Assembly (NCBI RefSeq): GCF_020697055.1
Contig: NZ_JAJFBP010000005.1
Span: 1 to 64,000, forward strand
Source of the DNA: Panacagrimonas sp.
GTDB taxonomy: Bacteria > Pseudomonadota > Gammaproteobacteria > Nevskiales > Nevskiaceae
Direction of reading: 5' to 3'
Length of the DNA: 64,000 nucleotides
Notes under the pieces: model-generated
Databases searched by the model: none
The model's input: the letters and a program-made list of their open reading frames with translations, nothing else
What the model was told of the DNA's origin: nothing
Part shown: in pieces, positions 1-64,000 of the stretch
Layout of the letters: every line of letters begins with the position of its first letter
Position numbering within the stretch: the stretch's first letter is position 1
Program-made: the position numbers and the translations under genes

Positions 1-43
1 GCCGCCGTCAACGCTCGAATTGCGATTGCGATCATTGAGCAAA

Positions 44-3000
44 CTAACGTCCGCCCGGCCTGATCGTCAGGCGTGACCCCGCCGAGAACGCGGCGAATTC
101 GGGTGCGTACATCGACTGCAGGGTCGCCGGGCCCACCCGGAAAGTGCCGCCCATGTTCGCGCGGGTCCGGTACTTGAGCGTGTACTCGCCTGCGGGCAAG
201 CGCTCGAAGAAGAAGTTGGTGCCGCTGTCGCGAATCTCCTCGTACCAGACCAGCCCCAGATCGCCTTTGTAGCCGCTGGTCGCGACGCCCGGCTCCAGGC
301 CCGCGGCCCGCGGATCGCGCAGATGCACATACTCGGCGGCATGTTTCGCGCGGATCGACAGCTGCACCTCGAGCTCATCGCCGGGTGCGAGGTCCGCGCC
401 GTCGGCCAGCGGCGTCAAGGTGAACTGGCCGTCGTGGTTTTCGCGCCGGAAGTAGCGACGCGTCACGCCGAACAAGTCCCCGCGCGCCTGGTCGGGCAGC
501 TGTTCGGTGGAGTAGTGCCAGGTCGCCGAGGCGAACAGGATGCCCGGAGTGTCCTTGGATACGACGACCGTCGCAGCGCTCTTCGGATCGATCGCATCAC
601 CCGCGACCATCACCTGGGCGGCCTTTCCCGAATAGCGATCGGGTTCGAACGTGAATTCGGTCGTGCGCCCGGCAAGTTCCACGCGTGCCGATTCGCGCGC
701 GCCCAACTGCCCTTCGGCTTGCAGGTAATGGACCAGCGAATAGATCACCTCGGCGGTGGCGCGCGTCGATTTCCAGTGGTTCAGCTGTTTGTTGAGGAAC
801 AGCCACTGCACCATGCCGTCACGGCGCGGATCTTGGGGCTTGAGTTCCATGAGCGCGCGCAAGGCAAAGGCGTGCGTCTCGGTGGTGTCGTTGTACCAAA
901 GCCAGCTGCGATCCTCGGGCGCCCAGTAGGTGCCCAGGTCCACGTCGGTCTTGGCCGAGTCCATGATGCTGTCGAACACGAGCATCGCGTCCGCCCGACG
1001 CCCCATGCGATGCAAGGTCAGGGCGAGATAAGCCTTCAAGTACGGCGAGTGTTCCTTCCAATGGCGGAATGAGAACGCGAGCATGGCGTTGCGCTCGGTG
1101 TCGCTGAACACACCGCCGGTCCAGGACGGATCGGGGAAGTTCGAAAGCGTGTAGTTCATCAAGGTCACGAACTCCCAGCAGCAGTCGTCCTTCATCGAAT
1201 CGCGCACGATGTCGTCGAGATAGTGCCGGTGCAGGTACTGCCAGGCGCGCGTCACCACGTCCTTGGGCGGCTGTACCCCGAACTCCAAGCCTTTGGAGAA
1301 CCCATGCACCGTGTACAGCGTCATGTAGGGCGACGGCGGCCCGCCCGGCCACCACGGGAAGGCGCCCAGCGACGTCTGCGCCTTCGCGAGTTTGGCCAGC
1401 GCGCTGCGCTGTTCCGCGTGCGCGATCTTGGGGTCGAGGATGCGCAGCGCCGGCGCTTCGCCTCGAGGCCCGCCCTTGGCTTCCTGGACCCACGGCGTTT
1501 CTTCCAGCGCCATGCGGCGATTGGGGTCGGCGCCCTCCCAGGTCTCCAGCGGCGTGTCGCGGGCGCTCAATTCCTTGGCCATCTTCGCCACCGACGGGTA
1601 GCGATGGAACACGCTCGTCACGATGCCGGTCGACAGATAGCGGTTCAGCGTCTGCTCGACGCATTCGTACGGGTAGTCCGCCAGATACGGCAAGGCCTGC
1701 AGCACGCCATAGAACAGTTGTGCATCGAGCGTCACCACGAGCGTGTCGTCGACGCGGCTCGGATCCTGCGTCCGCTTCATGTCCTCGAAGGTCAGCTCGC
1801 GTCGTTGTGCGCCCTTCAGCGCCGCGAAACGCGACTGCACGAGATGCATGCGACTGGGCAGCACCGGCAGCGCGCGCAGTTCACCGTCCGACAGATCCGC
1901 CGCCCGCGCGGTGACCTTGAAGGCCACGGTGCGCACGCCGCGCGGGGCCTTGAGCGCGAACACCACCGACTGGCCACCGCCGGCGGCCACCGCGAACGGT
2001 TGCGTGGCCTTTGCGATACCAAATGCCGGCCGGAGGTCCTCGTTCGTGACGGGATCAAAAATCTCGAGATCGAGATCACCCGACAGCGCGGCCTTGCCGG
2101 CATTGTTCACGAGCACCTTGAGCTGCGCCTCGTCGGATTCACGCAGGAACCGCGGCAGGTACGGGCGGATCATCAGATCCTTGACGGTTCTGACCTCGCG
2201 TCGCACCGAGGCGCCGCGCAGATCACGCGTGATTGCGTGGACCCACACATTCCAGGACGTGACGCTGTCCGGCACCTGAAACTCGATCGTCGCCGACCCG
2301 TCGGGGCCCGTGAGCAACTGCGGCTGCCAGAACGCGGTCTCCGCGAAGTTCGAGCGCAGGTCGATCGGGGGCGCGGACGCCGAGGCCTGATCGGCGAGCG
2401 CAACGGCTCCGTTGGCCATCACACGCTGCTCGTCGCGCTCCTGCTTGGCCGCAACGCGGCCGACCGCGGCGGCCTCCAGGGCCATCGCGGGCGCCGCGAC
2501 CGGCGAGGGCGGTGGCGGCGGCGGTGCCGACATCAGGCTGTCGTGGGCCATCCCACGACGCATCATCATCTGATGTCGCACGCCGGGGCCGCCGATGGCG
2601 TAGTCGTCGAAGAATCGAAGCCGATCGCCGTCCAACGCGGGAGGCGCCGACACCGAACCAAACCCGTTGTCCCACAGCCATAGGCCGGGCGCGCTGCCCA
2701 GACTCGCGCGCACCCAGGACACCTCGGTGCGCGTGGGATACAGCGACAGCGGCGACGGCGGGGTGTGCGGCGCGAACGCATCCAGGCTGCGGTCGTACAT
2801 GTAGGCCAGCAGTTCGGCGGCGCCGGCCTCGGCGGCCGCACCATCGGGTCTCTTCACGGTGACGCGCCAGGTCTCCCGCGCGCCGGGTCGCAGCGTGTCG
2901 CGGAAGGTGGCGAAGTCGAGCTTCAGTTCCTTGTCATCCCACGGCACGAACACGCTCTGCGAGAGCGTCATGAGCTGGTGATCGCGCAGCGCGCTGGCGG

Positions 3001-6000
3001 TAACACCGAATCCGCCGCGATCATCGGCCCCGATCGGGATCTCGATCAGCGCCGGGGATTGGCCGGCGATCAGCACGCGCCGCTCGATGCGGCGCCCGCC
3101 TTTTTCGATATCGAGCGTGATCGGCAGACCCGCGACGGCGGAGTGCACGAGCAGGCGCGCGGTACCGCCGACGTTGACCGAGGCGCGCTCCACTTTCAGC
3201 AGCAGCGGCAGCGCCACCGGCGTGGACGACGCGGCGACGATGAATTCCTGGCTCGTCGTATACGGCGTGCCGAAGTCGTCGACCGTGCGGTAGTGCAGGC
3301 GCCACGCACCGGGCGGAAGCGTGGGCAGCGTCAGGGCCGCCTCGCCCTTGGCGTCGTGCTGCAGGCGGCCCCGACCGGCCTCGGCGCCGTCGGCCCAGGC
3401 GCGCAGCACCGCCTCCGGGGCATAGCCCGGATCCTGACGCGAGCGCAGCGCATCGCCGGGCGTTCGATAGGCGTTCGCGCTCTCGGTGGGCGGCAGCGGT
3501 TGCTCCGCCGGCAGCAGGACCGACGACGGTTGTTGCAAGGCCACGACACGCCAGGTCCCCTCGCCCGCTTTGGGAACGCCGTCGAGATTGGTGCGCAACA
3601 GCGTGAACGCGGCGGCCTGTCCTTGGCGCACGAACGTCGCCGGGCTGGCGATGGTCGCCTCGACGCTGGAAAAGCCGAGTCGGAACGATCGCGAGGCCGA
3701 GCGCGTCTCGCCGCCCTCGTCGGTGACGTCGGCCTGGACGCGATAGCGATAGCTGATCTCTGGCGTCTTCGCCGTGCGCTCGTCGGCCTCGGCCTTGAAC
3801 GTCAACCGGAACCGCCCGTCCTCCCCGATGGGCGAGGTGCCGGCCGCAATCGTCCGGGACTCGGCGTACACACCGCGGCCATACCAGCCCCACCACCATG
3901 GATACACGGGCTCGCGCACGACGCGCCAGCGCACCTGGCCCTCGGTGAGCGGCAGTCCGAAGTAGTAGCGCGCGTCACCTTCCAGCGTCGCCGGGCGATT
4001 CAGGCGCAACGCGCCAGCCGGATCCTGCAACTGCACCTCGAAGGTCGGGCGCTTGTATTCCTCCACGCGGATCGAGGCGGCGCCGCCGTGCGAACTCTGC
4101 ACCGACCACGCGCCCAGTGCCCGCCCCGTCGAAATGATGAATTCGCCCGCCGCCGAGCCGTAGGCATTGGTGGTCACGGTCTTCACAGCGACCGTCTCGC
4201 CGTTGCTGTCCCTCAGGGTCACCTTCACCGCCGTCTGGGCCTGCACGCGGAAGCGCGCGACCTCGGCACCGCCGCGATAGGTCACGACTTTCCAGCGCAA
4301 GGTCTGGCCGGGCCGATAGACGCTGCGATCGCTGAACATCAGCGTGGCGGTGGCATCGACCGCACGCGGCTCCGAGTGGAATCCCACATCGCCGCGATCG
4401 ATGGCGAGGTGTTTCCCCTGGCGCGCCACGATCAGATGCTGCGCGCGTTCGCGGCCGGCCACGTGCGGAAAGCTGACAAGGCCGTCCGCACCGGTCGTGG
4501 CCGTCGCAATGCGCTGATGACCCTCCTGCCAATCGAACCGCCAGAGCATCACCTCGACACCCGCGAGCGCCGCGCCGGTTTCGCCGGACACGCTCGAGAC
4601 CTCCACGCCGCCACCGCGCGGCCGTACGACCAGCGCGAGGTCTCCGACGATCAGATAGACGCCCAAGGCCCGAGCGCCTCCGACCGAACCGAAGTCGGCC
4701 TGCGTCGAGGCCACGATCAAGTACAGGCCGGGTGCGTCCAGCGGCGGCGTGACGAACGTGCGATGCAGGCGGTGGTCCGGGGTCGGCGCCAACGTTGCGG
4801 TCCAGGCCTTTGCGGGGACCGCGGCGGACTGCACCAGCTTGCGCATCTGCTCGTCGTTGGGCAGCAGCTGATAGTCGCGCGACCCGGCCAAGCTCTTCAG
4901 CAGATCGACCGGGTAGGCCCTGAAGTGCAGGGTGTCGAGGTTGCGATGCGTCACCTCGATCGAACGCCGCTTCGGCCCGTCCGCCGCCATGGCCGCGAGC
5001 TGGTAGTCCGGCGCCTCGATGGTCTGAATGATCGATGTACAGCGCTGGCCGCCGATCGAGTTCGGATACGCGGCGCGACCCTGCTCCGCCGTCTGGCGGG
5101 CGCGGATGAGGCTGTCGGGCGCCTCCTCAGCGCGTACCAGATCGGCGACCTCCGCCATGCCCATGCTCCACCACTCGACGCCGCGCTCGGACACCAGGCG
5201 CGCTTCAAGCGCAGCACGGATGCGCGCGCGGTCATCAAGGTCGGTGAAATTCGCCGTGAGCTGACGCGCCCGCTCCAGGTGCGCTTCGAACGCCGCTTCG
5301 CGGTGGCCCTCCTGGGCATGCCACGCCTCGAGATCGCCCAGGATCGCCAGGATGCGCCGCAGCGGGTGAATGGTCGGATCGGCGAGCGCGTCGCGAAGGG
5401 ACGCGTCGCCCTTCCCCGTCAGCGCTCCCGCCAGGTCCAGCCGATAGACCTCGGCGGCGTGATCCGCCCGCCACAGCGACGTGTCGGCAAGCAGCTGCAC
5501 GAACAGATAACTGACCGCGTCGCGCAGCGTCCCGCGGATGCGCGGGGGATAGGTATTGGGTGCGATGTAGCGCGCCAGATGCGCGACCGGCTCGCGACCC
5601 AGGGCCTGACGCTGGGCCCACACCTGGGCGTACGCGCGCGCCGCTTCTGCGATGAGCTCGTCGCGTGTCCACGCCTTGAGGTCTGCCGCATCCTTGCGCT
5701 CGACGTGCTCGCGCTGACCGATCTCCCAGGCGTAGGCGTGGTAGTAGGCCACCAGTGCCTGACCGTAGAACAAATTCAAGGCGGCCCGCGCACGCGCAGC
5801 CTTGGGCCACTCGCGCGTCTTCAAATCGCGCACCGCGGTCTCTACCGTGCCGAGCGCCATGCCCAGCTGCACCTCGGTGATCAACGCGCGGGCCCAGGTG
5901 TCGTCGTCCCCTGCGGCCTGTGCCTGCTGACCAAGCTCTTCGACGAGCTGGCGCGCGGCCTCCATCTTCTGATCGCCCACGAGCCGATCGACCTCGGCCC

Positions 6001-6163
6001 AACGGGCATCCAGCGCAGGATCGGCGACGAGCGGCTGCGGCGCGGGCGGCTCCGGTTCGCTCGGCGCGGACGACGCGTCATCCGGACGCGCGCAGGCCGC
6101 CAGGCCACCCAGGACAAAGACCCAAAGCCAGATCCGTGCGTGGCGAAAGAGAAACCCACCCAT
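44..6163 (-). CDS. alpha-2-macroglobulin family lipoprotein
   Basis: Protein of 2039 aa related to bacterial alpha-2-macroglobulins, which trap attacking proteases in the periplasm. Residues 1-24 form a lipoprotein signal ending in the lipobox LAAC, with Cys24 as the lipidated residue. An MG2-like domain is visible near residues 605-700 (DRSVYRPGQ) and the A2M domain near 1270-1360 (FWQPQLLTGPDG). The thioester motif CVEQ lies at 1501-1504 and is followed by the helical thioester domain. The intact Cys-x-Glu-Gln fits the covalently trapping type. It is longer than the roughly 1650-aa E. coli YfhM type; the extra length lies N-terminal to MG2. The usual partner gene, pbpC, is not seen, but the downstream side lies outside the window. 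Confidence 0.93.
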   Translation of the reverse strand: MGGFLFRHARIWLWVFVLGGLAACARPDDASSAPSEPEPPAPQPLVADPALDARWAEVDRLVGDQKMEAARQLVEELGQQAQAAGDDDTWARALITEVQLGMALGTVETAVRDLKTREWPKAARARAALNLFYGQALVAYYHAYAWEIGQREHVERKDAADLKAWTRDELIAEAARAYAQVWAQRQALGREPVAHLARYIAPNTYPPRIRGTLRDAVSYLFVQLLADTSLWRADHAAEVYRLDLAGALTGKGDASLRDALADPTIHPLRRILAILGDLEAWHAQEGHREAAFEAHLERARQLTANFTDLDDRARIRAALEARLVSERGVEWWSMGMAEVADLVRAEEAPDSLIRARQTAEQGRAAYPNSIGGQRCTSIIQTIEAPDYQLAAMAADGPKRRSIEVTHRNLDTLHFRAYPVDLLKSLAGSRDYQLLPNDEQMRKLVQSAAVPAKAWTATLAPTPDHRLHRTFVTPPLDAPGLYLIVASTQADFGSVGGARALGVYLIVGDLALVVRPRGGGVEVSSVSGETGAALAGVEVMLWRFDWQEGHQRIATATTGADGLVSFPHVAGRERAQHLIVARQGKHLAIDRGDVGFHSEPRAVDATATLMFSDRSVYRPGQTLRWKVVTYRGGAEVARFRVQAQTAVKVTLRDSNGETVAVKTVTTNAYGSAAGEFIISTGRALGAWSVQSSHGGAASIRVEEYKRPTFEVQLQDPAGALRLNRPATLEGDARYYFGLPLTEGQVRWRVVREPVYPWWWGWYGRGVYAESRTIAAGTSPIGEDGRFRLTFKAEADERTAKTPEISYRYRVQADVTDEGGETRSASRSFRLGFSSVEATIASPATFVRQGQAAAFTLLRTNLDGVPKAGEGTWRVVALQQPSSVLLPAEQPLPPTESANAYRTPGDALRSRQDPGYAPEAVLRAWADGAEAGRGRLQHDAKGEAALTLPTLPPGAWRLHYRTVDDFGTPYTTSQEFIVAASSTPVALPLLLKVERASVNVGGTARLLVHSAVAGLPITLDIEKGGRRIERRVLIAGQSPALIEIPIGADDRGGFGVTASALRDHQLMTLSQSVFVPWDDKELKLDFATFRDTLRPGARETWRVTVKRPDGAAAEAGAAELLAYMYDRSLDAFAPHTPPSPLSLYPTRTEVSWVRASLGSAPGLWLWDNGFGSVSAPPALDGDRLRFFDDYAIGGPGVRHQMMMRRGMAHDSLMSAPPPPPPSPVAAPAMALEAAAVGRVAAKQERDEQRVMANGAVALADQASASAPPIDLRSNFAETAFWQPQLLTGPDGSATIEFQVPDSVTSWNVWVHAITRDLRGASVRREVRTVKDLMIRPYLPRFLRESDEAQLKVLVNNAGKAALSGDLDLEIFDPVTNEDLRPAFGIAKATQPFAVAAGGGQSVVFALKAPRGVRTVAFKVTARAADLSDGELRALPVLPSRMHLVQSRFAALKGAQRRELTFEDMKRTQDPSRVDDTLVVTLDAQLFYGVLQALPYLADYPYECVEQTLNRYLSTGIVTSVFHRYPSVAKMAKELSARDTPLETWEGADPNRRMALEETPWVQEAKGGPRGEAPALRILDPKIAHAEQRSALAKLAKAQTSLGAFPWWPGGPPSPYMTLYTVHGFSKGLEFGVQPPKDVVTRAWQYLHRHYLDDIVRDSMKDDCCWEFVTLMNYTLSNFPDPSWTGGVFSDTERNAMLAFSFRHWKEHSPYLKAYLALTLHRMGRRADAMLVFDSIMDSAKTDVDLGTYWAPEDRSWLWYNDTTETHAFALRALMELKPQDPRRDGMVQWLFLNKQLNHWKSTRATAEVIYSLVHYLQAEGQLGARESARVELAGRTTEFTFEPDRYSGKAAQVMVAGDAIDPKSAATVVVSKDTPGILFASATWHYSTEQLPDQARGDLFGVTRRYFRRENHDGQFTLTPLADGADLAPGDELEVQLSIRAKHAAEYVHLRDPRAAGLEPGVATSGYKGDLGLVWYEEIRDSGTNFFFERLPAGEYTLKYRTRANMGGTFRVGPATLQSMYAPEFAAFSAGSRLTIRPGGR

Positions 6164-6525
6164 GCTGTGCGCTCCGATACCGCGGTGAGATTACATCGCG
6201 CGAGGTGCTCGACCGATTTAAAAACGGGCTTGCAGCTGGATCGGGGTTAACGCTTCCCGACCCCTCGAGAACACGGCGCGAAGGCGCCGGCGCGTCCACA
6301 TCGCCGCAGTGCGCGCTGATGACGCGGTCGAACCGGGTTCGCATGCTTCACGGAGGGCGCGGAGCCGATCGTTCCGGGATGCGCGGAGCCGATTCCGGCA
6401 CCGACGAAAAGTGCAGTCCGGTGTGCCCTTGTACCTGCGTGAGGTTCGAACGCGGTCCGACCTCGCGAACCGATCTCGACCGATCTGCCTACACTGCGCA
6501 TTCCCTTCGAACTCCCCTGAGCATC
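6164..6525. repeat. 362-bp intergenic gap with a 13-bp direct repeat
   Basis: No gene is supported here between the divergent alpha-2-macroglobulin gene and the frameshifted helical-protein gene. The 13-mer GCGCGGAGCCGAT occurs at 6357-6369 and again at 6381-6393, 24 bp apart. A possible -10 box for the plus strand, TACACT, lies at 6490-6495, about 30 bp before the ATG at 6526, but no convincing -35 box accompanies it. Confidence 0.45.
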
Positions 6526-7495
6526 ATGGGCTCCCTGTCATCCCTCAGCGGACTGCCGCCGTTTCTGGCCTACCTGGGCGTGGCGTGCGCGCCTGCCGCC
6601 GGCGTTCGTCGCGGAGGTCTGCCTGTACCTGGATCCGCGCTGCGCGCACGACCTCATCCACGCGTTTCCCACGCGCGCGATCCTGCCCATCGCACTGGAG
6701 CTGCTGAAGCGGCGCGACTGGATCACCACCGGGCGTTTCGTCGACTTCCTGCCGGACGAGGCGATCCGCGCGGTGCTCGAGCACATCGAGAACGACGAGA
6801 TGCTGCTGCGCATCTCGTTCTTCGTGGAATCACCCGACCGCCTCGACCACGTGGTGCGGCTGATGCCGGCCGAACGCCTGCGCCAGGCGATCCTGCTGGC
6901 GGTGGACGAGTCGCGCGATCTGCTGACCGAGGTGATGTCGCTGATCATCCACGTGTCGTACGCGCTCAAGCGCGACCTCGGAGATCTTGCCGCCGCACAG
7001 GACGAATCGGTGCTCGATCGCGTCGTCGAAGCCGCGCACGCGCAGCGGCTGTGGACCGACCTGCTGCCGGTGATCTCGGTGGTGTCGCCCGCCGCGCAGC
7101 GCAAGGTGGTGAACCTGCCGGTGCTGCGCGACGACCCGCGCGTGCTGGAGGCGATCCTCGACGCCGCGCACCAGGGCGCGCTGTGGGGTGAGGTGCTGCC
7201 GCTGATCCGCCACATGGACGAACCGATGCGCGCGGCGGTGCCGGGCATCGCAGCCGATCTTCCGCCCGCGGCGTTGGCCGGCGCCGCCGACGCGGCGCTG
7301 CTAGGTGAGTACTGGGAGGTGCTGCTCGACATCGCGCGGCGCATTCCCGAACCGCGACAGCGCGAATGGGCCGCGATCGTGGCGCGCTATGGCGAGGTCG
7401 ATCCCGAACTGCTCGCGCGCCTGCGCCATCGTGCAACCGACCTGGGCTTCGGCGAAGCGTTTGCGCAAGACGCGGCGCGGCCCGTTGCCGCCTGA
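6526..7495 (+). CDS. conserved helical hypothetical protein with apparent frameshift
   Basis: I do not recognise a named family. Translation from the ATG at 6526 reads MGSLSSLSGLPPFLAYLGV and then becomes implausible. From about 6587 the next frame carries a coherent, Leu/Ala-rich helical protein (RLPPAFVAEVCLYLDP onward) to the stop at 7495. Removing one base near 6586 joins the halves as LGVAARLPPAFVAEV, giving about 322 aa. Without the repair, the only usual start in the downstream frame is the GTG at 6773, which would remove about 80 residues of coherent sequence. Repeated LLPVISVVS- and LLPLIRHMD-like helices suggest a HEAT-like solenoid. The gene lies 33 bp before the enoyl-CoA hydratase gene. 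The frameshift may be a sequencing error or a real lesion. Confidence 0.65.
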
Positions 7496-7528
7496 TACGG
7501 TCCGCCTTCGAATCGATCATTTCGTCCG

Positions 7529-8335
7529 ATGAGCTACCAGAACCTGCTGCTGCACACCGACGCGGCGACCGGCGTCGCGACGTTGACGCTGAACCGACCG
7601 GCCGCGCGCAATTCCTTCAGCGCCGAACTGCTGCGCGAGATTCGCGCGGCGCTGGCCGAAGTCGCCGGCCAGCGCGCAGCACGCGCGCTGCTGCTCACCG
7701 GCAATGGCGCGAGCTTCTGCGCCGGCGCCGATCTGAGCGGCCAGACCGGCGGCACGCGCGAACAGATCGCGAGCGCCGGCGCCGATTCGCAGCGCGACTG
7801 GATCAATCCGATCGTCACGGATCTGCAGTCGCTGCCGTTCCCGACCGTGGCGGCCGTCAACGGCAGCGCCGCCGGCGCGGGCGCGAGCCTGGCGCTGGCC
7901 TGCGACGTGGTGATCGCGGCGCGCTCGGCGTTCTTCCTGTTTCCGTTCATGCCGCGCCTGGGCATCGTTCCTGACATGGGCGCGACGTGGTTCCTGCCGC
8001 GGCTGCTCGGATCGGCGCGCGCGATGGCGCTGTCGCTGATCGGCGATCGGCTGCCCGCACCGCAGGCCGCCGAGTGGGGTTTGATCTGGCGCTGTGTCGA
8101 GGACGCGGCCTTGATGGACGAGGCGCAGGCGCTGGCCCAACGCGTCGCCAAGGCGCCGGCGCACGCCGCGCTCGAGCTGCGTCGCGCGTTCGCCGCATCG
8201 GCCGCGCGCGATCTTCCGGGGCAGCTCGACTACGAGGTCGAACGTCAACGCCAGCTGCTGGCCCGGGCCGAGTTCGAGGAAGGCGTGCGCTCCTTTCTCG
8301 AAAAGCGCGAACCGACGTTTCCGCCGCGAGCCTGA
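7529..8335 (+). CDS. enoyl-CoA hydratase/isomerase family protein (PaaG-like)
   Basis: Crotonase-fold protein of 268 aa acting on acyl-CoA thioesters. The oxyanion-hole loops are CAGADL (64-69) and GSAAGAGAS (112-120). Asp149 in GIVPDMGATW matches the catalytic Asp of PaaG-type isomerases, and the usual hydratase glutamates are not evident. This suggests isomerase chemistry such as ring-opened phenylacetyl-CoA or a delta3-delta2 shift. No other paa genes are nearby, so the phenylacetate assignment is weak and general fatty-acid catabolism is equally possible. The gene starts 33 bp after the frameshifted helical-protein gene and is followed 41 bp later by the DUF4870 gene. Confidence 0.85.
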   Translation: MSYQNLLLHTDAATGVATLTLNRPAARNSFSAELLREIRAALAEVAGQRAARALLLTGNGASFCAGADLSGQTGGTREQIASAGADSQRDWINPIVTDLQSLPFPTVAAVNGSAAGAGASLALACDVVIAARSAFFLFPFMPRLGIVPDMGATWFLPRLLGSARAMALSLIGDRLPAPQAAEWGLIWRCVEDAALMDEAQALAQRVAKAPAHAALELRRAFAASAARDLPGQLDYEVERQRQLLARAEFEEGVRSFLEKREPTFPPRA

Positions 8336-8376
8336 ACGGCGCAGATCGCACCGCTTTCATCCACCGGACGCCTTCC

Positions 8377-8724
8377 ATGACCGACGCGCTGATCCCGACC
8401 CCGCCGAGCAAGGACGACTGCAACCTGGCGATGCTCGCGCACCTGCTGGGCATCTTCACCAGCTTCGTGGGCGCGCTGATCATCTGGCTGGTGAAGAAGG
8501 GCGATTCGGCCTTCGTTGCGCAGGAAGGCGCCGAGGCGCTCAACTTCCAGATCACCGTCGCGCTGGGCTGGGTGGTGGCGATGATGCTGTCGATGATCCT
8601 GATCGGGTTCCTGCTCTACCCGGTGCTGCTGATCGGCAACCTGATCTTCTGCATCCTGGCGGCGTCGTCGGCGTCCAAGGGCCAGGGCTACCGCTATCCG
8701 TTCACGCTGCGCCTGGTGCGCTGA
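8377..8724 (+). CDS. DUF4870 domain-containing small membrane protein
   Basis: Membrane protein of 115 aa of unknown function. The N-terminus is polar and is followed by SKDDCNLAMLAHLLGIFTSF, the opening typical of DUF4870/Tic20-like proteins. Hydrophobic segments lie at about 17-38, 59-78 and 79-98. The motif VAQEGAEALNFQIT (48-61) is the family signature. The ATG at 8377 is chosen because it places the signature at the expected distance and no in-frame upstream sequence looks coding. The gene follows the hydratase gene by 41 bp and may be cotranscribed with it. No function can be read from context. Confidence 0.82.
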   Translation: MTDALIPTPPSKDDCNLAMLAHLLGIFTSFVGALIIWLVKKGDSAFVAQEGAEALNFQITVALGWVVAMMLSMILIGFLLYPVLLIGNLIFCILAASSASKGQGYRYPFTLRLVR

Positions 8725-8846
8725 GCACACTTGTACGTCAGGCGTCGCGTCGGGTCCGTGCTCCCTCCCGGAGTCGGAATCCTGGCGCGGGTAAATGACC
8801 AGCTCAATCGTCCTGGTCCGAACGCCGCGGCACAGAGGACCCAGGG

Positions 8847-10841
8847 ATGGACAGGGCGGCATGGAGATCGGTGTGGCGGCGATACGTCGCCGGCGCGCTG
8901 CTTGGGACTGCGCTGCTCGCCAGCGCTCCGCTGGCGGCGCTGCCCGAGGATCTGACCGAGCTTTCGCTCGACGACCTGATGCGGATCGACGTGCGCAGCG
9001 TCTCCAAGCGCGCCGAGCCGCTGCAGGAGGCCGCGGCGGCCGTCACCGTGCTCACCGCCGAGGACATCCGGCGCAGCGGAGCGCGCAGCCTCGCCGAGGT
9101 GCTGCGGCTGGTGCCCGGCCTGCACGTCGCGCGCACCTCCGGCCAGACCTACGCGATCTCCGCGCGGGGCTTCAACAGCACCTCGGCCGACAAGCTCGAA
9201 GTGCTGCTCGATGGCCGCAGCGTCTACACCCCGTTCTTCTCCGGCGTGTTCTGGGATGTGCTGGATACCTTTCTGCCGGACGTCGAACGCATCGAGGTCA
9301 TCCGCGGTCCCGGCGCGACGCTGTGGGGCGCCAATGCCGTCAACGGCGTGATCAACATCGTCACCCGGCCGGCCGACCAGACCCTGGGCGCCGAACTGCT
9401 GGCCGGCGGCGGGTTTCCGCGCGGCAACATCGCCGGCGCACGCGGCGGCTGGAAACTGGGCCAGGACGGTCACTTGCGCGCCTACGCCCAGGCCCGCGAC
9501 GACGACAACGGCGTGACCCGGGATGGCGGCGAAGGCAACGAAGGACTGCGCCAGCAGCAGGCCGGGGTTCGCGGCGATCTTTCCGGCGGCGCGAATCGAT
9601 ACAGCTTCGGCGGCGACGCCTACCAGGCGGATTCAGACGGCGAAACACGATTCACCAATCCGTCCACCGGGATCGACTCGGTGACCCGCCTGCGATCGGA
9701 CCTCTCCGGCGCCAACGCGCACGGCCTGCTGGAGCGCGCGATGGGACCGGGCGCCTCGTGGCGGCTCGCCGGCTACTTCGATCACAGCGAACGAAAGACG
9801 CCGACCGCCTACATCGAGCGTCGCAATACCTGGGATCTCAATACCGAGTGGCGCCAGCAGATCGGCGCTCGACATGCGCTGATCTTCGGGGCGGGCTACC
9901 GCAACAGCCGCGATGAGACCGCCGGACCGCCGCAAACGCTGATCTTCTCGCCCTCGTCCCGAACGCTGCAGACCTACAGCGCCTTCGTTCAGGACCAGAT
10001 CGCGCTCGCCGGCGGCCGCGGCACGCTCACCGTCGGTTCCAAGTTCGAACACAACGATTTCACCGGCGCCGAGATCCAGCCCGGCATGCGCCTGGGCTGG
10101 AAGCTCGGCGATCACGCGTTCACCTGGGCAGCGGTGTCGCGCGCGGTGCGCACGCCCAACCGCCTGGATTCCGACATCGCGATCTTCTGCCCGCCGCCGG
10201 TGGGGCTCCCGGGTTTCTGCGGCGCGGGCGAAACCCACCGCATCGGCAATCCCGATCTGGAGGCCGAGGATCTGCTCGCCACCGAATGGGGCCTCAACCT
10301 CTGGACCGCGCGCCAGACCTCGATGCGGCTGGCGTTGTTCTACAACCGCTACGACGATCTGCGCAGCGCCGAACCCGTTCCTCCGATCGGCGAATTCGCC
10401 AACGGCCTGAGCGGGCGGAGCATCGGTGGCGAGATCGTGTTCGACTGGAAGCCGACGAACAGGCTGAGATTCGAGGCGTTCTACAGCCACCTGGACCTCG
10501 ACATCCACACCGATCCGAACAGCCAGGATCTCGGCACGCCCGTCCAGATCGAAGACGGCAATCCGCGACACATGGCAGGGCTTCGCTGGCAGGTGTCGCC
10601 GGCGCCGCGCTGGACGTTCGACGGGTTCGTGCGTCACGTCGGCGCGCTGCCGGGGGACGCCGTTCCCGCGTACACCGACGTGAACCTGCGCCTGGCCTGG
10701 CAGTTGAGGCCGGATCTGGAGCTGGCGCTGGTCGGCGACAACCTGCTGGACGACCACCATCCGGAATTCGGCCCGCCCACCCGGGGTCGGGTCGAGGTCG
10801 AACGCCAGGGGACCCTGCTGCTGCGGTGGACGCCGAGGTGA
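8847..10841 (+). CDS. TonB-dependent outer-membrane receptor
   Basis: Outer-membrane receptor of 664 aa. A Sec signal peptide covers about residues 1-31 (TALLASAPLAA). The mature N-terminus carries LTELSLDDLMRIDVRSVSKR, followed by a plug domain (about 55-175) with VTVLTAEDIRRSG, VLLDGRSVYTP and VERIEVIRGPGATLWGANAV. The rest is a beta-barrel ending in an aromatic/basic strand (LLLRWTPR). It is the first gene of a five-gene operon and its stop overlaps the GTG of the YfiR gene (GTGA). The context suggests a ligand-sensing or signal-transducing receptor rather than a plain siderophore transporter. The substrate is unknown; no N-terminal sigma-regulator (STN) domain is present. Confidence 0.93.
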   Translation: MDRAAWRSVWRRYVAGALLGTALLASAPLAALPEDLTELSLDDLMRIDVRSVSKRAEPLQEAAAAVTVLTAEDIRRSGARSLAEVLRLVPGLHVARTSGQTYAISARGFNSTSADKLEVLLDGRSVYTPFFSGVFWDVLDTFLPDVERIEVIRGPGATLWGANAVNGVINIVTRPADQTLGAELLAGGGFPRGNIAGARGGWKLGQDGHLRAYAQARDDDNGVTRDGGEGNEGLRQQQAGVRGDLSGGANRYSFGGDAYQADSDGETRFTNPSTGIDSVTRLRSDLSGANAHGLLERAMGPGASWRLAGYFDHSERKTPTAYIERRNTWDLNTEWRQQIGARHALIFGAGYRNSRDETAGPPQTLIFSPSSRTLQTYSAFVQDQIALAGGRGTLTVGSKFEHNDFTGAEIQPGMRLGWKLGDHAFTWAAVSRAVRTPNRLDSDIAIFCPPPVGLPGFCGAGETHRIGNPDLEAEDLLATEWGLNLWTARQTSMRLALFYNRYDDLRSAEPVPPIGEFANGLSGRSIGGEIVFDWKPTNRLRFEAFYSHLDLDIHTDPNSQDLGTPVQIEDGNPRHMAGLRWQVSPAPRWTFDGFVRHVGALPGDAVPAYTDVNLRLAWQLRPDLELALVGDNLLDDHHPEFGPPTRGRVEVERQGTLLLRWTPR

Positions 10842-11389
10842 AAGCGCGTGTGCGCGGCGCGCTGCTCGCCGTCATCGTCCTGGGAATCGGGTGCGGGAAC
10901 GCCGATGCGCAGGACGATCTCGAGCAGAAGGTCAAGGCGGCCTTCCTGTTCAACTTCCTGAAGTTCGTCACCTGGCCGCCCGCTCGTGCGCCCGAGGACG
11001 GCAGGCCCTACGTGATGTGCGTGGTCGACGACGAGCCCTTCACGCAAACGCTCGCGCAGGTCGTTCGCGACAAGACCGTTTCCGGTCACCCGGTACAGGT
11101 GCAGGACCGCGCGCCGGGTGCATCGTTGCGCGACTGTCACCTGGCGTATCTGGCGCCGGGGCCGTCGATGCAGGCCACCGAGTCGGCGCTCGCCGGTGCG
11201 GCCGGCGCGGGCATCGTGACGGTTCATCAGGCCGACGCGGCGGTGCCTTCCGGCGTGATCCGTTTCTTCCTCGACCAGCAGCGGGTGCGCTTCGAGATCA
11301 ATACCGTCGCGGCGCAACGCGAGAACCTGCACGTGAGCAGCCGCCTGATGGAACTGGCCGAGCGGGTGCAGGTGTCGACACCGCCATGA
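10838..11389 (+). CDS. YfiR family (DUF4154) periplasmic protein
   Basis: Protein of 183 aa with an N-terminal signal peptide (ALLAVIVLGIGCGNADA). The mature part begins with EQKVKAAFLFNFLKFVTWP, the hallmark of YfiR proteins. In Pseudomonas, YfiR is a periplasmic repressor of the CHASE-type sensor YfiN. Here the next gene encodes a sensor kinase with a CHASE8-like periplasmic domain, so YfiR probably modulates that kinase. The start is the GTG at 10838 because it forms a GTGA overlap with the receptor stop. The gene ends in an ATGA overlap with the kinase. Two cysteines lie in the mature part (YVMCVV, LRDCHL). Confidence 0.87.
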   Translation: MKARVRGALLAVIVLGIGCGNADAQDDLEQKVKAAFLFNFLKFVTWPPARAPEDGRPYVMCVVDDEPFTQTLAQVVRDKTVSGHPVQVQDRAPGASLRDCHLAYLAPGPSMQATESALAGAAGAGIVTVHQADAAVPSGVIRFFLDQQRVRFEINTVAAQRENLHVSSRLMELAERVQVSTPP

Positions 11390-12945
11390 TCCAGCGATTC
11401 ACCAACGCCCCGATCCGACGCAAGCTGATCTGGCTCACCGTGCTGTCGAGCGCGGTCGGGCTGTTGCCGGCGGGGGTGGCGCTGATCCTCTACGCCTGGT
11501 CGAGCGCCAGGGACGCCTCGATGCGCGACCTTGAGACGCTCGCGCACATCAGCGCCGACGGCGTCACGGCCGCACTGACGTTCGGCGATCCGTCGGCGGC
11601 GCGCGAAACCCTGGCGGCGCTGCGCGCACAGCCGGACATCGAGATGGCCTGCCTGTACGGGCGCGCGCAGGGCGCCACGCCGTTCGCTGCGTTCGTTGCG
11701 GGCGCTTCGCAATGCCCGGCGCGGCCCGGGGATCCCGGTGTACGCGAAGACCTCAAGCGCCTGGTGGCGGTCCGCCCGGTGATGCTGGGGGACGAGCGCA
11801 TCGGCACGCTGCTGATCTCGCAGAGCCTGGCGCAACGCCAGCGCGCGCTCACCGCCCAGATCGTGTTCACGGTCGGGATCCTCGCCGCTGCGTTCGTCGC
11901 CAGCGCAGCGGTGGGCTGGCGCCTGCAGCGCAGCCTGACGCAACCGATCCTGGAACTGGCGCAGATGGCGCGCAGCATCTCGACTTCGCAGACGTACACG
12001 CTTCGCGCCGATCGGCGCGGCGACGACGAGATCGGCGCGCTGGTGGACGACTTCAACCAGATGCTGGAACAGATCGCCCAGCGCGACCTCGACCTGCAGG
12101 CCACGCGCGACGCGCTGTCGCGCCAGGTCGTCGAGAAGACCCACGCCAACGACGAGCTCGAAACCGCGATGCTGCGGCTGCGCGAGGCACAGGCGCAGCT
12201 CGTGCAGAGCGAGAAGCTCGCGTCGCTGGGTGGACTGGTCGCGGGGGTGGCGCACGAGATCAACACGCCCATCGGGGTGAGCGTCACCGCCGCCTCGACG
12301 CTGGACAACCGTACCCAGCGCATGCGCGAGGACTACGCCGCCGGAAAGCTCACCCGGCCGGAGCTCGAGCGCTACGCGGAGATGGCGGTCGAAGCCAGCC
12401 GCATCATCCTCAGGAACCTGCAGCGCGCCGCGGACCTGATACACAGCTTCAAGCAGGTGGCCGTGGATCAGTCCAGCGGTGAGCGTCGGCGTTTCGAACT
12501 GCGCGCCTACATCGACGAGGTGCTGCTGAGCCTGGCGCCGCGCCTCAAGAAGACGCCGCATCGGATCGAGATCGACTGCGACGAGAAGCTCAGCGTCGAC
12601 ACGCTGCCCGGCGCGCTGGCGCAGATCCTCACCAACCTGGTGTCCAACTCGCTGCTTCACGCGTTTGCCGACGACCGCGCGGGCGTGATGCGGATCGAGT
12701 CGAGGATCGAAGGCCGCGACGTCCATCTGCGCTTCAGCGACGACGGCGTGGGAATCCCGCCGGAGAATCTGCCGCGGATCTTCGATCCGTTCTTCACCAC
12801 GCGGCGCGGCCTGGGTGGCAGTGGGCTGGGCCTGCACATCGTCTACAACCTCGTCACGCAGATGTTGCGCGGCACCATCCGGGTCGACAGTCCGCCCGGC
12901 GCGGGCACCGTCTTCGATCTGCGGTTTCCCGCAACGCTGCCCTGA
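11386..12945 (+). CDS. sensor histidine kinase with CHASE8-like periplasmic domain
   Basis: Kinase of 519 aa. Transmembrane helices lie near residues 14-35 and 160-182. Between them is a periplasmic domain with ADGVTAALTFGDPSAARETL, resembling the CHASE8 domain of YfiN/TpbB. HAMP (about 183-235) and a coiled coil follow, then a HisKA domain with phosphoacceptor His290 in VAHEINTP, and a HATPase_c domain with N, G1 (DDGVGIPP) and G2 (GLGGSGLGL) boxes. The start forms ATGA with the YfiR stop. Partners are probably the YfiR protein in the periplasm and one or both downstream receivers. This is the YfiN input architecture with a kinase output in place of a diguanylate cyclase. Confidence 0.9.
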   Translation: MIQRFTNAPIRRKLIWLTVLSSAVGLLPAGVALILYAWSSARDASMRDLETLAHISADGVTAALTFGDPSAARETLAALRAQPDIEMACLYGRAQGATPFAAFVAGASQCPARPGDPGVREDLKRLVAVRPVMLGDERIGTLLISQSLAQRQRALTAQIVFTVGILAAAFVASAAVGWRLQRSLTQPILELAQMARSISTSQTYTLRADRRGDDEIGALVDDFNQMLEQIAQRDLDLQATRDALSRQVVEKTHANDELETAMLRLREAQAQLVQSEKLASLGGLVAGVAHEINTPIGVSVTAASTLDNRTQRMREDYAAGKLTRPELERYAEMAVEASRIILRNLQRAADLIHSFKQVAVDQSSGERRRFELRAYIDEVLLSLAPRLKKTPHRIEIDCDEKLSVDTLPGALAQILTNLVSNSLLHAFADDRAGVMRIESRIEGRDVHLRFSDDGVGIPPENLPRIFDPFFTTRRGLGGSGLGLHIVYNLVTQMLRGTIRVDSPPGAGTVFDLRFPATLP

Positions 12946-12954
12946 GCGCGATCC

Positions 12955-13911
12955 ATGACCGACCTTCTGGGCTTGCACGAGCCCTCGACCCACACCGACG
13001 GCCCCGACCGGGCCATTCCCTGGCTCGTGCTCGTGGTCGATGACGACCCCGAGGTGCACAGCGTCACGCGGCTGGCGCTGGACGGGTTTCGATTCGCCGG
13101 GCGCGGCCTGCGGTTCCTGCACGCGCACAGCGGCGCGGCGGCACGCCAGATGCTCGGGGAACACCGCGACGTCGCGGTGATGCTGCTGGACGTGGTGATG
13201 GAATCGGACGGCTCGGGACTGGAGGTCGTGGAATACGTGCGCAACGTCCTGGGCAATTCCTTTCTTCGCATCGTGCTTCGCACCGGGCAACCGGGTCAGG
13301 CGCCGGAGGTGGACGTCATCACCCGCTATGACATCAACGACTACAAGCACAAGACCGAGCTCACGCGCGAACGCCTGTTCACGACGATCTACACGAGCTT
13401 GTCCACCTATCGCGATCTGATGATGCTCGATGCGAACCGGCGCGGACTCGAACAGGTCATCGAGGCCTCCGCGCGGATCTTCGAGCTGCGTTCGCTGGAC
13501 CATTTCGCGCAGGGCGTGCTCGAACAGCTCATCGCGCTGCTGCTCTTCGATGCGGACGCCGTCGTGGTGCACGCCTCGGGCCTTGCAACCGAGGCCAACG
13601 GCGAATTGCGCATCGTCGCGGGCACCGGCACGTTTTCCGCGATGGTCGGACACGAGGCGCGCGCCGAACTGTCACCGGAAATGGTGATCCAGATCGAACA
13701 GGCGCGCCGGATGGTCGGATTCGAATATTCCCCGCGTCATTTCATCGGGGTGCAGCACGCCAGCGACGGCAGCGACCTGGTGTTCTACGTCACGATCGGG
13801 CCGAGCATGTCGGCGCCGGACCGGCGGTTGCTCGAGATGTTCTGTCGCAACGTGGCCATCGCGCGCGAGAACGTCCGCCGGTTCGCGCCCACTCCGGACA
13901 CGCCGCCGTGA
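12955..13911 (+). CDS. response regulator with DUF3369 domain
   Basis: Cytoplasmic protein of 318 aa. A receiver domain (about 22-150) has acidic residues VVDDDPEV, phosphoacceptor Asp79 (LLDVVME) and the RIVLRTGQPG segment typical of receivers paired with DUF3369. A DUF3369 domain follows (about 155-305; LEQVIEASARIFELRS, VHASGL). Many proteins with this pair end in an HD-GYP phosphodiesterase; here the protein stops after DUF3369, so no enzymatic or DNA-binding output is visible. It may act as a protein-interaction adaptor. It starts 10 bp after the kinase gene and ends in a GTGA overlap with the next gene. Confidence 0.88.
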   Translation: MTDLLGLHEPSTHTDGPDRAIPWLVLVVDDDPEVHSVTRLALDGFRFAGRGLRFLHAHSGAAARQMLGEHRDVAVMLLDVVMESDGSGLEVVEYVRNVLGNSFLRIVLRTGQPGQAPEVDVITRYDINDYKHKTELTRERLFTTIYTSLSTYRDLMMLDANRRGLEQVIEASARIFELRSLDHFAQGVLEQLIALLLFDADAVVVHASGLATEANGELRIVAGTGTFSAMVGHEARAELSPEMVIQIEQARRMVGFEYSPRHFIGVQHASDGSDLVFYVTIGPSMSAPDRRLLEMFCRNVAIARENVRRFAPTPDTPP

Positions 13912-15143
13912 CCCGCACGCAATCCCATCAGCCTGCGAAGGAACCGGACGCTGCCGAGCCGTGGCAGATCCTGGTGGTGGACGACGATCCCGAAGTCCTT
14001 GCCGTCACCCGCCTGTGTCTGCGCGATTTCCGGTTCGCCAACCGGCCGGTGGTCCTGCTCGACGCCGATTCGGCCGCGGCGGCCCGCGCGGTGCTCGCGC
14101 GCGTGCCCGACATCGCGCTGATTCTGCTCGACGTGGTCATGGAGACCGAGCACGCCGGGCTCGATCTGGTCCGCTACGTCCGGGAGAACCTCGAAAACGC
14201 CGCCGTTCGCATCGTGCTGCGCACCGGTCAGCCGGGCCAGGCACCCGCGATGGAGGTCGCCGAGCGCTACCAGATCGACGACTACCGCACCAAGACCGAG
14301 CTCACGTTCGAGCGCCTCCAGGTGCTGGTGACGACCGCGCTGCGGACCTACGGATTGGTGCGCCAGCTCGAATCTCGCAGCCGCGCACTGGCCGAGCATG
14401 CCAGCGAACTGGAGCGCTTCTCCTATGTGGCGTCGCACGACATGCAGACGCCGCTGGCCAACATCGCGCGCCTGGTGCAACTGCTGGAACGGCGGCTCGC
14501 CGACATCCTGACCGACCGGCAGCGCGAACTGATGGAGCTCCTGGTATCGAGCACCCACGATCTGCAGCAGCTGATCTCCGACCTGCTCGCGCTGGCCCGG
14601 ATCGGCCGCGAGGAGATCGATCGCAGTGCCCCGGTCGATCTGAACCGGACCCTCGAACGCATCCTGGGCTCGATGCAGGTCTTGATCGACGATCGACGGG
14701 TGCGGATCGAGGTCGGACCGCTGCCGGTCGTGGAAGGCCACGCCGTGCTGCTCGAACAACTGCTGCGCAACCTGATCGACAACGCGATCAAGTTCCAGCC
14801 ACAGGCGCAGCCCTACGTGAACATCACCGGCCGCGAGACGACCGAGGGATGGGAGGTGCGGGTCCAGGACGCCGGCATCGGCATCGATGCCGAGCATCTC
14901 CAGCGGATCTTCGAGCCGTTCCAGCGCCTGCATACGCGCGAAGCGTTTCCGGGCAGTGGCGTCGGCCTGGCGATCTGCCGTCGCGTCGCACGCATGCACG
15001 GCGGGACCATCGTCGCGGAGTCCAGCCCCGGGCAGGGCACGACGATGGTCGTGCGTCTGGCCCGCCATGGCGCGCCGACGTCGACCGCCGGCGAGACACC
15101 CGCGACCGGCGCGGAAAGGCTCCAGTTGCCAGGCTCGGACTGA
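13908..15143 (+). CDS. hybrid receiver-histidine kinase
   Basis: Soluble protein of 411 aa with a receiver domain first (about 18-145; phosphoacceptor Asp75 in LLDVVME). A short coiled linker is followed by HisKA with His177 in VASHDMQTPL and HATPase_c with NAIKF, DAGIGI and GSGVGLAI boxes. There is no membrane segment. Its receiver shares almost the same motifs as the previous gene (VDDDPEV, RIVLRTGQPGQAP, KTELT), which suggests a receiver duplication inside the operon. The GTG start is fixed by the GTGA overlap. Kinases of this order usually pass or integrate a signal within a phosphorelay. A short Ala/Thr-rich tail ends the protein. Confidence 0.88.
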   Translation: MTRTQSHQPAKEPDAAEPWQILVVDDDPEVLAVTRLCLRDFRFANRPVVLLDADSAAAARAVLARVPDIALILLDVVMETEHAGLDLVRYVRENLENAAVRIVLRTGQPGQAPAMEVAERYQIDDYRTKTELTFERLQVLVTTALRTYGLVRQLESRSRALAEHASELERFSYVASHDMQTPLANIARLVQLLERRLADILTDRQRELMELLVSSTHDLQQLISDLLALARIGREEIDRSAPVDLNRTLERILGSMQVLIDDRRVRIEVGPLPVVEGHAVLLEQLLRNLIDNAIKFQPQAQPYVNITGRETTEGWEVRVQDAGIGIDAEHLQRIFEPFQRLHTREAFPGSGVGLAICRRVARMHGGTIVAESSPGQGTTMVVRLARHGAPTSTAGETPATGAERLQLPGSD

Positions 15144-15165
15144 CCGGCTTCACCGGCGTCTGGCG

Positions 15166-16953
15166 TCATCCCGCCACGAGCTGATCGCGCAGTGGCGCCA
15201 GGCGCTGCATCGCGTGCTCGTAGCCGCGCTCGATCAGCTCGTCGAGCCGTCGCCACGCAAACATGCCGACGTCCTGCACCGGCATGTGGATGTCGACGTC
15301 GGCGCGCTCGATGGCGTCCTTGCGGAACAGCGTGTCGGCGGTGAGCGTGGCGGTGCGCAGCAGGATCTCGGAAAAACGCGGACGCAGGCCTTCGCCGAGC
15401 CACTTCTTCAGCAACGCGTCGGGTTCGGGTGCGCCCTGCCCGCGCCCCGGCGCGCGGATGTCGCCGGAGTGGCTGACGTTGCAGGCGATGATCGACCCGC
15501 GCTCGAGCGCCTGCATCACGTCGGTCGGCAGGTTGTCGACGACCCCGCCATCACATAGCAGGTCGCCTTCCCAGGCCACCGGCGGCGCCACCCCCGGCAC
15601 CGCCGCCTTGCTGGTGCCGACCCAGGCCGCGAGCAGGCCATGGTCGTGCACGACGGTCGCGCCGGACGTGAGGTTGGTGGAGATGCAGTAGTAGCTGCGG
15701 CGCAGCTCCTCGATGCGGCGCTCGCCGAAGATGTCGATCAGGCGGTTGAAGAATCTGCGGCCGCGGATCAGCGACACGCGCGGCAACGTGTAGTCGTTGA
15801 GGAAGTTGTTGTTGACGAACGTCTCGCGCGCGACGTACGCCATCTCCACCGGATCGAAGCCGCACGCGACCATCGCCGAGACGAACGCGCCCATGCTGGT
15901 GCCGCCGGCGACGTCGACCGGGATCTGCAGCTGGTGGAGCGCGCGCACCAGGCCGATGTGGGCGAACCCGCGCGCACCGCCGCCGCCCAGCACCAGGCCC
16001 ACGCCGCGTCCGGTGATCTGGCGCGCCAGCGCCGACAGGTCTTCGTCCGACCACGGATGCACGAAGTAATGGGCGCGGGCGCCCAGCACCGCGCACCACT
16101 CGCGGGTGTACGGCGACGGATCGCCTTCGGGGCGCAGCAGCACCAGCTCCACCGGCGCCAGCAGCCGGCCCTCGGGCAGCATGCCCAGCGCCGGGATCGG
16201 ATCGGGCTGGGCGCCGGCTTCGGCCAGCACCAGCACGCGATCGGCCTGGCGCAGGCAGCGCACCGCCCAGACGTCGTCGTCGCGATGCGCCGCGAGGACC
16301 AGGTACGGATGCCGGCCCTCGAGCTGGTTGAGCCAGCTGCGCAGGCGCAGGCAGCCGGCGACATCCTCGAACGCCGTCTGTGCGGCGCCCTCGCCCAGCG
16401 CCGCGTCCACGTGCGCCGCGGTGATCAGTCGCGCATGCGGCCAGCCGCCCAGGCGCCTGACCAGCGCCTCGGCCATCACCTGCACCGGCACGCTCGACGA
16501 CGCGGGCAGGATCGCCAGCGCGCCCTGCGCCCGCGTCGAGGCACGGCGGCGGCTGCGTTGGTACTGGCGCATGCGGCCGAGCATCAGGCGCGTCATCGCC
16601 ATCAAGGTCGGGCCCTGGCGCTGCAGCAGGTCCAGGAACGGCGTCGCCGCGACCCGCAGCAACACCGTGTCGCGCAGCGCGTGCACGGTCGAGGTCCGCG
16701 GCTCGCCCAGGATCACGCCCATCTCGCCCACCGGCTCGCCGCGCCCGACGTAGCCGAGCAGGCTCGGGCCCAGGCTCACGCGCAGGCGGCCGCTGACCAC
16801 CACGTAGAAGAAATCAGGTGATTCGTTTTCTTCGTACAGCCGCTGGCCGCTATGCAGGTCCTGGCGCTCGGCCAGGCCCGCCAGCGTCTGCAGTTCGGAC
16901 CCGGGCAGCGCGGCGAACAGCGGGATCTGGCCCAGCAGCGTCGCCGCGTCCAT
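15166..16953 (-). CDS. patatin-like phospholipase with cyclic-nucleotide-binding domain
   Basis: Protein of 595 aa of the neuropathy-target-esterase type. A cNMP-binding domain occupies about residues 8-125 (FFYVVVSGRLRVS, GEPVGEMGVILGE), followed by a basic linker. A nucleotide-fold-like middle (about 145-290) leads to the patatin domain (about 315-485) with glycine-rich GLVLGGGGARG, nucleophile Ser353 in GGTSMG, and the Asp468 dyad partner in CDGG. It probably hydrolyses membrane phospholipids under control of a bound effector; whether cNMP actually binds is unproven. It converges on the signalling operon with only 22 bp between stops and lies 9 bp after the tesB stop on the same strand, so the two are likely cotranscribed. 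Confidence 0.9.
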   Translation of the reverse strand: MDAATLLGQIPLFAALPGSELQTLAGLAERQDLHSGQRLYEENESPDFFYVVVSGRLRVSLGPSLLGYVGRGEPVGEMGVILGEPRTSTVHALRDTVLLRVAATPFLDLLQRQGPTLMAMTRLMLGRMRQYQRSRRRASTRAQGALAILPASSSVPVQVMAEALVRRLGGWPHARLITAAHVDAALGEGAAQTAFEDVAGCLRLRSWLNQLEGRHPYLVLAAHRDDDVWAVRCLRQADRVLVLAEAGAQPDPIPALGMLPEGRLLAPVELVLLRPEGDPSPYTREWCAVLGARAHYFVHPWSDEDLSALARQITGRGVGLVLGGGGARGFAHIGLVRALHQLQIPVDVAGGTSMGAFVSAMVACGFDPVEMAYVARETFVNNNFLNDYTLPRVSLIRGRRFFNRLIDIFGERRIEELRRSYYCISTNLTSGATVVHDHGLLAAWVGTSKAAVPGVAPPVAWEGDLLCDGGVVDNLPTDVMQALERGSIIACNVSHSGDIRAPGRGQGAPEPDALLKKWLGEGLRPRFSEILLRTATLTADTLFRKDAIERADVDIHMPVQDVGMFAWRRLDELIERGYEHAMQRLAPLRDQLVAG

Positions 16954-16962
16954 CGGGCCGGA

Positions 16963-17883
16963 CTAGGTTTTCGGCTCGGGATCGGCCGCGACCAGCGAGC
17001 GCGACCACTGTTCGCGCGGCTCCATCGGTCGCATCAGGCCTTCCTGCGCCGCGCTGGCGATCAAGCGTCCCGTCTGGTCGAAGATGGTGCCGCGCGACAG
17101 GCCGCGCGCCGACTGCGCGGCGTGCGAATCGGTGACGTAGAGCAGCCATTCGTCCGCGCGCGCCGGGCGATGGAACCACAGCGCGTGATCGATGCTCGCG
17201 ACCATCATCGTGCGTTCGAACCAGCGCTTGCCGTACGGCCGCAGCGCGGCGCCGAGCAGGCCCCAGTCGCTGGCATAGGCCAGCACGCAGCGATGCAGCC
17301 AGGGATCGTCCGACAGTCGACCGCGCGCACGGAACCACATCTCGCCGCGCGTGCCGCGCTTGCGCGGCTTCAGCGGATTCACCGGATCCACGGGACGAAA
17401 GTCGATGAAGAAGTCGGCGGTCAGCGCGGCGCGCGCTTCGGGACTGATGTCGGGCGCCTGGTCGATCCAATCGGCCACCAGTTCATGCCAGGGCCGCAGC
17501 GACTCGGGCGGCGGCACCTCGGGCATCGTGGCCTGGTGCTCGAAGCCCGGTTCCTCCTTGTGGAACGAGGCCATCATCGACAGGATCGGCCGCCCTTGCT
17601 GGATCGCCTGCACGCGCCGCGAGGAGAACGACGCGCCGTCGCGCAGGCGGTCGACCTCGTAGACCACCGGCAACGCCATGTTCCCGGGCAGCAGGAAATA
17701 CGCGTGCAGCGAATGCGGCTCGCGACCCTCGACCGTGTGGCTCGCCGCGACCATCGCCTGTCCGATGATCTGGCCGCCGTACATGCTGCGGCCGCCGAGA
17801 TTGCGCGACGGCCCTCGAAACAGGTTGAGCTCGAGCCGCTCGAGGGTCATCAGCGCTTCGAGTTCGCGTAGCAGTCCGTCCAT
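16963..17883 (-). CDS. tesB: acyl-CoA thioesterase II
   Basis: Double-hotdog thioesterase of 306 aa that hydrolyses medium- and long-chain acyl-CoA in the cytoplasm. N-terminal hallmarks are LELNLFRG and GGQIIGQAMVAAS. In the second hotdog, VASIDHALWFHR carries the catalytic Asp and the QSARGLSRGTIFD segment carries the conserved polar residues. Length and order match the E. coli TesB family. The ATG at 17883 is chosen because homology begins at LRELEALMTLERLE; the open frame upstream does not look coding and overlaps the xth promoter region. The gene is divergent from xth and upstream of the patatin gene. Confidence 0.93.
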   Translation of the reverse strand: MDGLLRELEALMTLERLELNLFRGPSRNLGGRSMYGGQIIGQAMVAASHTVEGREPHSLHAYFLLPGNMALPVVYEVDRLRDGASFSSRRVQAIQQGRPILSMMASFHKEEPGFEHQATMPEVPPPESLRPWHELVADWIDQAPDISPEARAALTADFFIDFRPVDPVNPLKPRKRGTRGEMWFRARGRLSDDPWLHRCVLAYASDWGLLGAALRPYGKRWFERTMMVASIDHALWFHRPARADEWLLYVTDSHAAQSARGLSRGTIFDQTGRLIASAAQEGLMRPMEPREQWSRSLVAADPEPKT

Positions 17884-17959
17884 CGGCCGTGGGGAGAATC
17901 GTGGTGAGATAAGGACCAAGCGTAAGCGCTGTGGCCCCACCCCACCAATCGAGAGCTCC

Positions 17960-18733
17960 ATGCGGATCGGCACCTGGAACGTCAACTCCCTGCGCGTGCG
18001 CCTGCCGCACCTGCTGTCCTTCCTGGCCACCGACCCGGTCGACGTGCTCGGCCTGCAGGAGATCAAGTGCCTCGACGAGCAGGTTCCGCGCGAGGCGCTC
18101 GAGGCCGCCGGCTGGCAGGTGGTGAGCAACGGACAGAAGACCTACAACGGCGTGGCGATCCTGTCGCGGCTGCCGCTGAGCGACATCTCGCGCGACATCC
18201 CGGGCTTCGAGGACGAGCAGAAGCGCGTGATGGCCGCCACCGTCGACGATGTTCGCGTGATCTGCGTGTACGTCGTCAACGGCCAGTCGGTGGGGTCGGA
18301 GAAATACGCCTACAAGCTGCGCTGGCTGACCGCGCTGAGGGACTACGTACGCCAGGAGATGCTGGCGCATCCTCGCCTGGCGGTCGTCGGCGACTACAAC
18401 ATCGCGCCCGCTCCCGAGGACACGCACGATCCCGCGGTCTGGGAAGGCAACATCCTGTGCAGCGAACCCGAGCGCGGCCATTTCCGCGACCTGCTGGGAC
18501 TGGGCCTGGCCGACTGCCTGGCGGTGCAACGACCGGCGGCAGGCACGCGCTTCACCTGGTGGGACTATCGGCAGGCCGCTTTTCGCCGCGACATGGGACT
18601 GCGGATCGACCACGTGCTGGTCACGCCGGCGTTGGCGTCCGAGCTGCGCGAGTGCCACATCCACCTGGAACCCCGGCGCCTCGAGAAGCCCTCGGACCAC
18701 GCCCCGGTGGTGGCCGCGTTCGGACCTGGCTGA
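17960..18733 (+). CDS. xthA: exodeoxyribonuclease III
   Basis: Protein of 257 aa, the AP endonuclease/3'-5' exonuclease of base-excision repair. The start MRIGTWNVNSLRVRLPH, metal-binding Glu in LGLQEIKC, VVGDYNIAP and SDHAPVV are all in place, as are the family GLRIDHVL and TWWDYR motifs. Length is normal (about 260 aa). It is transcribed away from tesB across a 76-bp gap with a GAGAG Shine-Dalgarno sequence just before the ATG. No defect is seen. Confidence 0.95.
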   Translation: MRIGTWNVNSLRVRLPHLLSFLATDPVDVLGLQEIKCLDEQVPREALEAAGWQVVSNGQKTYNGVAILSRLPLSDISRDIPGFEDEQKRVMAATVDDVRVICVYVVNGQSVGSEKYAYKLRWLTALRDYVRQEMLAHPRLAVVGDYNIAPAPEDTHDPAVWEGNILCSEPERGHFRDLLGLGLADCLAVQRPAAGTRFTWWDYRQAAFRRDMGLRIDHVLVTPALASELRECHIHLEPRRLEKPSDHAPVVAAFGPG

Positions 18734-18892
18734 ACGCCAGCAGAACGGCCCTCCGTGGTGTGACGCAGTGCACACGCACCCCCACAGAAAGGGTGCTTTC
18801 TACGGCTACCGCGCTCCGGCGCGAGGGCCTATATTTGCCCGCACAACGATGTACACATAAACCCGGGGGAGCCTTAGCAGGATCGTTTGGCA

Positions 18893-19918
18893 ATGGCTCG
18901 CAAGCGTCGAAATCACTATGACGTCACCGACCGGGTGCGAATCTCGCATCCGGGAGACGTGGCGACCGCGGTACTCGGGATTCTGTCGTCGCTGTATCCC
19001 GGTCACGATCTGCAACCGGTGCGTCGCGCCTACGACGTGTTCGCCCGGCTCTACGCCGGCACGCTGCCCGGCTACGTCGGCTGCGACACCTGGTATCACG
19101 ATGCGCAGCACAGCCTCGACTGCTCGCTGGCCACCACGCGCCTGCTCGACGGTTACGAGCGTTCGATGAAGCCGGCCAATCGCCTCGGTGCGAGCCGTGG
19201 CCTGCTCGGCGTGATCATCGCCCTGTTCCACGACGCCGGTTACATCCGCCGCGAAGACGACGGCGCGCGCAACGGCGCGGAGTACACGCTCAGCCACGTG
19301 CGCCGCAGCGGCGAGTTCCTCGCCGACTTCCTGCCCACGGTCGGCTACGCGGACCACGTCGCGCTGACGCGCCAGGTGGTGCACTTCACCGGGTACGAGA
19401 TCGCGCTCGATCAGATCAAGGTGGGTCATCCCAAGGACCGCATGCTCGGTTTCATCCTGGGTACCGCGGACATCCTGGCGCAGACCGCGGATCGCTGTTA
19501 CCTCGAGAAGTGCCGCGACTACCTGTTCCGCGAATTCGAGATCTGCGGGCTTGCGGGACGGGCACCCGGTGCCCAGACCAAGTACCCCACCGTCGAATCG
19601 CTGCTGTCGAACACGCCGGACTTCAACCGCCACCTGTGGGAAGACCGCCTCGACGGATATTTCGGATCGGTCCACCGCTACATGGAAAAGCATTTCGGCG
19701 GACGCAATCCCTACGTCGAGCAGATCCAGCGTCATCTCACGCTGATCGCGCGCCTGGGCAAGAAGAGCCAGTTCCACAAGCTGTCGAAACGTCCGCAGTG
19801 CGTGGACGCCCCGGCGCTGCGACGCCTGCTCGGCATCCCGGCGACCCCGCGCGGGCACGCCAAGCGCCATCCGCGCAACGCTGGCGCCACGCTCGGCCAG
19901 GCCGTTACCGCCGCCTGA
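18893..19918 (+). CDS. HD-domain protein of unknown function
   Basis: Cytoplasmic protein of 341 aa with an HD-type metal-dependent phosphohydrolase core. Visible ligand candidates are His69 and Asp70 (TWYHDAQH), His73, and the His113-Asp114 doublet in IALFHDAGYI. The C-terminal tail is basic. The natural substrate cannot be told; cyclic or linear nucleotides are usual for the superfamily. The ATG at 18893 is preferred over the in-frame TTG six bases earlier because AGGA at 18879-18882 is well spaced only for the ATG. It sits alone on the plus strand, 159 bp after xth, and converges on tonB with 13 bp between stops. Confidence 0.75.
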   Translation: MARKRRNHYDVTDRVRISHPGDVATAVLGILSSLYPGHDLQPVRRAYDVFARLYAGTLPGYVGCDTWYHDAQHSLDCSLATTRLLDGYERSMKPANRLGASRGLLGVIIALFHDAGYIRREDDGARNGAEYTLSHVRRSGEFLADFLPTVGYADHVALTRQVVHFTGYEIALDQIKVGHPKDRMLGFILGTADILAQTADRCYLEKCRDYLFREFEICGLAGRAPGAQTKYPTVESLLSNTPDFNRHLWEDRLDGYFGSVHRYMEKHFGGRNPYVEQIQRHLTLIARLGKKSQFHKLSKRPQCVDAPALRRLLGIPATPRGHAKRHPRNAGATLGQAVTAA

Positions 19919-19931
19919 GACGCCGGCCCGG

Positions 19932-20591
19932 TCAGGGCCCCGGCGCGACGATCTCCACCGGCACGATCAGCCGTACCGCACGCCCACCGGGCGGCGCCGG
20001 CAACGGCGCGGCGCGGCGCACGAGGTCGAGCGCCTCGGCGTCCAGCTCGGGTATTCCAGAGCTCGTCACCAGCACCAGATCCTCGATCCAGCCGTCGCGC
20101 GTGACCGCCACGCGGACATGACTTCGGGCGGCCGGCAGACCGGCGCGAAGCTCGCGCCGGAATCCGGCCAGGTGCGCGCGCAGGCGAGCGAAATACAGGT
20201 CGCGTCCGCCGCCGCCCGCCGCAGCGGCTTGCGGTGCCACGGCGGGCGCCTGGCTGCGTGGCTCGGCGATCGCCGGCGGCAGCGGATGCGTCGGTCCGGG
20301 CGACGCACGGTCGCGCGCGAGCCGGCGCGCGCCATCGGTCGATGCGATCGGCCGCGACGGCTCGGGTTGCGTCGAAGCCGGTTGCGCTGGAGACGGTCGC
20401 GGCGATTCCGCCGGCGCGCCCGTCACCCACCGGCGCTGCGCCGCGCTCAGCGAAGCGCCGCGAACGCTCAGCCCCTGCCCCGCGCCCGACGAATCCTGCG
20501 AAGGCGGATGCAACGCCATCGCCAGCAGTACCAGCGCGTGAAGCGCGAGCGCCACGTACAGCGACACCGCGGTGCGCGGCAGCGGCGTCAT
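19932..20591 (-). CDS. tonB: TonB-family energy transducer
   Basis: Protein of 219 aa. One N-terminal transmembrane helix (about 8-27, SLYVALALHALVLLAMAL) anchors it in the inner membrane. A Pro/Ala/Ser-rich periplasm-spanning region (about 35-125) follows, and a C-terminal TonB-like domain with VRVAVTRDGWIEDLVLV and LDAEALDLVRRAAPLP. It carries the proton-motive energy of the ExbB/ExbD complex to outer-membrane receptors. The ATG overlaps the exbD2 stop (ATGA), so it closes the exbB-exbD1-exbD2-tonB operon. The spacer is shorter than in E. coli TonB. Confidence 0.85.
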   Translation of the reverse strand: MTPLPRTAVSLYVALALHALVLLAMALHPPSQDSSGAGQGLSVRGASLSAAQRRWVTGAPAESPRPSPAQPASTQPEPSRPIASTDGARRLARDRASPGPTHPLPPAIAEPRSQAPAVAPQAAAAGGGGRDLYFARLRAHLAGFRRELRAGLPAARSHVRVAVTRDGWIEDLVLVTSSGIPELDAEALDLVRRAAPLPAPPGGRAVRLIVPVEIVAPGP

Positions 20592-21010
20592 GGCGGTGAT
20601 GCTTCGAGTCCGGCCTTGGCCGCGACCAGCTCGACCTTCGCGATGCCGGCGGCCCGCAGCGTTTCCAGCACGCCCAGCACCGCCTGCGTGTCGGCCCTGG
20701 CGTCGGCCTTGACCTGCAGCACCGCATCGGGGTTTTGCGCGTGCCAGGCCGCCGCAGGTGCGGCGAGCGACCCGGGCGGGAAGGCCTCGCGTCCGAGCCC
20801 CAGGCGGCCATCGGCGGCGATGACCAGGCTGTGCGCGCCGGCGTCGGACGGCGCCAACGTGGTCGACCGTGGCGGTTCGAGTTCGAACGCATCGGGCGGC
20901 GACATCGCGCCCACCAGCATGAACGACACCATCAGCAGAAAGACGATGTTGATCAGCGGCAGCATCGCGTCCTCGATGCGTGAGCGCCGCGCGCGCATCG
21001 GCAGCTTCAC
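20588..21010 (-). CDS. exbD: ExbD-family protein lacking the conserved membrane Asp
   Basis: ExbD/TolR-type protein of 140 aa: one transmembrane helix (about 16-38) and a periplasmic domain (about 45-135). The motif reads PLINIVFLLMVSF, so Asn21 stands where ExbD normally has the proton-relaying Asp. This is the partner type found next to a canonical ExbD in several gammaproteobacteria. The GTG start at 21010 is chosen because it forms a GTGA overlap with the upstream exbD1 stop; an ATG four codons later is the alternative. It probably forms a heterodimer with exbD1. Confidence 0.82.
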   Translation of the reverse strand: MKLPMRARRSRIEDAMLPLINIVFLLMVSFMLVGAMSPPDAFELEPPRSTTLAPSDAGAHSLVIAADGRLGLGREAFPPGSLAAPAAAWHAQNPDAVLQVKADARADTQAVLGVLETLRAAGIAKVELVAAKAGLEASPP

Positions 21011-21399
21011 GACGCCGCCTCGTCGAGCCGACCGAGCACGACACGCGCGCCCGACGGCGCCAGCGCATCGAGCACATCGACGGTGGCCTGCACGCTCACC
21101 CCGCGCGCGGGCACCAGCATCACCGGCCGTGTGCCGGCATCGGCGCGGATCGCGGCGATGACGTCCGTCACGCTCGCGGGTTGCTCGCCCAGTCGCAGGC
21201 CACCGTCCGCCAGCAGCAGCACGGTCAGGGCGCTGGGCGCGGCCCCGTCGGGCGCGACCTCGGCCAGGTCGACCGGCAGCACGCGCCAGTCCAGGTACTG
21301 CGAGGTCAGCATGAAGAAGAACAGCAGGCACAGCACCACGTCGACCAGCGACGTCAGCGGGACTCGCGAGCGGCGCAGCGGTCGCGGCGCCAGGCGCAT
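21007..21399 (-). CDS. exbD: ExbD biopolymer transport protein, canonical copy
   Basis: Protein of 130 aa. One transmembrane helix (about 15-36) carries the motif PLTSLVDVVLCLLFFFM with Asp20, the expected proton-pathway residue. A short periplasmic domain follows (VLPVDLAEVAPDG, VMLVPARGVSVQATVDVL). It works with ExbB as the proton-driven motor for TonB. It starts 2 bp after the exbB stop and overlaps exbD2, so the stoichiometry is probably set by translational coupling. Confidence 0.86.
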   Translation of the reverse strand: MRLAPRPLRRSRVPLTSLVDVVLCLLFFFMLTSQYLDWRVLPVDLAEVAPDGAAPSALTVLLLADGGLRLGEQPASVTDVIAAIRADAGTRPVMLVPARGVSVQATVDVLDALAPSGARVVLGRLDEAAS

Positions 21400-21401
21400 G
21401 C

Positions 21402-22037
21402 TCAGGCCGACGTGCCGCGACGCCGCGGCGTGGTCATCAGCTGCGTGAGTGCCGATTCCATCGCCTGCTGCAGGCTCTCGACGCGACGTTCGAAATAGCC
21501 CACGGCGGCGATCGCCGGGATCGCGATCGTCAGGCCCGCCGCCGTGGTCAGCAGCGCCTGCCAGATGCCGCCGAACAGGATCGCGGGTTGCACCCGATCG
21601 CCGGCGACTTCGAGCGCGCGGAACGCGTCGATCATGCCCAGCACCGAGCCGAGCAGGCCCAGCAGCGGCGCGAGGCTCGCGATCAGATCGAGCGTGCGCA
21701 GGTGCGTGCGTGCCGTCTCGATCTGGTCGAGCGCGCTGCGCTCGATGCGCTCGCGTGCCTGCGTCTCGCTCAATCCCGCATCGCCGAGCGTCTGCATCGC
21801 CTGCGCGACGACCGCCGCCAGCGGTGATGGCGATGCCGCGAGCGCCGCGAGCGCGTGTTCGGACTGACCCCGCTCCCAGGCGGCCAGGGCCGGTGCGACG
21901 AACTCGCGCGCGCCGATCTTTCGTTCGGAAAAATCCCAGAGTTTGACGATCACCAGCGTCAGGCCGAGCACCGACATCAGTGCCAGCACGACCATCGCGG
22001 GTCCGCCCAGCCGCAGCCACTCGAGCAGCACGGCCAT
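21402..22037 (-). CDS. exbB: ExbB/MotA/TolQ-type proton channel protein
   Basis: Inner-membrane protein of 211 aa. Three transmembrane helices are seen: about 13-34 (GPAMVVLALMSVLGLTLVIV), 116-138 (LDLIASLAPLLGLLGSVLGM) and 154-176 (GGIWQALLTTAAGLTIAIPA). The second and third contain the small-residue motifs typical of ExbB. It forms the proton-conducting pentamer of the TonB motor. It starts 3 bp after the ggt stop and is followed within 2 bp by exbD1, so it belongs to the same minus-strand run. Confidence 0.92.
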   Translation of the reverse strand: MAVLLEWLRLGGPAMVVLALMSVLGLTLVIVKLWDFSERKIGAREFVAPALAAWERGQSEHALAALAASPSPLAAVVAQAMQTLGDAGLSETQARERIERSALDQIETARTHLRTLDLIASLAPLLGLLGSVLGMIDAFRALEVAGDRVQPAILFGGIWQALLTTAAGLTIAIPAIAAVGYFERRVESLQQAMESALTQLMTTPRRRGTSA

Positions 22038-22040
22038 GGG

Positions 22041-24804
<2,764 letters not shown>

Positions 24805-24822
24805 CGTGAGTCGATCCAAACC

Positions 24823-25335
24823 TCAGGCGGGCCGCTTCTTGCGCCCGAACCGCTCGAGCAGCGCGGGTACCACCGGTGCCGGCACCAGCTTCTTCACCGG
24901 CGCGCCCAGACCCGTGAGCTCGCGCACCAGGCTCGACGACAGGTGCGCGTACTCCGGGGCCGGCGTCAGCATCACGGTGTCGAGCTGGGGATAGAGCTCG
25001 CGATTCATCACCGCCATCTGCTTTTCGTAATCCACGTCGCCCACGCTGCGAACGCCACGCACCAGCACGGTCACGCCGTTCTCGCGCGCGAAGTCGACGA
25101 CCAGGCCGCTGAAGCCCTTGACCTCGACGTTGTTAAGATCGCGCGTCGAGGCCTCGATCAGGTGCACGCGTTCCTCGAGCGAGAACTTGGGATTTTTCGC
25201 CACGTTGTGACCCACCGCGACGATCAGCTTCGGAAACATCCGCGAAGCGCGATGGATGATGTCGTTGTGGCCCAGCGTGATCGGGTCGAAGCTGCCCGAG
25301 TACGCGGCGACGATCTTCGATGAAGAAGTGCTCAT
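24823..25335 (-). CDS. coaD: phosphopantetheine adenylyltransferase
   Basis: Protein of 170 aa; makes dephospho-CoA from 4'-phosphopantetheine and ATP in CoA biosynthesis. The nucleotidyltransferase motif YSGSFDPITLGHNDII is at the N-terminus, followed by RGVRSVGDVDYEKQMA and HLSSSLVREL, all family signatures. Length is normal; an extra basic tail (FGRKKRP) ends it. The ATG overlaps the rsmD stop (ATGA), the common rsmD-coaD pairing. Confidence 0.96.
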   Translation of the reverse strand: MSTSSSKIVAAYSGSFDPITLGHNDIIHRASRMFPKLIVAVGHNVAKNPKFSLEERVHLIEASTRDLNNVEVKGFSGLVVDFARENGVTVLVRGVRSVGDVDYEKQMAVMNRELYPQLDTVMLTPAPEYAHLSSSLVRELTGLGAPVKKLVPAPVVPALLERFGRKKRPA

Positions 25336-25910
25336 GCGCGGCTCCCCTGATGCACGTGCGTGAAGAGGCCGAAGCTTACCCGACCGGCCGCCTTGTCCCG
25401 GACCCAGTCGCAGTTCGCCGGAAGCGCGGGGCGCCGGTCTTCCGGCCACTCGACGTAGACGCGCGCGTCTTCGGCGAGCACCGCGGTGATGTTCTGCAGC
25501 GCGCGTCCCAGCAGGTCGCTCGCGTACGGCGGATCGAGGAACACGACGTCGTAGCGCTTGGCCGGCGCGCGCGCCAGCTCGGCCAGCGCATCGCCCGCGT
25601 GCAGCTCCGCGCGATCCGTTGCGCCCAGGCGCTGCAACGCCTCGCCGATGCGCGCGACCTGCGCGCGACCGCTTTCGACGAAGCGCACGAACCCCGCCCC
25701 GCGCGACAGCGCTTCCAGGCCGAGCGCGCCGCTGCCGGCAAACAGGTCCAGGCAACGCGCGCCTTCGATGCGCGGTGCCAGCCAGTCGAAGACGGTCTGG
25801 CGAACGCGATCCGGCGTCGGACGCACGCCGTCGGCCGCTTCGAACGCCACCCGCCGGCTGCGCCACTGGCCGCCGATGATGCGCAGCTCGCCCAGCGGTC
25901 GCGCGCTCAC
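25332..25910 (-). CDS. rsmD: 16S rRNA (guanine966-N2)-methyltransferase
   Basis: Protein of 192 aa that methylates G966 of 16S rRNA using S-adenosylmethionine. The N-terminal LRIIGGQWRSRRVAF, SAM motif LDLFAGSGALGLEALSRGA and catalytic VVFLDPPYAS are the RsmD signatures. The GTG start at 25910 is chosen because it makes a GTGA overlap with the upstream SRPBCC gene stop and because homology begins just after it. It overlaps coaD downstream, so the three genes are translationally coupled. Confidence 0.95.
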   Translation of the reverse strand: MSARPLGELRIIGGQWRSRRVAFEAADGVRPTPDRVRQTVFDWLAPRIEGARCLDLFAGSGALGLEALSRGAGFVRFVESGRAQVARIGEALQRLGATDRAELHAGDALAELARAPAKRYDVVFLDPPYASDLLGRALQNITAVLAEDARVYVEWPEDRRPALPANCDWVRDKAAGRVSFGLFTHVHQGSRA

Positions 25911-26377
25911 GCCGGCGCCACACCGAAGCGCGCGCGCAGGCGCCGGTGCCGATGCGTGAACAGACGGCGTACGACCGGTTTCACAAGGGGCGCCGCCGAC
26001 GGCACGCGCGGTTCGAACGCGAGCTCGTCGCGGACGCGACAGGCATCCGGCCCGATCGGCTCGACGCGCCGCCGATGGATCCACTCGCGCTGCAGCCACG
26101 AGTGCGAGCGCTCGTCGAATCCCCGGCCCGGGATCAGGCGGTCGAAGGCCAGCGCGTGGCGATCAATCGGCAGCACGCCGAACAGCAGTAGCCAGCTGTG
26201 GAACACGACCAGGCCCGGACGCACGTCGACGTCGTCGTCGAACCGCGCGAGATCCGCCGGGTGGCTCATCCGCATCAGCGGCATCAGCTCGTCGTTGACG
26301 CCGTCCATGGTGGAAACCGCGGCCCAGACGGTGTCGGCCGGCGCGGCGAGCCGGCTTTCGAAGAAAAGCGAGGGCAC
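25907..26377 (-). CDS. SRPBCC-like hypothetical protein
   Basis: Protein of 156 aa. The opening FFESRLAAPADTVWAAVSTMDGVNDELMP resembles the START/SRPBCC ligand-binding fold (polyketide cyclase-like), and the pattern of alternating strands and a C-terminal basic helix (RRLFTHRHRRLRARF) fits. No catalytic residue can be identified. The GTG start lies one base after the tldD stop, so it is cotranscribed with tldD and coupled to rsmD. Function unknown; the name rests on a fold-level resemblance only. Confidence 0.7.
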   Translation of the reverse strand: MPSLFFESRLAAPADTVWAAVSTMDGVNDELMPLMRMSHPADLARFDDDVDVRPGLVVFHSWLLLFGVLPIDRHALAFDRLIPGRGFDERSHSWLQREWIHRRRVEPIGPDACRVRDELAFEPRVPSAAPLVKPVVRRLFTHRHRRLRARFGVAPA

Positions 26378-26378
26378 G

Positions 26379-27818
26379 TCAGCCCTGGGTACCGCCCACG
26401 GTGAGGGCATCGATGCGCAGGCTCGGCTGGCCCACGCCGACGGGCACGCTCTGTCCATCCTTGCCGCAGATGCCGATGCCCGCGTCCAGCTTCAGATCGG
26501 CGCCCACCATCGAGACCCGGTTGAGGACCTCGGGGCCGTTGCCGACGAGCGTTGCGCCTTTCACCGGTCGCGTGATCTTGCCGTTCTCGATCAGGTAGGC
26601 CTCGGAGGCCGAGAACGTGAAGTTGCCCGAGGTGATGTCGACCTGCCCACCGCCGAAACTCACCGCGTAGATGCCGCGCTGCACCGAGGCGATGATCTCC
26701 GCCGGATCGTGCGGCCCCGCGAGCATGTAGGTGTTGGTCATCCGCGGCATCACCAGGCTAGCGAAGGATTCGCGCCGGCCGTTGCCGGTCACCGAAGCTT
26801 TCATCAGTCGCGCGTTGAGGGAGTCCTGCAGATAGCCGGCGAGGATGCCGTTCTCGATCAGCCGCGTGCAGTTGCTGGTGTTGCCCTCGTCGTCGAGGTT
26901 GAGCGAACCGCGACGACCCGGCAGCGTGCCGTCGTCGACCACCGTGCACAGAGGCGAGGCGACTTTCTGTCCCACGCGACCCGAGAACGCCGACGTCCCT
27001 TTGCGATTGAAGTCGCCTTCGAGCCCGTGGCCCACCGCCTCGTGCAGCAGGATCCCGGGCCAGCCGGGGCCGAGCACGACGGTCATCGACCCGGCCGGCG
27101 CCGGCACCGAGTCGAGCTGGACCAGCGCCTGGCGCACGGCTTCGCGCGCGTACGATTCCGGCAGGTCCTGCGTGAAGTAGTCGATCTGCGCGCGGGCGCC
27201 GCCGCCGACGTGCGCCTGCTCGCGACGACCGTTCTGCTCGACGATCACGGTGACGTCCATGCGCACCAGCGGGCGCACGTCCGCGGCGCGACGGCCGTCG
27301 GCGCGCACGATGTAGACGACCTCGTACTGCGCAGCGAGCGCGCACATCACCTGCTTGACGCGCGGGTCGGCGGCGCGCGCGGCGGCATCGGCACGACGCA
27401 GCAACGCGAGCTTTGCCGCGGCGTCGGCCGAGCCCGGCGGATCCACCGCCGGATACAGCGCACGGCCCTGCACGATGCGCTGCGGCGGGACTGCGGTGGC
27501 ACGGCTGTCGGCGACGATCGCGCGCGAAGCGCGCGCGGCCTCGCTCAACGCGTCGAGCTGGATGTCCTCGGAATACGCCAGGCCCTGTTTCTCGCCGGAG
27601 ATCGCGCGCACGCCCACGCCCTGCTCGACCGAGTGGCTGCCCGATTTGACGATGCCTTCCTCGAGCGACCAGTGCTCGGTGCGCGCGTACTGGAAGTAGA
27701 GGTCCGCGTCCTCGGCGCCGGTGGACAGCACCTCGCCGAGGACGCGGTCCAGATGGCCTTCGTCCAGCGACGCGGGATCGAGGAACTGGCGACGGGCGAT
27801 GTCGAGTGCGGCGGTCAT
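26379..27818 (-). CDS. tldD: TldD metalloprotease family protein
   Basis: Protein of 479 aa. With its partner TldE/PmbA, TldD trims unfolded peptides, for example microcin and quinolone-related peptides. The zinc site HEAVGHGLEGD has His259, Glu260 and His264, and a C-terminal cysteine (GIGICGKDGQSVPVG) supplies the third ligand position. The ATG at 27818 matches the family start; a longer in-frame extension looks non-coding. The partner pmbA is not in the window. It is followed within one base by the SRPBCC gene. Confidence 0.95.
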   Translation of the reverse strand: MTAALDIARRQFLDPASLDEGHLDRVLGEVLSTGAEDADLYFQYARTEHWSLEEGIVKSGSHSVEQGVGVRAISGEKQGLAYSEDIQLDALSEAARASRAIVADSRATAVPPQRIVQGRALYPAVDPPGSADAAAKLALLRRADAAARAADPRVKQVMCALAAQYEVVYIVRADGRRAADVRPLVRMDVTVIVEQNGRREQAHVGGGARAQIDYFTQDLPESYAREAVRQALVQLDSVPAPAGSMTVVLGPGWPGILLHEAVGHGLEGDFNRKGTSAFSGRVGQKVASPLCTVVDDGTLPGRRGSLNLDDEGNTSNCTRLIENGILAGYLQDSLNARLMKASVTGNGRRESFASLVMPRMTNTYMLAGPHDPAEIIASVQRGIYAVSFGGGQVDITSGNFTFSASEAYLIENGKITRPVKGATLVGNGPEVLNRVSMVGADLKLDAGIGICGKDGQSVPVGVGQPSLRIDALTVGGTQG

Positions 27819-27876
27819 GGGAACAGAGGTGAGGGCTGCGGCAGAAAATTCCACCGCAGCCTAGCAGGCCGCCTGC

Positions 27877-30183
27877 CTAAGGGGCGGTGCTGACCGCGGT
27901 GGTATGCGACCAGGCCCAGCGTTCCGGGCGGATCTCGTGGATTGCACCCGCAAGAATCGTGTCCAGCTCCGCCATCACCCGGCCCTTGCGCGCGATCGAG
28001 ACCGCGCGACGCGCGGCGCGATGCAACAGCGCGCCCAGCGGCGAATCGAGCAGCGCCTGCCAGAACGCCAGCATCACCGAGGTTTCATCACGGCCTTCTT
28101 CGACCAACGCCTTGAGCCCCAGTACGACGACACCCGCGACACCCCGTTCGTCGAGCTCGTCGATCCGCAGCGGCAATGCATCGGCGGACGACGTCAGGCA
28201 CGCGTCGAGATGGGCCAGCAGTTCGGCCGGAGAGCGCGACGGGTTCCATTCGGGTTGCCCGCCCGTCCGGTACTCGGTGACGCGGGTCTCGAAGAAATTG
28301 CTCGATCGTTGCTTTGCCGGCGGCGCCGGCGCGTCGCAGCAATCCGACACGGACGGGGACATCACCATCGACGCGACCATGACCGGCACCGACGCCTTGG
28401 CGGCCAGCGCCGATCCGGTCCCGCCCCAACCCGCCGCCAGCATGCCCGGCACCTTGCGCAGTTCAGGCAGATCGGCCGCGGCCCGATCGCCGCGCTCGTG
28501 CACGAGGATGTAGTTCGTGTAGGGACTCATCAGCTGGTGGTGCACGGCCAGGTCCGTGAGCTCGCTTTCGCTGGCGTCGACCAGGCTCGCGGCGGCCCAC
28601 CACAGACGCTGCGCGGCGGCGATGCGCGGCAGGTCCGCGATGACGTCATCGCTCGCCGGCGCGCGTCGCGATGCAGCCACCGAGACGACCGCGCCGTCGG
28701 CGTAGTGCAAGTCCAGGTGCGCATCTCCCGCTTGGGCGGCGCCGTCGATGCCCGCGAACACATGCAGCGTGTCGCCGGCAAAAGTCGCGGTCTCCAGCCG
28801 CGTCGGCGAGCTCCACTGCACGCGGCCCGGCAGGTGCAGGCGCGCTTGGCGCACGCGCGGCAGTCGCATGCGATCCAGATGTCGATCGATCACCGGCGCG
28901 GCCTCCTCGTTGGGCGCAACGAACGTCGCGAAGCCGCCGGTGGCCTGCGCGATGCCGCGCGCCAGCACTTCCGAGGGACTGCAGCCCACGCCGATCACGA
29001 AGATGCGATGGCCCGAGGCGCGCGCGGCCTGCACGATCGCCTCGCGATCCCAGGTCTCGCCGTCGGTGATCAACAGCACGTCGGCATCGCCTTCGGCCCC
29101 ACGCGAGCGGCCGAGTGCGAACACCGCGTTCAACGCGCCGAGCATCTCGGTGCCGCCCAGGTCGGCATCGAGCGCACCGACGAAGCTGCGGCCCTCGACC
29201 AGCGCGGCGCCGGAACCCGCATCGAGCAGTCGACCGCGCCCCAGATGCCGGTGCGTGCTGCCGAACGCGGTGAGCGAAAACGCATCGGAGGTCCCGAGGC
29301 GGTCGAGCGCCCGCATCGCCAGCGCCTTGGCCAGCGCCATCGAGTCGCCGGCCATCGATCCCGAGCAGTCGATCAGCACCTTGAGCCGGATGCGCTGGTC
29401 GGCCCGGCGATCGGGCACACGGAACACCGCGTGCGCCGTCGAGCGCTCACCGTCGCGGGCGAGCGTGTATCCCGACTGCGACTTCGCCTCGGCCTGGACC
29501 ACCAGCACAAAATCGCGGTCGGCGAACCCGGCATCGTCCGCGATCTGCACGTTCAGGCCGGCCTCGTCCCGCGTGGCGCGGATGCGATGGGTCGGTGACG
29601 ACAGCATCGAAGCCTCGACCTCGTCCGCGACGCACAGCGTCAGCCGGAACGGGTACTCGGCGAGCGGATCCACGTCGGGCACCTGGTGCGGCTGCACGCC
29701 GTCAAGCGCGGCATCGCCATAGCGCGGCGCCAGCGTGGTCGGCAGCGACAGGCGCAGGCGATCGCCCTCCCAGCGCAACGGCAGCGCGTAGCGCAGCACG
29801 ATCTCGGCCGACTCACCGGCCATCAGGTTCCCGAGGTTGAGCGTGTACAGGCCGGGCTCGAGCTGTTCGAGCATCACGGCGGTGTGACCGTCCGACAGCG
29901 CCTGCTCGTATTGCGCCTCGGCCTGCTGTCGCGGCGCGACGTGGCCGACCAGCGTGCGGCCGTCGATGTCCACGCTCAGGCCGAGCAGCACCGCTTCGAC
30001 CGGCAGCGGGAACGTGTAGACGGCTTCGACGTCGATTTCTTCGCGGTTTCGAAAGCTCTGCACCAGTTCGACGCGCGCGAGCGCGCTTTCGAGATGGCCG
30101 CGGATGTCGAGGGACTGCAGCGGGACGGTCTGGCCGGCCGCGGTTTTCAGGCTGGGGACGCGCGCAAGGGCAGCGGTATTCAT
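27877..30183 (-). CDS. VIT and von Willebrand A domain protein
   Basis: Protein of 768 aa with no signal peptide or membrane helix, so probably cytoplasmic. The VIT domain spans about residues 18-135 (LDIRGHLESALARVELVQSF, RQQAEAQYEQAL, NLGNLMAGE). The vWA domain spans about 266-440 with a complete MIDAS metal site: Asp272-x-Ser274-x-Ser276, Thr345 and Asp374. The region after residue 560 has a Cys-containing, low-complexity stretch (SDCCDAPAPPAKQ) and a helical C-terminal domain of unknown type. Its ATG overlaps the stop of the merR gene (ATGA), so the two form a unit. Intact MIDAS residues imply Mg-dependent protein binding; the ligand is unknown. Confidence 0.88.
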   Translation of the reverse strand: MNTAALARVPSLKTAAGQTVPLQSLDIRGHLESALARVELVQSFRNREEIDVEAVYTFPLPVEAVLLGLSVDIDGRTLVGHVAPRQQAEAQYEQALSDGHTAVMLEQLEPGLYTLNLGNLMAGESAEIVLRYALPLRWEGDRLRLSLPTTLAPRYGDAALDGVQPHQVPDVDPLAEYPFRLTLCVADEVEASMLSSPTHRIRATRDEAGLNVQIADDAGFADRDFVLVVQAEAKSQSGYTLARDGERSTAHAVFRVPDRRADQRIRLKVLIDCSGSMAGDSMALAKALAMRALDRLGTSDAFSLTAFGSTHRHLGRGRLLDAGSGAALVEGRSFVGALDADLGGTEMLGALNAVFALGRSRGAEGDADVLLITDGETWDREAIVQAARASGHRIFVIGVGCSPSEVLARGIAQATGGFATFVAPNEEAAPVIDRHLDRMRLPRVRQARLHLPGRVQWSSPTRLETATFAGDTLHVFAGIDGAAQAGDAHLDLHYADGAVVSVAASRRAPASDDVIADLPRIAAAQRLWWAAASLVDASESELTDLAVHHQLMSPYTNYILVHERGDRAAADLPELRKVPGMLAAGWGGTGSALAAKASVPVMVASMVMSPSVSDCCDAPAPPAKQRSSNFFETRVTEYRTGGQPEWNPSRSPAELLAHLDACLTSSADALPLRIDELDERGVAGVVVLGLKALVEEGRDETSVMLAFWQALLDSPLGALLHRAARRAVSIARKGRVMAELDTILAGAIHEIRPERWAWSHTTAVSTAP

Positions 30184-30614
30184 TCGGTTTGTTCCTTCTT
30201 GATCTGTTGGAGCGCGTCGAGGACCCGACGCATCAGGTGGCGGACCTGTTCGGGTGACAGTCCCGCCCGTTTCGGCTCGATCTTCAGCTCCACACCCTCG
30301 TCGACCAGCAGGTGGGTCCACACCTCGACCGAGCCGGGTCGACGCGTGGGAAGGGGCAGCGCCGGCTCCGGGCCGGCGTCTTTCATCTCTCGGATGCGGT
30401 CGAGCGACAGCCCGGCCAGCGTCCACTTCTTCACGTTCAACAACTGCTCGACATGCGCCTGCGTGTAGCGGGCCGCGCGCGTCTCGCCCTCGGGCCGGTC
30501 GACCAATCCGAGCTGGATGTAGTAACGGACGGTCCGGCGCGGAAGGTCTACGAGAACGCAGAGCTGCTCGAGCGACAGGTCGTTGCTGGGGGTCGCGTTC
30601 TTTATGACAGTCAT
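30180..30614 (-). CDS. MerR-family transcriptional regulator
   Basis: Regulator of 144 aa. The winged helix-turn-helix of MerR proteins is at about residues 12-80 (LEQLCVLVDLPRRTVRYYIQ, RYTQAHVEQLLNVKKW, LSLDRIREM). The C-terminal effector part is short and lacks the cysteines of metal-sensing MerR members, ending in a helix (VRHLMRRVLDALQQIKKEQ) likely used for dimerisation. It is followed by the VIT-vWA gene with an ATGA overlap. A perfect palindrome covers its own start codon, which suggests autoregulation. The start at 30614 is supported by the promoter placed 6 nt upstream. Confidence 0.85.
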   Translation of the reverse strand: MTVIKNATPSNDLSLEQLCVLVDLPRRTVRYYIQLGLVDRPEGETRAARYTQAHVEQLLNVKKWTLAGLSLDRIREMKDAGPEPALPLPTRRPGSVEVWTHLLVDEGVELKIEPKRAGLSPEQVRHLMRRVLDALQQIKKEQTE

Positions 30615-30648
30615 ACTGTCACTATATGCTGTCTCTAATGGATTGCAA
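30605..30648 (-). promoter_or_regulatory. promoter and palindromic operator of the merR/VIT-vWA operon
   Basis: Reading the minus strand, TTGCAA (30648-30643), a 16-bp spacer and TATAGT (30626-30621) form a plausible promoter. The -10 box ends 6 nt before the merR ATG, so the transcript would be leaderless or nearly so. A perfect inverted repeat TGACAGT-CAT-ACTGTCA at 30605-30621 abuts the -10 box and has the start codon as its 3-bp centre. This is a likely binding site for the regulator itself. Confidence 0.65.
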
Positions 30649-30736
30649 GGCCCGGCTTTCGCCAGCACACCGCCGGGGCATGGCGACCGATAATCCCGCG
30701 GTCCTGTCCACCCCTTACCCAAACGAGAACGTCCGC

Positions 30737-31552
30737 ATGACCTCGCCCTTCGATTTCTCCGGCAAGAACGTCTTCATCTCCGGCGGCACCAGCGGCATCA
30801 ACCTGGGCATCGCGCATGCGTTCGCCCGCGCCGGCGCCAAGCTCACCGTGATCTCGCGCTCGCCGGAGAAGGTCACGGCGGCGGTCGAAGCACTGAAGGC
30901 GCACGGTGGCGAGGTCGCCGGTCATTCGGTCGACGTGCGCGAGTACGCCAAGGTCGAAGAGGCGCTGAAGGCCACCCACGCGAAGTTCGGCCCGATCGAC
31001 GTGCTGGTGTCCGGCGCCGCCGGCAACTTTCCCGCGCCGGCGGTCGGCATCTCGCCCAACGGCTTCAAGTCGGTGGTCGACATCGACCTGATGGGCACCT
31101 TTCACGTGTTCCGCGCGGCGTTCCCGTTCATCGCCAAGCCCGGCGCCTGCCTGATCAACATCTCGGCGCCGCAGGCCTTCCTGCCGATGGATTTCCAGAT
31201 GCACGTGTGCGCGGCCAAGGCCGGCGTCGACATGATCACGCGCGTGGCCGCGCTCGAATGGGGTCCGGTCGGCGTGCGCGTGAACTCGGTCGTGCCGGGC
31301 CCGATCGACAACACCGAAGGCATGCGTCGCCTGGCGCCGACCGCCGAGGCGATGGCGCTGGCGATCGACACGGTGCCGATCAAGAAGCTCGGCACCGTCG
31401 ACAACGTCGCCGACGCCTGCCTGTGGCTGGCGAGTCCGATGGCGTCCTATGTCAGCGGCGTGATCCTGCCGGTCGACGGCGGCTGGAGCCTGGGTGGCGC
31501 GCAGTCGCTGGGCAAGGGGCTGACGGAACTGCTCGGCGGCAAGAAGAAATAG
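30737..31552 (+). CDS. short-chain dehydrogenase, 2,4-dienoyl-CoA reductase-like
   Basis: SDR protein of 271 aa. The cofactor motif is FISGGTSGINLGIA, followed by SAAGNFPAP in place of the usual NNAG. The classical YxxxK active site is changed: HVCAAKAGVDMITR keeps the Lys but lacks the Tyr, exactly as in peroxisomal-type 2,4-dienoyl-CoA reductases. It ends with SYVSGVILPVDGGWSLGG. It probably reduces unsaturated acyl-CoA with NADPH in fatty-acid breakdown. The ATG at 30737 is where homology begins (MTSPFDFSGKNVFISGG). It is divergent from merR and alone on this strand. Confidence 0.85.
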   Translation: MTSPFDFSGKNVFISGGTSGINLGIAHAFARAGAKLTVISRSPEKVTAAVEALKAHGGEVAGHSVDVREYAKVEEALKATHAKFGPIDVLVSGAAGNFPAPAVGISPNGFKSVVDIDLMGTFHVFRAAFPFIAKPGACLINISAPQAFLPMDFQMHVCAAKAGVDMITRVAALEWGPVGVRVNSVVPGPIDNTEGMRRLAPTAEAMALAIDTVPIKKLGTVDNVADACLWLASPMASYVSGVILPVDGGWSLGGAQSLGKGLTELLGGKKK

Positions 31553-31564
31553 CCAAGGCGTGCT

Positions 31565-31601
31565 CCCTCTCCCCGTGCGGTTTCATCGCACGCGGAGAGG
31601 G
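31565..31601. terminator. strong hairpin between convergent genes (repeat-like)
   Basis: The arms CCCTCTCC (31565-31572) plus GTGCG (31575-31579) pair with CGCAC (31587-31591) plus GGAGAGGG (31594-31601), leaving a 7-base loop. It sits between the convergent SDR and metallophosphoesterase genes, so it could end both transcripts. It lacks a T run. The CCCTCTCC/GGAGAGGG arms and following GTTGGATGTGG also resemble an intergenic repeat common in xanthomonads. Confidence 0.5.
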
Positions 31602-31663
31602 TTGGATGTGGGGCGCGTCTGGTTCCGGCGGCGCGCCACGGTGGGAGCCCCCTCACCGTAGCT

Positions 31664-33454
31664 TTACGGGACCGGCGGCTCGGGTGCGAACGGCATCCGG
31701 AACGTCAGCTCCACGTTGCGATCGCCCGGCGTGCCGTTGCGCGTGCCGCCCTGCGCGCACAGCACACCCAGGTCCGCCTCGGTCAGGACCGACACCAGCG
31801 ACGCCGGATCGGCGAGGTAGAGCGCGCAGCGATCGTCGGCCACCGACAGGCGCCTGGGCAGCTCGAGGCTGTGTCCGAGGATCGGCCCGCGGATCGTGCC
31901 GGTGCCATTGCCGTTGTCGAACACCTCGATCAGGCGCTGCTCCTGCGGCCAGTCGATCAGCGAGGCGCTCTCGATCTGCCAGAAGCCGGTGCAGGCGTTC
32001 GGGACCTTGCAGGCGACCGGCGCGCTGATCACACCGTTGGTACCGGTCGCGCCGGTGACCTTGAACGGCCGCACGCGATGACGATGCGTGTGCCCGGCCA
32101 CCCACGCGATGACGTTCGGATAGCTCGCCAGGCGCCCGTTGAGCTCCACGGCGGTGACGTCGATCGGCACCAGCGCGGCGAACGTGCCGTACTCGGCGAA
32201 CGTCAGATCCGGGTGGTGCGAGAACACCATCACCATCTGCTGATTGGCCAGCGCCGCGTCGAGCTGCTGGCCCAGCCAAACGAACTGCGCGGTGTCGAGT
32301 CCGCCGTCGGCGAGCGCCGCCGGGTTGCGCAGCAGGTCGGTCGGCAGGCGCGGATCGACGCCGTCGATGATCGTGTTGAGCACGATCATCCGGAACCTGC
32401 CCTCGCCCGCGTCGAACGCGTAGTAGCCGTCGTTGCGATCGTCGTCGTCGTTGAGGCGAGCGGTCTCGACGAAGCCGAAGCCGTGACCGATCGGTCCGGG
32501 CATCATCGAGCTGTTGAAGAACTCGCGAACGAACTCGCTCTGGCGAAGCATGAAATGGCGGCCGAAGAGCTGCACCACTTCGTTGATCCCGAGCTCCGCC
32601 GGCAGCGTGCCGCGCACGTACCCGTCGTGGTTGCCGAACACGATGTACCAGGGCGTGGCCAGCTGATGATTGATGCAGCCCGGCGTCCCCGAATGGCAAC
32701 GCAGCGGCTCGGGCATGCCGGGCGCGCGCGTCAGCGTCTGGCGCGCCAGATCGATCGCGCCGTTGGCGTCCCGCCCGGTGGTCGCAGCGACTTCGGTGGC
32801 GGCGAGCATCTGGATCATTCGGGTCGGCAGTGCCTGCGCCAGCAGTGAGACGGTGTCGGGCACGGGTGACTGCGTGTCGGCGACGCCGCGACCGGTGAAT
32901 CGCGTGCAGGCCGCGAGCAGCGTCGATTCCGGCGTTCCGGGCGGCTGCGCCGCGCGACACGCGGCCTCGAACGCGCTCATCTGGTCGAACGTGCCGTCGA
33001 GGTTGTCGATGAAACGGCGGATCTCGCCGACGGTGGTCAGGTCGGCGCTGTCGCCGGTCACGATGCTGAACTCCGACGGGTACGTCGCGTTGCAGTCGTT
33101 GATGCGGCCCACGAGGTCGTTGAGCACCTCGTCGGAATACTCCTCCTGGAACCGCATCGCGGATTCGAACTGCACCGTCAGCGGGTCGATCTCCGAAAGG
33201 CCGACCACCGCCTGGCCGTCGTCGTCGATGATGTGATCGTCGGTGAGGTGGACGAAGCGCAGCATCAGGTCGGCGCCGGTGGCGCGCACGCCCGGCGCGA
33301 TCTCCTGGCGCGTGATCGCCGGCTCCTCGACGATCGCCGCGCAGCGCGCCGGCGTCGTCGGGTCGGCTTTGCGGCTGCCCAGGTCGAGACTGGTGTCGCA
33401 GCCGGCGAGGATCAGCGCCGCAACGATTGCGGCAAAGGGGATCGGATGGCACAT
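31664..33454 (-). CDS. metallophosphoesterase lipoprotein (paralogue 2)
   Basis: Calcineurin-like phosphoesterase of 596 aa. The N-terminus ends in the lipobox LILAGC, so the protein is a lipoprotein facing the periplasm or surface. Metal-binding motifs are present in order: HLTDDHIIDDDG, VTGDSADLT, VFGNHDGYVRG, FSHHPDL and AGHTHRHR. The substrate is unknown. It is a close paralogue of the gene immediately upstream and shares its motif order and C-terminal ending (GVLCAQGGTRNGTPGDRNVEL). The pair looks like a tandem duplication; a 74-bp gap with a short hairpin separates them. Confidence 0.88.
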   Translation of the reverse strand: MCHPIPFAAIVAALILAGCDTSLDLGSRKADPTTPARCAAIVEEPAITRQEIAPGVRATGADLMLRFVHLTDDHIIDDDGQAVVGLSEIDPLTVQFESAMRFQEEYSDEVLNDLVGRINDCNATYPSEFSIVTGDSADLTTVGEIRRFIDNLDGTFDQMSAFEAACRAAQPPGTPESTLLAACTRFTGRGVADTQSPVPDTVSLLAQALPTRMIQMLAATEVAATTGRDANGAIDLARQTLTRAPGMPEPLRCHSGTPGCINHQLATPWYIVFGNHDGYVRGTLPAELGINEVVQLFGRHFMLRQSEFVREFFNSSMMPGPIGHGFGFVETARLNDDDDRNDGYYAFDAGEGRFRMIVLNTIIDGVDPRLPTDLLRNPAALADGGLDTAQFVWLGQQLDAALANQQMVMVFSHHPDLTFAEYGTFAALVPIDVTAVELNGRLASYPNVIAWVAGHTHRHRVRPFKVTGATGTNGVISAPVACKVPNACTGFWQIESASLIDWPQEQRLIEVFDNGNGTGTIRGPILGHSLELPRRLSVADDRCALYLADPASLVSVLTEADLGVLCAQGGTRNGTPGDRNVELTFRMPFAPEPPVP

Positions 33455-33528
33455 GACTCGGGCCCGAGGGATCGTGCCGGGATTCGGCACGACGCATCGT
33501 AGCCGCGCGATGTCGCTCGCGCGCGTCG

Positions 33529-35301
33529 TCAGGACGGCATGCGGAAGATCAGCTCCACGTTGCGATCCGCCGGCGTTCCATCGCGCGTGCCGCCCTGCGA
33601 GCACAGCACGCCGAGGTCCGCCTCGCTGAGCAGCGCTTCGGCAGACGCCGGATCGGCGAGATACAGCGCGCAGCGATCGTCCGCCTCGGACAGCGCCTTG
33701 GGCTTGGCCAGGCCGTGACCCAGGATCGGCCCGCGGATCGTGCCGGTGCCGTCGCGGTTGTCGAACACCTCGATCAGGCGCTGCTCCTGCGGCCAGTCGA
33801 TCAGGGACGCACTCTCGATCTGCCAGAAGCCGGTGCAGGCACTGCTGTTCGCGGCCTTGCAGTTCACGGCCGTCGTCACGACGCCGTTGCTGCCCACGCC
33901 GTTGGCCACCACGAACGGCCGGATGCGATGACGATGCGTGTGTCCCGCGACCCACGCGATGACGTTGGGATAGCTCGCCAGCAGCGCGTCGAGCTCGGCG
34001 GCGGGGACTTCGATCGGCACCAGCGAGGCGAACGTGCCGTACTCGGCGAACGTCAGGTCCGGATGGTGCGAGAACACCATCACCATCCTGCCCGCCGCAC
34101 GCGCCGCCGCGAGCTGCGCATCGAGCCACTGGAACTGCACGCGATCGAGGCCGCCGTCGGACAGCGCCGCGGGGTTGCGCAGCAGGTCGGTCGGAATGCG
34201 CGGGTCGACGCCATCGATGATCGTGTTGATCACGATCATGCGGAACTTCCCGCCGCCGGCGTCGAAGGCGTAATAGCCGTCGTTGCGATCGTTGGCGTCG
34301 TTGAGCCGCGCCGGTTCGACATTGCCGAAGCCGTGGCCGACGGGTCCGGGGGTCGCCTTGGTGTTGAAGAACTCCTTCACGAAGTCCTTCTGACGCAGCA
34401 TGAAACGGCGACCGAACGCGGCCACCACCTCGTTGATCCCCAGCTCCGCCGGCACGGTGCCGCGCACGTAGCCGTCATGGTTGCCGAACACCACGTACCA
34501 CGGTGTGGCCAGCCGATGGTTGGCGCAGCCGGGCTTGTCCCAGTTGCAGCGCAGCGACTGCGGCAGGCCGGGCGCCCGCGTGACGGTCTGGCGCAGCGGA
34601 TTGATCGACCCGTCCGCCGCGCGTCCGGTCAGCGCCGCGGTCTGCGTCGCCTGCAGCTGCAGCAGCGTGCGCGTGACCAGCGGCTGGTACAGCAGCTGCG
34701 ACGGAACCGGATCGACCGTCTGCGTGTCCGCCACGCCGCGGCCGGTGAAGCGCGTGCACAGCTCCTGCAGCAGCGGCTCGAGCACCAGCGGGCCCTGCCC
34801 CGCACGACATTCCTGTTCGAACCGGCTCATCTGGTCGTAGGTGCCATCGAGGTTGTCGATGAAGCGCCGGATCTCGCCCACCGTCGTCAGGTCCGCGCTG
34901 TCGCCGGTGACGATGCTGAATTCCGAGGGATACGCGGCGTTGCACTGGTTGATGCGGCCCTCGAGGTCGTTGAGCACCTCGTCGGAGTATTCCTCCTGGA
35001 AGCGCATCGCGGACTCGAACTGCACGTTCACCGGGTCGATCGCCGACAGGCCGACCACGGCCTGGCCGTCGTCATCGATGATGTGGTCGTCGGTCAGATG
35101 GATGAATCGCAGCAGCAGCTTCGCGTACGGGCCGCGCGTGCCCGTCGCCAGCTCCGTGCGCTTGACGACCGGTTCCTGCACGAACGCAGCGCACTGCGCC
35201 GGATTGCCGTAATTGCCGCTCGCGACGGCCGGACCCGCCGACAGCGCCCCGAACAACAACAGACACAGACCGCCATGGGGACCGCGGATCGGGGTGCGCA
35301 T
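33529..35301 (-). CDS. secreted metallophosphoesterase (paralogue 1)
   Basis: Calcineurin-like phosphoesterase of 590 aa with a Sec signal peptide (LCLLLFGALSAGPAVAS) and no lipobox, so it should be soluble in the periplasm or secreted. Motifs: HLTDDHIIDDDG, VTGDSADLT, VFGNHDGYVRG, FSHHPDLTF, AGHTHRHR. The ATG at 35301 is chosen because AGGAGAG lies about 7 nt upstream and the signal peptide begins there. It follows tag by 106 bp. The lipid anchor differs from the downstream paralogue while the catalytic part is conserved, which suggests the two act at different locations. Confidence 0.88.
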   Translation of the reverse strand: MRTPIRGPHGGLCLLLFGALSAGPAVASGNYGNPAQCAAFVQEPVVKRTELATGTRGPYAKLLLRFIHLTDDHIIDDDGQAVVGLSAIDPVNVQFESAMRFQEEYSDEVLNDLEGRINQCNAAYPSEFSIVTGDSADLTTVGEIRRFIDNLDGTYDQMSRFEQECRAGQGPLVLEPLLQELCTRFTGRGVADTQTVDPVPSQLLYQPLVTRTLLQLQATQTAALTGRAADGSINPLRQTVTRAPGLPQSLRCNWDKPGCANHRLATPWYVVFGNHDGYVRGTVPAELGINEVVAAFGRRFMLRQKDFVKEFFNTKATPGPVGHGFGNVEPARLNDANDRNDGYYAFDAGGGKFRMIVINTIIDGVDPRIPTDLLRNPAALSDGGLDRVQFQWLDAQLAAARAAGRMVMVFSHHPDLTFAEYGTFASLVPIEVPAAELDALLASYPNVIAWVAGHTHRHRIRPFVVANGVGSNGVVTTAVNCKAANSSACTGFWQIESASLIDWPQEQRLIEVFDNRDGTGTIRGPILGHGLAKPKALSEADDRCALYLADPASAEALLSEADLGVLCSQGGTRDGTPADRNVELIFRMPS

Positions 35302-35407
35302 GCGGGGCTCTCCTGGGCGGCCGGTCGACGCCGGCCTTGTGCGCCGGATCGTAGTCCCGCGACTCACGCCGTGGCCGCGGGGGATGCGGTTTTACCAGTC
35401 CGCAGCG

Positions 35408-35983
35408 TCAGGAACGGCCGCTGCGCGGGTATCGATGACAGCTGCGGATGTGGTCGTTCACGACGCCCATCGCCTGCAGGTAGGCATAGACGATGGTGCT
35501 GCCGACGAACTTGAAGCCGCGCTTCAGCAGGTCCTTGCTGATCCGGTCCGACAAGTCGGTGCGGGCGGGTACTTCGCGCAGTCCGTCCCAGGCGTTGAGC
35601 ACCGGCTTTCCCTCGACCCACGCCCACAGGTAGCGCTCGAAGCTGCCGAACTCGCGTTGCACTTCGAGGAACGCGCGCGCGTTGGTCCGCACCGACCAGA
35701 CCTTGAGCCGGTTGCGCACGATGCCCGGGTCGAGCAGCGCCTTTTCCAGCTTGGCGTCGCTCCAGCGCGCGAGGACCGCCGGATCGAACCCGGCGAAGAC
35801 GCGGCGGTAGCCGTCGCGCTTGCCCAGGATCGTGCTCCACGACAGACCGGCCTGCGCACCTTCGAGGATCAGGAACTCGAACAGCACCCGATCGTCGTGC
35901 TGCGGACGACCCCACTCGGTGTCGTGGTACGCCTTGTACGCGTCCGAGCCGAGGCACCAGCCGCAGCGGAGCTTCTCGCTCAT
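35408..35983 (-). CDS. tag: DNA-3-methyladenine glycosylase I
   Basis: Protein of 191 aa that removes 3-methyladenine from alkylated DNA. The zinc ligands are visible: Cys7 (LRCGW), His20 (AYHDTEWG), and the C-terminal His and Cys in VNDHIRSCHRY. The base-recognition Glu is in LEGAQAGLSW. Also present are RRVFAGFDP and LLKRGFKFVGSTIVYAYLQA. Length is normal. It lies 17 bp downstream of pyrC on the same strand and is likely cotranscribed with it. Confidence 0.96.
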   Translation of the reverse strand: MSEKLRCGWCLGSDAYKAYHDTEWGRPQHDDRVLFEFLILEGAQAGLSWSTILGKRDGYRRVFAGFDPAVLARWSDAKLEKALLDPGIVRNRLKVWSVRTNARAFLEVQREFGSFERYLWAWVEGKPVLNAWDGLREVPARTDLSDRISKDLLKRGFKFVGSTIVYAYLQAMGVVNDHIRSCHRYPRSGRS

Positions 35984-36000
35984 CGGCGAACGGCGCGGCG

Positions 36001-37335
36001 TCAGGTGAAGCGCAGGCGCATGCCCCGCGGCGCGCCCTGGATCTTCGATCCGTCCCAGGCGAGTTCGCCGTTGATCCAGGTGGCGGCGATGCGACCCGGC
36101 AGCGTCATGCCGTCGAGCGGCGTCCAGCCGACCTTGTAGAGCACGTCCTCGTTGCGCACGAGCGTGGTCTTGCTGTCGTCGACCAGCGTCAGATCCGCCC
36201 AATAGCCTTCGCGGATGTAGCCGCGGTCGATGACCTGGTAGAGGTCGGCGACCGAGTGGCTGGTCTTGCGCACCAGCGTGTGCAGGTCGAGCTCCTTGCG
36301 CCGCACCAGCTCCAGCCCCATCAGCAGCGCGTGCTGCACCAGTGGCAGTCCCGACGGCGCCTTGAAGTAGTCGCGGTTCTTTTCCTCGAGCGTGTGCGGC
36401 GCGTGGTCGGTGGCGATCACGTCGATCCGGTCCTCCATCACCGCGCGCACCAGCGCGGCCCGATCGGCCGCGGTCTTGATCGCCGGATTGCACTTGATCA
36501 GGCTGCCTCGGGAGGCGTAGTCCGACTCGTCCATCAACAGGTGGTGCACGCAGGCCTCCACCGTGATGCGCTTGCCTTTCACCGGGCCCGGCTCGAAGAA
36601 GCCCAGCTCGCGGGCCGTGGTCAGGTGCAGCACGTGCAGTCGCGCGCCATGGCGCCTGGCCAGATTGGTCGCGAGCTCGGTCGAGGCGTAGCAGGCCTCG
36701 GCGGAGCGGATGTTCGGATGCTCGGACCAGGGCACGTTGTCGCCGTACTTGTCGCGCGCCTTCTGCTCGTTGCGCTGGATCGTCGGCGTGTCTTCGCAAT
36801 GCGTGACCACCATCAGGCGCGATCGGCCGAAGATCCCGTTCAGCGTGCGCGGATCGTCGACCAGCATGTTGCCGGTCGATGCGCCCATGAAGACCTTCAC
36901 CGCGCAGGCCTCGTCGCGCTGCAGATTCTCGATCTCGGACAGGTTGTCGTTGGCGCCGCCGAAGTAGAACGCGTAGTTGGTGTGCATGCGCCCGGCAGCG
37001 TCGTGGTACTTCTTGGCCAGCAGCGTGCGCGTGGTGATCGGCGGCGAGTTGTTGGGCATGTCCATCACCGAAGTGATGCCGCCGGCCACCGCCGCCGCGG
37101 ATTCGGTCGCCAGGTCGCCCTTGTGCGTGAGGCCCGGCTCGCGGAAGTGCACCTGGTCGTCGATCATCCCGGGCAGCAGCAGGCGCCCCTGCGCATCGAA
37201 CACCGGTATGCCGTCCGAGCCGGACAGCGCCGGTCCGACCTTCTCGATCCGTCCATTGCGGATCAGCACGTCGCCGTGCGTCGTGCTTCCCTCGTTGACG
37301 ATGCGGGCGTTGGTGATGTGCAGGTCGTTCGACAC
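36001..37335 (-). CDS. pyrC: dihydroorotase
   Basis: Amidohydrolase of 444 aa catalysing the third step of pyrimidine synthesis. Visible signatures: PGMIDDQVHFREPG (metal-binding His), KVFMGASTG (carboxylated Lys), VVTHCED, LHVLHLTTA and ATDHAPHT. It belongs to the longer, allantoinase-like class rather than the roughly 350-aa E. coli PyrC class. The GTG at 37335 is the best start: GAGGAG lies about 9 nt upstream and the sequence begins SNDLHITNARIVNEG. A possible -10 box TACACT lies further upstream. It follows rsmE by 95 bp. Confidence 0.93.
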   Translation of the reverse strand: MSNDLHITNARIVNEGSTTHGDVLIRNGRIEKVGPALSGSDGIPVFDAQGRLLLPGMIDDQVHFREPGLTHKGDLATESAAAVAGGITSVMDMPNNSPPITTRTLLAKKYHDAAGRMHTNYAFYFGGANDNLSEIENLQRDEACAVKVFMGASTGNMLVDDPRTLNGIFGRSRLMVVTHCEDTPTIQRNEQKARDKYGDNVPWSEHPNIRSAEACYASTELATNLARRHGARLHVLHLTTARELGFFEPGPVKGKRITVEACVHHLLMDESDYASRGSLIKCNPAIKTAADRAALVRAVMEDRIDVIATDHAPHTLEEKNRDYFKAPSGLPLVQHALLMGLELVRRKELDLHTLVRKTSHSVADLYQVIDRGYIREGYWADLTLVDDSKTTLVRNEDVLYKVGWTPLDGMTLPGRIAATWINGELAWDGSKIQGAPRGMRLRFT

Positions 37336-37430
37336 GGACGGGCTCCTCGGGGGTCGAAGCAGTGTATCGAGCCGTACTTTGGCGCGCCCAACCCCGGCCG
37401 GCGCTCGGCCGCCGACGTCAGAAAAGGATG

Positions 37431-38174
37431 CTAGTGCCGCAGATCGCCGCGGGCGGCCTGGAGCATCGTCAGCGCGGCGAGGCCGGCGGTCTCGGTCCGC
37501 AGCACTCGTGGCCCCATCCGCACGCCGATGACGCCGTTGCGGACCGCCAATGCCAGCTCCGCGGCGCTGAGCCCGCCTTCGGGTCCGACGACCACCGCGA
37601 TCGCCTGATCCTGGCCGACTTCCGCGGCCGCAGCGGCCAGCGAGGTCTGCGCCTGCGGGTCGAGCACGAAGCGCACCGTGCCGGCCGACGCCGCCAGGTA
37701 CGCATCGAAGCGGCGCACCGGCTCGAGCACCGGGATGCGCGTGCGCCCGCTCTGCTCGCAGGCCGACACGATCACGCCGCGCCAGTGCTCGAGCCGCTTT
37801 CCCTGGCGGTCCGCGTCCAGGTGCACGTTGCACCGTTCGGTGGTGATCGGTGCGATGCGGCGAACGCCGAGCTCGACCGCCTTCTGGATCGTGAAATCCA
37901 TCCGATCGCCCTTGGAGATGCCCTGCACCAGCGTCAGATCCAGCGCGGACTCGCGCTCGACGTCGCGGTGCGCGCCGATCGTCACGCTCGCCGCGCGCTT
38001 GGCCACCGACGTCAGCTGCGCCTGGTATTCGCCGCCGCGTCCGTCGAACAGCACCAGCGCTTCGCCGGCCTGCATGCGCAGCACCTGCACGAGATGGCGG
38101 AACGCGCCCTCGGGCAGCTCGATCGTCGCGCCGCCGGCCAGCGGCGGTTCGACGTACACGCGCGGCGCGGTCAT
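37431..38174 (-). CDS. rsmE: 16S rRNA (uracil1498-N3)-methyltransferase
   Basis: SPOUT-class methyltransferase of 247 aa. The N-terminal PUA-like part has HLVQVLRMQAGEALVLFDGRG. The catalytic part has GISKGDRMDFTIQKAVELGV, the conserved SACEQSGRTRIP, VVGPEGGLSAAE and a trefoil-knot motif MGPRVLRTETAGLAAL. All are typical RsmE signatures and the length is normal. The ATG overlaps the bioA stop (ATGA). Confidence 0.95.
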   Translation of the reverse strand: MTAPRVYVEPPLAGGATIELPEGAFRHLVQVLRMQAGEALVLFDGRGGEYQAQLTSVAKRAASVTIGAHRDVERESALDLTLVQGISKGDRMDFTIQKAVELGVRRIAPITTERCNVHLDADRQGKRLEHWRGVIVSACEQSGRTRIPVLEPVRRFDAYLAASAGTVRFVLDPQAQTSLAAAAAEVGQDQAIAVVVGPEGGLSAAELALAVRNGVIGVRMGPRVLRTETAGLAALTMLQAARGDLRH

Positions 38175-39562
38175 TGCGTGGCGATGTCGATCGCTTCGAT
38201 CGCGATCTGCGCCATCGTCTGGATCTCGCGCGGCTCGATCACGTAGGGCGGCATGAAGTAGACGACGTCGCCGAGCGGACGCAGCAACACACCGAAATCC
38301 TTGTGCGATTTGAGTGCGTGGCGGTATGCCCGCAGGCCGCGCCGGTCGCTCGCGGCAAACGGCTCTCTGGTGCGGGTGCTGCGCGCCAGTTCGACCGCGA
38401 CGATCAGGCCCTGCTGGCGGATGTCGGCGACGTGACGATGCGAGCGCAGCGGCGCCAGTGCGTTGAAGAGGTATTGGCCGAGCAGGCGCGCACGCGACGG
38501 CCAGTCCTGCTGCTCGAAGATTTCCAGCGTCGCCAGCGCCGCGCGGCACGCCAGCGGATTGCCGGTGTAGGAATGCGAGTGCAGGAAGGCGCGGCCCAGG
38601 CGATGCTCGGCGTAGAACGCCTGGTAGATCGGGTCCCGCGTCAGCACGCAGGCCAGCGGCAACGTCCCGCCGGTCAGGCCCTTCGAGAGGCACATGAAGT
38701 CCGGCGAGATCCGCGCCCACTCGCACGCGAACATCTGCCCGGTGCGGCCGAACCCCACCGCGATCTCGTCGGCGATCAGGTGCACGCCGTGGCGATCGCA
38801 GGCCTCGCGCAGCAACGTCAGGTACACCGGGTGATACATGCGCATGCCGCCGGCGCATTGCACCAGCGGCTCGAGGATCACCGCGCAGACCTCGTGCGCG
38901 TGCTGTTCGAGCGCGAGCTCCATGTCCGCAAACATCCGCCGCGTGTGGTCCTCCCACGACGTGCCCGGCGCGCGCTCGTAGCAGTCCGGCGAGGCGACGT
39001 GGATCGGGTTCATCAGCAGCGGCGCGTAGGTGTCGCGATAGATGCCGGTGTGCCCGACCGCGAGCGCGCCCAGCGTCTCGCCGTGATAGCCGCCGGTGAG
39101 TGCGATATAGCGGGACTTCTTCGGCTTTCCGACGTTGCGCCAGTAATGGAAGCTCATCTTCAGCGCCGCCTCGACCGCGGCCGAGCCGTTGTCGACGAAG
39201 AAGCAGCGCTCCAGTCCCTTGGGTGCGAGCTTGCATAGGCGTTCGGCGACCGCCACCGCCGGTTCGTGCGTGAAGCCGGCGAAGATCACGTGATCGAGCG
39301 TGTCGAGCTGATCCTTCAGCGAGGCGACGATGTGCGGATGGCGGTGGCCGAAGAGGTTGGTCCACCACGAGCTCACCGCGTCGAGATAGCGCCGACCGTC
39401 CGTGGCTTCGAGCCACACCCCTTCAGCGCTGCGGATCGGGATCAGCGGGATGTTGGCGTCGGCACCGCCGGCGTGGTCGTGCATCTGCGTGCACGGGTGC
39501 CACACGCGCGCCAGGCTGCGTTCTGCGAGATCTGTCGGATCGGTCAACGCCAGGGTTTCCAT
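38171..39562 (-). CDS. bioA: adenosylmethionine-8-amino-7-oxononanoate aminotransferase
   Basis: PLP-dependent aminotransferase of 463 aa in biotin synthesis; converts KAPA to DAPA using S-adenosylmethionine as amino donor. Features: WHPCTQMHDH at the substrate entrance, SSWWTNLFGHRHP, GGYHGETLGA, ADEIAVGFGRTGQMFA, and the PLP-binding Lys in CLSKGLTGGTLPLA. Length is slightly above E. coli BioA (about 430). No other bio genes are adjacent. It is coupled to rsmE by overlap, and a dispersed hairpin repeat lies just upstream. Confidence 0.95.
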   Translation of the reverse strand: METLALTDPTDLAERSLARVWHPCTQMHDHAGGADANIPLIPIRSAEGVWLEATDGRRYLDAVSSWWTNLFGHRHPHIVASLKDQLDTLDHVIFAGFTHEPAVAVAERLCKLAPKGLERCFFVDNGSAAVEAALKMSFHYWRNVGKPKKSRYIALTGGYHGETLGALAVGHTGIYRDTYAPLLMNPIHVASPDCYERAPGTSWEDHTRRMFADMELALEQHAHEVCAVILEPLVQCAGGMRMYHPVYLTLLREACDRHGVHLIADEIAVGFGRTGQMFACEWARISPDFMCLSKGLTGGTLPLACVLTRDPIYQAFYAEHRLGRAFLHSHSYTGNPLACRAALATLEIFEQQDWPSRARLLGQYLFNALAPLRSHRHVADIRQQGLIVAVELARSTRTREPFAASDRRGLRAYRHALKSHKDFGVLLRPLGDVVYFMPPYVIEPREIQTMAQIAIEAIDIATQ

Positions 39563-39585
39563 TCAGGAGAAAAAAAACACGATTG

Positions 39586-39654
39586 AACGTAAATACGCAA
39601 AGGACGCAAAGAAAATCATGAATTCATTCTTTGCGTCCTTTGCGTCTTTGCGTT
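39586..39654. repeat. CGCAAAG-family inverted repeat (copy 1)
   Basis: A left arm at 39586-39613 (AACGTAAATACGCAAAGGA and on) pairs with a right arm at 39627-39654 (TTCTTTGCGTCCTTTGCG and on); 25 of 28 positions match, with a 13-base loop. Each arm consists of 8-9 bp units of the type CGCAAAG(G/A)A. Related elements occur at 56868-56968 and 57948-58009. It lies between argA and bioA, beyond the argA stop, and could end the argA transcript. Confidence 0.8.
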
Positions 39655-39693
39655 GAAACGCCTTTTTCGGTGACACCGTGCGCTGGCGCGCGA

Positions 39694-41016
39694 TCAGAGC
39701 GTCTTGATCAAGACGGCTGAATTGCGCTGCCAGTTGTACATCTGCTGGCGCTGCACCGGCAGGTCCTCGATGCGACCCGGCCTGAAGCCGTGCTCGACGA
39801 ACCAGTGCGGCGTGTGCGTGGTCAGCGCAAACAGGCGCCGCACGCCGAGCTTGATCGCGGTCTCCTCGGCGCGGGCCAGCAGCGCCGCGGCGCGGCCCGA
39901 GCGCCGGTATTCGGGATGCACCGCCACGCAGGAGAATTCCGCCATGCCGGTGCCGGCGAACGGGAACAGCGCGCAGCAGGCCACGACCAGGCCGTCGCGC
40001 ACCATCACGTCGAACTTGGCGATCTCGAGCTCGAGCTGCTCACGCGAGCGCGGCACCAGCACGCCAGCGTCCTCGAGCGGCTTGATCAGCGACAAGATGC
40101 CGCCGACGTCCTCGATGGTGGCTTCGCGCACCGCCTCGTAGTGCTCGTCGGCGTAGAGCATCAGGCCCACGCCGTCGCGCGTGTACAGCTCGCGCAGCAG
40201 CGCGCCCTCGGCCTCGGCGCCGACCAGGTGCACGCGCTTGACCCCGCCGCGACCGGCGGCGAGCGCCGCCGACAGATAGCGCCGGTCCTGCTCGCCGATG
40301 TGGTTGGCCAGCGCCAGCAGGCGCTCGCCTTCGGCCAGCGAGAGCTGTCCGGCGTCGCCGGTGTCGTCGGCGAGCTTCCAGGTGTCGGGGTCGGAATTGG
40401 AAACGAACACCAGCTTGTCGGCGCGCAGCGCCACCGCCATCGCCGTGGCGACGTCGGCCGAGCGCAGGTTGAAGATCTCGCCGGTCGGCGAGTAGCCCAC
40501 CGGCGACACCAGCGCGATCCGGTCCTGGTCGAGCACCGCGCGGATGGTGTCGGTGTCGACGCGTCGCACTTCGCCGGTGTGCTGGAAGTCCACGCCGTCG
40601 CGGATCCCGACCGGCCGGGCCGTCACCCAGTTGCCGCTGGCGACGCGGATGCGCGCCCCGCCCATCGGCGTGCTCGCCAGCGACGTCGACAGGCGCGCCT
40701 CGAGGTCCATGCGCAGGCTGCCGACCGCGGCCTTCACGCAGTCCAGCGCGGCCAGGTCGGTGACGCGGAACTCGCCGGCGAAGCGCGGTTCGATGCCGCG
40801 TGTGGCGAGCTGGCGGTCGATCTGCGGTCGCGCGCCGTGCACCAGCACCAGCTTGGCGCCCAGGCTGTGCAGCAGCGCCAGGTCGTAGACGAACGTCTCG
40901 AAATCGGCGCGATCGGCCACCTCGCCGCCGAACGCGACGACGAACACGCGGCCGTTGTGGGCGTGGACATAGGGCGCGGCAGCGCGCAGGGCGGCGACGA
41001 AATCGACAGGCAGCAT
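39694..41016 (-). CDS. argA: N-acetylglutamate synthase
   Basis: Protein of 440 aa catalysing the first step of arginine synthesis. An amino-acid-kinase-like domain (about 1-285; VFVVAFGGEVAD, LVLVHGARPQID) is followed by a GNAT acetyltransferase domain (about 295-440; EFSCVAVHPEYRRSGRAAAL, HTPHWFVEHGFRPG). This is the classical ArgA arrangement and length. The ATG at 41016 is supported by a perfect -10 box placed 6 nt upstream, which implies a leaderless message. It is divergent from the response-regulator gene. Confidence 0.95.
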   Translation of the reverse strand: MLPVDFVAALRAAAPYVHAHNGRVFVVAFGGEVADRADFETFVYDLALLHSLGAKLVLVHGARPQIDRQLATRGIEPRFAGEFRVTDLAALDCVKAAVGSLRMDLEARLSTSLASTPMGGARIRVASGNWVTARPVGIRDGVDFQHTGEVRRVDTDTIRAVLDQDRIALVSPVGYSPTGEIFNLRSADVATAMAVALRADKLVFVSNSDPDTWKLADDTGDAGQLSLAEGERLLALANHIGEQDRRYLSAALAAGRGGVKRVHLVGAEAEGALLRELYTRDGVGLMLYADEHYEAVREATIEDVGGILSLIKPLEDAGVLVPRSREQLELEIAKFDVMVRDGLVVACCALFPFAGTGMAEFSCVAVHPEYRRSGRAAALLARAEETAIKLGVRRLFALTTHTPHWFVEHGFRPGRIEDLPVQRQQMYNWQRNSAVLIKTL

Positions 41017-41022
41017 GCGCGG

Positions 41023-41028
41023 ATTATA
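41023..41028 (-). promoter_or_regulatory. -10 box of argA, leaderless arrangement
   Basis: On the minus strand a perfect TATAAT (41028-41023) is followed by CCGCGC and then the argA ATG. Transcription would begin at or next to the A of the ATG. No good -35 box is seen, which is usual for promoters of this kind, and no Shine-Dalgarno sequence can be fitted. Confidence 0.6.
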
Positions 41029-41135
41029 GGAGCAGCGACTTCCGCTCCCGCCGGGCAACCCTTCTGCGCCAAACGAAAAGGCAACGATTTCCTCACTAGA
41101 CTGCGTCGTTCCCCGTCGTCACCCGGACCCCGCGC

Positions 41136-41819
41136 GTGCGCATCTTGCTGGTCGAGGATCACCAGGATCTGGCCGCCAACATCGGCGAATTCCTGGAAGG
41201 CCGCGGCGAGACCGTCGACTACGCCGCCGACGGCCTCAGCGGCCTGCACCTGGCCGCCACCCATCCCTACGACGTGATGGTGCTCGACCTCGGACTGCCC
41301 GGGCTCAATGGCCTGGCGCTGTGCGAACGGCTGCGCCAGGACCTGGGGCGACCGCTCCCGGTGCTGATGCTCACCTCGCGCGACACCGAGCGCGACAAGC
41401 TCGCCGGCTTCGAGGCCGGCGCCGACGACTACCTCACCAAGCCGTTCTCGCTGCCCGAGCTGCACGCGCGCCTCAAGGCGCTGGTGCGCCGGGCCGCCGG
41501 CCCGGGCGATTCGGTGCTCCGAATCCTCGACCTCGAATTCGACACGCGCCGGCTGGTGGTGCGACGCGGCGGACGCCGGATCGCGCTGACGCCGATCGGA
41601 CTGCGCGTGCTCGAGGCGCTGATGCGTGCGTCGCCGGCGGTAGTGACGCGCGCGGACATCCAGCACGTGATCTGGGGCGATTCGCCGCCCGAGGGCGACG
41701 CCTCGCTGCGTGGCCACATCCATGGCCTGCGCCAGGCGATCGATGCCGACTCCCCGCGCAAGCTGCTGCACACGCTGCACGGCATCGGCTATCGGCTGGG
41801 GCCCGAAGAGGATGGCTGA
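41136..41819 (+). CDS. OmpR/PhoB-family response regulator
   Basis: Regulator of 227 aa. The receiver domain (1-115) has LLVEDHQD, phosphoacceptor Asp51 (MVLDLGLPG), LMLTSRD and DDYLTKPFSL. A winged-helix DNA-binding domain (about 130-222) has LTPIGLRVLEALMRA, VVTRADIQHVIWG and LLHTLHGIGYRL. The GTG at 41136 is the start (RILLVEDH). Its stop overlaps the kinase gene by 8 bp. With the kinase and the EptA-like gene downstream it resembles PmrAB- or ColRS-type systems that control lipid A modification; target genes are inferred from position only. Confidence 0.92.
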   Translation: MRILLVEDHQDLAANIGEFLEGRGETVDYAADGLSGLHLAATHPYDVMVLDLGLPGLNGLALCERLRQDLGRPLPVLMLTSRDTERDKLAGFEAGADDYLTKPFSLPELHARLKALVRRAAGPGDSVLRILDLEFDTRRLVVRRGGRRIALTPIGLRVLEALMRASPAVVTRADIQHVIWGDSPPEGDASLRGHIHGLRQAIDADSPRKLLHTLHGIGYRLGPEEDG

Positions 41820-43128
41820 GGCGGGCGCCCGTGCCACCGGCTTCGGACTGCGCGGGCGCTTCGTCGCCGCGATGCTCGCGGTCGTCGCGATCCTGGGCAT
41901 CGGCTTCTACACCGCGGTGCGGCTGGGACAGGAAACGATGGAGCGCGTCGCGGTGGGCGAGCGCCTCGACGACGAATTCGTCGAACACCTCGAGCTGATC
42001 CGGATCAATCCGGCACAACCGGCGATTCCCTCGCACCCGGATTTTCACGGCTACCTCGTGCGTCCCGGCACCGCCGACGAGGCGGCGCTGCCCAAGGCGC
42101 TGCTCAGGATCCGGCCCGGGCACCGTCGCGAAGTGCGGATCGACGGTCATTCCTACTACGCCGGATGCGAGCCGACGGCCGACGGTGCCCTCCTCTATCT
42201 GCTGCTCGACGTGGAGCGCATCGAGACGCTGGAGGCCCAGCTGCTGCGCCTGGCGTGGATCTTCATCCCCACGGCGATGGCGCTGGCGATCGCCGCGGCG
42301 CTGGGGCTGTCGCGCCTGGTGATCGGACCGGTGTCGCGGCTGGCGGCCAAGGTGACCAGCCTGCAGCCTGGCCGGCCCCACGAGCCGCTGGCGCTCGACG
42401 TCGCCGACCGCGAGATCGGCACGATCGCGCGGGCGCTGGACCGCTACGTCGAGCGCGTCGAGGCGTTCGTGCAACGCGAACAGGCCTTCACCGAGGACGC
42501 CAGCCACGAGTTGCGCACGCCGCTGGCCGTGATCCTGAGCGCGCTGCCGTTGCTGCTCGAAGACGTCGGCGACGCGCCCCGCGCGCGAGAACGGCTGGCC
42601 CGGATCGAGCGCGCCTCGCGCCGCATGCACGAGACGATCGAGGCGCTGCTGTTCCTGGCGCGCGAGGACGGCTCGGTCGAGGCGGTCGATTGTGCGCTCG
42701 ACGAGCGCGTCCACGAGACCATCGCCGAACTGCGTCACGGGCTGGGCCCCAAGCCGGTGCAGCTCGAGGTCGACGCCGAGCCCACGCGCGTGCAGGGACC
42801 ACCGGCGCTGATCGCCTCGGTCGTGCACAACCTGGTCGCCAACGCGCTGCACCACACCGAGCGCGGCTGGGTGCGGGTGAGCCTGCGCGACCGCGTGCTG
42901 ACCGTCGCCGACACCGGGCGCGGCATTCCGCCCGAGGATCTCGACCGGATCTTCGAGCGGCGTTTCCGCGGCAGCGCCAGCGCCGGCCTGGGGCTGGGCC
43001 TGTACCTGGTCCGCCGCATCATCCGGCGACTGAGCTGGGACATCGCCGTCGAGTCCACGTCCAGCGGCACGCGCTTCCACGTCCGGCTGCCTGAACTGCC
43101 GGTGACGCCGGGTCCAACGCAAACCTAA
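41812..43128 (+). CDS. two-component sensor histidine kinase
   Basis: Membrane kinase of 438 aa. Transmembrane helices lie at about 18-38 and 145-168 with a periplasmic sensor of about 105 residues between them. A HAMP-like linker follows, then HisKA with His232 in FTEDASHELRTPL, and HATPase_c with NALHHTERG, ADTGRGIPPEDL and AGLGLGLYLV. It is coupled to the regulator by an 8-bp overlap (ATGGCTGA). The short periplasmic domain is acidic near RLDDEFVEHLEL, compatible with cation sensing, but the signal is not known. Confidence 0.91.
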   Translation: MAEAGARATGFGLRGRFVAAMLAVVAILGIGFYTAVRLGQETMERVAVGERLDDEFVEHLELIRINPAQPAIPSHPDFHGYLVRPGTADEAALPKALLRIRPGHRREVRIDGHSYYAGCEPTADGALLYLLLDVERIETLEAQLLRLAWIFIPTAMALAIAAALGLSRLVIGPVSRLAAKVTSLQPGRPHEPLALDVADREIGTIARALDRYVERVEAFVQREQAFTEDASHELRTPLAVILSALPLLLEDVGDAPRARERLARIERASRRMHETIEALLFLAREDGSVEAVDCALDERVHETIAELRHGLGPKPVQLEVDAEPTRVQGPPALIASVVHNLVANALHHTERGWVRVSLRDRVLTVADTGRGIPPEDLDRIFERRFRGSASAGLGLGLYLVRRIIRRLSWDIAVESTSSGTRFHVRLPELPVTPGPTQT

Positions 43129-43208
43129 CGTGGCGATGACGCGGTGCCGACGGCGCGGTCGTCAGCATGGACGCCGGTGCAGAGCGCATCCCATCGCCGT
43201 CACGATCC

Positions 43209-44882
43209 ATGTCCTGCTGGCCGAGTCGTCCCCGACTCTCGACCGTTCCGCTGCTGCTGCTGGTCGCCACCTATCTGGCCGTGTTCCAGAACGCCGCGTT
43301 CTGGCACGCGGTGGTCCGGACGCTCCCTGCCGGCCCGGGAGACGGGCACGTCGGGTTCCTGATCGGCGTCGGGCTGACGCTGTTCGCGCTGCTGCTCGCG
43401 GCGCTGAGCGCGCTGGGCAGCGGACCCCTGCTCAAGCCGGCGCTGATCGCCTGCGTGCTGATCGCCGCGACCTGCGGCCATTTCATGGATCGCTACGGCG
43501 TGGTGATCGACCGGTCGATGATCGCCAACGCGGCGCAGACCGACGCGCACGAGGCCGGCGAACTGTTGACGCTGCACGCGGCGCTGGACCTGCTCGTGCG
43601 GGGCGTGCTGCCGGCGTTGCTGATCGCGTGGGCGCCGCTGCGCCGCGTGGGGTGGAAGCGCGAACTGGGACAGCGCGTGTTGCTGCCGCTGGCGGCGCTG
43701 GCCGCCGCCCTGGTCGTCGTCGGCGCCCAGTACAAGGACTACGCGCTGTGGGGCCGCGAACATCGCGACGTGCGCATGTACGTCAACCCGACGTTTCCGA
43801 TGTATTCGGCGGTGCGCTGGTGGCGCGACCAGGACGCGTCGCGTCGTCGACCGCACGCTTTGGCACGCCTGGCGCCCGACGCCCGTCGCGCGGCGACGAT
43901 CGGAAGGCGCCCGCGTGTCGTGCTGCTGGTGGTCGGAGAAACCGCCCGCGCCGCGAACTTCCAGCTGGACGGCTATGCACGGCCCACCAATCCGCGGCTG
44001 TCAGCGCTGCCGGACCTGCTCAATTTTCCCGATGCGACGTCCTGCGGCACCGCTACCGCGATCTCGGTGCCGTGCATGTTCTCGGGCCTGGGGCGCGCCG
44101 CGTACAGCCGCAAGGCGGCCGAGCGCAGCGAGAACCTGCTCGACGTGCTCGCCCGGACCGGGGTGAGCGTCGTCTGGCGCGACAACGATTCGGGATGCAA
44201 GGGCGTCTGCGGCCGCGTGACGACGCAGGACATCTCGGCCCGGCACAGCGCCTCGCCGGCCTGCGCCGGCGGCGAATGCCGCGACGAAGTGCTGCTCGAA
44301 GGCCTGCAGGGGCTGCTCGCTCCCGGCGATCGGAGCGACCGCCTGGTCGTGCTGCACATGAAGGGCAGCCACGGCCCGGCCTACTACCGGCGCTATCCGG
44401 CCGCGTTCCGGCACTTCACCCCCGACTGCGCGCGCGACGACGTGCAGAACTGCACGCGCGAGGAGCTGGTCAACGCCTACGACAACACGCTCGTCTACAC
44501 CGATCACGTGCTGGCCGAGGCGATCGCGCTGCTGCGCGCGCGCTCCGATCACCAAGATACCGCGCTGATCTACGTCTCCGATCACGGCGAGAGCCTGGGC
44601 GAGCACGGCGTCTATCTGCACGGCCTGCCCTACGCGTTCGCGCCGCCCGAACAGAAGCAGGTACCGCTCGTCGCGTGGCTGTCGGACTCGATGCGGCGAT
44701 CGGACGCACTCGACGGCGCGTGCCTGACCGCGGCCACGCGCCGGCCGCATTCGCACGACGACCTGTTCGACACGCTGCTGGGCCTGTTCCGGGTGAGCGC
44801 GAGCCGTTATCGGCGCGACGACGATCTGTTCGGCGCCTGCCGGCCGGCGGCCGCGCGACGCGCGCTGGTGGCCCACCGCTAG
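43209..44882 (+). CDS. eptA: lipid A phosphoethanolamine transferase, EptA-like
   Basis: Inner-membrane enzyme of 557 aa that transfers phosphoethanolamine to lipid A or another envelope glycan. The N-terminal part has about five transmembrane helices. The periplasmic sulfatase-like domain carries nucleophile Thr245 in VVGETARAANF, VPCMFSG, WRDNDSGCKGVC, HMKGSHGPAYYRRYP and SDHGESLGEHG, all EptA signatures with disulfide cysteines. An in-frame ATG at 43167 is an alternative start; 43209 gives the usual short cytoplasmic lead before the first helix. It sits 80 bp after a two-component system that may induce it. A hairpin terminator follows. Confidence 0.92.
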   Translation: MSCWPSRPRLSTVPLLLLVATYLAVFQNAAFWHAVVRTLPAGPGDGHVGFLIGVGLTLFALLLAALSALGSGPLLKPALIACVLIAATCGHFMDRYGVVIDRSMIANAAQTDAHEAGELLTLHAALDLLVRGVLPALLIAWAPLRRVGWKRELGQRVLLPLAALAAALVVVGAQYKDYALWGREHRDVRMYVNPTFPMYSAVRWWRDQDASRRRPHALARLAPDARRAATIGRRPRVVLLVVGETARAANFQLDGYARPTNPRLSALPDLLNFPDATSCGTATAISVPCMFSGLGRAAYSRKAAERSENLLDVLARTGVSVVWRDNDSGCKGVCGRVTTQDISARHSASPACAGGECRDEVLLEGLQGLLAPGDRSDRLVVLHMKGSHGPAYYRRYPAAFRHFTPDCARDDVQNCTREELVNAYDNTLVYTDHVLAEAIALLRARSDHQDTALIYVSDHGESLGEHGVYLHGLPYAFAPPEQKQVPLVAWLSDSMRRSDALDGACLTAATRRPHSHDDLFDTLLGLFRVSASRYRRDDDLFGACRPAAARRALVAHR

Positions 44883-44915
44883 TCGCGCGAACGCCGCAAA
44901 CGCTTGGTCGACCCG

Positions 44916-44940
44916 GCGCGAGCGAATAAGCTCGCGCTTT
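44916..44940 (+). terminator. intrinsic terminator after eptA
   Basis: GCGCGAGC (44916-44923), loop GAATAA, and GCTCGCGC (44930-44937) form a perfect 8-bp GC-rich stem followed by TTTCGT. It lies 34 bp after the eptA stop and before the next gene. Confidence 0.7.
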
Positions 44941-44968
44941 CGTCCGTCCGATTCACCGCCGCCGACCC

Positions 44969-45706
44969 GTGTCGTCCCTCTCGCGTCGTTGTTCGCTGCG
45001 TGTTTCGCTGGCCCTGGCGCTGCTGTCGGTGATCGGCTCGGCCTCGACCGCTGCCGGCACGGAGCTGCCCAAGGCCGGTCGCGAAGCGATCCGTCGCGGC
45101 CTCGAGGCGGTCGACTGCGCGATCCGCGCCGGCCAGCCGCCGGCGCAGCGCCTGGCGGTGATCGACTACCGCCTGCCCTCGGACCGGCCGCGCCTGTGGG
45201 TGCTGGACCTGCAGACCGGCGCGGTGCTGTTCGAGGAACTGGTCGCGCACGGGCGCGGATCGGGCGAGGCGCGCGCCGCGCACTTCTCCAACGTCGAGGA
45301 CAGCTACCGCTCCAGCCTGGGCCTGTACCGCACGCTGGGCAGCTACGACGGCGACAACGGCTACTCGCTGCGGCTCGAAGGGCTGGAATCCGGCTTCAAC
45401 GACCGCGCCTTTACGCGCGCGATCGTCATGCACGGCGCCGATTACGTCAGCCGCGCCTTCATCAAGACGGTGGGTCGGCTGGGTCGCAGCCACGGCTGTC
45501 CGGCGGTGCGCCGCGAGATCGCCGCGCCGCTGATCGACACGATCAAGGACGGCCAGTACCTGTTTGCCTACTACCCCGACGCCGCCTGGCTGGCCCGCTC
45601 GGCCTACCTGGGCTGTACCGCGCGCGGCATGATCAAGGCCGGCACCGGCGCTGCGCCGGGCGCAAAAGAGCAGCAAGCGAGCCCGCCACGCGGCGTGGCC
45701 GACTGA
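44969..45706 (+). CDS. L,D-transpeptidase catalytic-domain family protein
   Basis: Protein of 245 aa with a signal peptide (LALALLSVIGSASTAAG). The YkuD-like catalytic core includes LWVLDLQTGAVLFEELVAHG, AIVMHGADYVS and the nucleophile motif GRSHGCPAV. This is the shorter family variant often annotated as a murein L,D-transpeptidase catalytic domain protein. It probably forms or edits 3-3 cross-links in peptidoglycan or attaches envelope proteins. The GTG at 44969 is used as start because the signal peptide directly follows it. It stands alone between the eptA terminator and ygfB. Confidence 0.87.
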   Translation: MSSLSRRCSLRVSLALALLSVIGSASTAAGTELPKAGREAIRRGLEAVDCAIRAGQPPAQRLAVIDYRLPSDRPRLWVLDLQTGAVLFEELVAHGRGSGEARAAHFSNVEDSYRSSLGLYRTLGSYDGDNGYSLRLEGLESGFNDRAFTRAIVMHGADYVSRAFIKTVGRLGRSHGCPAVRREIAAPLIDTIKDGQYLFAYYPDAAWLARSAYLGCTARGMIKAGTGAAPGAKEQQASPPRGVAD

Positions 45707-45755
45707 TCCGGCGGGTTGCGCGAACGCGGCGGCCGAGGTCAGGGGACCTCGCGCA

Positions 45756-45761
45756 TATACT
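45756..45761 (+). promoter_or_regulatory. -10 box of ygfB, near-leaderless arrangement
   Basis: TATACT at 45756-45761 is followed by seven bases and the ygfB ATG. No Shine-Dalgarno sequence is seen before this ATG, so transcription probably starts at or one base before it. The arrangement matches that seen at argA and merR. Confidence 0.5.
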
Positions 45762-45768
45762 TCCGCGC

Positions 45769-46350
45769 ATGACCTCGACCCTGATCGACGCGCCGGACTA
45801 TCCGGAACTCGTTGCCCTGCTCAAGCGCGCCGGCTATCCCGAATCGGCCGCCAACTTCCATGGCGCGCTCTGCGGCGCGTTGTGCGTGATGGAGGCCTCG
45901 CACCTGACCGTGGAACGGCTGGTCGACGAAGGCACCGAGCGCACCGAACCGATGGATCCGGCCGATCGCGCCGCCGTGGCGCGCCTGCGCGATGCCGCCG
46001 TCGCTGACCTGGTCTCGACCGACATGACGTTCGAACCGCTGCTACCGCCCGATGCCTCGACGCTGGCCGAACGCGTCGATGCGCTGGCCGCGTGGTGCGG
46101 CGGCTTCCTGTATGGCATCTCCGGCAATCGCCGCCTGAATCTGAAGACGCTTTCCGAGGAGGCGCGCGAGACGCTGCGCGACTTCACGCAGTTCACGCAG
46201 GCCGGTTTCGACGCCACCGGCGAACCCGAAGCCGAGGAGCGCGCGTACACCGAGCTGGTCGAGTACGTGCGCGTCGGCGCGCAGCTGCTGTACCTCGAGC
46301 TGCGCCCGCGTCCGCCGGCGCCGAGCGACGAGTCCTCCACGGTTCACTGA
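45769..46350 (+). CDS. ygfB: YgfB/UPF0149 family protein
   Basis: Protein of 193 aa of the YecA/YgfB family: YPELVALLKRAGYPESAANFHGALCG, LAAWCGGFLYGI and a helical C-terminus ending in YTELVEYVRVGAQLLYLEL. The molecular role is poorly defined; in Pseudomonas a homologue modulates a regulator of peptidoglycan recycling genes. It heads the ygfB-pepP-ubiH-ubiI order known from E. coli, with pepP 14 bp downstream. The ATG at 45769 matches family starts. Confidence 0.92.
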   Translation: MTSTLIDAPDYPELVALLKRAGYPESAANFHGALCGALCVMEASHLTVERLVDEGTERTEPMDPADRAAVARLRDAAVADLVSTDMTFEPLLPPDASTLAERVDALAAWCGGFLYGISGNRRLNLKTLSEEARETLRDFTQFTQAGFDATGEPEAEERAYTELVEYVRVGAQLLYLELRPRPPAPSDESSTVH

Positions 46351-46364
46351 AACACCCCCCGAAC

Positions 46365-47684
46365 ATGAAACCGACCCCTGCCCAGCGCAAGGAACTGGCG
46401 GCGCGCCGCAGCGAGCTGATGCGCCGCATCGGCAAGAACGGCGTCGCGATCGTGCCGGCCGCGCACGAGGTGATCCGGGCGCGCGACACGCACTACCGCT
46501 TCCGACAGAACAGCGACTTCGCCTATCTCACCGGCTTTCCCGAACCCGAAGCGATCGCGGTGTTCGCGCCCGGTCGCGGCGACGGCGAGTTCGTGCTGTT
46601 CGTGCGGCCCAAGGACAAGGTGCGCGAGACCTGGGACGGTCGCCGCTTCGGCGCCGCGGGCGCCCGGCGCGCGTTCGGTGCCGACCAGGCCTACGACCTG
46701 GACGAGTTCGAGACGCGTCTGCCCTCGCTGCTCTCGGGCCGCGAGGTGCTGCACTACACGCTGGGCGAATTCCCGGAGATGGACGCGCGCGTCGCGCGCC
46801 TGGTGCGCCACCTGCGCGAGGTCTCGCGCCGCGGCGCCGCCGCACCGACCACGATCGTCGCGCTGGAGACGACGCTGCACGAGATGCGCCTGTTCAAGCG
46901 TCCGGCCGAGATCGAGCTCATGCGCAAGGCCGCGCAGGTTTCCGCCGCCGCGCACGTTCGCGCGATGCGTGCCGCCAAACCGGGCAAGTACGAGTGGCAG
47001 ATCGCGGCCGAGATCCATTCGGAGTTCGACGCGCACGACATGCAGCCCGGCTACGGCTCGATCGTCGGCGGCGGCGAGAACGCCTGCATCCTCCACTACG
47101 TCGAGAACGAGGCGCGCCTGCGCGACGGCGATCTGCTGCTGATCGACGCCGGCGGCGAACTCGCCGGGTACACCGCCGACATCACGCGCACCTTCCCCGT
47201 CAACGGCAGGTTCTCGCCCGAACAGAAAGCCGTCTACGAAGTGGTGCTCGCCGCGCAGAAGGCGGCGCTGCGCCAGATGAAGCCGGGCGTGAGCTCGGGC
47301 AGGCCGCACGAGGCGGCCACGCGCACGCTCACCGAGGGCATGGTCGAGCTGGGCCTGCTGAAGGGCCAGCCCGATGCGCTGATCAAGAGCGAGAAGCACC
47401 GCCAGTTCTACATGCACGGCACCGGCCACTGGCTGGGCATGGACGTGCACGACGTCGGCCGCTATCGCGTCGACGGAAAACCGCGGCCGTTCGAGCCGGG
47501 CATGGTGATGACGGTCGAGCCGGGCCTGTACATCGCGCCGGGCACGCCGGGCGTGAGCAAGCGCTTCTGGGGCATCGGCATCCGCATCGAGGACGACGTG
47601 CTGATCACGCGCGATGGCCACGAGATCCTGACCGGCGACGTGCCCAAGTCGGTGCGGGACATCGAGCAGCTGATGGCGGCCTGA
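46365..47684 (+). CDS. pepP: Xaa-Pro aminopeptidase (aminopeptidase P)
   Basis: Dinuclear Mn-dependent peptidase of 439 aa that removes N-terminal residues before proline. The pita-bread catalytic domain starts near residue 180 and contains the metal ligands in LLIDAGGELAGYTADITRTF, HGTGHWLGMDVHD, VMTVEPGLYI and GIGIRIEDDVLI. The N-terminal domain has FRQNSDFAYLTGF, also typical of PepP. Length equals E. coli PepP. It sits between ygfB and ubiH with small gaps. Confidence 0.96.
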   Translation: MKPTPAQRKELAARRSELMRRIGKNGVAIVPAAHEVIRARDTHYRFRQNSDFAYLTGFPEPEAIAVFAPGRGDGEFVLFVRPKDKVRETWDGRRFGAAGARRAFGADQAYDLDEFETRLPSLLSGREVLHYTLGEFPEMDARVARLVRHLREVSRRGAAAPTTIVALETTLHEMRLFKRPAEIELMRKAAQVSAAAHVRAMRAAKPGKYEWQIAAEIHSEFDAHDMQPGYGSIVGGGENACILHYVENEARLRDGDLLLIDAGGELAGYTADITRTFPVNGRFSPEQKAVYEVVLAAQKAALRQMKPGVSSGRPHEAATRTLTEGMVELGLLKGQPDALIKSEKHRQFYMHGTGHWLGMDVHDVGRYRVDGKPRPFEPGMVMTVEPGLYIAPGTPGVSKRFWGIGIRIEDDVLITRDGHEILTGDVPKSVRDIEQLMAA

Positions 47685-47694
47685 GACGGTCCTC

Positions 47695-48915
47695 ATGACG
47701 GCAGCCGCGACCTTCGACGTCGCCATCGTCGGCGGCGGCCTGGTGGGATGCAGCCTGGCGGCGGCGCTGTCGCGTACCGTGCCGGCACCGCGCGTGGCGC
47801 TGATCGAGGCGATGCCGATCCGAACGTCGGCGCCGGCCTGGGACGAGCGATGCATCGCCCTCAATGCCGGGTCGCGCCGCATCCTCGAGGCCATCGGCGC
47901 GTGGGACGCGCTGTCGCACGACGCCGAACCGATCCTGTCGACGCACATCTCCGAGCGCGGACGCTTCGGCGCCGCGCGCTTCACCGCCGAACAGGCCGGC
48001 CTGCCGGCGCTGGGCTACAACACGCCGCTGCGCGCGATCAACGACTCGCTCTGGGCGCACGCGCGCGCCGCCGGCGTCACGGTGCTGTGTCCGGCCCGGC
48101 TCACGTCGCTGGAGACGCTCGCCGACCACGTCCACCTGCGTCTCGAGGACGACAGCGGGCCGAGCGCGCTGCGGGCGCGACTGCTGGTCGCCGCCGACGG
48201 CGCGCGCTCGGCGGTTCGCGCGGCGCTGGCGCTGTCGGCCGAGACGCGCGAGTACGAGCAGACGGCGCTGGTCACCGCGATCCGCACGCGCCATCCGCAC
48301 GGCGGCGTCGCCTACGAGCGTTTCCTGCCGACCGGCCCGCTGGCGGTGCTGCCCAAGCCGCGCGACGCGGCCGGGCACGCCTGCTCGCTGGTCTGGACCG
48401 TGCCCACCGCGCAGGTTGCGGAGCTCGAAGCGCTGGACGACGCAACGCTCCTGTCGCGTGCCTCGACGCAGTTCGGTGAACGCCTGGGCGCCTTCCTGTC
48501 GATCGGACGCCGCCAGAGCCATCCGCTGTCGCGCGTGATGAACGAGCAACTGCGCGCGCCGCGCACCGTGTTCGTCGGCAATGCCGCGCAGAGCCTGCAT
48601 CCGGTGGCCGCACAGGGCTTCAACCTGGGTCTGCGCGACGCCGCGACGCTGGCCGAACTGCTCGCCGAGGGCGGCGATCCCGGCAGCGAAGCGCGGCTCG
48701 AGGCCTACGAATCGCAGCGCCGCCGCGACCGCACGCGAACCGCCGATTTCACCGACGGCCTCGTGCGGCTCTTTTCCAATTCCCTGCCCGGCCTGCGCGG
48801 GCTGCGCCACCTCGGCCTGCTGCTGCTGGAGCTCGACACGCCGGCGCGCGACGCGATCCTGCGCCAGAACCTGGGCTTCGGCGGTCCGGTGCCGGCCCTG
48901 GCGCGCCGACCGTGA
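47695..48915 (+). CDS. ubiH: 2-octaprenyl-6-methoxyphenol hydroxylase
   Basis: FAD-dependent monooxygenase of 406 aa in ubiquinone synthesis. The dinucleotide motif is VAIVGGGLVGCSLA, the DG motif is LLVAADGARSAVR, and the second FAD motif reads VGNAAQSLHPVAAQGFNLGL. GNAAQ in place of GDAAH is the UbiH-type signature. DERCIALNAGS is also typical. It begins 10 bp after pepP and overlaps the next gene (GTGA). Confidence 0.93.
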   Translation: MTAAATFDVAIVGGGLVGCSLAAALSRTVPAPRVALIEAMPIRTSAPAWDERCIALNAGSRRILEAIGAWDALSHDAEPILSTHISERGRFGAARFTAEQAGLPALGYNTPLRAINDSLWAHARAAGVTVLCPARLTSLETLADHVHLRLEDDSGPSALRARLLVAADGARSAVRAALALSAETREYEQTALVTAIRTRHPHGGVAYERFLPTGPLAVLPKPRDAAGHACSLVWTVPTAQVAELEALDDATLLSRASTQFGERLGAFLSIGRRQSHPLSRVMNEQLRAPRTVFVGNAAQSLHPVAAQGFNLGLRDAATLAELLAEGGDPGSEARLEAYESQRRRDRTRTADFTDGLVRLFSNSLPGLRGLRHLGLLLLELDTPARDAILRQNLGFGGPVPALARRP

Positions 48916-50096
48916 ACGACGCCGCCTGGCACTGTGAAGTCGCGGTCGTCGGCGGCGGCATCGTCGGCAGCGCGCTGGCCTGCGCGCTCGACCAGGCCGG
49001 CTTCGACGTGCAGCTGATCGAACGCGGATCGGCACCGCCGGCGTTCGATCCGGCGCAGGTCGATCCGCGCGTGTACGCGATCTCGGCGGGATCGGCCGAC
49101 TTCGTCCACGCGCTCGGGCTCTGGCGCGCGGTGCGCGACGCGCGCGCCGAACCGATCCAGCGCATGCAGGTGTGGGACCGCGACGCCGCGTACCCGCTGC
49201 GTTTCGATGCGGCCGACGCCGGCGTACCGAGCCTGGGCTGGATCGTCGAGCATCGACTGCTCGCACGAACGCTGTGGTCGGCGCTGCCGGCCGCGCGCGT
49301 CCACACCGGCCTGGACGTGCGCCACGTCCGCTTCGACCCCGAGGCCGGCGCCGAGCTCGCGCTGTCCGACGGACGCACGCTGCACGCGCGTCTGGCGATC
49401 GGCGCCGAGGGCGCCGAGTCCGCATTGCGCGAGGCCGCGGGCATCGACGTTGCGGGCTGGTCGTATGCGTCGACCGCGGTCGTGTGCCACATCCGCGCCG
49501 AACATCCGCATCGCGGCGCGGCGCTGCAGCGCTTCCTGCCCTCGGGTCCGGTGGCACTGCTGCCGATGGCCGACGGACGCCGCTCGCTGGTGTGGTCGAC
49601 GACCGATGCCGATGCGCGCGAACTGCTGGCGCTGCCGGACGCGGCGTTCGCCGCGCATCTGCAGGCCGCCGTGCAGGACGCAGCGGGCGCGCTGTCCGCG
49701 CCGACGCGGCGGTTGTCGTTTCCGCTGCGCCTGCTGCACGCGCGCCAGTACGTCGCGCCGTGTTGCGCGCTGGTGGGCGACAGCGCGCACGTGATCCATC
49801 CGCTGGCGGGACAAGGACTCAACCTGGGCCTGGCCGATGCGCACTGCCTGGTATCCGAGCTGGCCGGCGCGCGCCGCGCCAGGCGCGACTGGTCGGCGCT
49901 GCGCACGCTGCAGCGCTTCGAGCGCGCGCGACAGGCCGAGAGTCTCGAGATGCTCGCGCTGACCGACGCGCTGGGGCGCGCGTTCGCGCTGGACCTTCCG
50001 GGTTGGCGCGCGCTGCTGAGCCTGGGCCTGCGCGCGGTCGATCGTCTGGACATCGTGAAGTCCGGCCTGGCGTCGCGCGCATCGCGATCGGCCTGA
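48912..50096 (+). CDS. ubiI: UbiI/VisC-type FAD-dependent ubiquinone hydroxylase
   Basis: FAD monooxygenase of 394 aa. FAD motifs: VAVVGGGIVGSALACAL, IGAEGAESALRE and LVGDSAHVIHPLAGQGLNLG. VDPRVYAISAGSADF near residue 50 matches UbiI/UbiF enzymes. It probably performs the C5 hydroxylation of the ubiquinone ring; UbiF-like C6 activity cannot be excluded by eye. The GTG start is set by the GTGA overlap with ubiH. E. coli has the same ubiH-ubiI order upstream of gcvT. Confidence 0.9.
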   Translation: MNDAAWHCEVAVVGGGIVGSALACALDQAGFDVQLIERGSAPPAFDPAQVDPRVYAISAGSADFVHALGLWRAVRDARAEPIQRMQVWDRDAAYPLRFDAADAGVPSLGWIVEHRLLARTLWSALPAARVHTGLDVRHVRFDPEAGAELALSDGRTLHARLAIGAEGAESALREAAGIDVAGWSYASTAVVCHIRAEHPHRGAALQRFLPSGPVALLPMADGRRSLVWSTTDADARELLALPDAAFAAHLQAAVQDAAGALSAPTRRLSFPLRLLHARQYVAPCCALVGDSAHVIHPLAGQGLNLGLADAHCLVSELAGARRARRDWSALRTLQRFERARQAESLEMLALTDALGRAFALDLPGWRALLSLGLRAVDRLDIVKSGLASRASRSA

Positions 50097-50161
50097 ACGC
50101 GCCGCGCCGGCTCATGTTCAAATCCCCGGCCCTCCGATCGACCCCTTTCTCCGAGGCACAC

Positions 50162-51205
50162 ATGACCACTCGCAAGCATCAGCTGCTGGATCTCGGCGGC
50201 ACCCGCATCCACGCCGTCGAGGAAGGCAGCGGCCCGCTGGTGCTGCTGGTCCACGGATTTCCCGAGTCCTGGTACTCGTGGCGCCACCAGCTCGGTGCGC
50301 TGGCCAAGGCCGGGTACCGGGCGGTTGCGATCGACCAGCGCGGCTACGGGCGTTCCTCGAAATTCTGGGACCCGGCGCAGTACCGCATCGGCGCGCTGGT
50401 GCAGGACGTGGTGGGCGTGGTCAAGGCGCTCGGGGAGAAGTCCGCGGTGATCGTCGGCCACGACTGGGGCGCGCCGGTGGCCTGGGTCGCCGCGTGGACC
50501 CATCCCGAGATCTTTCGCGCGGTGGTCGGCGTCAGCGTGCCCTTCTCCGATCGCGGCCTCGTCGGGCTGCCCGGCAGCCCGTTCGGCGAGGTCGCGCCCG
50601 ATCGCAAGCACATCGAGATCGCGGGGCCGGGCCAGGACTTCTACCAGGACTATTTCGGCACGCTGGGCCCGGTCATCAACGAGATCGAGTCGGATCTGCG
50701 CGGCTGGTTGCGCGACGCGGTGTGGTCGCTCTCCGGCGACGCGCTGGGCACGCTGGGCATCAACCTCGACACGATGGATCCCGTCGAAGTGATCCGCGGC
50801 AGCGCGATGTGCGTGCCGCACGGCCATCGGATGCGCGAGCGCTTCCTGTCGCCGCAGCGCCTGCCCGGCTGGCTGACCGAAGCCGACCTCGACGTCTACG
50901 TCGGCGAGTTCGAGCGATCGGGGCTGTCGGGCCCGCTCAGCTACTACCGCGAGATGACCGCGAGCTGGAATGAACTCGAACCGATGGCGGGCAAGCCGCT
51001 GACGGTGCCGGCGCTGCACATCAGCGGCGAGTTCGACGTGGTGCGCGGCTGGGCGCTCGAGACGATCGCGCGAGCGCCCGAGCGCATCCCGCAATACGCC
51101 GGCACCAAGGTGTTCGCCGGCTGCGGGCACTGGACGCAGCAGGAACGTCCCGACGAATTCAACGAGGCGCTGCTCGATTTCCTGAAGAAGTTGCCGGCGC
51201 ATTAA
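50162..51205 (+). CDS. alpha/beta hydrolase, epoxide hydrolase-like
   Basis: Protein of 347 aa. The oxyanion motif is HGFPESWYSWRHQ, the nucleophile elbow VGHDWGAPVAW carries Asp101, and the C-terminal His is in GCGHWTQQERP. An Asp nucleophile and WG following it, plus tyrosines in the cap (SYYREM), fit soluble epoxide hydrolases. The substrate is unknown. An in-frame ATG at 50114 is an alternative start, but homology begins at HQLLDLGGTRIHAVEEG. It interrupts the otherwise E. coli-like ubiI-gcvT order. Confidence 0.85.
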   Translation: MTTRKHQLLDLGGTRIHAVEEGSGPLVLLVHGFPESWYSWRHQLGALAKAGYRAVAIDQRGYGRSSKFWDPAQYRIGALVQDVVGVVKALGEKSAVIVGHDWGAPVAWVAAWTHPEIFRAVVGVSVPFSDRGLVGLPGSPFGEVAPDRKHIEIAGPGQDFYQDYFGTLGPVINEIESDLRGWLRDAVWSLSGDALGTLGINLDTMDPVEVIRGSAMCVPHGHRMRERFLSPQRLPGWLTEADLDVYVGEFERSGLSGPLSYYREMTASWNELEPMAGKPLTVPALHISGEFDVVRGWALETIARAPERIPQYAGTKVFAGCGHWTQQERPDEFNEALLDFLKKLPAH

Positions 51206-51237
51206 GCGGCGTCGGCGTTCGGCGGCGCGTCTCCAGG

Positions 51238-51371
51238 ACCCGCTCGCTGCGCGAGACACCGTGTCGGCGCAGGACCGCGTCACGGTGACCGAGCGCAGCG
51301 AGGCGGGTGCGGACGCGGTCCTGTCGGGCGCCTCCCGCACCCGCTCGCTGCGCGAGACACCGTGTCGGCGC
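51238..51371. repeat. 33-bp direct repeats with nested inverted repeat
   Basis: A perfect 33-bp sequence (begins ACCCGCTCGCTGCGCGAG) occurs at 51238-51270 and 51339-51371. Between the copies, CAGGACCGCGTC (51270-51281) and its reverse complement (51312-51323) form a 12-bp inverted repeat. A near-inverted copy of the GCTCGCTGCG unit lies at about 51290-51310. The 480-bp gap between the epoxide hydrolase gene and gcvT thus holds this repeat cluster, a promoter and a riboswitch; no other gene is seen. Confidence 0.85.
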
Positions 51372-51382
51372 CCGGCTATCAT
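51354..51382 (+). promoter_or_regulatory. gcvT: candidate promoter of the glycine cleavage operon
   Basis: GAGACA (51354-51359), a 17-bp spacer and TATCAT (51377-51382) lie about 20 bp before the first riboswitch helix. The -35 box falls inside the second 33-bp repeat copy. The upstream copy also contains GAGACA, but no -10 box follows it. Confidence 0.55.
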
Positions 51383-51402
51383 CCCCCGACGGCATCAACC
51401 CA

Positions 51403-51640
51403 CCCACGCGCGAGAGTCCGCAAGGCCCTGAAAAGCCCGGCGGCGCCGAAGGCGCAATCCGCTCGACAATCGCTCAGGCAAACGGAGCGCGTGGGAGTCG
51501 ATCGTTCGATGGATCGAACGATCGACGTGCCGACTCTGGAGAGCGTCCGCGATCAAAAGCGGACCACCGATGGGGCATGGTGCGCGGTCGCCGCACCTGA
51601 ACTCTCAGGTCCGGGTGGTCCACCGGAAAGACAGGGGAGC
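51403..51640 (+). ncRNA. tandem glycine riboswitch with hairpin linker
   Basis: Leader RNA of the gcv operon with two glycine aptamers. Aptamer 1 spans 51403-51495: P1 arms CCCACGCGC and GCGCGTGGG, core GCCGAAGGCGCAA, then CTCAGGCAAACGG. Aptamer 2 spans about 51533-51640: GACTCTGGAGAG, core ACCGATGGGGCA, then CTCTCAGGT and GACAGGGGAG. Between them lies a perfect 14-bp hairpin at 51497-51526 (GTCGATCGTTCGAT, GG loop). Glycine binding normally switches on gcv expression. A short hairpin near 51656-51676 just before gcvT may form the expression platform. Confidence 0.9.
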
Positions 51641-51684
51641 GATCACGACGCACACGCTTTGTTTCGCAAGCGCAACGGGATCGC

Positions 51685-52776
51685 ATGCTCTCATTGAAGA
51701 AAACCGCACTCCACGAACATCACCGACGGCTCGGCGCCCGCCTCGTCGACTTCGCCGGCTGGGAGATGCCGATCCAGTACGCCTCGCAGCTCGACGAGCA
51801 CCACGCCGTGCGCACGCACGCCGGCATGTTCGACGTCGCGCACATGGTGGCGGTGGACCTGCACGGCGCCAACGTGCGCGCGTTCCTGGCCAGGCTGCTG
51901 GCCAACGACGTCGCCAAGCTCAAGGTTCCGGGCAAGGCGCTGTACGCCTGCCTATTGCGCGAGGACGGCGGCGTCCTCGACGACCTGATCGCGTACTACC
52001 TCGACGAGTCCTGGTTCCGGCTCGTGGTCAACGCCGGTACCGCCGACAAGGACTGTGCGTGGTTCGAACGCCATGCGCCGGCATTCGGGGTCGAGGTTCG
52101 CCGTCGCAACGACCTGGGGATCCTCGCGGTGCAGGGGCCGCAGGCCCGTGCGCTGGCGGCGGGCGAACTGCCCGCGGCGGCCGAAAGCCTGGGCGCGTTC
52201 CACGCGTGCCGCGACGGCGAGCTGTTCGTCGGACGCACCGGCTACACCGGCGAGGACGGGTACGAGATCGTCGCGCCGCACGCCACGCTGGTCCGGCTCT
52301 GGGTGACGTTGCAGGCCAAAGGCGTGAAGCCCTGCGGTCTGGGTGCACGCGACACGCTGCGCCTGGAAGCCGGCATGAACCTCTACGGCCAGGACATGGA
52401 CGAATCGGTCACGCCGCTCGAGTCGGGCCTGGCCTGGACCGTGTCGATGACCGACGCCTCGCGCGACTTCATCGGACGCGCGGCGCTCGAGGCGCAGCAG
52501 AAGACGCCGCATCGGCGCCAGGTCGGCCTGCTGCTCGAAGGTCGCGGCGTGCTGCGCGCCCACATGGCGGTACGCTTCGCCAGCGGCCAGACCGGCGAGA
52601 TCACCAGCGGCGGCTTCGGCCCGACGTTGAAGCGATCGATCGCGCTGGCGCGCGTGCCGCAGACCGACGAAGTCGCCTGCGAAGTTCAGATCCGCAACGA
52701 ATGGCAGCCGGCCCGCGTGCTCAAGCCGCCGTTCGTACGCAACGGAAAAACCCTGATCCCGGAGTCCACGTCATGA
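51685..52776 (+). CDS. gcvT: aminomethyltransferase (glycine cleavage T protein)
   Basis: Tetrahydrofolate-dependent enzyme of 363 aa; releases ammonia and passes the methylene carbon from lipoyl-bound aminomethyl to folate. Signatures: [51 protein letters not shown] and [17 protein letters not shown]. The position after Gly-Trp and the conserved Asp in the folate site are intact. It is the first gene after the riboswitch, and its stop overlaps gcvH (ATGA). Confidence 0.97.
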
Positions 52777-53165
52777 GCAACACCCCCAAGGAACTCAAGT
52801 TCGCCAAGTCGCACGAGTGGGTGCGCGTCGAAGCCGACGGCACCGTCACGATCGGCATCACCGACCACGCGCAGAACGCGCTCGGCGATTTGGTGTTCGT
52901 CGAGGTTCCCAAGGTCGGCCGCAAGCTCGCCGCCAACGACGCCTGCGCGGTGGTCGAATCGGTCAAGGCGGCATCGGACGTCTACGCGCCGATCGCCGGC
53001 GAAGTGATCGCCAACAACCCCGCGCTGGCCGACGCGCCGGAGACGCTCAACACCGATCCCTACGGCGCCGGCTGGATGTGGAAGATGAAGCCGGCGGACG
53101 CGGGGGAGCTCGCGTCGCTGCTGGACGCGGCGGCGTACGAGAAGAGCGTCGCCGAGTCATCGTAG
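52773..53165 (+). CDS. gcvH: glycine cleavage H protein
   Basis: Lipoyl carrier of 130 aa that shuttles the aminomethyl group between P and T proteins. The sequence has [20 protein letters not shown], the lipoylation site Lys in VESVKAASD, and WMWKMKPAD near the C-terminus. Length is normal. It is coupled to gcvT by ATGA. After it lies a 166-bp gap holding a duplicated piece of gcvPA and a REP pair. Confidence 0.97.
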
Positions 53166-53212
53166 GAAAACCGTGAAACGCAAATCCTGATTCCATTGCC
53201 TCACGCACTGAA

Positions 53213-53254
53213 ATGCCTTTCATCTCCCACACCCAACCCGACGTGAAGCAGTAG
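53213..53254 (+). pseudogene. duplicated 5' fragment of gcvPA (13 codons plus stop)
   Basis: ATG at 53213 begins a 13-codon frame [13 protein letters not shown] ending in TAG. It matches codons 1-13 of gcvPA ([13 protein letters not shown] at 53332) at 36 of 39 bases. The copy ends at the edge of a palindromic GTAG element, whose bases supply the stop codon. It could be translated as a leader peptide, but it looks like a relic of the original gene start. Confidence 0.8.
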
Positions 53255-53256
53255 CC

Positions 53257-53311
53257 GTAGCCCGGGCGAAGCCCGGGATCGTCGAAATACCCCGGGCTTC
53301 GCCCGGGCTAC
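53257..53311. repeat. GTAG-type REP pair
   Basis: A perfect 21-bp inverted repeat: the left arm starts GTAGCCCGGGCGAAGC (53257-53277) and the right arm (53291-53311) ends GGGCTAC, with a 13-base loop. Each arm is itself self-complementary (CCCGGGC/GCCCGGG). The terminal GTAG is the mark of REP sequences in Stenotrophomonas and relatives that are mobilised by REP-associated transposases. It lies exactly between the two copies of the gcvPA 5' end. A diverged copy is at 58022-58090. Confidence 0.85.
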
Positions 53312-53331
53312 GCACGCCAGTCCTATCCGTC

Positions 53332-54681
53332 ATGCCCTTCATCCCCCACACCGAACCCGACGTGAAGCAGATGCTGGAGCGCATCGGCGCCTCCAGCATC
53401 GAAGCCCTGTTCGATGAAATCCCGGCAGACCTGCGCTGCGGCAAGCTCAACGGCGTGCCCGAGGGGCTGTCGGAGATGGAGATCACGCGCCTGATGTCGG
53501 AGCGCGCCAAGCAGGACGGGCAGCTGGTCAACTTCTGCGGCGCCGGCGCCTACGAGCACCACATCCCCGCGGCGGTGTGGGAGATCACCACGCGCGGCGA
53601 GTTCTACTCGGCGTACACGCCGTACCAGGCCGAGGCCAGCCAGGGCACGCTGCAGCTGCTTTACGAGTTCCAGACGATGATGTCGGAACTCACCGGCATG
53701 GAGGTCTCGAACGCCTCGCTGTACGACGGCGCGACCGCGTTGGCCGAAGCGCTGCTGATGGCGGCGCGCGCCAACGATCGCAACACCTCGTTGCAGGTGC
53801 TGCTGCCGCGGGCGTTGCACCCCTACTACGCCGAGGTCGTATGCAGCTGCACCGCCGCGCAGGGCCTCACCGTCGAGACGATGGCGTTCGATCCGGGTAC
53901 CGGTCGTACGCCGGCGCCGTCGACGGGCAGCACGCCGACGGCGGTGGTGATCGCGCAACCCAACTTCTTCGGCGTGCTCGAGGACGTCGATGCGCTGACC
54001 GACTGGGCGCATGCGCAGGGCGCGCTGGTCGTGGCGCTGGTGAACCCAACCTCGTTGGCGGTGCTCAAGCCACCGGGCCAATGGGGCAGCAAAGGCGCCG
54101 ACATCGTCTGCGGCGAAGGCCAGCCGCTGGGTTCGCCGCTGTCCAGCGGTGGGCCCTATTTCGGTTTCCTGACCGCGCGCAAGGCGCTCGCACGCCAGAT
54201 GCCGGGCCGCATCGTCGGTCGCACCGTCGATCTGGACGGCAAACAGGGCTTCGCGTTGACGCTGCAGGCGCGTGAGCAGCACATCCGCCGCGCCAAGGCG
54301 ACGTCGAACATCTGCACCAACCAGGGATTGCTGGTGACGGCCGCGACGATCTACCTGTCGCTGGTCGGACCGCAGGGCCTGGCCAAGGTCGCGACGGCCT
54401 CGATGGGCAACACGCGCACGCTGGTCAACGCGCTCAGCGACCTGCCCGGCGTGGGCGAGGCCTTCAGCGGCAGCCGCTTCCACGAAGCGGTCCTCACGTT
54501 GCCGCGCCCGGTCGGACCCCTGCTCGAGAAGCTGGCGCACGCCGGCATCTTCGGCGGCTTCGATCTGTCGTCGCACTTCCCCGAACTCGGTCACGCGCTG
54601 CTGGTGTGCGCGACCGAGACGCGCACCGATTCCGACATCCGGCGCTATGCCGACACCCTCGGACGCCTGCTGGCGTCCTGA
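53332..54681 (+). CDS. gcvPA: glycine dehydrogenase (decarboxylating) subunit 1
   Basis: N-terminal half of the P protein, 449 aa, in the split form used by many bacteria. Signatures: [72 protein letters not shown] and [12 protein letters not shown]. With GcvPB it decarboxylates glycine on PLP. The start at 53332 follows a REP pair; the same 13 codons also occur upstream at 53213. A small hairpin (GGACGCC/GGCGTCC) lies over its last codons. Confidence 0.95.
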
Positions 54682-54703
54682 ACGCACTCAAGGAGAGAGA
54701 ACG

Positions 54704-55204
54704 ATGGCCAACATCACGCTGCGCGGGAATCCCTTCCAGACCAACGGTGAAGTGCCGAAGGCCGGCAGCGACGCACCGGGCTTCCGCCTCGTCGCCGGCG
54801 ATCTGAAGGACGTCACGCTGCACGACTTCGCGGGCAAGCGAAAAGTCCTGAACATCTTCCCCTCGGTCGACACGCCGACCTGTGCGACGTCCGTGCGCAA
54901 GTTCAACGAGAAGGCCTCGACGTTGAAAGACACCGTGGTGCTGTGCATCTCGGCCGACCTGCCGTTCGCGCAGGGCCGCTTCTGCGGCGCCGAAGGCCTC
55001 AAGAACGTGCAGAACCTGTCGCTGATGCGCGGCGCGGCGTTTGCCAAGGACTACGGCGTGCTGATCGAGAACGGCCCGCTCGCCGGTCTGACCGCGCGCG
55101 CGGTGGTCGTGCTCGACGCCGACAACAAGGTGCTGCATTCCGAGCTGGTCGGCGAGATCGCCAACGAGCCCAATTACGACGCGGCGATCAAGTCGCTGGG
55201 CTGA
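54704..55204 (+). CDS. tpx: thiol peroxidase
   Basis: Peroxiredoxin of 166 aa that reduces lipid hydroperoxides and H2O2. The peroxidatic Cys is in [14 protein letters not shown] and the resolving Cys in [12 protein letters not shown]; both are intact. FPSVDTPTC is the Tpx signature. A strong Shine-Dalgarno AGGAG at 54691-54695 precedes the ATG by 8 nt. It lies between gcvPA and gcvPB, 22 bp after gcvPA, so it is probably transcribed with the gcv genes. Confidence 0.96.
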
Positions 55205-55207
55205 GAA

Positions 55208-55328
55208 GCCGGGACTCGGGATTCCGGACTCGGGACTCGGTGGAGGCCTCGAATCCAGATTCCCGATGATCCGTCGACGCACCTGCCCGAACCGATCCTG
55301 CTCGTTTCCCCGAATCCCGAGTCCCGGC
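55208..55328. repeat. inverted repeat of the CCCGAGTCCCG family between tpx and gcvPB
   Basis: A 17-bp sequence GCCGGGACTCGGGATTC (55208-55224) recurs in exact reverse complement at 55312-55328, just before the gcvPB start. Further GGACTCGGGACTCGG units follow the left arm. The same unit is present inside the gcvPB coding sequence at about 56263-56298. The right arm lies where a ribosome binding site would be expected. Confidence 0.8.
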
Positions 55329-55332
55329 CTTC

Positions 55333-56847
55333 ATGGAACTGATCTTCGAACTCTCCTCTCCCGGTCGCGGCGCGCACGCGCAGCACCCGCCGGTCGCAGC
55401 CGACCTGTCGGTCGTTCCGAGCGCGTTGCGGCGCGCGTCGCCGCCCAAGCTGCCGGAAGTCTCCGAACTGCAGGCGGTGCGCCACTACACGCAGCTGTCG
55501 CGGCGCAACTTCAGCATCGACACCCATTTCTATCCGCTGGGCTCGTGCACGATGAAGTACAACCCGCGCGCCTGTAACAGGCTGGCGATGCTGCCGGAGT
55601 TCCTGGGTCGCCATCCGCTGGCGCCCGAATCGCATTCACAGGGTTACCTGGCGTGCCTGTACGAGCTGCAGGAGATGCTGCGCGAGGTCACGGGCATGGC
55701 CGCGGTGTCGCTGACGCCGATGGCCGGTGCGCAGGGCGAGTTCGCGGGCGTCGCGATGATTCGCGCCTATCACCGCGCGCGTGGCGACGAGGCGCGACGC
55801 GAGATCCTGGTACCCGACGCGGCACACGGCACCAACCCGGCGACCGCGACGATGCTCGGCTACGTCGCGCGCGAGATCCCGACCAACGCGCAGGGCGACG
55901 TCGACATCGAGAAGCTCAAGGCCGCGGTCGGTCCGCAGACCGCCGGCATCATGCTGACCAACCCGAGCACGCTGGGCGTGTTCGAGCGTCGCATCAAGGA
56001 GATCGCGGGGATCGTGCACGCGGCCGGCGGCCTGCTCTATTACGACGGCGCGAACCTCAACGCGATCCTGGGCAAGGTGCGTCCGGGCGACATGGGTTTC
56101 GACGTCATCCACATGAACCTGCACAAGACCTTTTCGACGCCGCACGGCGGCGGCGGACCAGGTGCCGGCGCGGTGGGTTTCTCGGAGCGGCTCAAGCCGT
56201 TCATGCCGATCCCCATCGTCGGGAAAGCCGAGACTCGCAGCGACAACGGATCCTCGCCCGCTTTTCCCGAGTCCCGAATCCCGGGTCCCGAGTCCCGGCG
56301 CTACCGCTGGCTGACCGAGAAAGACCTGCCGCAGACCATCGGACGACTCTCCGCGTTCATGGGCAACGCCGGCGTGCTGCTGCGCGCCTACGTCTACGCC
56401 CGGATGCTCGGCCGCGAGGGCATGCACCGCGTGGCCGAGTTCGCGACGCTCAACGCCAACTATCTGCAGGCGCGGCTCAAGGCGGCCGGTTACGACCTCG
56501 CCTTCCCCACGCGCCGGGCCAGCCATGAGTTCATCGTCACGCTCAAGAAGCAGAAGCAGGAACTGGATCTGACCGCGACCGACGTCGCCAAGCGCCTGCT
56601 CGATCACGGCTATCACGCGCCGACGGTCTACTTCCCGCTGCTGGTGCCCGAGTGCCTGCTGATCGAGCCGACCGAAACCGAGGACCTGCAGACGCTCGAT
56701 GCGTTCGTCGAAGCGATGATCTCGATCTGGAACGAGGCGCGGACGGACATGTCCAAGCTCAAGGGCGCTCCGTGGACGCTGCCGGTGCGACGGCTCGACG
56801 ACGTGCGATGCGCGCGTCAGCTCGATCTGCGCTGGACGCCGGGCTGA
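55333..56847 (+). CDS. gcvPB: glycine dehydrogenase (decarboxylating) subunit 2, with inserted peptide
   Basis: C-terminal half of the P protein, 504 aa. [39 protein letters not shown] and the PLP-binding Lys265 in [17 protein letters not shown] are intact. After MPIPIVGK the normal family sequence [20 protein letters not shown] is delayed by about 24 residues (299-322; includes [12 protein letters not shown]). This extra piece is encoded by the CCCGAGTCCCG repeat and keeps the frame. It sits away from the PLP lysine, so the enzyme may tolerate it. It completes the operon after tpx. Confidence 0.93.
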
Positions 56848-56867
56848 GCTGGATCGCCGACCATTTC

Positions 56868-56968
56868 AAGAATCACGCAAAGACGCGAAGACGCAGAGAA
56901 CGCAAAGGAAACCAATCAAGATGCTTCCTCTGCGTGCTTTGCGGCCTCGGCGCCTTTGCGTGATTCTT
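56868..56968. repeat. CGCAAAG-family inverted repeat (copy 2)
   Basis: The left arm begins AAGAATCACGCAAAG (56868) and the right arm ends CTTTGCGTGATTCTT (56968); the inner parts are imperfectly paired units of CGCAAAG/CGCAGAG. It fills most of the gap between gcvPB and the PfkB kinase gene and could act as a terminator of the gcv operon. Confidence 0.75.
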
Positions 56969-56996
56969 TCAGCTTGAAAACCCGAAGAGATTTCCA

Positions 56997-57929
56997 ATGT
57001 CTGCCCTGATCTGCGGCTCCTTCGCCTACGACACCATCATGGTGTTCCCCGGCTACTTCAAGAACGAGATCCTTCCGGACAAGGTTCACATCCTCAACGT
57101 CGCCTTCCTGGTGCCGCAGCTGCGTCGCGAGTTCGGCGGCTGTGCCGGCAACATCGCCTACAACCTGCACCTGCTCGGCGGCGACGCGCGGCCGATGGGC
57201 ACCGTGGGCAAGGATTTCGACGCCTATGCGGCCTGGATGGACAAGAACGGCGTCACGCGCCGGCATCTCAAGTCCGTGCCCGACACCTACACCGCACAGG
57301 CCTACATCACCACCGACCTGGACGACAACCAGATCACCGCGTTCCATCCCGGTGCGATGAACCATTCGCACACGCAGGACGTCGCCACCGACGGCGTGAA
57401 GATCGGCTCGGTATCACCCGATGGACGCGACGGCATGCTGCTGCACGCGCGCCAGTTCGCCGAGGCGGGGATTCCGTTCCTGTTCGACCCCGGCCAGGGT
57501 ATGCCGATGTTCAACGGTGACGAGCTGCGCGACTTCATCGAGAAAGCCGCGTACGTCGCGGTCAACGACTACGAGGCCGAGATGCTGATGGAGCGCACCG
57601 GCCTGACGCTCAAGCAGATCGCCGATCGGGTCGACGCGCTGGTCGTGACGCGCGGCGGCAAGGGCTCGCACATCTTCCACGAAGGCAAGGTCACCGAGAT
57701 CCCCTGCGCCAAGGCGGAATCGCTGGCCGATCCCACCGGCTGCGGCGACGCCTATCGCGGCGGCCTGCTCTACGGCCTGCTCAAGGGCATGGACTGGGAG
57801 ACCACCGGCCGCCTGGCGAGCCTGATGGGCGCGATCAAGATCGAACGCGTGGGCCCGCAGAACCATCGGATCGATCCCGACCGGCTGCGCGACCGCTTCA
57901 GGCAGGAATTCCGGCGCAGCCTCGACTGA
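56997..57929 (+). CDS. PfkB-family carbohydrate/nucleoside kinase (adenosine kinase-like)
   Basis: Ribokinase-superfamily protein of 310 aa. The N-terminal substrate side has FGGCAGNIAYNLHLLGG and the C-terminal signature DPTGCGDAYRGGLLYGLL carries the catalytic Asp and anion hole. VNDYEAEML and VVTRGGKGS are also typical. The N-terminal MSALICGSFAYDTIMVFPGYF resembles proteins annotated as adenosine kinase in proteobacteria; fructose- or ribokinase activity remains possible. It is bounded by repeats on both sides and appears to be a single-gene unit. Confidence 0.88.
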   Translation: MSALICGSFAYDTIMVFPGYFKNEILPDKVHILNVAFLVPQLRREFGGCAGNIAYNLHLLGGDARPMGTVGKDFDAYAAWMDKNGVTRRHLKSVPDTYTAQAYITTDLDDNQITAFHPGAMNHSHTQDVATDGVKIGSVSPDGRDGMLLHARQFAEAGIPFLFDPGQGMPMFNGDELRDFIEKAAYVAVNDYEAEMLMERTGLTLKQIADRVDALVVTRGGKGSHIFHEGKVTEIPCAKAESLADPTGCGDAYRGGLLYGLLKGMDWETTGRLASLMGAIKIERVGPQNHRIDPDRLRDRFRQEFRRSLD

Positions 57930-57947
57930 CGCCAAGCCAAGGCGTCT

Positions 57948-58009
57948 AAGCGCAAAGGACGCAACGAGAACCGCTCAGGTTTCCTTTGCGTTCTTTGCGC
58001 CTTTGCGTT
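57948..58009. repeat. CGCAAAG-family inverted repeat (copy 3)
   Basis: The left side has GCGCAAAGGACGCAACGAGAA and the right side (57981-58009) has TTCCTTTGCGTTCTTTGCG and on. Pairing is weaker than in the other two copies. It is followed immediately by a GTAG-type REP pair, so two repeat families are stacked between the kinase gene and spoT. Confidence 0.7.
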
Positions 58010-58021
58010 GAAAGCTTCTGC

Positions 58022-58090
58022 AGCCCGGGCGAAGCCCGGGGACTCCGCGACCGGGATCGGGCGAAACGCCCCCGGCTCCGCCCGGGCTAC
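58022..58090. repeat. GTAG-type REP pair, diverged
   Basis: The left arm AGCCCGGGCGAAGCCCGGG (58022-58040) faces a right arm ending CGCCCGGGCTAC (58090); the inner part is imperfect. It matches the element at 53257-53311 in sequence and orientation. It lies 68 bp before spoT. Confidence 0.75.
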
Positions 58091-58157
58091 GGGTGAGTCG
58101 AAACAAAAGAGCATTCCGCCACTGGAATAGCCTGAGGGGAACCCCGACACTCAGGGA

Positions 58158-60320
58158 ATGGAACTCCCCGTCATCCAACGTATCGGCCAGGTGCTGCGCA
58201 CGCAGCGCGTGGCGCGCGAGTACGGCATGGAGCCGCTGGCCAAGCTGCTGGCGGAGTACCTGCCGCAGGACCAGATCGCGGAGGTCCGGCGCGCCTACGA
58301 ATTCGGTGCGCAGGAGCACAAGGGGCAGAACCGCACCTCCGGCGAGCCCTACATCTTCCATCCGCTGGCGGTCGCGCGAATCCTGGCCGAGATGCGCATG
58401 GATGCGACCACGCTGATCGCGGCGATCCTGCACGACGTCATCGAGGACACCGGCGCGTCCAAGGACGACGTGGCGGCGAAGTTCGGCAAGGACGTGGCCG
58501 AGCTGGTCGACGGCGTCTCCAAGATCGGCAAGATCGAGGGCATGACGCGCCAGGAGCGCCAGGCCGAAAGCTTCCGCAAGCTGCTGCTGGCGATGACCCA
58601 GGACCTGCGCGTGATCCTGATCAAGCTGGCCGATCGCCTCCACAACCTGCGCACCCTCAACGCGATGAACCCGGAGAAGCGCCGCCGGATCTCGCGCGAG
58701 ACGCTCGACATCTATGCGCCGATCGCGCAGCGCCTGGGCATCCACACCATCCGCGTGGAGCTCGAGGACCTGGCCTTCGCGCACCTGTATCCGAACCGCT
58801 ACGCCACGCTCGCGCAGGGCGTCTCCAAGCAGATGGGCGACGCCAAGAAGCTGGTCAAGGACGTCGAATCGCGCCTGTCCAAGCACCTGCGCGACGAAGG
58901 CATCGGCGCCACGGTGGTCGGACGCGACAAGAACATCTACAGCGTCTACCAGAAGATGCGGCGCAAGAAGCTGCGCCTGCTCAAGGTGATGGACCTGCTG
59001 GGCTTTCGCGTGATCGTCAGCAAGGTCGACGACTGCTATCGCGCGCTCGGCGTCGTGCACCACGTCTACAAGCCGGTGCCGGGCTACTTCGACGACTACA
59101 TCGCCAATTCCAAGGGCAACGGCTACCAGTCGCTGCACACCACGTGCGTGGCGCCGGGCGGACACAAGATCGAGGTGCAGATCCGCACGCGCGAGATGCA
59201 CCACGTCGCCGAGGCCGGCATCGCCGCGCACTGGCAGTACAAGCTGGGCGACAGCAAGGCCCAGGTCGCGCCGCAGCTGCGTGCGCGCGAGTGGCTCAAG
59301 AACCTGTTCGACGTGTTCGGATCGGACGCGTCGATGGAGTTCATGGAGGGCGTCAAGGTCGACCTCTTCCCCGACGAGGTCTACGTCTTCACGCCCAAGG
59401 GCGACATCCGCCAGCTGCCCAAGGGCGCAACGCCCATCGATTTCGCCTACTCGGTGCACTCGGAACTGGGCGACCGCTGCGTCGCGGCGCGCATCGACGG
59501 CAGCCTCGAGCCGCTCAACACACCGCTGCGATCGGGCCAGAGCATCGAGGTGATCACCGCGCGTCATGCGCGCCCGAACGCGGCCTGGCTGCACTTCGTC
59601 AAGACCGCCAAGGCACGCAGCCACATCCGCACCTTCCTGAAGAACCAGCGCGAGGACGAGGCGGTGCGGCTCGGTCGCCGCCTGCTCGAGATCGCGTTGC
59701 GCGACCTGAAGATCCCGGTGTCGGTGCTGCGCGACGAACAGGCCGAGCAGCTGCTCAAGAGCCTGAACCTGCAGGACATCGAGGAGCTGTACGCCACGAT
59801 CGGCACCGGCGAGCGCCTGGCGCCGCTGGTGGCGCGACGCTTCCTGCCGCCGGATTCGCGCGAGTCGGCGCAGCGCTCGGGCGAGCACCACACGCTGGCC
59901 ATCGAAGGCACCGAAGGGCTGGTGCTCGATTACGGTCGCTGCTGCCGGCCGATTCCCGGCGACGAGATCCGCGGCAATGTCAGCATCGGTCGCGGCATCG
60001 TCGTGCACCGGGTCGACTGCCATCACGCCAAGGCGAGGCCCGAGGACTGGGTGCCGCTGGTGTGGTCGGAAAGCGTGCAGGGCGATTTCGTCTGCGAACT
60101 GCTGCTGCGCGCCGAGAACAAGCGCGGCCTGCTGGCGCAGGTCACGGCCGAGATCTCCAACGCCGAAGCCAGCATCGAAAACGTGCAGATGCCGGACCGC
60201 GCCGGCGGCGATGCGGTCGAGATGCGCTTCGTGCTGACGGTCAAGCACCGCACGCACCTGGCGCGCGTCATGCGCCGGCTGCGCCTGATCGACGGCGTCG
60301 AGCGCGTCGCCCGCACGTGA
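58158..60320 (+). CDS. spoT: bifunctional (p)ppGpp synthetase/hydrolase
   Basis: RelA/SpoT homologue of 720 aa controlling the stringent response. The N-terminal HD hydrolase domain has the intact metal motif AAILHDVIEDTG and KLADRLHNLRTL. The synthetase domain (about 230-345) has VVGRDKNIYSVYQKM, SKGNGYQSLHT and the catalytic Glu in KIEVQIRT, so both activities look intact. TGS (VFTPKGDIRQLPKGATPIDF), zinc-finger (YGRCCRPIPGDEI) and ACT domains follow. The start has only a closely spaced AGGGA; an in-frame ATG at 58227 is possible. The ABC transporter gene follows 12 bp downstream. Confidence 0.95.
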   Translation: MELPVIQRIGQVLRTQRVAREYGMEPLAKLLAEYLPQDQIAEVRRAYEFGAQEHKGQNRTSGEPYIFHPLAVARILAEMRMDATTLIAAILHDVIEDTGASKDDVAAKFGKDVAELVDGVSKIGKIEGMTRQERQAESFRKLLLAMTQDLRVILIKLADRLHNLRTLNAMNPEKRRRISRETLDIYAPIAQRLGIHTIRVELEDLAFAHLYPNRYATLAQGVSKQMGDAKKLVKDVESRLSKHLRDEGIGATVVGRDKNIYSVYQKMRRKKLRLLKVMDLLGFRVIVSKVDDCYRALGVVHHVYKPVPGYFDDYIANSKGNGYQSLHTTCVAPGGHKIEVQIRTREMHHVAEAGIAAHWQYKLGDSKAQVAPQLRAREWLKNLFDVFGSDASMEFMEGVKVDLFPDEVYVFTPKGDIRQLPKGATPIDFAYSVHSELGDRCVAARIDGSLEPLNTPLRSGQSIEVITARHARPNAAWLHFVKTAKARSHIRTFLKNQREDEAVRLGRRLLEIALRDLKIPVSVLRDEQAEQLLKSLNLQDIEELYATIGTGERLAPLVARRFLPPDSRESAQRSGEHHTLAIEGTEGLVLDYGRCCRPIPGDEIRGNVSIGRGIVVHRVDCHHAKARPEDWVPLVWSESVQGDFVCELLLRAENKRGLLAQVTAEISNAEASIENVQMPDRAGGDAVEMRFVLTVKHRTHLARVMRRLRLIDGVERVART

Positions 60321-60332
60321 TCGCGAGGCGGT

Positions 60333-62147
60333 ATGCGGCCTAGCCGCGCCCCACCAGCGCCCGGCAGCGAAAACGTAAAGCCCGACATCCGGGTCGTCGC
60401 CACGCTGCTGCCCTACCTGCGCGAGTTCCCGCTGCGGATCCTGGTTGCCGCGGCGTGCCTGATCCTGGCCAAGCTGAGCACGGTGGCGATGCCGCTGGTG
60501 CTCAAGCACATCGTCGACAGCCTCGACGCGGGCCAGCATTCGGTCATCGTCGTGCCGATGGCGCTGCTGCTGTTCTACGGCGTCCTGCGCTTCGGCAACG
60601 TGATCCTGGGCGAGCTGCGCGACGTGGTGTTCGGGCGCGTATCGGAACGCGCGGTACGGCGCGCCTCGCTCGACGTCTTTCGCCACCTGCACCGCCTGGA
60701 CATGGAATTCCACCTGGCGCGTCGCACCGGCGGCGTGGCGCGCGACATCGAACGCGGCGTTTCCGGCATCAGCTTCCTGCTGCGGTTCATGCTGTTCAAC
60801 ATCCTGCCGACGCTGCTCGAGCTCGGACTGGTGGCGGCGATCCTGCTGGTGAACTACGGCGCCGGTTTCGCCGCGATCACCGCGATCTCGGTGGCCGGCT
60901 ACATCCTGTTCTCGGTCTCGGTCACCGAGTGGCGCACCAAGTTCGTACGCGAGGCCAATCGGCTCGACTCGCGGGCGAGCCAGCGCTCGGTGGATTCGCT
61001 GCTCAACCACGAAACCGTGAAGCTGTTCGGCACCGAGGAACGCGAGGCCCGCGAGTACGACCGGTTCCTGTCCGAGTGGGAGCGCGCGCAGCAGCAGAAC
61101 CGCGTATCGCTGGCGGCGCTGAACCTGGGCCAGGCGGTGATCGTCGCCGGCGGCATGACCTGGATGATGGTGCTGGCGGCCAAGGGCGTGGCCGCGCGCG
61201 ACATGAGCCTCGGCGACTTCGTGGCGATCAACGCCTACATGATCCAGCTGTTCCTGCCGCTCAATTTTCTCGGCTTCGTCTATCGCGAAATCCGGCGCGC
61301 GCTGGTCGACATGCAGCGCATGTTCGACCTGATGCGCGAGCGTCCGCGCGTGGCCGACGCGCCGCAGGCACCGGCACTGGTGCTGGAACAGGGCCGCGTC
61401 TCGTTCGAAGGCGTGAGCTTCGGCTACCGCCCCGATCGCCCGATCCTGGAGCGCGTGAGCTTCGAGATCCCGCCCGGCCGCAAGCTCGCGGTCGTGGGTC
61501 CCAGCGGCGCGGGAAAATCCACGCTGGCGCGCCTGATGTTCCGCTTCTACGACCCGGGCGAAGGCTGCATCCGCATCGACGGCACGGATATCCGCGGCGT
61601 GACGCAGGCCAGCCTGCGCGAACACATCGGCGTGGTGCCGCAGGACACGGTGCTGTTCAACGACACGCTGGCCTACAACCTCGGCTACGGCGCGCCCGAC
61701 GCCTCGCCCGAGCGGCTCGAAGCGGCCATCCGCGCGGCGCACCTGGACCGGTTCGTGGCGATGCTGCCCGACGGGCTGCAGACCCAGGTCGGCGAGCGCG
61801 GGCTCAAGCTCTCGGGCGGCGAGAAGCAGCGAGTGGCCATCGCCCGCGCGCTGCTCAAGAACCCGAAGATCCTGATCTTCGACGAGGCCACCTCGTCGCT
61901 GGATTCGGTGTCGGAGCGCGCGATCCTCGCGGCGCTGCGCGAGGCCGCCGAGCACCGCACCACGCTGGTGATCGCGCATCGTCTCTCCACGATCACCGAC
62001 GCCGACGAGATCCTGGTCCTGGATCACGGCCGCATCTCCGAACGCGGCACGCACGATGCGCTGCTCGCGCACGGCGGCGCCTATGCGGCGCTATGGAGCC
62101 TGCAGCTGCGCGAGCGCCGGACCCCCGTTGGTGCGCTAACGAACTGA
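60333..62147 (+). CDS. Atm1/HMT1-type ABC exporter
   Basis: Half-transporter of 604 aa with a fused transmembrane domain (six helices, about 25-310) and an ATPase domain (about 360-590). ATPase motifs: Walker A GPSGAGKST, Q-loop VVPQDTVLFNDTL, signature LSGGEKQRVAIARALL, Walker B ILIFDEATSSLD and the H-loop IAHRLST. The TM region has LNHETVKLFGTEEREAREYDRF, a hallmark of Atm1/ABCB7-type exporters for glutathione- or metal-related substrates. It lies 12 bp after spoT with GAGG 6 nt before the ATG, so it may be cotranscribed. Confidence 0.92.
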   Translation: MRPSRAPPAPGSENVKPDIRVVATLLPYLREFPLRILVAAACLILAKLSTVAMPLVLKHIVDSLDAGQHSVIVVPMALLLFYGVLRFGNVILGELRDVVFGRVSERAVRRASLDVFRHLHRLDMEFHLARRTGGVARDIERGVSGISFLLRFMLFNILPTLLELGLVAAILLVNYGAGFAAITAISVAGYILFSVSVTEWRTKFVREANRLDSRASQRSVDSLLNHETVKLFGTEEREAREYDRFLSEWERAQQQNRVSLAALNLGQAVIVAGGMTWMMVLAAKGVAARDMSLGDFVAINAYMIQLFLPLNFLGFVYREIRRALVDMQRMFDLMRERPRVADAPQAPALVLEQGRVSFEGVSFGYRPDRPILERVSFEIPPGRKLAVVGPSGAGKSTLARLMFRFYDPGEGCIRIDGTDIRGVTQASLREHIGVVPQDTVLFNDTLAYNLGYGAPDASPERLEAAIRAAHLDRFVAMLPDGLQTQVGERGLKLSGGEKQRVAIARALLKNPKILIFDEATSSLDSVSERAILAALREAAEHRTTLVIAHRLSTITDADEILVLDHGRISERGTHDALLAHGGAYAALWSLQLRERRTPVGALTN

Positions 62148-62295
62148 CGCGGACGTCGGTCGTCGTGTGTCGCGTACACGTGTGACGGCGTTGAAACGAT
62201 CCCTTGCGGGCGCCGACGGACGCGAACAGAATCGGGCCATAACGAACGAGGGTGCGACATTCGATCGCGGCCCATCGCCTCGGAGGACGAAGAAG

Positions 62296-64000
62296 ATGAG
62301 AGCAAAGCTCGGGACAGCTGCGTGCTGTGCGTGCATGGGGCTCGGTCTGGCCCTTCCCTTCACGGCCTCGGCCTTCGATTTCGATCTGGGCGAAGTCAAA
62401 GGCTCGTTCGATACGACTCTATCGGCCGGCGCACTGTGGCGCATGGAGAAGCCCGACGATGGGCAGATCGCGATCTCCAACGGCGGCACGTCGCGATCGG
62501 CCAACGACGATGACGCCAATCTCAACTACGACAAGGGCGACCTCGTATCGGGCCTGGTCAAGGCCACCAACGATCTCGAGCTCAAGTACGGCAACGTCGG
62601 CGTGTTCAACCGCGTGTCCGCGTTCTACGACTTCCAGGCGCACGACGACCGCGAATATTTCGGCGAGCGTGGCGACGATCGCCTGATCTCGGAGTTCGAT
62701 TTCCTCGACGCCTTCGTCTACGCCAACTTCAAGCTCGACGGCCATGCCGCGTCGGTCCGCGTCGGCAAGCAGGTGGTCAACTGGGGTGAGAGCACGTTCA
62801 TCCAGAACAGCATCAACTCGATCAACCCGTTCGACGTCGCGCGCCTGCGTGCGCCCGGATCCGAGCTCAAGGAAGCGTTGCTGCCCACACCGATGTTCTG
62901 GGGCAGCGTGGCGCTGACCAAGAGCCTGTCGGTCGAAGGCGTCTGGCTCTGGTCGTTCCAGGAAACGCAGATCGACCCGGCCGGCAGCTTCTTTTCGACC
63001 AACGACTTCCTGTCCGACGACGGGCGCCGCGCCTACACGGGCGCCGGGCGTCGCAACGACCAGCACAACACCATCGATCCGCCTTCGATCACCACGGCCG
63101 CGGTTTCGATCCGCCGCACGAGCGATGATCGTCCGCAGAACGAAACCCAGCAGTACGGCGTGGCGCTGCGCTACTTCGCCGAGTGGCTCAACTCCTCCGA
63201 GTTCGGCCTCTACTACCTGAAGTACCACAGCCGCGTGCCCTACTTCTCCGGCCTGCGCGCCACCGATACCTCGAGCCTGCCCGCGCGCGTCGCGTCGTCC
63301 GCCTACTTCGCCGAGTACCCGGAGAACATCGAGCTCTACGGCATCTCGTTCAACACCGGCGGTCCGTGGGGCATCGCGCTGCAGGGCGAGTACTCGTATC
63401 GCCCGAACCTGCCGGTGCAGCTGGCCGGTGTCGAAGGACTGCTGGCCGCGCTGCGCCTGCCCAACGTCATCGACGCCGAGGTCGGACCGCTGTTCTTCGC
63501 AACGGCCCCGACGCGCGCCGACGGCTATCGCCGCGTGCACGCGCACCAGGCGCAGGCCACCGGCACCAAGGCGTTCGGACCGATGGTCGGCGCCTCGCAG
63601 TTCGTGGCGATCGTCGAGGCCGGCGTCACCCACCTGGAGCTCGACGAGGATCTGCTCTACGCCGGGCCCGGAACGACGACGGTTCCGTCCTGTCGCAACG
63701 CGGGCGCCGTCGTGAACGTGATCGTCGCCGCCGGCAACGGCTCGTGCCAGAACGACGGCGGCTTCGTCGACCAGACCTCGTGGGGTTATCGCATCGTCAC
63801 GCGCCTGGACTACGAGAACGTCATCAGCGCGATGCAGGTCTCGCCTCGCCTGGTCTTCTCGCACGACGTCAACGGCGTCGGACCCGCGTTCAACGAGGAC
63901 GCCAAGGCGCTGACGTTCGGCCTGGGCTTCAACTACCTGCAGCGTTGGCAGGCCGACATCGGATACACCGCGTTCTTCGGCGGTCGTCGTTACGACGGAA
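62296..64000 (+). CDS. DUF1302 outer-membrane protein (cut by window end)
   Basis: Partial protein; 568 codons are visible and no stop is reached. A signal peptide (CACMGLGLALPFTASA) precedes the mature start FDFDLGEVKGSFDTTLSAGA, the DUF1302 opening. GKQVVNWGESTFIQNSINSINPFDVARLRAPGSELKE is the strongest family signature. The alternating aromatic strands suggest a large beta-barrel in the outer membrane. Relatives are often linked with a DUF1329 lipoprotein gene and an RND exporter, which would lie beyond the window. GGAGG precedes the ATG at 62296 by 10 nt. Confidence 0.9.
   Translation, partial: MRAKLGTAACCACMGLGLALPFTASAFDFDLGEVKGSFDTTLSAGALWRMEKPDDGQIAISNGGTSRSANDDDANLNYDKGDLVSGLVKATNDLELKYGNVGVFNRVSAFYDFQAHDDREYFGERGDDRLISEFDFLDAFVYANFKLDGHAASVRVGKQVVNWGESTFIQNSINSINPFDVARLRAPGSELKEALLPTPMFWGSVALTKSLSVEGVWLWSFQETQIDPAGSFFSTNDFLSDDGRRAYTGAGRRNDQHNTIDPPSITTAAVSIRRTSDDRPQNETQQYGVALRYFAEWLNSSEFGLYYLKYHSRVPYFSGLRATDTSSLPARVASSAYFAEYPENIELYGISFNTGGPWGIALQGEYSYRPNLPVQLAGVEGLLAALRLPNVIDAEVGPLFFATAPTRADGYRRVHAHQAQATGTKAFGPMVGASQFVAIVEAGVTHLELDEDLLYAGPGTTTVPSCRNAGAVVNVIVAAGNGSCQNDGGFVDQTSWGYRIVTRLDYENVISAMQVSPRLVFSHDVNGVGPAFNEDAKALTFGLGFNYLQRWQADIGYTAFFGGRRYDG

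Follow-up and report, generated by a model that had tools for sequence, protein, structure and literature searches.

The window, the 64,000-nucleotide stretch of Panacagrimonas sp. DNA analysed here, contains five intact open reading frames, all on the + strand within 8847-15143, that encode, in order, a TonB-dependent receptor (TBDR), a YfiR-like protein, a CHASE8 sensor kinase, a REC-DUF3369 regulator and a hybrid REC-kinase protein (REC-HK). The locus is established as a co-inherited operon that is conserved, keeps its signalling residues intact and has an unusual receptor segment. It is probably best explained as a trans-envelope unit in which the receptor lifts the restraint imposed by YfiR on the kinase, which then phosphorylates the two receivers in parallel. 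From these features we infer that the receptor communicates through YfiR with the kinase, that phosphoryl groups leave the kinase along two parallel branches and that the pathway has an end linked to c-di-GMP. The features of the locus are as follows.

8847-10841, + strand: TonB-dependent receptor, near the TOL_0244 family (NF053590); 664 aa; Plug 84.2 bits, barrel 105.2 bits (Pfam)
8949-9011, + strand: pre-plug periplasmic segment D35-R55 of the receptor (DLTELSLDDLMRIDVRSVSKR), a candidate YfiR contact and/or TonB box on the basis of its motif
10838-11389, + strand: YfiR-like periplasmic protein (DUF4154), TOL_0243 family; GTG start, 183 aa; PF13689 119.5 bits
11018-11020, + strand: Cys61 of YfiR, paired with Cys100 (11135-11137), 39 residues apart
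11386-12945, + strand: CHASE8-HAMP-HisKA-HATPase sensor histidine kinase (Pfam); 519 aa; phospho-acceptor His290 at 12253-12255
11650-11715, + strand: Cys89 and Cys110 of the CHASE8 domain
12955-13911, + strand: response regulator REC-DUF3369 (GAF-like); 318 aa; Asp79 at 13189-13191; DUF3369 132 bits
13908-15143, + strand: hybrid response regulator REC-HisKA-HATPase (REC-HK); GTG start, 411 aa; Asp75 at 14130-14132, His177 at 14436-14438

The reading frames and Pfam domains bear out the five genes and the order given in the first-pass annotation, and the GTGA, ATGA and GTGA overlaps that it described at three of the four junctions are seen in the sequence. The fourth junction, between the kinase and REC-DUF3369, is a gap of 9 bp (12946-12954) rather than the 10 bp claimed. 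The residue numbers assigned to His290, Asp79 and Asp75 are correct in the translations, and Pfam agrees that none of the five proteins contains a DNA-binding or c-di-GMP output domain, GGDEF, EAL and HD-GYP included. The receptor and YfiR have hydrophobic, signal-like stretches at their N-termini, two TM-like stretches (17-41 and 159-180) flank the CHASE8 domain of the kinase, and the REC-DUF3369 and REC-HK proteins look soluble. The upstream neighbours encode a DUF4870 protein and an enoyl-CoA hydratase, and downstream lies a convergent patatin/cNMP gene (Pfam). Judged by their domains these flanking genes have no evident part in signalling, and no regulatory target lies beside the operon. 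The region yielded neither Rfam matches nor consensus sites for a promoter or terminator.

The receptor belongs to the signalling unit, a linkage that is new here. The first-pass annotation had made its reading depend on whether the receptor stays with YfiR and the kinase in relatives, and the comparison favours it. A YfiR of the TOL_0243 family is present in 18 of 100 relatives, and 23 of the 25 matches to receptor model NF053590 in the 100 genomes (E<=1e-60) lie directly upstream of YfiR. One of the other two is at a contig edge, and the second (208 bits) is unlinked and heads another operon, comprising the receptor, an ABC_sub_bind periplasmic protein and a histidine kinase. In a class-wide sample a TBDR is directly upstream in 39 of 77 YfiR genes among the matches listed, a figure that, like all the neighbour counts, is a lower bound because the ORF caller took wrong frames at some high-GC loci (for example L052); some TBDR-YfiR pairs in this sample have no CHASE8 protein nearby. 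A second cassette, this one with a hybrid kinase, lies on contig 6 of the window's own genome. All five genes are found in the same order in at least seven other genomes (L043, L045, L047, L048, L050, L063 and L064), a recurrence that puts the order far beyond chance. Curators already recognize at the annotation level that the first three genes go together, since NCBIfam models exist for a receptor of the TOL_0244 type, a YfiR-like protein of the TOL_0243 type and a ‘sensor histidine kinase, YfiR-like protein-associated'. The window YfiR scores above the cut-off of its model (NF053591; 132.7 vs 125 bits), while the receptor, matched over its full length, is below that of NF053590 (628.5 vs 645 bits). 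The kinase is likewise below the cut-off of the HK_near_YfiR_like sensory model (NF053592; 189.1 vs 194), as are other kinases of its type (125-176), whereas the second copy in its own genome (217) and L144 (301) are above it. We found no description of YfiR with a TBDR and a kinase in the open-access literature.

Trees built from 52 receptor-YfiR-CHASE8 trios place the window operon in a clade of 14, which is also new here. Its members fall on a single branch of both the receptor tree (SH-aLRT 99) and the CHASE8 tree (80) and are not resolved by the short YfiR alone. The clade comprises the five-gene operons, partial operons that contain REC-DUF3369 and not REC-HK (L049, L051 and L058) or REC-HK and not REC-DUF3369 (L038 and L039), and L055, which ends at a contig end; in the 13 members not cut in this way the kinase is accompanied by REC-DUF3369 and/or a REC-kinase. 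Tree distances among receptor, YfiR and CHASE8 are correlated (Spearman 0.51-0.61, Mantel p 0.003), a relationship confounded by species descent. Paralogous cassettes of one genome group by operon type and not with each other (L048 with L047, and L055 with L058, in the receptor and YfiR trees), and the type of output changes 8 times on the receptor tree, compared with 22 in shuffles. The three trees agree in part, and partial co-inheritance is shown.

The receptor consists of Plug and barrel only, and no STN signalling domain was found at its N-terminus by Pfam. Comparison with solved structures matched mainly the plug of the enterobactin, colicin I, B12 and other receptors, and yielded no ligand. 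Between the signal peptide and the plug, linked receptors have in common the segment D-L-x-x-L-S-L-E-x-L-x-x-I-x-V-T-S-V-S-K. Among 41 plug domains from four genomes, the LSLEDLxxIxVTSVSK segment is present in 8/8 YfiR-linked and 0/33 unlinked TBDRs, a contrast that is new here; the corresponding Fisher value of 1e-8 is too strong, overstating independence, because the linked receptors are kin. Even linked receptors of very divergent sequence (L168, L173, L174 and L198) keep the segment. We propose that it is a candidate site at which the receptor meets YfiR, beside or within the TonB box. Since the linked receptors are one family, the segment may instead be a TonB box, or a trait of that family, and not a YfiR site.

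Both periplasmic signalling proteins contain a cysteine pair. The Cys61/Cys100 pair of YfiR is found in 46/52 linked YfiR proteins, and its spacing equals that of Cys71-Cys110 in Pseudomonas aeruginosa YfiR, a pair that opens under reducing conditions (PMC4655355). The P. aeruginosa protein also binds YfiB, through a surface thought to serve YfiN as well (PMC4655355). Its structural Cys145-Cys152 pair is absent from the window YfiR, and a phmmer search of YfiR against PDB sequences, at single-sequence sensitivity, returned nothing meaningful. In the kinase, the CHASE8 domain (PF17152, 59.4 bits) contains Cys89 and Cys110, which occur together in 14/14 clade members and in 0/38 of the other trios. 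This clade-specific pair, which is new here, has a single origin and so marks the clade without proving function; for the same reason an independent-pairs test of linked cysteine gain is uninformative. Such conserved pairs raise an alternative explanation, in which the receptor is a co-regulated nutrient transporter with no signalling role, and YfiR and the kinase form an independent redox or envelope-stress sensor working through Cys61/Cys100 and Cys89/Cys110. The redox-variable pair in P. aeruginosa YfiR (PMC4655355) and the many class-level YfiR genes with no adjacent detected TBDR, among the matches listed, are consistent with this view. It is nevertheless unlikely, given the near-absolute linkage of the receptor in relatives, the tie between the receptor segment and YfiR linkage, and the agreement of the receptor tree with output type.

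The catalytic apparatus of the kinase and of both receivers is intact. His290, Asn417, Asp452 and Gly478/Gly480 of the kinase are invariant in the alignment, although HisKA scores slightly below the Pfam cut-off (23.0 vs 26.9); an alignment of the full kinase model with VIA-align was dominated by the kinase core. The Response_reg domain of REC-DUF3369 is also slightly below its cut-off (29.2 vs 30.2), with the catalytic residues present and the phosphorylation residues kept in all nine aligned orthologues. Its AF2 model (pLDDT 84.6) shows a REC domain, a long helix and a GAF-like domain. The best full-length fold matches are REC-containing dual-sensor kinase structures (6ob8, 6oap and 6oaq), and at a TM of about 0.5-0.57 they support the predicted layout and not a close relationship. 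REC-HK has a REC domain followed by a complete kinase core with Asp75, His177 and the G boxes; its kinase part is closest to bacteriophytochrome kinases, a likeness that fits the extra single-domain receiver following REC-HK in L045 and L050. A search of the window's own genome for an Rcp1-like receiver gave a moderate match only, at C65 (36%).

A serial phosphorelay, in which the phosphoryl group passes from His290 to Asp79 of REC-DUF3369 and then to or through REC-HK, in one ordered chain, draws on the occurrence of both receivers, with intact Asp, Thr and Lys, in one operon. Serial passage is, however, unlikely, since some related operons have REC-DUF3369 without the REC-kinase and others the reverse, so that neither is obligatory, a pattern that two parallel branches fit. 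Moreover, REC-DUF3369 contains no Hpt domain or His donor, and the residue at the His177 position, present in the window, is lost in L063-L065, yet the operon persists. A different possibility is that both receivers are phosphate sinks or decoys that buffer the kinase, whose true partner would be an unlinked regulator. REC-DUF3369 stops after DUF3369, with no HD-GYP at its C-terminus (Pfam) and no effector domain, while outside YfiR operons HD-GYP is found in 66/79 REC-DUF3369 genes of the sample. Against a role as sinks, which we regard as having little to recommend it, both the GAF-like domain and the complete REC-HK kinase core are conserved in the relatives closest to the window.

The first-pass annotation considered the end of the pathway to be missing. 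This holds within the five genes, but the end can be predicted from relatives, where the same cassette leads to c-di-GMP enzymes. Across 104 YfiR neighbourhoods the next gene commonly encodes CHASE8 with a kinase, with a hybrid kinase bearing receivers, or with GGDEF-EAL, and kinase-type cassettes are often followed by REC-GGDEF-EAL (Pfam-confirmed in L042 and L054). In L197 a single chain combines CHASE8, kinase, three receivers, GGDEF and EAL. L063 and L064 have the full five-gene order and a sixth gene encoding a GGDEF-EAL protein with a lost GGDEF signature, and in Spongiibacter marinus (L065) the kinase, REC-DUF3369, REC-HK and a PAS-GGDEF-EAL protein occur together, without receptor and YfiR. 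The same input cassette therefore drives exchangeable outputs, a finding that is new here. As these outputs often include GGDEF-EAL or REC-GGDEF-EAL, and most REC-DUF3369 proteins of the sample outside YfiR operons carry HD-GYP, the usual endpoint of the cassette in relatives is c-di-GMP. Since the same cassette drives c-di-GMP in many relatives, the far end of the window operon is probably c-di-GMP control too, and may involve one of the proteins behind the 25 GGDEF matches elsewhere in its own genome.

The trans-envelope reading that we favour would operate as follows. Binding of a ligand by the TonB-dependent receptor would alter the exposure of its pre-plug segment, which may capture or release YfiR. 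Free YfiR would restrain the CHASE8 domain of the kinase, by homology with the restraint of the CHASE8 cyclase YfiN by YfiR, and its removal would allow autophosphorylation at His290. Operon pairing and the intact residues suggest that the kinase would then phosphorylate Asp79 of REC-DUF3369 and Asp75 of REC-HK in parallel. REC-HK would use its kinase domain to act in turn, probably on a single-domain receiver whose gene lies elsewhere, and REC-DUF3369 would act by protein contact via its GAF-like domain. More tentatively, YfiR-linked TonB receptors may constitute a distinct class of outer-membrane transducer that, with a pre-plug peptide and no STN domain, exposes the peptide on ligand binding, sequesters YfiR and so switches interchangeable inner-membrane CHASE8 kinases or cyclases. 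Inward signalling by outer-membrane receptors is understood mainly for STN/anti-sigma systems, and a receptor-YfiR cassette able to connect to kinases, hybrid kinases or c-di-GMP enzymes would, if the model is true, offer a general alternative. The model can be tested directly through the receptor segment, the CHASE8 cysteine pair and the two-branch output.

The proposal resembles the FecA-FecR type of system in that an outer-membrane TonB receptor signals inward via a periplasmic partner, and differs in having no STN domain, anti-sigma or sigma factor. With YfiBNR of P. aeruginosa and Escherichia coli the window shares a YfiR family repressor, a CHASE8 sensor and an outer-membrane partner. 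The TonB-dependent receptor, however, stands where YfiBNR has the OmpA-like YfiB, no gene for which was detected by Pfam among the five genes or the scanned flanking ORFs, and a HisKA-HATPase kinase replaces the GGDEF cyclase; the sign of regulation could also differ. In the Lvr system of Leptospira, as predicted for the window, a kinase feeds a hybrid REC-HK with no DNA-binding domain, and phosphotransfer from kinase to REC-HK has been shown for LvrA to LvrB (PMC5863495). By contrast, LvrA is itself a hybrid kinase and the Lvr operon has neither YfiR nor an outer-membrane receptor. REC-DUF3369-HD-GYP regulators, 27/66 of whose genes in the sample adjoin a kinase with the HEINxP box of gene 3, have the same REC subtype, DUF3369 and kinase H-box, and differ in the HD-GYP phosphodiesterase that the window protein lacks. 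A further close precedent is the NCBIfam trio (NF053590, NF053591 and NF053592), which has the same three-gene order and families; the window YfiR lies above its curated cut-off and the receptor and kinase slightly below theirs, and the window extends this trio by a cysteine pair in CHASE8 and by two receivers encoded downstream.

The genome that holds the window carries another receptor-YfiR-CHASE8 cassette on contig 6 (36274-41518; compared as locus L040, 7505-13018), in which the kinase is a hybrid kinase and no cysteine occupies the positions tested in YfiR (Cys61 and Cys100 of the window operon) or CHASE8 (Cys89 and Cys110). At locus L197 a single CHASE8-HATPase-REC-REC-REC-GGDEF-EAL polypeptide is encoded 3' of a TonB-dependent receptor-YfiR pair (YfiR, 3958-4503), and this protein is the entire pathway in fused form. 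Receptor-YfiR pairs also occur in tandem, two per locus, at L148 and L186. No CHASE8 protein was detected near the pairs at L188, L189, L207 and L210; YfiR may have partners other than CHASE8 proteins.

The REC-HK proteins of three compared loci have lost the phospho-acceptor histidine and retain the ATP-binding boxes:

L063, 10905-12089, REC-HK gene
L064, 10905-12080, REC-HK gene
L065 (Spongiibacter marinus), 10936-12129, REC-HK gene

The GGDEF-EAL gene adjoining REC-HK in L063 and L064 has a degenerate GGDEF signature.

Other ORFs in the window include:

44-6163, minus strand, very large ORF (2039 aa), alpha-2-macroglobulin-type by appearance, as judged by eye
15166-16953, minus strand, convergent, protein with cNMP-binding, NTE-type P-loop and patatin phospholipase regions

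In a relative (G098, contig 29; L264, 2333-8001), one operon encodes a TonB receptor, an ABC_sub_bind periplasmic protein and a histidine kinase, and lacks both YfiR and the LSLE segment, the pre-plug motif of YfiR-linked receptors. Its architecture parallels the receptor-YfiR-kinase operon of the window, with an ABC_sub_bind protein rather than YfiR.

Follow-up and report, generated by a model that had tools for sequence, protein, structure and literature searches.

What becomes of the contact between leader and linker in a tandem glycine riboswitch when the linker carries a long hairpin of its own? In most tandem glycine riboswitches the leader is reported to pair with the linker in a helix named P0, and the leader-linker element was reportedly defined by Kladwang et al. 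and by Sherman et al. in 2012. The role of this element is disputed and, according to the available parts of two reports, it alters apparent cooperativity (PMC9481103, PMC12060979). The question is addressed here at a locus of Panacagrimonas sp. located on a window of 64,000 nucleotides, by which the whole stretch of DNA analysed is meant. A tandem glycine riboswitch spans positions 51399-51644 of the + strand; its components and those of the adjoining leader are the following.

51390-51395, + strand: P0, 5' (leader) strand, CGGCAU (unconstrained folds; compared with the genus-mates).
51396-51402, + strand: junction strand leading from P0 to P1 of aptamer 1, CAACCCA, devoid of G and hence of a k-turn G1b.
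51399-51499, + strand: glycine riboswitch aptamer 1 (RF00504, 63.8 bits, E 6.7e-11).
51403-51411, + strand: P1 of aptamer 1, 5' strand (folds).
51487-51495, + strand: P1 of aptamer 1, 3' strand (folds).
51497-51526, + strand: linker hairpin of 13 bp with a UGGA loop, the predicted third helix of the junction (letters and fold).
51526-51644, + strand: glycine riboswitch aptamer 2 (RF00504, 35.8 bits), whose strand before P1 carries an insertion (from the alignment).
51527-51532, + strand: P0, 3' (linker) strand, GUGCCG, immediately following the hairpin (unconstrained folds; compared with the genus-mates).
51685-51687, + strand: gcvT start codon (Pfam GCV_T, E 1.4e-82; start kept in the genus alignment).

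Both aptamers, in series on the same strand, exceed the RF00504 gathering score of 32. No other Rfam match at the gathering threshold was detected in the window, and no further RF00504 match at E 0.001 in the genome. The next gene after the riboswitch is gcvT (51685-52776), followed by two genes for GcvP-type proteins (Pfam) with a redoxin gene between the two; gcvH was read from the open reading frame listing alone. The locus thus appears to be a tandem glycine riboswitch upstream of glycine cleavage genes, at which control by glycine would remain. Aptamer 2 of all three genus members has an insertion between P3 and P1 (about 51610-51628) that might fold into a small hairpin, with the form CCGG-GCAA-CCGG in one of the genus-mates (G032); a similar insertion in two loci of genus g4 (L180 and L182) indicates that it is not restricted to the genus. 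Just upstream of the riboswitch lies an exact 29-base direct repeat (51239-51267 and 51340-51368) with only these two sites in the genome (up to three mismatches allowed), the second copy of which overlaps the -35-like hexamer of a promoter-like site. This sigma-70-like site (51354-51382), a consensus match at 9 of 12 positions, would start the transcript near the P0 strand.

The linker hairpin is a real feature of this locus. It was preliminarily described as a 14-bp perfect hairpin with a GG loop between the two glycine aptamers, and its location between the RF00504 matches, its letters and its coordinates were all borne out, the arms 51497-51510 and 51513-51526 being perfectly complementary around a central GG. 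A loop of two bases is impossible in RNA. The GG can therefore not close the stem, and the foldable form is a hairpin of 13 bp with a UGGA loop, in which 51497-51509 pairs with 51514-51526 (-20.1 kcal/mol). Its folding energy (z -4.74) was not equalled by any of 200 shuffles. It is also the only perfect hairpin of at least 13 pairs (spacer 2-10) in the window, where 20 first-order Markov simulations gave a mean of 0.0; for at least 12 pairs the window holds two, compared with a simulated mean of 0.2.

A six-pair P0 between the leader strand CGGCAU and the linker strand GUGCCG appears when the RNA is folded without constraints. The folds of 51380-51700 (z -2.18) and of 51388-51535 (z -3.98) both bring P0, P1 and the hairpin together in one junction. 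One base (A51496) lies between P1 and the hairpin, zero bases between the hairpin and P0, and seven (CAACCCA) on the leader strand between P0 and P1; from these strand lengths and the predicted helices it follows that P0, P1 and the hairpin would meet as a three-way junction. Both genus-mates change P0 on its two sides at once: G031 has CGGUAU/GUACCG, that is, one C-G replaced by U-A, and G032 has GGCC/GGUC, which retains four pairs out of six and has C-G in place of one A-U, so that two of the six positions covary within the genus. A second pairing register is possible in G032 (UCGAUC/GGUCGA).

More distant relatives were taken from a non-random sample made up of the best 80 of the GcvT similarity matches listed and 85 genomes of the same order. 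A first text pattern yielded 70 distinct tandems, whose linker segments fall into two classes, 28-33 bases (45 tandems) and 41-79 bases (25 tandems). Short linkers, which had been supposed to be the rule in the family, are indeed those of the majority of relatives by this one pattern. The complementarity between leader and linker was assessed by a swap test, in which the pairing of own partners was compared with that of permuted partners (5000 permutations). In the 25 long-linker tandems the own partners reached a mean of 13.16 against 11.22 for swapped ones (sd 0.46), a value attained in 0 of the 5000 permutations; after removal of four near-duplicates (n=21) it was attained in 9, and for the 45 short-linker tandems in 3. 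The signal resides in the mean, the own partner ranking in the top tenth for only four of the 25 long-linker rows. Prediction, comparison and swap test agree on a leader-linker P0 helix, and the normal contact looks retained beside the hairpin.

Whether the hairpin is peculiar to this RNA was left in the preliminary description to a comparison with the family, and the relatives largely speak against it. Both genus-mates carry a hairpin of at least 7 pairs at the same place, with another sequence and with GAAA and GCAA loops, and a linker hairpin was scored in 36 of 106 labelled gcvT-linked tandems; letters and length differ. Taken singly, the hairpins of the genus-mates do not surpass shuffles of their own GC-rich linkers (p 0.105 and 0.065, above 0.05), and their weight therefore comes from position. 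Among the long linkers, 13 of 25 contain a stem with 5 or more Watson-Crick pairs and a fold better than shuffles at 0.05, compared with 0 of the 45 short ones; the remaining 12 fail this test, which the hairpin described here passes (0/200).

On a GcvT tree the hairpin label changes at least 13 times over the 106 rows. The three genus members, all with the hairpin, group together with full support, and 11 of the 12 counted rows of the neighbouring genus g6 are without it. This was a quick tree with SH-aLRT support only, and 32 of its 103 inner branches are drawn open. Its rows derive from a looser pattern applied to 151 loci, by which 93 rows were kept, 9 lacked a clean gcvT and 46 showed no tandem, many of the latter having no riboswitch at that place; the remaining loci were dropped as identical proteins. 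Thirteen of the 46 were added by hand to reach 106, of which 11 were labelled from their linkers and two (L052 and L072) were labelled unseen and found on later checking to be short. L179, mis-split by the pattern, was set to hairpin by hand, and two Burkholderia loci with long linkers (L056 and L080), whose best stem spans at least 40 bases, were scored as lacking the hairpin.

Rescoring or omission of doubtful rows lowers the minimum to 11 to 12 changes. L205, whose stem contains one G-U pair, was first scored as lacking the hairpin, and its correction gives 37 of 106 rows and 12 changes. When, in addition, two Nitrosomonas loci whose stem may be spurious (L067 and L082, p 0.375 and 0.3) are scored as lacking it and L052, L072 and L097 are left out (L097 and L006 being one locus), 34 of 103 rows and 11 changes result; with the irregular stems of L017, L181, L200 and L203 also left out, 30 of 99 rows and again 11 changes. 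Second tandems located away from gcvT in some genomes of genus g21 (G075, G077, G082) stand outside these counts; their aptamer matches abut or overlap, leaving no room for a hairpin.

All 14 gcvT-linked loci of genus g21 have a linker stem whose letters change (9 distinct arm pairs), the second pair being seen as A-U, C-G, G-C and U-A. In these arms 45 of 45 outer cells are paired, compared with a shuffled mean of 29.8 and with 0 of 20,000 shuffles reaching the value, a count that leans towards structure since the arms were hand-chosen as those that pair. For 13 g21 linkers aligned with MAFFT, RNAalifold returned three weak pairs only (-0.44 kcal/mol). When the hairpin rows were folded as cut-down constructs, 19 of 34 gave a three-helix junction of P0, P1 and hairpin, although in three of these (L178, L179 and L206) P0 is in a different register or a junction strand is long. 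The 15 others comprise 13 that form no P0, including G031, where a leader hairpin competes, and two that form no separate hairpin. The stem described here is the longest perfect one among the loci examined; that of Cycloclasticus (L012) was read from the sequence as 11 bp, and the feature itself is common. The idea that the loop is conserved for docking was discarded, as the loops vary widely (GAAA, GCAA, UGGA, CUUG, CAUGAC and others), with GNRA loops in both genus-mates and L006.

Other departures from the usual architecture were noticed in the same material. Three genomes of genus g9 (G041, G039 and G048) each contain between 8 and 11 matches to the glycine riboswitch; within the order, two is the number met most often. 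By eye, L091 and L104 show at about 1300-1700 an extra aptamer-like copy some 200 bases upstream of a near-identical later aptamer and followed by GC-rich inverted repeats, and in L045 and L076 the P2 region of aptamer 2 is greatly enlarged, by about 100 bases or more, consisting in L045 partly of TTAGT-like repeats.

These observations are probably explained by a leader-linker element that has become a three-way junction, with P0 and the tethering of the aptamers kept and the hairpin added as a third helix. The 5' leader would pair with the end of the linker to form P0, and the hairpin would be an extra helix on the linker strand, located after P1 of aptamer 1 and before P0. Zero bases separate it from P0 and one separates it from P1, so that the hairpin would most likely stack on P0 and point away from the aptamer interface. 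P0 would still be made and the aptamers still held together, their dimer contacts presumably unharmed, and the sequence, length and loop of the hairpin would be free to vary. The riboswitch is of a known kind, and the hairpin of this locus is best accounted for as an uncommonly long example of a structural variant that recurs in it.

The proposal of the preliminary description was a different one, namely that the hairpin replaces the leader-linker contact, so that the aptamers are kept at a distance or work independently of each other and cooperativity may change. The length and stability of the stem would suit this, and some tandem glycine riboswitches do lack P0, as reported in the accessible part of a study on Neisseria gonorrhoeae (PMC13104608); however, P0 lies directly 3' of the hairpin in the unconstrained fold, it covaries, and tandems with long linkers keep their leader-linker complementarity, all of which makes the replacement unlikely. 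A true k-junction like that of TPP riboswitches, in which a leader-linker k-turn would contain tandem G.A pairs and bear the third helix on its non-bulged strand, agrees with the predicted layout, the third helix being opposite the loop strand and the hairpin contiguous with P0. Nevertheless, the G.A and A.G pairs expected 3' of the loop are precluded by the junction strands, J0/1 being CAACCCA and J1/T a single A, and of the 19 hairpin relatives whose junction could be parsed just 2 have GA in J0/1. A strand without G cannot form the defining tandem G.A pairs, so the likeness is one of layout only and a canonical k-junction, rejected on its nucleotides, is very improbable here.

The palindrome could also belong to the DNA rather than to the RNA, as a regulator site, a dispersed repeat or mobile element, or a terminator, and be in the linker by chance only; this is suggested by 30 bases that are perfectly palindromic except for the central GG. 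Against this, the hairpin is kept in relatives and its letters are not. In the genome assembly (90.6% complete) the arm has one site and the 30-base sequence is single copy even with up to three mismatches, on which a dispersed repeat or mobile element was rejected, and no terminator-like site, and hence no intrinsic terminator in the linker, was found in 51150-51800. An origin at the DNA level is the most implausible of these readings, and the three-way junction with P0 retained is preferred.

How the riboswitch would act on gcvT is suggested by a candidate platform helix at the end of aptamer 2.

51639-51644, + strand: candidate platform helix, 5' strand, GCGAUC, 3' end of aptamer 2 (conserved in three of three genus members).
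51679-51684, + strand: candidate platform helix, 3' strand, GAUCGC, abutting the gcvT ATG (conserved in three of three genus members).

The two stretches can pair and are identical in the three genus members. Over 14 distinct parsed loci the pairing of own partners exceeded that of swapped ones (19.75 against 14.37, sd 0.90; 0 of 3000), the other 39 of 53 loci, G032 included, being outside the text pattern or duplicates. The local fold of 51595-51715 does not exceed its shuffled controls (z -0.56). When the complete leader is folded to minimum energy, the start region (51679-51692) takes another partner, in the 5' part of aptamer 2, at 51539-51546 and 51549-51554; the second of these segments is the alternative partner of 51679-51684. 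As long as aptamer 2 is not folded, this pairing would mask the start codon. With either pairing, gcvT may be under translational control, in agreement with the N. gonorrhoeae model, in which, according to the accessible part of the report, a segment of aptamer 2 is paired with bases immediately before gcvT (PMC13104608).

Since relatives with and without the added helix are separated by many gains or losses, they constitute natural constructs from which the geometry required of the leader-linker element can be learned. For riboswitch annotation, a long linker should not be taken as loss of P0. In the available portions of the literature searched, neither a linker hairpin nor a three-way junction was found described for tandem glycine riboswitches; this body of work excludes the 2012 papers of Kladwang et al. 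and Sherman et al., in which the variant may already have been noted.

Three known systems place the locus. The gcvT tandem of N. gonorrhoeae, as far as the accessible text of its description goes (PMC13104608), resembles it in that translational control has been proposed through pairing of aptamer 2 near the start and in that aptamer 2 is less typical than aptamer 1; it differs in carrying its large insert in P3 of aptamer 2, compared with mainly the linker here, and in that P0, predicted here, is reported as apparently absent. With the tandem glycine riboswitch of RF00504 the locus shares two aptamers in series upstream of gcvT and a predicted P0, but in place of the two-helix leader-linker kink-turn the added linker helix would make a three-way junction, and the tandem G.A nucleotides of the kink-turn were not found at this locus. 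The k-junction of TPP riboswitches and of the DUF-3268 RNA, as presented in the available parts of its descriptions (PMC4005666, PMC10573300), likewise has its third helix on the non-bulged strand and contiguous with the helix on which it may stack; it belongs to a different riboswitch class and contains the tandem G.A pairs that are absent here. Tentatively, and with somewhat more doubt than confidence, it may be proposed that in a sizeable share of these proteobacterial gcvT tandem glycine riboswitches the leader-linker k-turn has repeatedly given way to a three-way junction of P0, P1 and linker hairpin whose junction strand is rich in A and poor in G; such a junction would still orient the aptamers and would thus be an analogue of the k-junction without G.A pairs.
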